In this document: one piece after another, positions 1 through 21,416 of the stretch
How positions within the stretch are numbered: position 1 is the first letter of the stretch
Layout of the letters: each line of letters starts with the position of its first letter
From: a virus
Direction: 5' to 3' (one strand)
IMG/VR virus record: IMGVR_UViG_3300042288_000777
Location: 1-21,416 of that record
Length of the DNA stretch: 21,416 bases
Made by a program: the position numbers and the translations under genes
Notes under the pieces: generated by a model
Database searches by the model: none
Told to the model about the DNA's origin: nothing
The model's input: the letters and a program-made list of their open reading frames with translations, nothing else

Positions 1-620
1 ACCTGATCGCCGTCCAAGTACGCTCGAATCGTGCCGCTGTGCCGAGAAATCGCCACGTAATGCCACTGATTCAAGTTGATGGTGGCGTTCCATTCGATAT
101 CCGTCGTACCGGTGTACAGATAAATTCTGTCATAGCCAGTGGATGTTCCGTTGATGCGAACCTGCCATCCAGCGTTGGGGCTGCCGCCGCCTGGATATGG
201 CGCAGCGATTACAGCAGCGTGAAAGCTGCTGTACGACTGCGACGCGCCAGTGAGGTATACCCATGCTTCGATGGCGAAATCGGCCGGCAGTGCGTAGTCC
301 GCGCTGGCCGCAGCTCGGAGGTACTGGTTTGTCCCATTGAGCGAAAGTGCGTTCGATCCGTATTTCGCGCCACCAGTGGCCGCTGCGCTGTTGTAAGCAG
401 TGACCGTTTTCGGGTTGCTAGACGAATCGGTCAGGTTGTTGTCAAAGTGCAAGAGCAGCACGACATCCGAAAAATATGGATCAGGGAGAGTAGGCCATGT
501 GCCAGCACGACGAAACCTTTCTGCCTCTCGCAGCGACCAGACCCCGACGGCCGCCGAATTGACAGCAGATTGTGCAGGAACGCGGTCAAAGCCGATGTAT
601 CCGCCCTTCCTGTCTCGCAT
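1..620 (-). CDS. LamG/concanavalin-like phage fibre or virion surface protein (C-terminus cut by window edge)
   Basis: The minus-strand frame is open from an ATG at 620 to the window edge, giving 206 codons with the C-terminus missing. The first ~45 residues contain VWSLREAERFRRAGTWP, a phrase I know from phage tail and fibre proteins. From about residue 52 it reads VLLLHFDNNLTDSSSN, then LSLNGTNQYL, FAIEAWVYL and WHYVAISRHSGTIRAYLDG, the classic strand pattern of LamG/concanavalin A-like lectin domains, which usually bind carbohydrate. It starts in a TGATG overlap with the upstream gene, with AAGGA about 9 nt before the ATG. Its position at the end of a run of fibre-like genes suggests receptor or glycan binding on the host surface. 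The domain call is good; the exact virion role is inference. Confidence 0.85.
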   Translation of the reverse strand, partial: MRDRKGGYIGFDRVPAQSAVNSAAVGVWSLREAERFRRAGTWPTLPDPYFSDVVLLLHFDNNLTDSSSNPKTVTAYNSAAATGGAKYGSNALSLNGTNQYLRAAASADYALPADFAIEAWVYLTGASQSYSSFHAAVIAAPYPGGGSPNAGWQVRINGTSTGYDRIYLYTGTTDIEWNATINLNQWHYVAISRHSGTIRAYLDGDQ

Positions 621-1003
621 CAGGAGATTTCCTTGTAGTCGCAGCTCACGTCCAGCTTCGCGGCGGTCCCAGGCGTGACGCTGATGGATTGATTTTCCAT
701 TACGTTTTGCGTCATGTCTTTTGAGATCACGACGAGAGACGCCTTTGCCGGCACTGTGATGGTAGACGCCAAAGCGACCCCAGTGGCTCCGGTCGCCCCA
801 GGCGTCGCGTTATTCCACGCCTGCACAGTCACGTCGACTGCGTTCGTGGTGTCAGTGTTAGCGACGACGAGAGCCTCGACGAAGAAGATTTTTCCGCTGC
901 TCGAGGCGTTGCTGATGATTGCCGTCGTGCCAGTCGGCAGAAGGCGGATGCCAGTCGAACCGGCGTAAATTGCCGTCGCGTTCACGATATTGGGATTGGC
1001 CAT
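620..1003 (-). CDS. Small virion structural protein, unknown role
   Basis: The product has 127 residues. It is rich in Ala, Thr, Val and Ser, with alternating hydrophobic strands (IFFVEALVVANTD, VDVTVQAWNN, ASLVVISKD, QSISVTPGTAA) and no Cys, as in an all-beta phage surface or tail-associated protein. No enzymatic motif is visible. An AGGAG Shine-Dalgarno lies 7 nt before the ATG. The stop overlaps the ATG of the LamG gene (TGATG), so the two are probably translationally coupled. It sits within the fibre cluster, and a structural or accessory adhesin role is inferred from position and composition only. Confidence 0.75.
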   Translation of the reverse strand: MANPNIVNATAIYAGSTGIRLLPTGTTAIISNASSSGKIFFVEALVVANTDTTNAVDVTVQAWNNATPGATGATGVALASTITVPAKASLVVISKDMTQNVMENQSISVTPGTAAKLDVSCDYKEIS

Positions 1004-1039
1004 GAGTCTGCTCCTGTGGCTTGGATTGTGCTGGAAGCG

Positions 1040-1303
1040 TCAAGTTTCGGGTTGGGGATCTGGAGGTACAAACACGTCTGCGACTGGGTCGTACCGGTAT
1101 CCAATCCCGGCGTATGTTCCTCGATATGGCACGCCGCCATTGAGATGCACGCCGTCGCGGGTGTTGTATGAAGTGCGTTTGCACGGCATCCCTCGCACCT
1201 CTGCGTAGTGCTGCTCCCAATCGACGCCGTCCTCCCCTTCGTCGCGGCCGACGATCACCTCGACCACGACGTTGTCGGCGTTCAAAAATGCGTAGTGCGC
1301 CAT
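1040..1303 (-). CDS. Small conserved phage protein (YAGIGY-type), probably virion-associated
   Basis: The product has 87 residues. I chose the ATG at 1303 over the in-frame TTG at 1315 because it lies 2 nt after the upstream stop. The protein begins MAHYAFLNADNVVVEVIVG and contains WEQHYAEVRG, CKRTSYNTRDGVHLNGG, YAGIGYRYDP and FVPPDPQP. This arrangement is familiar from many marine and environmental phages, where it is an unnamed protein beside tail-fibre genes. The proline-rich C-terminus follows a compact alpha/beta core. The function is unknown; a fibre-associated or structural role is likely from the flanking glycine-rich fibre and virion genes. Confidence 0.8.
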   Translation of the reverse strand: MAHYAFLNADNVVVEVIVGRDEGEDGVDWEQHYAEVRGMPCKRTSYNTRDGVHLNGGVPYRGTYAGIGYRYDPVADVFVPPDPQPET

Positions 1304-1305
1304 GG

Positions 1306-2214
1306 TTAGTTCCAAGTGACTGTACCTGTGCCGGCGGTAATGGTCGTGACTTTGTCGCTGCCGCTGGTGGTCGTGGACGCTGTCACACCAGCCGAGGCAG
1401 TGAGCGTCAGGAGAGACGAGTAGCGCAGGACGATCACGCCGCTGCCGCCCGCCGCCCCCGCTGCACTTGTTCCGCCACCACCACCACCACCGCCGCCCGT
1501 ATTGGCACCGCCGGCAACAGCAGACGCCGTGGGCACTCCGGCGCTGCCGCTTCCTCCGCCTCCTAGTCCACCTGTGCCACCGATTGCGTTTGGACTCGCG
1601 CCAGTAGAGAAGCAGCCGCCACCACCACCGCCACCGTAGTAAGCTGCAACTCCGGAGATTGATGAAACACGTCCAATTCCTCCGCTGCCGGAAGCGGTGC
1701 CAGACACGCCGTCTCCACCCTGCGCCCCGCCACCGCCGCCACCACCCGCCGCAGTGTTTGCACTTGGCAGTCCGCCGGGATTCCCTTGCGAAGATACAAG
1801 GGTCGCGCCGCGTGAAGCGCTTGAGCCGGACCCCCCACCGCCTGACGCGCCGTGCTGAATGCCTGCGGTGGTACCCTGCTGCCCGCCGCCGCCGCCCATC
1901 GCGGCAATGTTACTAAATAGTGAAAACGAACCCACCTGTCCTATCGCACCACCCGCGCCAATCGTCACCGAGTACATGGTTTGCAACGCCACGCCAAGCG
2001 TCTCACTTACAACACCCCCTCCACCGCCACCGCCGGCTGGAACAGAACCAGACCGGCTATTGCCGCCGCCGCCGCCGCCGACGACGAGAATCTGCACGAG
2101 CCGAGATGCGTCACCGCCAAACACAATCCACGCCTGGCCAGTCCATTGGTAGGCACGCCCGCCCGTGTAGGCGACCTGGTATTGAGCCGGGCTCGTTGGG
2201 AATGTCAGCGGCAT
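1306..2214 (-). CDS. Poly-glycine-rich phage tail fibre/adhesin protein
   Basis: The product has 302 residues. The first ~40 residues (FPTSPAQYQVAYTGGRAYQWTGQAWIVF) resemble the short beta attachment module of phage fibres. From about residue 40 to 265 the chain is dominated by Gly runs of 5-10 residues separated by Ser/Ala/Thr-rich segments, followed by GVIVLRYSSLLTLTASAGV and a Thr/Ser-rich beta tail. Poly-Gly stretches of this kind form packed polyglycine-II helices in the receptor-binding tips of some T4-like phages such as S16, so receptor recognition is plausible. The ribosome site (GGGG about 8 nt upstream) is weak. The gene starts 5 nt after the collagen-like gene stops. Such Gly-rich domains also occur in bacterial surface proteins, so the exact role is inferred. 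Confidence 0.85.
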   Translation of the reverse strand: MPLTFPTSPAQYQVAYTGGRAYQWTGQAWIVFGGDASRLVQILVVGGGGGGNSRSGSVPAGGGGGGGVVSETLGVALQTMYSVTIGAGGAIGQVGSFSLFSNIAAMGGGGGQQGTTAGIQHGASGGGGSGSSASRGATLVSSQGNPGGLPSANTAAGGGGGGGAQGGDGVSGTASGSGGIGRVSSISGVAAYYGGGGGGGCFSTGASPNAIGGTGGLGGGGSGSAGVPTASAVAGGANTGGGGGGGGGTSAAGAAGGSGVIVLRYSSLLTLTASAGVTASTTTSGSDKVTTITAGTGTVTWN

Positions 2215-2219
2215 GTTCG

Positions 2220-3122
2220 CTACCCCAGATCCATCCAGGCAAGCGTCAACGGCTGCCGTGGAGCAACTTCAACCCACAAGCCGGACGTGCGGAAGAAGAG
2301 CCTGCCAGACGAATCGTCAAACCATAGCGAGCCTGTGCCACCAGACGCCGGAGCTGTCGGGCCTGTGACGTAAAACTCCATGCTGCCGGCAGCGCCCTGC
2401 GGCCCCGTCACGCTAGGGCCGGTACTGCCCGTCGGGCCTGGCACAGTCGACGCCGCACCCGTGGGGCCTGTAACTGTTGAGGCGGCGCCAGCAGGGCCAG
2501 TATTACCCTGCGCGCCTGTGTCGCCGACGCTGCCCGATGGACCAGTGGCGCCGACGATCGACTGCCCGGCCTGGCCCGTTGGACCCGTGATAGATTGGCC
2601 GGCTGGTCCCGTGTCGCCGCGCTCGCCGGTTGCTCCACGCTCGCCAGTAGGACCTACAATGGATTGGCCCGCCTCGCCGGTCGGGCCGACAATTGACTCG
2701 CCTGCGGCGCCGGTAGGCCCGACGATTGATTGGCCGGCAGGGCCTGTCTCTCCTCGCTCTCCGGCAACGCCTGCGGCCCCAGCCAAGCCCTGCGGTCCGG
2801 TAGGCCCGACATCGCCGGCCACTCCCGCCGCACCCGTGCTACCAGCGGCCCCCGCCACACCCGCCGGCCCAGTTGGCCCCTGAATGGCAAACGACGACCA
2901 GGAGGTCAGGTCAGATTCCAACTGGTAGTAGCCGTCTACGCTCGCCACGTAGACGAGCATCCCAGCCTCTCGACGCAGGGCTGGGATGGCGTCGCGCTCC
3001 TCGAGCGTGGCAACGCTCCGCAAGCCGCCTTTTCCGTACTGCGCCAGATGGGACGGGTACGCATCAGTTGTCGAAAACGGCACCACAGGCGCGATGACGT
3101 TCTGGCCCTTTATCTCTGCCAT
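2220..3122 (-). CDS. Collagen-like (Gly-X-Y repeat) phage fibre protein
   Basis: The product has 300 residues. I chose the ATG at 3122 because it forms a TGATG overlap with the upstream stop and has GAGGTG 5 nt before it; the GTG at 3125 is the alternative. Residues 1-80 form an N-terminal module (KGGLRSVATLEERDAIPALRREAGMLVYVASVDGYYQL) that I know from phage fibre proteins. Residues ~82-247 are Gly-X-Y triplets rich in GPT, GPA and GAA, broken periodically by GQSIV/GESIV pentads. Residues ~248-300 form a non-collagenous tail (GSLWFDDSSGRLFFRTSGLWVEV), probably a trimerisation or tip domain. Collagen-like trimers are common rigid spacers in phage fibres. The high GC and repetition make the region prone to recombination and length change. 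Confidence 0.9.
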   Translation of the reverse strand: MAEIKGQNVIAPVVPFSTTDAYPSHLAQYGKGGLRSVATLEERDAIPALRREAGMLVYVASVDGYYQLESDLTSWSSFAIQGPTGPAGVAGAAGSTGAAGVAGDVGPTGPQGLAGAAGVAGERGETGPAGQSIVGPTGAAGESIVGPTGEAGQSIVGPTGERGATGERGDTGPAGQSITGPTGQAGQSIVGATGPSGSVGDTGAQGNTGPAGAASTVTGPTGAASTVPGPTGSTGPSVTGPQGAAGSMEFYVTGPTAPASGGTGSLWFDDSSGRLFFRTSGLWVEVAPRQPLTLAWMDLG

Positions 3123-3811
3123 CACGCCACCTCAAGGTTGAGCGTGCCTGTAACCGCGTAGGTCGAGCGGTAGAGCGTGTAGGAGCGTGCCGCCTGGCCC
3201 GCGAACGTGATGGACCGCTGCGTTGTCTCCCAGGCCGTCGAGACGATGCCGTTCACCTTGAGCGTTGGCGCTCCGAAAGACGTCGGCAGGACCACGTAGA
3301 CGTACGCCGAGGCCGGTGCCAGCGTGCGAGACAACGCCCGGCCAGTGGACTGGTCAACCGCCAGCGAGGCAATCACCTGCCCGTCCGTAATCGTCGTGCC
3401 GGCAAATGTTCCAACCGCCCGTGCCAGCAGCGTGCCAGGAATCACAGCGCTCTCCGACTCCGCCACCGTGTGGATCTTCACGGACGTGCGAAACGCATCT
3501 GCGTAGTGCCACAGAGGCACGCCGCGAGGAGACGACACCGAATAGGTCGTAGAAACGTCTCCGTAGGTTTCGACAATTTTGTCGCCGCGCTCAGGCTCGC
3601 TGTAGGGCAGCGTGCCGACCTTCACGATGTAGTCGCGGCTTTCCCACTGCTCGACGACGCCTGACTGCGTCGCCGCTTCAAACATCGACCTGCCGATGCA
3701 GGCCGTGATCTGGGTGGACGTGTTGCCACGTACGTAGGTGCATGGCACCGCTGCCGACTCTCGGAGCTGGTCTGTCAGCCAGGCGGCACCTGTGCGCAGC
3801 ATGTCGGCCAC
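3122..3811 (-). CDS. Head-tail connector-like virion protein with extra C-terminal beta domain
   Basis: The product has 229 residues. I chose the GTG at 3811 because AAGGAG sits 8 nt before it; the ATG two codons in (3802) and the TTG at 3835 are alternatives. Residues ~3-120 (MLRTGAAWLTDQLRESAA, VTYxRG-like CTYVRGN, YIVKVGTLP, PERGDKIVETYGDVSTTYSV, PLWHYADAFRTSVKIHT) follow the layout of small phage connector or head-completion proteins with a 'GD.I....Y.V' core. Residues ~130-229 add an Ala/Thr/Val-rich beta domain without recognised motifs. The position just after capsid and cement genes fits a head-completion role. Family membership is inferred from pattern, not certain. Confidence 0.65.
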   Translation of the reverse strand: MADMLRTGAAWLTDQLRESAAVPCTYVRGNTSTQITACIGRSMFEAATQSGVVEQWESRDYIVKVGTLPYSEPERGDKIVETYGDVSTTYSVSSPRGVPLWHYADAFRTSVKIHTVAESESAVIPGTLLARAVGTFAGTTITDGQVIASLAVDQSTGRALSRTLAPASAYVYVVLPTSFGAPTLKVNGIVSTAWETTQRSITFAGQAARSYTLYRSTYAVTGTLNLEVA

Positions 3812-3837
3812 GGAGAGAACTCCTTGAATCCACAAGA

Positions 3838-3878
3838 CCCTGGGCGGGGCGGAAAGGGTGAAACGCCGCCGCCCAGGG
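3838..3878 (-). terminator. GC-rich stem-loop between cement and connector genes
   Basis: Arms 3838-3847 and 3869-3878 pair perfectly over 10 bp (CCCTGGGCGG with CCGCCCAGGG). Another 4 bp pair further in after a one-base bulge, around an A-rich loop. It lies in the 83-nt gap after the DUF2190 gene. No T-run follows on the minus strand, so it is not a canonical intrinsic terminator. It may attenuate transcription or protect the 3' end of the capsid mRNA. Confidence 0.5.
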
Positions 3879-3894
3879 CTTGCAGGTGGACCGA

Positions 3895-4212
3895 CTACTT
3901 GTTGAGCACGACATGCACTTCGGTGTCGTCAACCAGCCGAGCCTTAGCGAGCTTGCCGGCGGCAACACCCGTCGAGGCATGAGCCACGCCGGAGGTCGCA
4001 TACCAGTTGATCGCCGAGCCCTGAGCACCAGTCGCACCGGTGGCACACGGCATCGCCCACACACCTTCAATCGCCAGCGAGCCGAGCGCGTTGGCCGCGA
4101 TGGGGCGCGGGGCAACCGCCACGAGCGAGCCGATCACGACCACCTCGCCAGCCGCCACGGCGGAGCCGGGCGTGTGGTTGAGGATGTCACCGTCTTGAAC
4201 ATAAGAAGCCAT
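3895..4212 (-). CDS. DUF2190-like capsid decoration/cement protein
   Basis: The product has 105 residues. I chose the ATG at 4212 because AGGTGA lies about 5 nt upstream; the GTG at 4221 is less likely. The protein runs MASYVQDGDILNHTPGSAVAAGEVVVIGSLVAVAPRPIAANALGSLAIEGVWAMP and ends with ASTGVAAGKLAKARLVDDTEVHVVLNK. The 'G..v..tp...v.aGdvVviG..vgvA...I..g..G.lav.Gv' pattern is that of DUF2190, small beta-tulip proteins that decorate or cement HK97-fold capsids. The gene immediately follows the capsid gene, the usual place. It is flanked on both sides by strong stem-loops, which could set its level separately from the tail genes. Confidence 0.8.
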   Translation of the reverse strand: MASYVQDGDILNHTPGSAVAAGEVVVIGSLVAVAPRPIAANALGSLAIEGVWAMPCATGATGAQGSAINWYATSGVAHASTGVAAGKLAKARLVDDTEVHVVLNK

Positions 4213-4249
4213 CTGGATCACCTCGTTTCTATTGCTTGGTGTTGAATAT

Positions 4250-4282
4250 CCCGGCGGGCTGGCTTGGCTCCAGCCCGCCGGG
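4250..4282 (-). terminator. Perfect 13-bp stem-loop right after the capsid gene
   Basis: CCCGGCGGGCTGG (4250-4262) pairs perfectly with CCAGCCCGCCGGG (4270-4282) around a 7-nt loop. It begins 6 nt past the capsid stop codon. On the minus strand the stem is followed by ATATTC rather than a run of T, so termination may be partial. mRNA stabilisation or reduced read-through into the cement gene is equally possible. Confidence 0.6.
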
Positions 4283-4288
4283 GTTAGA

Positions 4289-6112
4289 TCACGTCGCGGA
4301 GTCGCACTTCACGCCGGCGAGGTATTCGGCCTTGGCCACGCCAAAGTCGAAGTAGCCACGCATCTGCACGCCGAGCGTGTTGAAGTCGGCTTCCGCCGTC
4401 TCCACGATCGGGCTTTGCACGCCGTTGAGGAAAGCCACCTCCATCACCGGCATGTCGGCCGGCGACGCGAGGAGGTAGTAGTCGGTCGTGTTGGTCAGGT
4501 AGGTCGAGGCGACCACCTGATACCGACCGGCCAAGACGTTCCGATCAGGCTGGCCACCGGTCGCACCGCTCTGGATGAGAGTGCTCCCCATAATCTCGGC
4601 CGCAGACAGCTCGAGGTCGACCGGCACAAGCAGGATCCGGGGCTCCACCGCGACGGGGTTGCCGTCGGGATCTTTGAGCTTGCGGAACTTCGTGGCCAGC
4701 GCCTTCAGGTTCGCCAGCGACAGTGCCAGCGAGCCAGCCGACAGGTTGCCACGACCGTTCGTGAAGAACGACGCATCGTCCACGAAGTCGGCCCAAAACA
4801 CGTCGTTCAGCTTCAGCGCACCACCACGGCCGATCCGCTGCGGAACAGCGGTCAGAGCGCCGAGGTCGTCGTTGATGAGGTCCGTACGGGTGACGGAGGT
4901 CATGATCCCGTAGGTCTCGGCACTGATCGTCCGCGACTCCTCACTGGCCGCCGCGTTCTTGAGCTCGCCACCGTTGGCGACCTTGTCGAACTTGAAACCA
5001 CCGTTGAGCCGGTAGCTCGTCAGCGTCTTGAAGTCGTTGACCGAACGGACAGACGAGATCGACCGCCACGCGCTCTCGACGCCGTTGAACCCGGCGAGGA
5101 GGAACTTGTTGGCGGTGTTGCTCAGGATGCCGCTGATGGAGTGAGTCGCCCACGCCGCAGCCAGAATCGGCCGGAGCGTGGAGGCATTGAGCCGACGCGG
5201 GCCGTCGTAGCCATTGGCCACGGCAGCCTGCACGATCACTTCACCGAGCGACAGCTCGCGACGCGCCTTGTGGGCCGCCTCGAGCACCTTGCCGTCGTAC
5301 TGGCTCTCGACGCCTGGCAGGCCGCCCTGCAGAGCGAACGACGCTTCGATCACCTCCGCCGTCGGAGCCACGTTGGCCACGACGTGAACCGCAGGAGCAG
5401 TGGGCCGCTCGTCGCGGGTCGCAAGGAGCTTTTCCATGTTGGACACCTTCTGGGTGAGGTCGGCGATCAGCTTGGTGTGATCGACCGTATTGGTGGCTTC
5501 CACGGCGACACTCGCCGGGGCTTCCACAGCGGCAGCCACAATCGGCTCCTCTGCGGGCGTCTTGGTGGCGTTATCCGCCATGGGGTGCTCCTCGTCGGCT
5601 TCCGCCGCGATGGCGACGCTGGTCTGCGAATCAGCGCCAAGAGTTACAAACGAAACCTCCCGCAGACTGGAGGCTTTGACGACTCGAAGCGGCCCGACAT
5701 GGGCAGCTCCGTTGACGGTGGTGGCGACGTCTGCATCAAACTTCTGATGCCGTCGCACATCGGCGCCGACAGACGCCTGAAACTGGTAGCCGGCCTCTGC
5801 CAGGGCGGCGACCTGGTCGGCGTTGCCGTTCCGGGCAAGGATCTCGCACTCAACGATGAGCTGCCCGCCCTCGAGCTTCGGGGTGCCCTGGCCGAGGATC
5901 GACCCGAGCGAGTAGTCGTGCCCCAGCACTACCGGCACCGTCGCCGGGAGTTGCATCCCGGCCATGTCGATGATGACAGGCTCTCGGCTCCACCCCTGGC
6001 GGATGGGAGCGCCGGTGTAGGCCACGATGCGGAACTTCTTCGGGCCGGCGGCAGACTCGCCATCCGCAGCCCGCAGAAACTCAACGCCGCTGTCAATCGT
6101 GATTTTGTTCAT
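4289..6112 (-). CDS. Prohead serine protease fused to major capsid protein
   Basis: The product has 607 residues, counted from the ATG at 6112, which has GGAG about 10 nt upstream and starts 1 nt after the mini-ORF stop. Residues ~1-175 look like an S78-type prohead protease: VVLGHDYSLG (His65), QASVGADV (Ser114) and SLREVSFVTLGA (Glu152) are candidate catalytic residues. Residues ~178-235 are Ala/Glu-rich with a predicted coiled coil (DLTQKVSNMEKLLATRDE), like a scaffold or delta domain. Residues ~250-607 resemble the Mu gpT-type capsid family with an HK97 fold (LINDDLGALTAVPQRIGRGGALKLNDVFWADF, then ILLVPVDLE, LAGRYQVVASTYL, GVQSPIVETAEAD). Protease, scaffold and shell are usually separate genes, so this is a polyprotein. 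A strong internal ribosome site precedes residue 178. Confidence 0.9.
   Translation of the reverse strand: MNKITIDSGVEFLRAADGESAAGPKKFRIVAYTGAPIRQGWSREPVIIDMAGMQLPATVPVVLGHDYSLGSILGQGTPKLEGGQLIVECEILARNGNADQVAALAEAGYQFQASVGADVRRHQKFDADVATTVNGAAHVGPLRVVKASSLREVSFVTLGADSQTSVAIAAEADEEHPMADNATKTPAEEPIVAAAVEAPASVAVEATNTVDHTKLIADLTQKVSNMEKLLATRDERPTAPAVHVVANVAPTAEVIEASFALQGGLPGVESQYDGKVLEAAHKARRELSLGEVIVQAAVANGYDGPRRLNASTLRPILAAAWATHSISGILSNTANKFLLAGFNGVESAWRSISSVRSVNDFKTLTSYRLNGGFKFDKVANGGELKNAAASEESRTISAETYGIMTSVTRTDLINDDLGALTAVPQRIGRGGALKLNDVFWADFVDDASFFTNGRGNLSAGSLALSLANLKALATKFRKLKDPDGNPVAVEPRILLVPVDLELSAAEIMGSTLIQSGATGGQPDRNVLAGRYQVVASTYLTNTTDYYLLASPADMPVMEVAFLNGVQSPIVETAEADFNTLGVQMRGYFDFGVAKAEYLAGVKCDSAT
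5579..5593 (-). promoter_or_regulatory. Internal ribosome-binding site and in-frame start inside the protease-capsid gene
   Basis: GAGGAG (5588-5593) lies 6 nt before an in-frame ATG at 5581. The ATG opens MADNATKTPAEEP at the end of the protease domain. Initiation here would make a separate 430-residue scaffold-plus-capsid protein without protease, much as lambda makes Nu3 from inside C. The match in strength and spacing to the window's other ribosome sites is good; whether it is used is inference. Confidence 0.55.
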
Positions 6113-6113
6113 G

Positions 6114-6170
6114 TCACAGAAACTCCACGATGCCATCGAGGTCGTCGAACTCGTCGTACTCGTCAAACAT
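6114..6170 (-). CDS. 18-residue acidic mini-ORF between portal and protease-capsid genes
   Basis: The peptide MFDEYDEFDDLDGIVEFL is encoded from an ATG at 6170 that shares a TGATG overlap with the portal stop. GGAGG lies 7 nt upstream, a better ribosome site than most genes here. It stops 1 nt before the protease-capsid ATG. Eight of its 18 residues are Asp or Glu and none is Lys or Arg, with aromatic and aliphatic residues spaced between them. It may be a real micropeptide (for example one that binds portal or capsid), or a leader that hands ribosomes to the capsid gene. I do not recognise a family. Confidence 0.5.
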   Translation of the reverse strand: MFDEYDEFDDLDGIVEFL

Positions 6171-7618
6171 CACGGTGCCTCCGCTGGGTCGCCGTTCTCG
6201 TCGAGCGTTCCGCCGTAGTTCACCTCTGGCGTCAGGTCGACCCAGATGCCAAGCTCCTTCATCAGCGCGATCTCGGCGGCACGCTGGCGCAGCTCGACGT
6301 CCCACTGCTTGCCCTGCTTTGCGTATTCGCTGGCAAGCGTGGTCGTGTGCGTGCGCAGCCGCGTCTCGGCGGCGTTGGCTTCCTTGGCTGGGTCGACGTG
6401 GTCCTTGCCGTCCCACACCCACGCCCAGTTCCACTCCGAGAACGGCGGCAGGCCGTCGGGAAGGATGCCGGAAAGCGTGGCCTCGTTGACCCACGCGGCG
6501 AAGATACGGTCGAGCATCACACGCTCGAGCTCGTCGCGCATCACACGCAAGGTCTTGTCGTAGACCTGGTGATCCATCCTGCCGCTGGCGTAGTTGTAGG
6601 ACGACGAGTCCAGGGCAGCGACGTTGAACGGCATCTGCAGGCAACGCGCCATCTCGTTGACGATTTCGCGCTTGAACATCGCGTACGTCGACGTGGGCTG
6701 CTCCGCTTTCAACTGTTCGAAGGTCCACCCGTCGGGCAACGTCACCATGGCCCGCTTCTGAATCTCCATCTCGGCGAACGCATCGACGTCGTCCACCTCG
6801 GCGGCCGGCGAGTTGGTGCGTAGGAATCCGGCGAAATCCGCCGCCGTCTCCGCAGCCGCACAGACCGCCTCGGTGTACCGACGAAGCTGACCGAACAGCT
6901 TCAGCGCCGGCGCCACCTCGGAGACGCCGCGATGCTGGCCGGCACGCTGCGCCCGGAACCAATGCACCATCTGCGACGCCGGCACTCGCTGAAACTCGAA
7001 CGTGTTGACGCGATAGTTGGCGCCTGGGTGGTAGTTCAGCACCTGATAGGCAATGACGTTGCCGATGGCGTCGAACTCCAGGCCATCGACCGTGCTGCCG
7101 TCAGGAGTCACCGTCTGCGACATCAGCTCCGTCGGCGTGGCGACCATCTCGGCCTCGACGAGCCGCAGGTCGAGCTGCACGCCAGGCATCCGTGGATTCG
7201 AAATCATCAGGGCGAATGCTTCGCCGTCGACCGTCTTGGCATCTGCCATCGTCCGCAGCTTGCCGGGAAGGTCGATGGACCACGACCAGTCAAAAAGCAG
7301 CCGCTCCACCTGGCGGTCGACGTCTGGAGAGCCGGTATCGAGTTGCAGGCGAGGGCCGGTGCCGACCAGGTCGTTGGACTTCGTCTCCACGATCCCGGCG
7401 AGGTAGGAGTTGTTCGCCCGCTCATACCGAGCACGGTTGCGGATCTGCCGGCGCACCATCGGCGAGAGTGCCGTATCCGCCGCAAACGCATCGGCGTTCG
7501 CCCAGTGCTTGCGGTCGTCGCCCTCGCTGGCGGCGTCGTACCGGGCACGCACGCGCAGCGGCATTGCTACAGGCTGTAGCTGCCGCTTGCCGCGAAAGAG
7601 TGTGCCGAACAGGCCCAT
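6170..7618 (-). CDS. Phage portal protein (lambda gpB-like family)
   Basis: The product has 482 residues. It carries the expected segments: RARYDAASEGDDRKHWANADAFAADTALSPMVRRQIRNRARYERANNSYLAGIVETKSNDLVGTGPRLQ (residues ~25-95), VDGEAFALM, LDLRLVEAEMVATP, the wing region IAYQVLNYHPG, VHWFRAQRAGQHRGVSEVAPALKLF, and the clip/stem region FAGFLRTNSPA and VNEMARCLQMPFNVAALDSSSYNYASGRMDHQVYDKTLRVMRDELERVMLDRIFAAW. This order is that of the lambda gpB portal family (PF05136). Portals form the dodecameric vertex through which DNA is packaged and ejected. It sits between packaging and capsid genes, starts in a TGATG overlap, and has only a weak Shine-Dalgarno, suggesting coupled translation. Confidence 0.95.
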   Translation of the reverse strand: MGLFGTLFRGKRQLQPVAMPLRVRARYDAASEGDDRKHWANADAFAADTALSPMVRRQIRNRARYERANNSYLAGIVETKSNDLVGTGPRLQLDTGSPDVDRQVERLLFDWSWSIDLPGKLRTMADAKTVDGEAFALMISNPRMPGVQLDLRLVEAEMVATPTELMSQTVTPDGSTVDGLEFDAIGNVIAYQVLNYHPGANYRVNTFEFQRVPASQMVHWFRAQRAGQHRGVSEVAPALKLFGQLRRYTEAVCAAAETAADFAGFLRTNSPAAEVDDVDAFAEMEIQKRAMVTLPDGWTFEQLKAEQPTSTYAMFKREIVNEMARCLQMPFNVAALDSSSYNYASGRMDHQVYDKTLRVMRDELERVMLDRIFAAWVNEATLSGILPDGLPPFSEWNWAWVWDGKDHVDPAKEANAAETRLRTHTTTLASEYAKQGKQWDVELRQRAAEIALMKELGIWVDLTPEVNYGGTLDENGDPAEAP

Positions 7619-7830
7619 CAGGAGCCGCCACCCGGAGGAATCAACCGGTTGAACCGCAATCCACGGTTTTTCCTGGTCGACGCCTGCGAGACGGCAGACT
7701 TGCCCGACAAATACTTGTCGGCCTCGATCATGTCTCCGATGTCCTGCGCCTCGACCTCGCCCGCGTCCGTGCGGACACGTTTCGGGCCTTGCGCAACCTC
7801 GGAGATCTTGTCCCGCAGTTCGTCGCTCAT
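7618..7830 (-). CDS. Small conserved protein between terminase and portal genes
   Basis: The product has 70 residues. The N-terminus is charged and helical (MSDELRDKISEVAQGPKRVRTDAGEVEAQDIGDMIEADKYLSGK) and the C-terminus reads RGLRFNRLIPPGGGS. This 'GP..v..D.g.veq..l.d.IeAd.yl..k....gLr...l.PPG' layout is one I associate with a small gene just before portals in lambda- and Mu-like phages, the genomic slot of lambda gpW, though I cannot claim homology to gpW. It has no clear Shine-Dalgarno, which is unusual here, and follows a 48-nt gap. Its stop overlaps the portal start. A head-completion or portal-assembly role is inferred from position. Confidence 0.75.
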   Translation of the reverse strand: MSDELRDKISEVAQGPKRVRTDAGEVEAQDIGDMIEADKYLSGKSAVSQASTRKNRGLRFNRLIPPGGGS

Positions 7831-7878
7831 TGGGACGAAACTACGGGCGAGTCACGGCAGACGAGAGGGGGTATGGCG

Positions 7879-8292
7879 TCAGACTGCGACCCAGTCGCCG
7901 CCACGTCGCTCGTACACCACAGGCGTCAGCCCCAGACGGCGAGCGATGGCGGCTGTCGGCTCCGCAAACACTGCGACCGGCTTGGTGCGGTCAATGACGC
8001 CAGACGACGCGAGCATCGACGCCAGTGTGAACGCTTTACCCTCGCGACGGTGTCGCTCATCAACGAACATTTCAAGCGTCTGCTGGTCGCGCCAGACGTG
8101 AGAACACGCCCACCCAATCAAGCAGCCGTCCTTGCGCCAAACGGCCACCGGCGTGGAGCTGGAGCCCTCACCACGCAGGCACGACAAAATTTCAAGCTGC
8201 CACTCGCTCTCAGGCTTTGTCAGACGCCACACGATTCCGACTGCATCGCGCGGCTCCAATCCGTCGACGGTCGTCAAGACGATGTCATTCAT
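7879..8292 (-). CDS. GNAT-like acetyltransferase-fold protein
   Basis: The product has 137 residues from the ATG at 8292, which overlaps the terminase stop as ATGA. The core reads VAVWRKDGCLIGWACSHVWRDQQTLEMFVDERHRREGKAFTLASMLASSGVIDRTKPVAVFAEPTAAIARRLGLTPV. This matches the GNAT layout: a strand pair, a strand ending LEMFVDERHRREGKA (the acetyl-CoA-binding 'R..G.G/A' loop position), helix TLASMLA, a strand VAVFAE and helix AIARRLGL. The acceptor is unknown. GNAT-like proteins occur among phage packaging genes, where they may modify host or virion proteins. The cofactor loop RHRREGKA is not a perfect Q/RxxGxG/A, so activity is uncertain. Confidence 0.65.
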   Translation of the reverse strand: MNDIVLTTVDGLEPRDAVGIVWRLTKPESEWQLEILSCLRGEGSSSTPVAVWRKDGCLIGWACSHVWRDQQTLEMFVDERHRREGKAFTLASMLASSGVIDRTKPVAVFAEPTAAIARRLGLTPVVYERRGGDWVAV

Positions 8293-11200
8293 GCTCCGAG
8301 CCTTTTTACTTGGATGATCTTTCGGCCGTTGGCAGCCTTTGGAATTGAGATCTTTCGCCGCTGTCGCCCGCCGGCCTCGGTAGCAGTCGGCTGCACGCCG
8401 GCAACGCTCGCAGCCACCGCCGCACCGACAAGGCCGTCTAGCCAGTGGTTTTCCTTGCCCGCCGACTTCCACTCGTCGACCACTCGCCCACGTGCCTCGG
8501 TCCTCACAGGGAACTCGCTCGTCAGATGCTGCAGCAGCAACTCGTGGTCGCCCTGGTGCAGCGTGATCGTCTCCGGCGCTCCGACGCCCATGCGAAGCCG
8601 AGCCGCCACGAAGGATTTCCAGAAATTCGTATCAAACGTCACGGATCGCTGGCCGACGCTGATCTGGCCGATACGCCAGTTGAGCCCAAGCTTGTCGCCA
8701 CGGGCGCCCTTCTCGGCGAGCGGCTGGCTTGACGCACCGATACCCTTGCCGTGCGACGGGTAGATGGACGCTGTGAACGGCGACTGCCTGCAAAACGTCC
8801 GCACCGTCGTCGTCGACCGGCCCCAGTTGGCGTCCACGAGCAGACGGTCAATCCGCACAGCGGCGCCGTCTTCACGTTTCCAGTCACGGCCGAGAAGTAG
8901 TTCAACGGTCTTATCGAGCCCGGCCCGCAGCGCCGCCTCAAATCCCTGCTTGCTGGCGTTGGCAAGCGTCTTCTTTGCACTCGACGCCTCAAACACGCTC
9001 GCCGCCTGGTCAGGGTAGGTGCCGTACGCAACGACGTGGCCACCGAACGACTCGCCCCACGAGCACACCAGCCAGTACAGGAGACGCTCCTGCACGTCGA
9101 CGAACGCCGTCAGCGTGTTGTGCCCGAGCGGTACAACGCCACGAGGCAGCGGGACAACCTTGGTCGCCAGGTGCTTGCGGTCCAGTTTCTCGCTCGAGAT
9201 GTCGTCGGCGAGCGGTTGATTCTGGTACTCGGCGAAGAACGCCGCCTCTCCACGGTCGATGCGGAGATTCCAGGCATGGTGGATCGCCGACAGTTCGTCC
9301 TCGTGCTTCCGCTCCGGCCACGCCACGCGCGAGCCGGCGTCCATTGCCGCCTGCCGCTCGCGGTAGAACTCGTCGGCCGCTTCCGTCCCTTCGCCGCTAC
9401 GCTGGCCCTGCCTGCGGATCTCGGCGTATTGCCCCCAGAGGTCTTCGTCGGTCGGCCACTCGTAAACCAACTGCGACCGCTCGCCCTGCCACGCAGGATG
9501 CTTCGTGCGGTCCAAGAGCCTGTCGGCCAGGTCGTCAGGGCGGATGACCGTGATGGTGCAAAGCCCAGACATCCGTACGCCCGGCCCGCCGAGCCCGAGG
9601 ATGGCCCCAGACAACACACGCTCGCGTGTTGCGACCTGCGAAGGGCTGGCCGCACTTTCGTCTGTCTGTGGGTCGTCGCATAGCACGAGCGACGGCCGCA
9701 CCGTGACACCATCCGGCCGGGTGTGCTTCACGCCACGGATGCGTCCCGTGATGCCGGCCACGCGAACAGCCGCCCCAGCGGATGCGGCACCGTCAATCCA
9801 GGGCAGCGTGATCTTGTCCGCCAGCCACTCCATGTGCGTCGGCTCCCCGCCGCACGTCTGCCCACGAGCTCGAGCGGAGATCCCTTCAAGGGCTCGGATA
9901 GGCCAGCACGCCGCCGGGAAGTCCTCGGCTAGCAGGTCGTTCTGCTCCAGGTGCGACTTGATGCTGTCCAACATCCCGCCCGCAATGGCGGCATCGGCGC
10001 CGACCAACATGACGAACGGACGATGTCCGTAAAGCATGGCCCAGAGACATGCCCACTCGCATAGCGTCGAGTTGTGTGTGGGGATCATCGCACGGCCGCA
10101 CAGATACAGGCGACTCGGAGAATCCACCTGAACGCACCTTACTGGAACGCTATCAACCTTGCGTATGGCAACGATGCGACGTGTTGCAGAGATCCTGGCT
10201 CTGCTTGTCGTTACTTGCCTAGCTGCTTTTCGCGGAAGCGCAAAAACTATCCTGCCGTCAGTAGGCGAGAATGTGACTCTGTAGTACGGCTTCCCATTGA
10301 TCAGCTTTGTGCGGTAGCGGCACTTGTATCCAAGAGACGCCACCAACTCCATCGCATTGTCCCGCAGGGCTGGCAGCTTTGTGACGTACTCAGCAAAGCG
10401 ACCTTTCTTTTCAATTGAGCCGTCCGTGTCCATAAGCCCACGGAGCAGTTCCATGCGAGATTCTTCGCTTGCACGCATGTATTGCGGCGGAATGTGCTTG
10501 TTTCCGAGCACGCCAATCCACGCCAGCCTGCATTTCAGGCTCACGCTTTTGACGTCAAAGCCAAATGTGCCGCAATTACCAAGCACACTGTCAACGGCAC
10601 CGGATGTGCAGCCAAGTTCTTTCTTGATCTGCGACCTAGACCATCCCATTGCGTACCGTTGCCGAACCCTTTGCTCAAGCATGAGCCTGGCGTGAGTCGC
10701 CAGCTTTCTTCCTGTTCCAATTGTGTAGCACGCTGCATTTGAAACCTTGCTTTTTGAACACGCCCCGATGTTTTCGTGCCTGGAAAGTATTTTGAGCATT
10801 TCATCTGCATCTGAATCTCCGATAGTTATGCGATTGCCGGCTGCGTTTCCGTCTCCGAGCCATGCGCCAAGCACATACGGTGAAACCACAAACTTGCCGT
10901 CGCTACCAGCGAGAGCCCCAGCCACTGGGATTGTGTACCGAAATTCGCTCCATCCTCGCTTTGAGGAAAGTACGACACGCGACGCCATGTCCTCAGTCCG
11001 CAACGTAAGCGGGTTGCGTCTACTGAAACGGTCTTGAACAGTCCACAGGTGATCACCACAGCAGGTAATCACCTCGCCGTCGTCAAACTCCACTTCGTAG
11101 CACTCACGACCGGTCATTACGGCAGTCGCAGCCACTACCTTGCACGGCTTGCCATGTTCGTCGTAGAGCGAGTCGCCAACTGCTACCTTGCCCATAGCCG

Positions 11201-11543
11201 TCCACCCAGACGGGGTCGGCAGTGGAGTTGTCAGGGCTAGCGCCTTTCCCGAGCCGCGAGGCATGGCGAACGCGAACAACTCGCCGGCCAGTACGGCACG
11301 CTGAATCTTGTCGATGGCTCGCAGATGGTCGGGCGACCAGGCCAGCGGGAACGACTCGGCACCGTACGTCTCACAGAAGGCCCGGAAGTCATCGCGGCAC
11401 TGCTTGTGACGCTTGGCGTCTGCGACCGGCGGGATGTCGCCAATGTCGCGGCCGGCGGCAGAGGTGCGACGGTTCCACGAGGCCGACTGCGTCTTCCTGG
11501 CCTGGTAGGTCGATTGCTGGGATGGCTTGGCCTTGCGGCCCAT
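8289..11543 (-). CDS. terL: Phage terminase large subunit interrupted by an intein
   Basis: The precursor has 1084 residues from the ATG at 11543 (an in-frame GTG two codons upstream is the alternative; neither has a strong Shine-Dalgarno). Removing the 391-residue intein rejoins MPRGSGK to STLCEWACLWAML, restoring a Walker A motif in a mature protein of about 693 residues. The C-extein has a Walker B-like SLVLCDDPQTDES and an RNase H-like nuclease with candidate acidic residues in FVDVQERLLYWLVC, IDRLLVDANWGRS and NHWLDGLVGAAVA. TerL hydrolyses ATP to pump DNA through the portal and cuts the concatemer. It may be GpA-like; I leave the subfamily open. No obvious small terminase lies next to it. 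It follows the hairpin-rich gap at 11550-11671. Confidence 0.95.
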   Translation of the reverse strand: MGRKAKPSQQSTYQARKTQSASWNRRTSAAGRDIGDIPPVADAKRHKQCRDDFRAFCETYGAESFPLAWSPDHLRAIDKIQRAVLAGELFAFAMPRGSGKALALTTPLPTPSGWTAMGKVAVGDSLYDEHGKPCKVVAATAVMTGRECYEVEFDDGEVITCCGDHLWTVQDRFSRRNPLTLRTEDMASRVVLSSKRGWSEFRYTIPVAGALAGSDGKFVVSPYVLGAWLGDGNAAGNRITIGDSDADEMLKILSRHENIGACSKSKVSNAACYTIGTGRKLATHARLMLEQRVRQRYAMGWSRSQIKKELGCTSGAVDSVLGNCGTFGFDVKSVSLKCRLAWIGVLGNKHIPPQYMRASEESRMELLRGLMDTDGSIEKKGRFAEYVTKLPALRDNAMELVASLGYKCRYRTKLINGKPYYRVTFSPTDGRIVFALPRKAARQVTTSRARISATRRIVAIRKVDSVPVRCVQVDSPSRLYLCGRAMIPTHNSTLCEWACLWAMLYGHRPFVMLVGADAAIAGGMLDSIKSHLEQNDLLAEDFPAACWPIRALEGISARARGQTCGGEPTHMEWLADKITLPWIDGAASAGAAVRVAGITGRIRGVKHTRPDGVTVRPSLVLCDDPQTDESAASPSQVATRERVLSGAILGLGGPGVRMSGLCTITVIRPDDLADRLLDRTKHPAWQGERSQLVYEWPTDEDLWGQYAEIRRQGQRSGEGTEAADEFYRERQAAMDAGSRVAWPERKHEDELSAIHHAWNLRIDRGEAAFFAEYQNQPLADDISSEKLDRKHLATKVVPLPRGVVPLGHNTLTAFVDVQERLLYWLVCSWGESFGGHVVAYGTYPDQAASVFEASSAKKTLANASKQGFEAALRAGLDKTVELLLGRDWKREDGAAVRIDRLLVDANWGRSTTTVRTFCRQSPFTASIYPSHGKGIGASSQPLAEKGARGDKLGLNWRIGQISVGQRSVTFDTNFWKSFVAARLRMGVGAPETITLHQGDHELLLQHLTSEFPVRTEARGRVVDEWKSAGKENHWLDGLVGAAVAASVAGVQPTATEAGGRQRRKISIPKAANGRKIIQVKRLGA
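10071..11243 (-). other. Class 3 intein (Ala1, WCT motif) with LAGLIDADG homing endonuclease, in terL
   Basis: The intein has 391 residues between Lys and Ser of the terminase Walker A (GSGK|ST). It starts ALALTTPLPTPSGWTAMGKV with Ala, not Cys or Ser, and ends MIPTHN before Ser+1. The three class 3 marker residues are present: Trp67 (two after block-B His65, in DHLW), Cys370 in block F (VRCVQVD) and Thr389 before His390-Asn391. In class 3 inteins the block-F Cys, not residue 1, starts splicing. Endonuclease motifs LGAWLGDG (~125-132) and RGLMDTDG (~268-275) mark a LAGLIDADG domain. The DNA is visibly less GC-rich than the flanking extein, consistent with later arrival. Splicing and homing activity are inferred. 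Confidence 0.92.
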
Positions 11544-11571
11544 AGGCACCGCTCACGATCTATTTATTTCT

Positions 11572-11667
11572 GGCGGATCCCTGAGCCTGGGAGAGGTGCT
11601 CAGCCGCCGGAGTACCTTTGCATTTTGCAACACTGCCACGGTGGCAGTCGGCGCCGCATTTTGCGGC
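11572..11667 (-). promoter_or_regulatory. Cluster of four stem-loops between rusA-like gene and terL
   Basis: The 122-nt gap holds four inverted repeats. (1) 11572-11608: CTGAGC/GCTCAG plus outer GGCGG/CCGCC. (2) 11618-11630: TTGCA-TTT-TGCAA. (3) 11632-11648: perfect ACTGCCAC-G-GTGGCAGT. (4) 11653-11667: GCCGCA-TTT-TGCGGC. Hairpins 2 and 4 share the GCA-TTT-TGC centre, and their outer pairs differ on both sides together (TT/AA versus CC/GG). No canonical promoter is clear. The site marks the border between replication-side and packaging genes. A regulatory RNA, an operator or an attenuator is possible. Confidence 0.55.
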
Positions 11668-11671
11668 ACTT

Positions 11672-12070
11672 TCACTGCACAATGACTGTCGTTCGCGCGT
11701 CATCGCCCCAAGACTTCTCCACAATCAGTCGCCTCACATGCGTGTCGTCGAATACGTCCTTCAGCGCATCGAGTACAGCCTTTGCCACGTTGTCGACATC
11801 CGGCCTCGGCAGCACAGGCGCAGTAGTCTTCGGCCCACGCTTTGTCATGTGCGATTTCGGGCGAACGAATACCGCATCGACGATCACCTCAACTGGTTCG
11901 CTGATTGGCGTGAGGCCGCACGCTAGAGCCTCACGCAGGATTGCATCACGGTAAGCGTGCACTGGGTGTTTCTTTGGCGTGTAGGCGTGTGCGAACTTGC
12001 CGCGTGTGGTGATTCGCGCCCGTGGCTGTGGGACTGGGTCTCCTGCCACGCTGAACGTGACCGGCTTCAT
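11672..12070 (-). CDS. rusA: RusA-like Holliday junction resolvase
   Basis: The product has 132 residues; E. coli RusA has about 120. The start KPVTFSVAGDPVPQPRAR and the acidic block RPDVDNVAKAVLDALKDVFDDTHV (residues 89-112) are the family hallmarks. Asp91 and Asp93, with Asp101 or Asp108/109, are the likely metal ligands, and the basic stretch PKKHPV and KSHMTKRGPK probably contacts DNA. RusA enzymes are dimeric, magnesium-dependent nucleases that cut four-way junctions and resolve recombination or replication branches before packaging. The ATG at 12070 overlaps the upstream stop as ATGA. A run of stem-loops follows its stop codon. Confidence 0.93.
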   Translation of the reverse strand: MKPVTFSVAGDPVPQPRARITTRGKFAHAYTPKKHPVHAYRDAILREALACGLTPISEPVEVIVDAVFVRPKSHMTKRGPKTTAPVLPRPDVDNVAKAVLDALKDVFDDTHVRRLIVEKSWGDDARTTVIVQ

Positions 12071-12288
12071 ACATGCACCACATTCACATGCCGAAACACA
12101 GTCCGCACAGCGAACCCCATATGGATCTCGTCACGCTCGTACACGTGCAGAGCGTGACCAGACTTGACGTGAAGCACCCCGGTGGACGTGGACACGGCCA
12201 ATAGGTCGCCATCCAGCGGTCCACCGAGGCATTCCACGGCGTAAACCTCTTGCCGGTAGTCAGCAAGTTGTCGTTCGCGCTTGGTCAT
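12067..12288 (-). CDS. Small GGPLDG-motif phage protein, unknown function
   Basis: The product has 73 residues, from an ATG at 12288 in an ATGA overlap with the secreted-protein gene. It contains ECLGGPLDGDLLAV followed by HVYERDE, the short 'GGPxDG' motif I know from many small phage proteins of unknown function. The rest alternates short strands with no Cys pairs or catalytic motif. The Shine-Dalgarno is weak (GTGGTG), so translation probably depends on coupling. It overlaps the RusA-like start by 4 nt, which suggests co-expression with recombination genes. Confidence 0.7.
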   Translation of the reverse strand: MTKRERQLADYRQEVYAVECLGGPLDGDLLAVSTSTGVLHVKSGHALHVYERDEIHMGFAVRTVFRHVNVVHV

Positions 12289-12617
12289 TCGTAGCGCACC
12301 ACAGCAACCCAGCCGCGACGCAGCGGACACCAGGCCGTGCCAATCTCACGCACCACGCGGCGCCCCCAGAAACACGCATTGCGGCAGGCAGCCTCAGGCG
12401 AGCTGCCAAAACCCAACCCTTCGTAGCCGCCGCCACGTTTGCTGCAGTGGCTGAAACTGCCGGTGGCCGCCAGGTGCTCGGCGTGGGACTGGGCACTGAC
12501 GACGTGCTGCACCACGATGGTCGGCGGCCGCAACGTGCATCGTCCGTTGATGCAAATCGTCTGAGCCGACGCGACGCTCGAGCAGGAGAGCAACAGGGCA
12601 GCGATAGCGAAACGCAT
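12285..12617 (-). CDS. Small Cys-rich secreted protein (signal peptide), probable moron
   Basis: The product has 110 residues from the ATG at 12617 with GGAGG 6 nt upstream. The N-terminus MRFAIAALLLSCSSVASAQ is a textbook Sec signal peptide with an ASA-Q cleavage site; a lipobox is not evident. The mature part has six Cys (TICINGRC, HCSKRGGG, EAACRNACFWG, TAWCPL) and the stretch SHAEHLAATGSFSHCSKRGGGYEGLGFGSSPEAACRNACFWGRR. I recall similar 'EGxGxSxxSPEAAxxxCCFWG' proteins in planctomycetes; a distant CAP-like fold is conceivable but unproven. A secreted protein amid replication genes suggests a host-modifying moron. A perfect TTGACA lies at 12677-12682, but no convincing -10 box follows it. 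Confidence 0.75.
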   Translation of the reverse strand: MRFAIAALLLSCSSVASAQTICINGRCTLRPPTIVVQHVVSAQSHAEHLAATGSFSHCSKRGGGYEGLGFGSSPEAACRNACFWGRRVVREIGTAWCPLRRGWVAVVRYE

Positions 12618-12678
12618 GGCAATCCTCCGTGAGCCAGGCCGCGACGTGCGACCACATGCCAACACCCTAGAAAGCGTG

Positions 12679-12981
12679 TCAAGCAAGCTGACGAAACGAC
12701 GTGCCGTCCCACTGCAGGTGCATGATCTCAACCGGCACTCGCTGCTCCTGCGTGACTCGCTTGGCACGTAGCTCGGCAGCCATCTGCAGAATTTCTTCCT
12801 CTGTCGGCTCGTAGTCCACCGGGCGAAACTGCCGCCGCTTTCGTTTCGGGAGCCCGTGTTGTCGCCGCAGAGACGAAATGTAAGCCTCGGCGCAGCCAAG
12901 GGCGGAGGAGATCTCCGTATGGGTCTTGCCCTCCGCCCAGAGCTGCCGCAGAAGCTCGACGTCGATGGTCGTGCGTGTCAT
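12679..12981 (-). CDS. Small helix-turn-helix DNA-binding protein
   Basis: The product has 100 residues. Residues ~6-45 (VELLRQLWAEGKTHTEISSALGCAEAYISSLRRQHGLPKRKRR) form a resolvase/GcrA-type helix-turn-helix with a basic tail. The rest (YEPTEEEILQMAAELRAKR) is a charged helix, and LQWDGTSFRQLA ends the protein. It may be a transcription regulator of the late genes or a small-terminase-like DNA recogniser; sequence alone does not decide. The ATG at 12981 overlaps the sliding-clamp stop as TGATG, so the two are translationally coupled. A TTGACA sits over its stop codon. Confidence 0.75.
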   Translation of the reverse strand: MTRTTIDVELLRQLWAEGKTHTEISSALGCAEAYISSLRRQHGLPKRKRRQFRPVDYEPTEEEILQMAAELRAKRVTQEQRVPVEIMHLQWDGTSFRQLA

Positions 12982-14099
12982 CAGTCCGCCATTGGCATGA
13001 TGACGCCGGTGTTATCGCCACAACGCAGAATCACCGCCGACTGTGCGTCCACGGCTTCGACTTCGACTTCAGGCTCTGCCTCGCTGTCGATGCCGTTCAG
13101 CCATTGCTGCACGAACAGCGGGTCAAGTTTCACAGTCGCCTTGTCGCCGGCTTCCACGACGTCGCAGGTGACGCTGCTTTCGCCTTTCTCGGCACTTTGC
13201 CCGTGAAGCCAGATGCCGTCGCCAGAAAACACGAACTGCACGCCCTTGCTTTCCTCGCTGGTCACGATGGCTGCGGCCCGCGTCGCCGCGAGCAGATCCG
13301 CACGGCTGACCGTCGTGGCCTTGGCGTCACGTTCCGGCAGCGTGTCGCGCCACCGAGGGTAGCGACCGTCGATCAGACGAGCCGTGACGGTAGCGTTACC
13401 CACCGTAGCGACGATCTCGTTCTTGGTTGCCTCAATCTGCACGCTAACATCACCAGCTGACGCAGCCAGCCGAGCGATGATTGCCATCGCACGAGCCGGG
13501 ACGAGCGTCTGCGAATCGTCAACAGCCAAGTCGTGCTCGCAGTTCACGCACGACAGCCGGCGACCGTCCGTGGCGACGAACGTGACCACCTCGCCTTTAA
13601 TTTCCACGAGCACGGCGCCTAGTGCGTAGCGGCTCGACTCGTCGTCAACGGAAAACACGACGCCTTTCACCGCACGGCAGAACTGATCGACCGGGAGCCG
13701 TGTAACGGGTTTCGCACCGTCCACGTTCCAGGCTGGATACTCGCTGGCGTCTTCCGTCGGCAGCGTCCACTCAGCCGTGCGTGCCTTGATGACGCACGAC
13801 GACTCGTCAGGCGTGATCGTGATCTCGTCGCCGGAAAAACTGTTGAGGATGGCGGAAAAACGATCCCTCGGCAAAAGGAAATTGACCCCGGGGGGGGCAT
13901 TTTCCAACGTGACGTCGATACGGATATCTCCGTCACTCCCAGAAAGCACCCCGCCCGATAGGAGCACGGATTGGTAGATGGGCCGTGGCGACCGGCTCGG
14001 CACCGCCTGGCCCACGGCGTTGAGCGCCGCCTTGAGTTCCTGTGCCGGTAGGACGATGCCACCAGCCCGCTTCTTTCGTTCCTTCGTTGCTGTCGTCAT
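12981..14099 (-). CDS. dnaN: Phage-encoded DNA polymerase III beta subunit-like sliding clamp
   Basis: The product has 372 residues, close to E. coli DnaN (366). I chose the ATG at 14099 because AAGGA lies 8 nt upstream. The three-domain clamp pattern is visible: LPAQELKAALNAVGQAVPSRSPRPIYQSVLL (domain 1), SEYPAWNVDGAKPVTRLPVDQFCRAVKGVVFSVDDESSRYALGAVLVEI with VATDGRRLSCV (domain 2), and RYPRWRDTLPERDAKATTVSRADLLAATRAAAIVTSEESKGVQFVF (domain 3). The C-terminus NTGVIMPMAD matches the conserved clamp tail. The clamp ring tethers polymerase to DNA. No polymerase or clamp loader is in the window, so it may recruit the host replisome or work with one encoded elsewhere. Confidence 0.93.
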   Translation of the reverse strand: MTTATKERKKRAGGIVLPAQELKAALNAVGQAVPSRSPRPIYQSVLLSGGVLSGSDGDIRIDVTLENAPPGVNFLLPRDRFSAILNSFSGDEITITPDESSCVIKARTAEWTLPTEDASEYPAWNVDGAKPVTRLPVDQFCRAVKGVVFSVDDESSRYALGAVLVEIKGEVVTFVATDGRRLSCVNCEHDLAVDDSQTLVPARAMAIIARLAASAGDVSVQIEATKNEIVATVGNATVTARLIDGRYPRWRDTLPERDAKATTVSRADLLAATRAAAIVTSEESKGVQFVFSGDGIWLHGQSAEKGESSVTCDVVEAGDKATVKLDPLFVQQWLNGIDSEAEPEVEVEAVDAQSAVILRCGDNTGVIMPMAD

Positions 14100-14205
14100 G
14101 TCTGGAATCCTTTCGCAGAGAAACACCAATCAAAACGCCCACCGCGAACGTCGCGGCGTGCAGTACAGAGCCAATGCAGATGAGGGTGAATGTGGATGTC
14201 GTCAT
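13933..14205 (-). CDS. Small single-span membrane protein overlapping the sliding-clamp gene
   Basis: The product has 90 residues from an ATG at 14205, with the excellent ribosome site GGAGGTGGGGCTATG and an ATGA overlap with the gene before it. Residues ~5-30 (FTLICIGSVLHAATFAVGVLIGVSL) form one hydrophobic helix followed by RKDSRHDD, so it probably sits in the inner membrane with the C-terminus inside. The frame continues 167 nt into the sliding-clamp gene; the overlapping tail is rich in Gly, Pro and Arg and looks unstructured, as in an overprinted region. The functional part may be only the first ~40 residues. The role is unknown. Confidence 0.6.
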   Translation of the reverse strand: MTTSTFTLICIGSVLHAATFAVGVLIGVSLRKDSRHDDSNEGTKEAGWWHRPTGTGTQGGAQRRGPGGAEPVATAHLPIRAPIGRGAFWE

Positions 14206-14387
14206 AGCCCCACCTCCGTCCTTTCGATAACGCTCGCCAGCCTGCAGCAGCGGCCGAGAGTCACCTCTAGCGTTCTCGCTGCCGTCTCAAGCAGCAGTCT
14301 GTCGTCGTCCGACACGTCGTCGTCCCACGCACGATCCATGAGCGCCTGCACGACGTCGGACGGTGGCGGAAGGTGGATGTAGTTCAT
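14202..14387 (-). CDS. Small acidic protein, unknown function
   Basis: The product has 61 residues from the ATG at 14387, with GGAGGTG 4 nt upstream and an ATGA overlap with the LexA-like gene. The sequence MNYIHLPPPSDVVQALMDRAWDDDVSDDDRLLLETAARTLEVTLGRCCRLASVI is mostly helical and acidic, with a repeated Asp cluster and no DNA-binding or catalytic motif. It is coupled to both neighbours by 4-nt overlaps and has good ribosome sites on either side, which supports real translation. I do not recognise a family. Confidence 0.65.
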   Translation of the reverse strand: MNYIHLPPPSDVVQALMDRAWDDDVSDDDRLLLETAARTLEVTLGRCCRLASVIERTEVGL

Positions 14388-14647
14388 GCGGCACCTCCCG
14401 CGAGCGACTTGCCCAGAGGCGTCAGACGCAGCGTGCGGGCCTGGCCCTTCTCCCACTCGACCAGCCCCTTGCGTCGGAGCGATTGCAGGTGCGTGGTCGA
14501 TGCAGCCTGCGGGCTGCGCCAGCCGTAGTGGTGGCCGATTTGCTTGTACGTCGGTGCGTACCCGTGGGTATCCGAAAAGCCGTCAATCCACTGGAGGATG
14601 TCCAGTTGGCGCGGCGTCAGTAGGGGCAGGTCATTCGTCGTGGTCAT
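14384..14647 (-). CDS. LexA-type winged-helix DNA-binding protein without protease domain
   Basis: The product has 87 residues from the ATG at 14647, with the near-perfect Shine-Dalgarno AGGAGGTGAA 3 nt upstream. Residues ~9-82 (LTPRQLDILQWIDGFSDTHGYAPTYKQIGHHYGWRSPQAASTTHLQSLRRKGLVEWEKGQARTLRLTPLG) follow the LexA N-terminal domain almost segment for segment, including the SPxAAxxHLxxLxRKG recognition region. The S24 autocleavage domain of LexA and CI repressors is absent. It could be a phage regulator, a SOS-box competitor, or a DNA-binding partner of the replisome gene it overlaps (ATGA). Self-cleavage on DNA damage is not possible for this protein alone. Confidence 0.85.
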   Translation of the reverse strand: MTTTNDLPLLTPRQLDILQWIDGFSDTHGYAPTYKQIGHHYGWRSPQAASTTHLQSLRRKGLVEWEKGQARTLRLTPLGKSLAGGAA

Positions 14648-15606
14648 GGGTTCACCTCCTCCGTGAGTTTGATGGACGCCGCAAGCGCGGCGACCTCGGC
14701 TGGTCGTCGGTATGGGGCCGGCTTCATGCCGGCGAACTCCTTGGCTTTTCGCTCGAGGGCTGCGCGTCTGGCCGAGTCGTCGCCGTCTGGTCTGCGCCCA
14801 GGCTCGCGGTTGGTGCCGCCACGGTCCTGGGAGCGTGTCAGCCACGACACCACGAAACGCCGCCAGTTGCTCTTGTGAGCCTTTGCGGGGTTCGCCCTGA
14901 GCCATGAGGTGGCTTTGGCGAGTTCTGCCGTTAAATCGCACGCAGGGTACGCCTGTCGCCATTCCTGCCGGTCGGCGTCAGTGATTCCCTGCCACCCTGC
15001 GTCAGCAGACCACGAGACTGCGTCGTGGGGCTGCGAGCGTTTCCGCCGCTTCGGCGGTTCGCTCGTAGCTACCTGCGCAGCAGGTGTATTTATCTTCTCT
15101 TCTCTTCTCTTCTCTTCTGGGCGTGACGTTTCGTGACGCGCCGTGACGCGCCCGGAATCCTTCTGCCGCTCACGGTATGCCCTCGCCCGGTCGGCGTCAG
15201 ACTTAGGCTCGGCACGCAGTTTGTTTGGCGTGTTGTGCTCCGAAAAGTTCGGGAAAACAAGCCCTTTTTCGTCGTGCAAGGCTACCCAGCCAACCTCCAG
15301 CATTGCCTCGCCAAACCCAGGCACACCGACGATGTCGTCAATGTCGGAAAGCTCCATGTATGGCACATGGCAGTCCTCGCCAAGAACGTCATTTAGGGCA
15401 AACCAAAGCTCTGTGAGCGCACACGCCGTGACGCGCGTCACGTTTTCGAACGTGACGATCTCCGTGACGTTCGTGACGCAAGCGTGACGCACGGGGTCGG
15501 CCCACCAGTTCATGAACTCCCTAGAGCCAGACAGGTGACGGGCGACCGCGACGGTCTTGGGCCACTGCCTCATGCCTCGTCGGATCTTGATCCAATCAAC
15601 GGCCAC
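14644..15606 (-). CDS. Replisome-organizer-like replication initiator
   Basis: The product has 320 residues from a GTG at 15606, which has AGGAG about 8 nt upstream. The N-terminal part (residues 1-130) looks like the winged-helix of phage replisome organizers (SREFMNWWADPV, LTELWFALNDVL, AMLEVGWVALHDEKGLVFPNFSEHN). A charged linker AYRERQKDSGRVTARHETSRPEEKRREEKINTP follows, then a helical domain (DREWRQAYPA-like DADRQEWRQAYPACD, ATSWLRANPAKAHKSNWRRFVVSWL) that resembles the C-terminal part of such proteins. The valine-threonine rich stretch CVTNVTEIVTFENVTRVTA is encoded by repeated CGTGACG boxes. Such proteins bind an origin inside their own gene and load the helicase. The exact family was not confirmed. 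Confidence 0.8.
   Translation of the reverse strand: MAVDWIKIRRGMRQWPKTVAVARHLSGSREFMNWWADPVRHACVTNVTEIVTFENVTRVTACALTELWFALNDVLGEDCHVPYMELSDIDDIVGVPGFGEAMLEVGWVALHDEKGLVFPNFSEHNTPNKLRAEPKSDADRARAYRERQKDSGRVTARHETSRPEEKRREEKINTPAAQVATSEPPKRRKRSQPHDAVSWSADAGWQGITDADRQEWRQAYPACDLTAELAKATSWLRANPAKAHKSNWRRFVVSWLTRSQDRGGTNREPGRRPDGDDSARRAALERKAKEFAGMKPAPYRRPAEVAALAASIKLTEEVNP
15094..15118. repeat. (CTTCT)5 pentanucleotide repeat in the replisome gene
   Basis: Five exact copies of CTTCT run head to tail, encoding EEKRREEK on the minus strand. The strand asymmetry is total: pure pyrimidine on plus, pure purine on minus. The unit is not a multiple of three, so gain or loss of one unit would shift the reading frame. 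It sits 4 nt from the first CGTGACG cluster, next to the A/T-rich TGTATTTAT, where an unwinding element would lie. Confidence 0.9.
15122..15148. repeat. Iteron-like CGTGACG cluster 1
   Basis: CGTGACG occurs at 15122-15128, 15132-15138 and 15142-15148, exactly 10 bp apart, about one helical turn. All face the same way and lie beside the (CTTCT)5 and A/T-rich tract. This regular phasing on one DNA face is typical of initiator-binding iterons. Confidence 0.7.
15427..15489. repeat. Iteron-like CGTGACG cluster 2
   Basis: CGTGACG occurs at 15427, 15451, 15463, 15472 and 15483, with an inverted copy CGTCACG at 15436-15442. That gives six copies in 63 bp within the replisome gene. The first direct and the inverted copy form a near-palindrome (CGTGACGCGCGTCACG). 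With cluster 1 this makes nine copies within 370 bp. Confidence 0.7.
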
Positions 15607-15832
15607 AGCGTCTCTCCTGCATGATGCCGCGTTGCTTCAGCCAGTCCCGTTGAAACTCCTTGAACTTCATGAACCCCACCATGCCTAGCGCCTGGATGTA
15701 GGCCGCGTACGCGATCAGGCACTGCTCGTACTCGGCGTCGTCGTCCGTGCGGGTCTCCTCTTGGACACGCTTGCGCGTCATCTGCTCGCGACGCTCGCGC
15801 TCGCGGTGGTATTCGGATTTATGGGTGGGCAT
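15596..15832 (-). CDS. Small charged hypothetical protein
   Basis: The product has 78 residues from the ATG at 15832 with AAGGA about 9 nt upstream. The first ~30 residues (MPTHKSEYHRERERREQMTRKRVQEETRTDDD) are very basic then acidic, probably an extended or coiled helix. Residues 35-70 (YEQCLIAYAAYIQALGMVGFMKFKEFQRDWLKQRGI) are amphipathic helix. It overlaps the replisome gene by 11 nt and the DUF1376 fragment by 14 nt, both in different frames. Its position suggests an accessory replication factor; no family is recognised. Confidence 0.65.
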   Translation of the reverse strand: MPTHKSEYHRERERREQMTRKRVQEETRTDDDAEYEQCLIAYAAYIQALGMVGFMKFKEFQRDWLKQRGIMQERRCGR

Positions 15833-16010
15833 TGGGTGCGTCCTTGCGCGTGGATAATTCCGCCCAGCTGCGTCGAAGCGGCACCGTGCCTATCACGAGG
15901 GCGGCAAGCGTGAGGTAATGCCCTCGCTCCTCGGCGGGCCAGCCAATCGTGCTCGTCAGGAAGTCCCTGACGTAGAGCGGCATGTAGATGTCAACCTTGT
16001 GCTGTGCCAT
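15819..16010 (-). pseudogene. Truncated DUF1376-like fragment
   Basis: The fragment has 63 residues from the ATG at 16010, with AGGAGG about 6 nt upstream. It reads MAQHKVDIYMPLYVRDFLTSTIGWPAEERGHYLTLAALVIG. This matches the first ~40 residues of DUF1376 ('YMPLYIxDYLxxTxxLsxxExGaYLxLl'), normally the N-terminus of larger phage primosome-like proteins. After LAALVIG the family pattern is lost (TVPLRRSWAELSTRKDAPNAHP), so it is cut short by deletion or frameshift, or is a minimal stand-alone version. The strong ribosome site argues that it is still translated. It may be a remnant of a replication gene disturbed when the neighbouring GIY-YIG gene arrived. Confidence 0.6.
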
Positions 16011-16587
16011 CCGTGGCCTCCTGTAAAAACCCTTTGGCAACACGAACGGCACCACCAACTCCAGTTGCGGCCTTCGCAGCGTAAATTGCGTTCAACGCAT
16101 CAACGTGATGGCATTCAAACCACTCTCCAACAGATCGCTTGCGTGCGAGCGATCTGTGAGCAGACGACTCAAGTTGATACGCCGCCTGCTCGTCAACGCA
16201 CATGCAAAACGCAATCAACTGAAGCCTGCGCCCGTTGCCGGTCTGAAGTTGCCTCATGCGAACTGATACATCCGCAGCCTTTCCGATCTTGAACAGTCCG
16301 TTTCCATCAGAAATCAAGTACACAACAAGGCCTCTAGGAAGCGTCCTGCCGCACCAATCCTTTCTTCGCATTGCGTCAACATGAATGGCCCTCGACTGCT
16401 GTATCAAAAACTTCCCAAGCATCTCTGCTTCACGCGCGGTCAGCGTGTCATCCTGCTCACGGGTAAGCTTTATTCCAACGGAACCGTCGATCGTGAGAGC
16501 CAGTTGCGCATAACAACTGCCGAAATCAACGACACGACCGAAGTCAATTGAGTATGTAGGTTGATCAGCCACGCTACTCTGAGCCAT
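15991..16587 (-). CDS. GIY-YIG superfamily protein (T5orf172/MUG113-like)
   Basis: The product has 198 residues. I chose the ATG at 16587 because it forms TGATG with the upstream stop and has GGAGG 8 nt before it. Residues ~88-161 read VVYLISDGNGLFKIGKAADVSVRMRQLQTGNGRRLQLIAFCMCVDEQAAYQLESSAHRSLARKRSVGEWFECHH, matching the GIY-YIG variant of T5orf172/MUG113: Tyr90, KIG (100-102), Arg110, LQTG (114-117), Glu140, His144 and GEWF (154-157). Residues 1-85 form an unrecognised N-terminal domain. The gene looks less GC-rich than its neighbours, hinting at recent transfer. It may be a free-standing mobile nuclease or a phage-host conflict effector. Confidence 0.8.
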   Translation of the reverse strand: MAQSSVADQPTYSIDFGRVVDFGSCYAQLALTIDGSVGIKLTREQDDTLTAREAEMLGKFLIQQSRAIHVDAMRRKDWCGRTLPRGLVVYLISDGNGLFKIGKAADVSVRMRQLQTGNGRRLQLIAFCMCVDEQAAYQLESSAHRSLARKRSVGEWFECHHVDALNAIYAAKAATGVGGAVRVAKGFLQEATDGTAQG

Positions 16588-16889
16588 CACACGCACCTCC
16601 ATTCGCGCTCACCCCGCCCGCTGGCACTGGTAACGATCCGCCCCGTCTCAACGATCTGCCCCGCCTTGGCGAGCTCGTGCAGCCGCTTGTTGACTTGGTG
16701 CCCGTTGAGCCCACATCGAGCAGCAATGCCTGACGCACCTGCCGGCCCGTGCGACAGCGCCTCGAGGATTGCCGCGTTGTGCTCGCCCTGGAACGTCTTG
16801 ACGCTTGCGGCTGCGGCCTTGCTCGTCACCGGATCGGTGCGGCGAAACAGCGGCAGCGTGCTGATGTCGTCTGCGTAGTAGTCGCTCAT
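16587..16889 (-). CDS. Winged-helix phage regulator-like protein
   Basis: The product has 100 residues from an ATG at 16889, with GGAGG 7 nt upstream and an ATGA overlap with the methyltransferase gene. The opening LFRRTDPVTSKAAAASVKTF is a common phage/prophage signature. It is followed by a winged helix: HNAAILEALSHGPAGASGIAARCGLNGHQVNKRLHELAKAGQIVETGR, then a wing SASGRGEREWRCV. This protein type is found in many prophages beside replication genes, where a DNA-binding role is assumed. The target is unknown; autoregulation of the early operon is possible. Confidence 0.8.
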   Translation of the reverse strand: MSDYYADDISTLPLFRRTDPVTSKAAAASVKTFQGEHNAAILEALSHGPAGASGIAARCGLNGHQVNKRLHELAKAGQIVETGRIVTSASGRGEREWRCV

Positions 16890-17869
16890 GCCACGGCCTC
16901 CGCGTCGAAGAGGGTGGCCTCGGCCTTCCGTCCCTGGGCTGCTTCCTCCAAGTTCTTCACAGCCTGCCGGTAGTAAGCGGGCTTGAGCTCGACGCCGATT
17001 GCCTTGCGTCCGTTGAGCACGGCACCGTAAGCCTCGCTGCCGACGCCCATGAACGGCGTGAGCACCGTCTCGCCGGGCAGGCTCCGCAGATGGACGATTC
17101 GCTCAATCACGTCAAGCTGCAGCGGGTGCATGTGCCGCTCGTCGTCATCCTCTCGAGCCTGCTTATACGGCAGCGTTCTCTCAAGGCGGATGTCGTCCCA
17201 GAAAGCCGACGCATACTGCCGCCAAATCCAGTGCGAGTAGCGGTTTTCGATCTGCTTGCCCTTGTGCCCGCGATACGTGAGCAACTCAGCGGGAACCTCA
17301 CGCTCGCCCGCGTACTCCAGAAGTCCGTTCGGGTTCGCAACAGGAACCGGGTTGTCGCCGTCCTTGCGGAAAAGCAGCAGGCAATCCGCCGAGGCAACGT
17401 CGCACAGGCTCGCGTCAGTCACGACCTGCTTGTGAGCCAGCCCCTTCGCCATCGTGCGATTGCGGACGCCGAGCGGCTCCTTCCAGATAAAGTGCCGGCA
17501 CCAGAACCGCCAGCCGAGCGACTCATGCAGTCGGATGATTTCGCCCGGGAAATCGACCAGCCCTCCAGGCGATGTCTTCCTGGGAATGTCCATGCAATGC
17601 ACGGCAGACAGCCGGCCAGGCATCGTCACCCGGTGGATCTCGCCCACCACGAAGGCATAGTGGTCAAAGAACTCCTGGTGACTGCGGCAGTTCGACAGGT
17701 CACGCTCTGAACTGGAGTAGTGGTACAGGCACCCAGCCCCATCCGCCGCAAACGGCGGCGAGTAGATCGAGAGGTGTACCGACTCGTCTGGGATGCTCTG
17801 GAGAACCTCGCAGCAGTCGCCGTTGTAAATCGCGTACTCGTTTGTGATTACTTGGTCGCTGACAGCCAT
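16886..17869 (-). CDS. DNA methyltransferase (N4-cytosine/N6-adenine, N6_N4_Mtase family)
   Basis: The product has 327 residues from the ATG at 17869 with AAGGA about 8 nt upstream. The order of motifs is beta-class: catalytic motif IV SIYSPPF (residues 34-40) first, after the typical YNGDCCEVLQSIPDESVHLSI, and the AdoMet-binding motif I last, VLTPFMGVGSEAYGAVLNGRKAIGVELKPAYY (~269-300). SPPF is closest to the SPPY of N4-cytosine enzymes, but the base cannot be fixed from this. The usual Asp of motif I (DPF) is Thr here, a small oddity. The gene overlaps the helicase by 22 nt. No matching restriction enzyme is present, so it most likely protects phage DNA. Confidence 0.92.
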   Translation of the reverse strand: MAVSDQVITNEYAIYNGDCCEVLQSIPDESVHLSIYSPPFAADGAGCLYHYSSSERDLSNCRSHQEFFDHYAFVVGEIHRVTMPGRLSAVHCMDIPRKTSPGGLVDFPGEIIRLHESLGWRFWCRHFIWKEPLGVRNRTMAKGLAHKQVVTDASLCDVASADCLLLFRKDGDNPVPVANPNGLLEYAGEREVPAELLTYRGHKGKQIENRYSHWIWRQYASAFWDDIRLERTLPYKQAREDDDERHMHPLQLDVIERIVHLRSLPGETVLTPFMGVGSEAYGAVLNGRKAIGVELKPAYYRQAVKNLEEAAQGRKAEATLFDAEAVA

Positions 17870-19230
17870 GACGGAATCCTTTCGTTGTGGGGGAACGTCC
17901 TTCGATGATCAACGGCCATGGCATTACCCATGTGTCGAACAAGTGACTCAAACATGCGGTCGGCGGCGTTGGCCTTGCGTCGCAGATTCGCGAGCACACC
18001 TACTTCGCCCTCAGTGGCAATGACATGCACATCTACGGGCTGCGTCTGACCGAATCGCCAGCACCGCCGCACGGCCTGGTAGTACTGCTCCCATGAGTGG
18101 GAGGCGAACGTCACGACGTTGTGGCAGTGTTGCCAGTTCAATCCGAAACAACCGATCTTCGGCTTGGTAACCAGCCGCTTTAGTTGTCCCGACTGAAACG
18201 CAAGCAAGAGCTCCTCTTTCTCGTCTTCGCTCTGCGACCCGCTTACTTGACGGCAGTCTGGAATGACCCTCTCCAGTAGGTCCGCCTCGTCGTTTAGATG
18301 GCACCACACAACGGACGAACCGGCGTGTGATGCCACGAGTCCAGCCGCCGCCTCGCAGCGGTCCTCAAGCGTGATTCGCCGCTCTTCGCGCTGCTCTTGC
18401 AGGGTGTCGGCCGGCAGTGAGAAAAGCATCCCAGCCCGCGTCTTGCTGCTATGCACGACGTGCTCGTGTTCGCGGAGCGGCGGCAAGACGAGTTTTCCGT
18501 CATCGAATCCGAGGTCGCTCGGCTTGCGGCACGCCCTCGCCCACGAGCAAACCCACCGCCAGAATGGTTCCTCGGCGTGCCCGCGAAAGCGATAGCTTTT
18601 GCGGCCCCAGCCGAGGTAGTCCTTGATGACATCCTCTTTGAAAAACCGCGAGAGCATGTCTTGATAGCCAAGATAGCCCAAGGCTTCGCTGGACGTACCA
18701 AGTTCGTGGTAGTCGTTTGGGGCGGCCGTTGCAGTGCACAGCAGCCGATACGGAATCAGACGCATGAACTCGGTGACGAGAGCCTTTGTTGAGCCGTCGA
18801 AGTTCTTGAGGATGCTCGACTCGTCGCAGACCATGCCGCCGTAATCGCCCTGTGCGAAGTTGTGCAGCCGTTCGTAGTTCGTGACCACGATGCCGGCTTC
18901 CGGCTTGCCGCCACTCGACCGCACCGCGTCGATACCGAACCGCTTGGCCTCTTCGACTGTTTGGTAACTGACAGCGAGAGGGGTCGCGATCAGCACCGGC
19001 TTGCCTGTTTGCTGGCGGATGTTCTCAGCCCACACCAACTGCATTGGCGTCTTACCCATGCCGCAGTCGGCGAAGATCGCCGAGCGACCCTTGCGGCAAG
19101 CCCACTCGATGAGGTGCCGCTGGTAGTCGAAGAGCCAGCCAGGCAGGAACTCTGGCGTAAACCCGTGGTCGCCGTCGAGTTGCTGCTTCGATTCAAGGAA
19201 CGCCGCATATCGGCCAGATACTGCAATCAT
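17848..19230 (-). CDS. SNF2-like superfamily 2 helicase/translocase
   Basis: The product has 460 residues from the ATG at 19230 with GGAG 5 nt upstream. Motifs in order are a Q-type FDYQRHLIEWA (~34-44), Walker A ADCGMGKT (54-61), LIATPLAV, Walker B DESS (136-139), TATAAPN (166-172), VVWCHLND (start of the second RecA lobe), LVTKPKIGCFGLNWQHCHNVV and VRRCWRFGQTQ (387-397). This combination is that of compact phage and prophage SNF2-like helicases. It should hydrolyse ATP and move on duplex or branched DNA, probably in replication or recombination. It overlaps the zinc-ribbon start (ATGA) and the methyltransferase. Confidence 0.92.
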   Translation of the reverse strand: MIAVSGRYAAFLESKQQLDGDHGFTPEFLPGWLFDYQRHLIEWACRKGRSAIFADCGMGKTPMQLVWAENIRQQTGKPVLIATPLAVSYQTVEEAKRFGIDAVRSSGGKPEAGIVVTNYERLHNFAQGDYGGMVCDESSILKNFDGSTKALVTEFMRLIPYRLLCTATAAPNDYHELGTSSEALGYLGYQDMLSRFFKEDVIKDYLGWGRKSYRFRGHAEEPFWRWVCSWARACRKPSDLGFDDGKLVLPPLREHEHVVHSSKTRAGMLFSLPADTLQEQREERRITLEDRCEAAAGLVASHAGSSVVWCHLNDEADLLERVIPDCRQVSGSQSEDEKEELLLAFQSGQLKRLVTKPKIGCFGLNWQHCHNVVTFASHSWEQYYQAVRRCWRFGQTQPVDVHVIATEGEVGVLANLRRKANAADRMFESLVRHMGNAMAVDHRRTFPHNERIPSWLSATK

Positions 19231-19340
19231 TTCTTCTCCCCTTCAGTGCGAAACTCTGGGCTGCCACACCTCAAGCACCGCGTCACTCGCGGGCTTCGCT
19301 TGGTGTTGCAGCGGTTGCAAATGCGTTTCATGTCATTCAT
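19227..19340 (-). CDS. 37-residue zinc-ribbon microprotein upstream of the helicase
   Basis: From the ATG at 19340 the frame encodes MNDMKRICNRCNTKRSPRVT then RCLRCGSPEFRTEGEKK, with two CxxC knuckles (Cys8/11 and Cys23/26) spaced as in a rubredoxin-like zinc ribbon. The stop overlaps the helicase ATG (ATGA), and AAGGG lies just upstream; an ATG three codons in is an alternative start. The basic residues around the knuckles suggest nucleic-acid binding. It may act as a detached zinc ribbon for the helicase or methyltransferase. The gene is short enough to be missed by ordinary gene callers. Confidence rests on the four ordered Cys residues and the tight coupling. Confidence 0.7.
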   Translation of the reverse strand: MNDMKRICNRCNTKRSPRVTRCLRCGSPEFRTEGEKK

Positions 19341-19489
19341 CCCTTCGTGTATTGGCCCCGTGACGTGGGGCAGGCGGTAGCTTTACCGTGGAGTCGGCGG
19401 CGACTGCGGTGGCTACTCGCCACCCATCCGCTGGGCGGCCAATGGTGCCGTGAAACGCAGCACCTGCGGCAATGGCGTGCCGGTCTGTC
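19341..19489. other. 149-nt intergenic stretch with a small inverted repeat
   Basis: No frame longer than a few codons opens here on the minus strand. It holds GGTGGC-TACTC-GCCACC (19408-19424), a 6-bp stem without a T-run, and one isolated CGTGACG at 19359-19365. It is the largest early-side gap, so a promoter for the zinc-ribbon/helicase/methyltransferase genes could sit here, but I see no clear -35/-10 pair. Confidence 0.35.
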
Positions 19490-19726
19490 TCACCACTCGC
19501 CGCCGTAGCGGCTTTGCATCCGGTCGATGTACTCGTCCTCGCGCCCAGCCTTGAACGCAGCCGCCGCGTGTTGGCTGCCTGGCTTGATCACCAGCGGTGG
19601 CAGTGCCGGCTCCTCAAGAACCGAGCCGATGTCGGTCTCAACCATCAGCGGCTCGGCCTGGTCCTCGCTGGCGAGGCGCTTGCGGGCCTCCTCGGTCGTC
19701 TCGAAATCGCGTAAGAACTTGGCCAT
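19490..19726 (-). CDS. Small hypothetical protein, acidic middle
   Basis: The product has 78 residues from the ATG at 19726 with AAAGGA 5 nt upstream. It begins MAKFLRDFETTEEARKRLASEDQAEPLMVETDIGSVLEEPALPPLVIKPG and ends AAAAFKAGREDEYIDRMQSRYGGEW. The chain is hydrophilic, with a Pro-rich centre and a basic C-terminal helix; no catalytic or DNA-binding motif is visible. It follows the SSB-like gene by 10 nt and is probably co-transcribed with it. No family is recognised. Confidence 0.65.
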   Translation of the reverse strand: MAKFLRDFETTEEARKRLASEDQAEPLMVETDIGSVLEEPALPPLVIKPGSQHAAAAFKAGREDEYIDRMQSRYGGEW

Positions 19727-19736
19727 GTGATTCCTT

Positions 19737-20276
19737 TCAAAATGGGATGTCGTCGGACCCGACCGCCGGCGATGCCTGCTTGACCTTGGCGGCAGGCGTC
19801 CGCGCCGTCCGCCTGGCGGCGGGCTCCTGCTCAAGCTGCTCGACCGGCAGGAACTTGCCGACGTTCACCCACTGCCGGCCGTTCTTGTCAACCTTGTGGT
19901 AGACCTCGGCCCTGACGCGCCGGCCGGTGAGATCGTCAATTGGAGTGGCAAGCCACTCCGCAGCGCCCATGCCGAGCGACTCGGCCAGCGACCTAATCAG
20001 AGCCTTGGCCCAGCCCTGGCCCTTCTTGGCTCGCACCTTCACCCACCAGTAGCGTCGATCGTCGTGGGCCAGCTCGAGGTAGTACTCGGCCTCGCTGTCC
20101 GCGGTCGTCACAATCTTGAGCTCGTGCACGCCCTCCGACAGGTCGATCTTCTCGCCGGTCGTCGTGGCAGCCGCCGGTTGATCGTCATCACCGAAAACGT
20201 CCCAGTCCATTGGCTGTTCCTCTTTGGGTTCTTGTTTCTTCCGTTTCATCTGCGTCCACGAGTCATGCCACGCCAT
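19737..20276 (-). CDS. SSB-like protein with DDIPF acidic C-terminal tip
   Basis: The product has 179 residues from the ATG at 20276 with GGAGG about 9 nt upstream; an ATG at 20249 is a non-overlapping alternative. After a charged N-terminus (KRKKQEPKEEQPMDWDVFGDDDQ), the core EGVHELKIVTTADSEAEYYLELAHDDRRYWWVKVRAKKGQGWAKALIRSLAESLGM with RRVRAEVYHKVDKNGRQWVNVGKFLPV has the strand order and aromatic residues of an OB-type fold. The basic linker then ends in SDDIPF, the same tip bacterial SSBs use to dock partner proteins. A ssDNA-binding role fits its place next to an annealing-type recombinase. The core family is not one I can name. Confidence 0.7.
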   Translation of the reverse strand: MAWHDSWTQMKRKKQEPKEEQPMDWDVFGDDDQPAAATTTGEKIDLSEGVHELKIVTTADSEAEYYLELAHDDRRYWWVKVRAKKGQGWAKALIRSLAESLGMGAAEWLATPIDDLTGRRVRAEVYHKVDKNGRQWVNVGKFLPVEQLEQEPAARRTARTPAAKVKQASPAVGSDDIPF

Positions 20277-20913
20277 TGGCCGCAACCTCCGGCGCGATCT
20301 GCTCGTGGCGGATGGCGATCTGCTTGTCGAGCCGCGCCCGCTGCGTCGGGCTCAGACCGCCGGTGGAGACGGCCTCGTCGGCCTCGTCGCCGATCGTGCC
20401 AAGCTCCTCGACGGTGGTTGCCGTGTTGACACGCTCCAGCCATCCGGCCTTGGCCGTTGAGTCAGGGGCATCAACGTGCGTCATTTCCTCGGCCGGAGTC
20501 GTCTCCAGGCCGGCGTCCATCAGCGTCACGACAAACCCGAAAGCGGACCTGCACGCCCGGCTCATGGCCCGCGTCTGCGCCATAGCCCGGCGAGCGAAAA
20601 CCGGACGCTTGGACCACAGCGACTCGTCGTCGCCGACGAATCCCTCGGCCTCGGCCAGAATTTTGCCGTCTAAGACACGCACTACCTGGCCAATGGCCCT
20701 GTAGCCGTCCTCCACACGTTCGACGTTGCGGGCAGATGCCACGCAGCCGAATGCGTTAGCGATGGCCTGCCAGCCTTCGATTTGGATGTAGCGGCGGCCC
20801 TGGATCTTCATGGCCGTCTTCACGACCAATTCGCGGCACAGCCCCGCCGCGTTCGTCGCCGCCCTGTGCGAGACGATTGCCGTCGATTCCACCACTGCGA
20901 TCTCGGTTCCCAT
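20263..20913 (-). CDS. Putative phage ssDNA-annealing/recombination protein
   Basis: The product has 216 residues from the ATG at 20913 with AAGGA about 9 nt upstream. Residues ~36-125 carry IQGRRYIQIEGWQAIANAFGCVASARNVERVEDGYRAIGQVVRVLDGKILAEAEGFVGDDESLWSKRPVFARRAMAQTRAMSRACRSAFGFVVTLMDAGLETTPAEEM. The arrangement 'yv..egW..ia...G......v.r..dGy.a...v...dG......eg......W..r..faarsMAqTRA.sra.R...g' is common in phage genomes beside SSB genes. It resembles ERF/Rad52-type annealing proteins, but I cannot prove membership. The C-terminal third is a charged helical tail. It overlaps the SSB-like gene by 14 nt, supporting a shared recombination function. Confidence 0.6.
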   Translation of the reverse strand: MGTEIAVVESTAIVSHRAATNAAGLCRELVVKTAMKIQGRRYIQIEGWQAIANAFGCVASARNVERVEDGYRAIGQVVRVLDGKILAEAEGFVGDDESLWSKRPVFARRAMAQTRAMSRACRSAFGFVVTLMDAGLETTPAEEMTHVDAPDSTAKAGWLERVNTATTVEELGTIGDEADEAVSTGGLSPTQRARLDKQIAIRHEQIAPEVAANGVA

Positions 20914-20992
20914 GATCTGCGTCCTTTGCTACTGGTGAGAAAAGCCCGTTTCGCGTCGTGCTGGCGGGCGAATAAATTGCGTCCCTGCTGCT

Positions 20993-21034
20993 GCCGGCTC
21001 CGCCGGCCATCCTTCCGGCCAGCGGCTCAGCCGC
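20993..21034. other. Tandem short stem-loops upstream of the annealing gene
   Basis: GCCGGC-TCC-GCCGGC (20993-21007) and GCGGC-TCA-GCCGC (21022-21034) flank a CCGGCC direct repeat, within the 142-nt gap between two early genes. On the minus strand they follow the stop at 21056. No T-run follows them. Attenuation, processing, or plain GC-rich chance are all possible. Confidence 0.35.
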
Positions 21035-21055
21035 CGGTCGGTCCTGTTTGGTCTG

Positions 21056-21307
21056 TCAGAACGGGAGAACGTTCCCGATTGGCCACGGCCGCGGATCGAC
21101 CTCGACGATGTCGTCGGCCGTCTCTACGAGCAGCCGGCCGTGGTGGTGGTCAGTTACCCGGCCGTCGTCGTATGAGCTGTCGCTCCAGCCGTGCAGCCGG
21201 AAGGAAACGTGGTCGCCAATGGCGTCGCAGTCGATAGCCCGGCGGCTAGGCGTTTGCTCGTGCAGGGCAGAGGCAGCGGCGAGGTATTCGGCGTGGTGGG
21301 CGTCCAT
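21056..21307 (-). CDS. Small hypothetical protein at the promoter-proximal end
   Basis: The product has 83 residues from the ATG at 21307 with AAAGGA about 8 nt upstream. It begins MDAHHAEYLAAASALHEQTPSRRAIDCDAIGDHVSFRLHGWSDSSYDD and ends in VEVDPRPWPIGNVLPF. The His/Asp-rich middle (VTDHHHGRLLVETADDIVEVD) alternates as beta strands. It is the first gene of the visible early block. No family is recognised. The C-terminal VLPF loosely recalls an SSB-type tip but lacks the acidic residues before it. Confidence 0.65.
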   Translation of the reverse strand: MDAHHAEYLAAASALHEQTPSRRAIDCDAIGDHVSFRLHGWSDSSYDDGRVTDHHHGRLLVETADDIVEVDPRPWPIGNVLPF

Positions 21308-21350
21308 GCGATTGTTCCTTTGTTCAGGTGTGAAGGGCGGGAATGTAAAT

Positions 21351-21370
21351 GGGGGGGGGGGGGGGGGGGG
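21351..21370. repeat. 20-base poly-G homopolymer
   Basis: Twenty consecutive G residues are flanked by TGTAA on the left and TTACA on the right, which form a short inverted repeat around the run. The sequence beyond is low-complexity (GGTTGGGTGGTG and T8). It lies 44 nt upstream of the first early gene. It may be a variable leader tract, but a sequencing or assembly artefact near a contig end is just as likely. Confidence 0.8.
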
Positions 21371-21416
21371 AATTACAATGCCGGTTGGGTGGTGTTTTGT
21401 TGGGTTTTTTTTGCGG

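Follow-up and report, generated by a model that had tools for sequence, protein, structure and literature searches.

Full-length class 3 intein carrying a LAGLIDADG endonuclease in the terminase Walker A motif of an IMG/VR phage

In IMG/VR virus record IMGVR_UViG_3300042288_000777, the gene for the large subunit of a gpA-type terminase is interrupted in its Walker A motif by an insert. We are highly confident that this insert is a class 3 intein of full length that carries a LAGLIDADG endonuclease within it. The intein most likely splices by the class 3 route, and its endonuclease most likely spreads the element. The observed basis of this reading is sequence anatomy, homology, predicted fold, empty alleles, and a near-identical intein in diverged alleles. 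Table 1 gives the positions of all features in the window, by which we mean the whole stretch of DNA analysed (positions 1 to 21,416 of the record, 21,416 nucleotides).

Table 1. Features of the interrupted terminase gene, numbered by position in the window.
Feature	Position	Strand	Basis
Terminase large subunit precursor gene	8289..11549	minus	1086 aa including intein; PHROG, Pfam
N-extein, 102 aa, Walker A end ...AMPRGSGK	11244..11549	minus	Uninterrupted relatives
Class 3 intein, 391 aa, A1 to N391	10071..11243	minus	Class 3 alignment, relatives, model
Hint splicing domain, N-terminal half, about residues 1-106	10926..11243	minus	Alignment to 6rix/6bs8, model
His65, block B, predicted class 3 catalytic triad base	11049..11051	minus	Invariant in 18 relatives; numbered as His65 of MchDnaB1
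Trp67, WCT W (B:12)	11043..11045	minus	Relatives, MchDnaB1 comparison
LAGLIDADG homing endonuclease domain, about residues 107-345	10209..10925	minus	Pfam LAGLIDADG_3 1.6e-06; PI-SceI-like fold
LAGLIDADG motif 1, PYVLGAWLGDGN, catalytic Asp131	10845..10880	minus	Relatives
Three-helix (HTH-like) module between LAGLIDADG motifs, residues 184-222	10578..10694	minus	Model; weak Pfam HTH_58
LAGLIDADG motif 2, ELLRGLMDTDGSI, catalytic Asp274	10416..10454	minus	Relatives
Hint splicing domain, C-terminal part, about residues 346-391, blocks F and G	10071..10208	minus	Class 3 alignment, model
Cys370, WCT C (F:4), expected branch-point nucleophile	10134..10136	minus	Relatives, MchDnaB1 comparison
Thr389-His390-Asn391: WCT T (G:5), penultimate His, terminal Asn	10071..10079	minus	Relatives, MchDnaB1 comparison
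C-extein, 593 aa, first residues S+1-T+2 of Walker A	8289..10070	minus	Uninterrupted relatives
gpA-type terminase nuclease domain in C-extein	8391..9197	minus	Pfam PF20454, precursor residues 785-1053

The intein reads from 11243 down to 10071 as exactly 391 codons with no stop, and the plus strand of the same interval holds no coding frame. Insertion falls between the Lys and the Ser of Walker A (GSGK|ST), with ...FAFAMPRGSGK before and STLCEWACL... after, and the landmarks follow in the order A1-LALTTPLPTPSGW...(H65)LW67...C370...T389-H390-N391. Natural uninterrupted alleles reading ...AMPRGSGK-STLCEWACL... fix the splice borders independently, and the intein frame is therefore not due to chance. 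An earlier sequence-only reading had placed an intein here, at 10071-11243 inside GSGK|ST, and both the 391-residue in-frame insert and the uninterrupted alleles bear it out. Its residue numbers, GC contrast (54.6% in the intein versus 65.5% in the extein) and spliced length (~693) are all correct; the strand, which it left unstated, is minus.

Translation of the terminase precursor can begin at GTG 11549 or alternatively at ATG 11543, which gives a spliced protein of 695 or 693 aa, respectively. The gene matches the PHROG profile for the terminase large subunit (3.5e-58). Pfam gave no match over the ATPase part of the terminase, for which there are PHROG terminase matches only; GpA_nuclease (PF20454) matched with 5.4e-22 (score 78.8 versus a cut-off of 22.5). 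The predicted product has a gpA endonuclease domain C-terminal of a Walker A ATPase, as in a gpA-type (phage lambda-like) terminase. A portal protein and then a head protease/major capsid frame come after the terminase, in the usual order; the head maturation protease and major capsid protein are apparently fused in one 625-residue frame (4289-6166, minus strand). The minus strand of the window also encodes a DNA polymerase III beta sliding clamp (12981-14129; all three Pfam domains, PHROG 2.4e-57), a protein whose C-terminal half matches the LexA DNA-binding domain but which has no match to the LexA protease (14384-14962; PF01726, 3.3e-17), and a protein of collagen-like Gly-X-Y repeats (2220-3125; PF01391).

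GenBank phage matches to the C-extein reach only ~27-28% identity over half its length. The best 80 prokaryotic relatives of the terminase (L099-L178), none of which carries a P-loop intein, are 52-57% identical and come mostly from Phycisphaerae and other Planctomycetota metagenome-assembled genomes (MAGs). Because the best prokaryotic relatives are mostly from there, the host of the phage probably belongs to the Phycisphaerae/Planctomycetota group. Many Phycisphaerae MAGs hold several terminase copies per genome (e.g. L110, L112 and L156 in isolate ACE_PLA8), and these multi-copy planctomycete relatives look like prophages or prophage remnants.

A search with the C-extein returned 54 viral loci, 45 of which were examined at the junction. 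One, L002, carries the intein, L037 starts downstream, and the other 43 read GSGK-ST or an equivalent with no intein; in all of these 43, as in all 80 prokaryotic relatives, the junction is exactly GK-S/T. L038, the closest of the long empty alleles, shares 97.3% identity with the window in the C-extein and 95% in the N-extein. Between the two carriers, the intein has a single mismatch in 1173 nt, whereas the 450 nt of C-extein that follow have 47 (Fisher p = 4e-26). Identity steps at the 3' edge of the intein, with the first mismatch at +9, and just past this border the window equals the empty L038 for 105 bases. On the N-extein side, the window and L002 remain highly identical for ~100-200 bases before identity falls, and both carriers have GGAAAG as the final two N-extein codons where L038 has GGCAAA. 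Such a pattern is expected if the intein moved recently, with short co-conversion, into alleles that had already diverged, and we infer a role for the endonuclease in that transfer. The proposal that the element is still mobile therefore has better evidence than was first offered for it, namely empty alleles at 97% identity and a near-identical intein in alleles whose adjacent DNA is ~10% diverged. Low GC, put forward as a sign of recent arrival, does not serve: the diverged intein of L003, 68% identical to ours, has an equal GC content (0.55, in a terminase of 0.65-0.67), and we rejected GC content as evidence on this point.

General recombination instead of homing could have carried the intein, and its patchy distribution would then reflect loss and recombination among phages. 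Identity is mosaic along the whole region among the window, L002 and L038, and the window and L002 share a second stretch of 100% identity at 8725-9324. Against this, the intein is the longest near-identical stretch between the two carriers and identity steps at its edge; moreover, because the 43 IMG/VR and 80 prokaryotic junctions are empty, a recent gain accounts for the distribution more parsimoniously than repeated scarless loss would. We consider transfer by general recombination unlikely. All contigs are metagenome assemblies, and the intein border may include a chimera.

With two LAGLIDADG motifs and both Asp131 and Asp274 kept, the sequence also agrees with the earlier claim of a full LAGLIDADG endonuclease, and the model of the intein superposes on PI-SceI over its whole length (326 residues, Z 27). 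An intein in decay, splicing poorly or with its nuclease lost, would leave the gene dependent on co-infecting intact copies. Inactive class 3 inteins are known, such as Arth_1007, which is without Cys F:4 (PMC3196547). Here, however, every catalytic residue is retained along with both LAGLIDADG Asp residues, the intein of the second contig differs by one nucleotide, and the terminase frame is intact. Comparison with L003 points in the same direction: amino-acid identity of 70-76% in the Hint and LAGLIDADG parts, set against saturated synonymous sites, reads as purifying selection. We used this identity contrast in place of dN/dS for the endonuclease, which is not computable versus L003 at a pS of >0.75. 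Decay thus seems very improbable.

The module between the two motifs consists, in the model, of helices at residues 184-198, 203-210 and 214-222. Its HTH-like assignment rests on the model because the sequence match to HTH_58 is weak (E = 0.05, below cut-off, residues 177-225). The window and L003 are 41.5% identical over the module, compared to 70% over the rest of the endonuclease and 76% over the splicing domain, and by this comparison the module is the fastest-changing part of the intein. In other class 3 phage inteins the intermotif space holds a three-helix HTH-like module (L003), a Cys-rich ribbon-like one (L005 and L010) or none (L012 and L018). Accessory HTH-like domains also occur in other intein endonucleases, TliVMA and PI-TkoII (PMC8966425). 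It is tempting to speculate that class 3 terminase inteins swap small DNA-binding modules at one intermotif point, thereby retuning their target, and that this intein is now sweeping uncultured phages of Phycisphaerae hosts, a scenario we find possible and put forward only tentatively.

Class 3 inteins are defined by the absence of a nucleophile at position 1 together with Trp at B:12, Cys at F:4 and Thr at G:5, the WCT set (PMC3196547). Our intein has Ala at position 1 in place of a Cys, Ser or Thr nucleophile, as do 6rix and 6bs8, and in the alignment its Trp67, Cys370 and Thr389 fall on the WCT positions of MchDnaB1. In MchDnaB1, His65 and Trp67 accompany Cys124 and Thr143, and crystallography found a protease-like Cys-His-Thr triad (PMC7664689). 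His65, Trp67, Cys370, Thr389, His390 and Asn391 are among the invariant columns in an alignment of 18 viral inteins, and the WCT set is complete in every one of the nine GenBank phage relatives sampled.

When the intein was scanned against Pfam/NCBIfam, LAGLIDADG_3 (PF14528) was the sole match above its cut-off and no Hint family passed; we therefore assigned the class from alignments with solved inteins. The best phmmer matches among solved structures were MchDnaB1 (6rix, 4e-35) and MsmDnaB1 (6bs8, 2.1e-31), while gp41-1, a class 1 intein engineered with WCT, gave 7.5e-4 and 0.022 in the same search. The AlphaFold model of the intein (pLDDT 88.7) agrees: its splicing domain lies within 1.1-1.7 A of solved class 3 inteins at 54-55% identity, with 6bs8_C at 1.1 A over 125 residues (54% identity) versus 23-25% identity for gp41-1. 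One alternative is a class 2-like (KlbA) intein, or one derived from class 1, whose N-terminal nucleophile was lost; Ser+1 would then attack directly, with Cys370 as a bystander. Such an intein could likewise have Ala at position 1, as class 2 does, and mechanism is not readable from sequence, yet we find this scarcely credible given a complete WCT set invariant in 18 relatives, closest solved relatives that are class 3, and a class 3 clade reported as monophyletic with class 2 reported in KlbA alone (PMC3196547). The class 3 call made from the letters alone holds on those same grounds.

How the class 3 intein would act can be outlined by analogy. The insert divides the ATP-binding loop of the precursor, and the packaging motor would be inactive until the intein splices out. 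The class 3 route with its two branched intermediates (PMC5222942) is the best-supported one, with chemistry taken from class 3 inteins already characterised. With assistance from His65 and Thr389, and with Trp67 packed nearby, Cys370 would attack the bond between the Lys of GSGK and Ala1, forming the first branched intermediate. The N-extein would then pass to Ser+1, cyclisation of Asn391 would release the intein, and an acyl shift would restore GSGKST. As for the DNA, the endonuclease most likely cleaves the P-loop sequence of terminase alleles that lack the insert; repair of the break with the filled allele as template would then spread the element.

Among 50,697 phage records, 489 hold a relative of the intein, and most of the 60 best matches listed fall within genes annotated as terminase. 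With such numbers, and nine of nine sampled GenBank phages with the WCT set, the description of class 3 inteins as far rarer than class 1 is misleading for phages; class 3 may still be a minority of inteins overall. Two side cases came up among the phage sequences. In L094 (Acidovorax phage ACF1), a terminase insert after GPARTGK has an apparent Cys start and keeps Trp, Cys F:4 and Thr; Asn occupies the position aligned to Asp131, and the endonuclease may be inactive. In L021 and L022, a phage P-loop protein (GKGNGK|SP) holds a 151-residue class 3 mini-intein that has no endonuclease; this naturally compact intein is 53% identical to the splicing domain of the window intein.

Terminase Walker A insertions, mycobacteriophage class 3 inteins and tests of terminase intein endonucleases have already been published (PMC5050341), and a literature search combining class 3 with "terminase large subunit" found no paper. 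With phage class 3 inteins and terminase P-loop inteins already documented, the understanding of inteins is unchanged. What the window adds is a full-length class 3 intein with a complete predicted endonuclease, empty alleles at 97% identity, and a gpA-type terminase host gene, in phages related to Phycisphaerae prophages. With this set of filled and empty alleles, class 3 homing can be tested cleanly, and the intein itself is a candidate new class 3 splicing tool.

Among known systems, MchDnaB1 (6rix, 6riy) and MsmDnaB1 (6bs8) share with the window intein the Hint fold, Ala1, His65, Trp67, Cys F:4, Thr G:5 and the final His-Asn. Both are mini-inteins inserted at the P-loop of a cellular helicase, whereas the window intein has an intact-looking LAGLIDADG endonuclease and resides in a phage terminase. 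The mycobacteriophage TerL1-a and TerL1-b inteins likewise occupy the Walker A site of terminase large subunits; TerL1-a lies between Lys and Thr, the 'classic' P-loop site, and the TerL1-b endonuclease has been tested against its inteinless partner allele (PMC5050341). Their hosts are of the terminase_1 or terminase_6 type, unlike the window terminase with its gpA-type nuclease end, and the mycobacteriophage records among the matches listed have inteins ~31-33% identical to ours. Terminase inteins of Vibrio phage 489E54-1, Stenotrophomonas phage SOVA965 and Clavibacter phage CMP1 resemble it in having a complete WCT set and a site after the P-loop GK, at 30-34% overall identity.

Closer to home, the IMG/VR loci L002, L003 and L004 have the window's intein, site and terminase family, with intein identities of 99.7% for L002 and 68% for L003; L003 and L004 differ in their diverged three-helix module (41.5% versus 70-76% for the rest). 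Finally, the intein-nested endonucleases PI-SceI and TliVMA have the same Hint and LAGLIDADG architecture (Z 22-27) and also bear accessory DNA-binding domains. These two are class 1, whereas the window intein is placed in class 3 and has its three-helix module between its two LAGLIDADG motifs.
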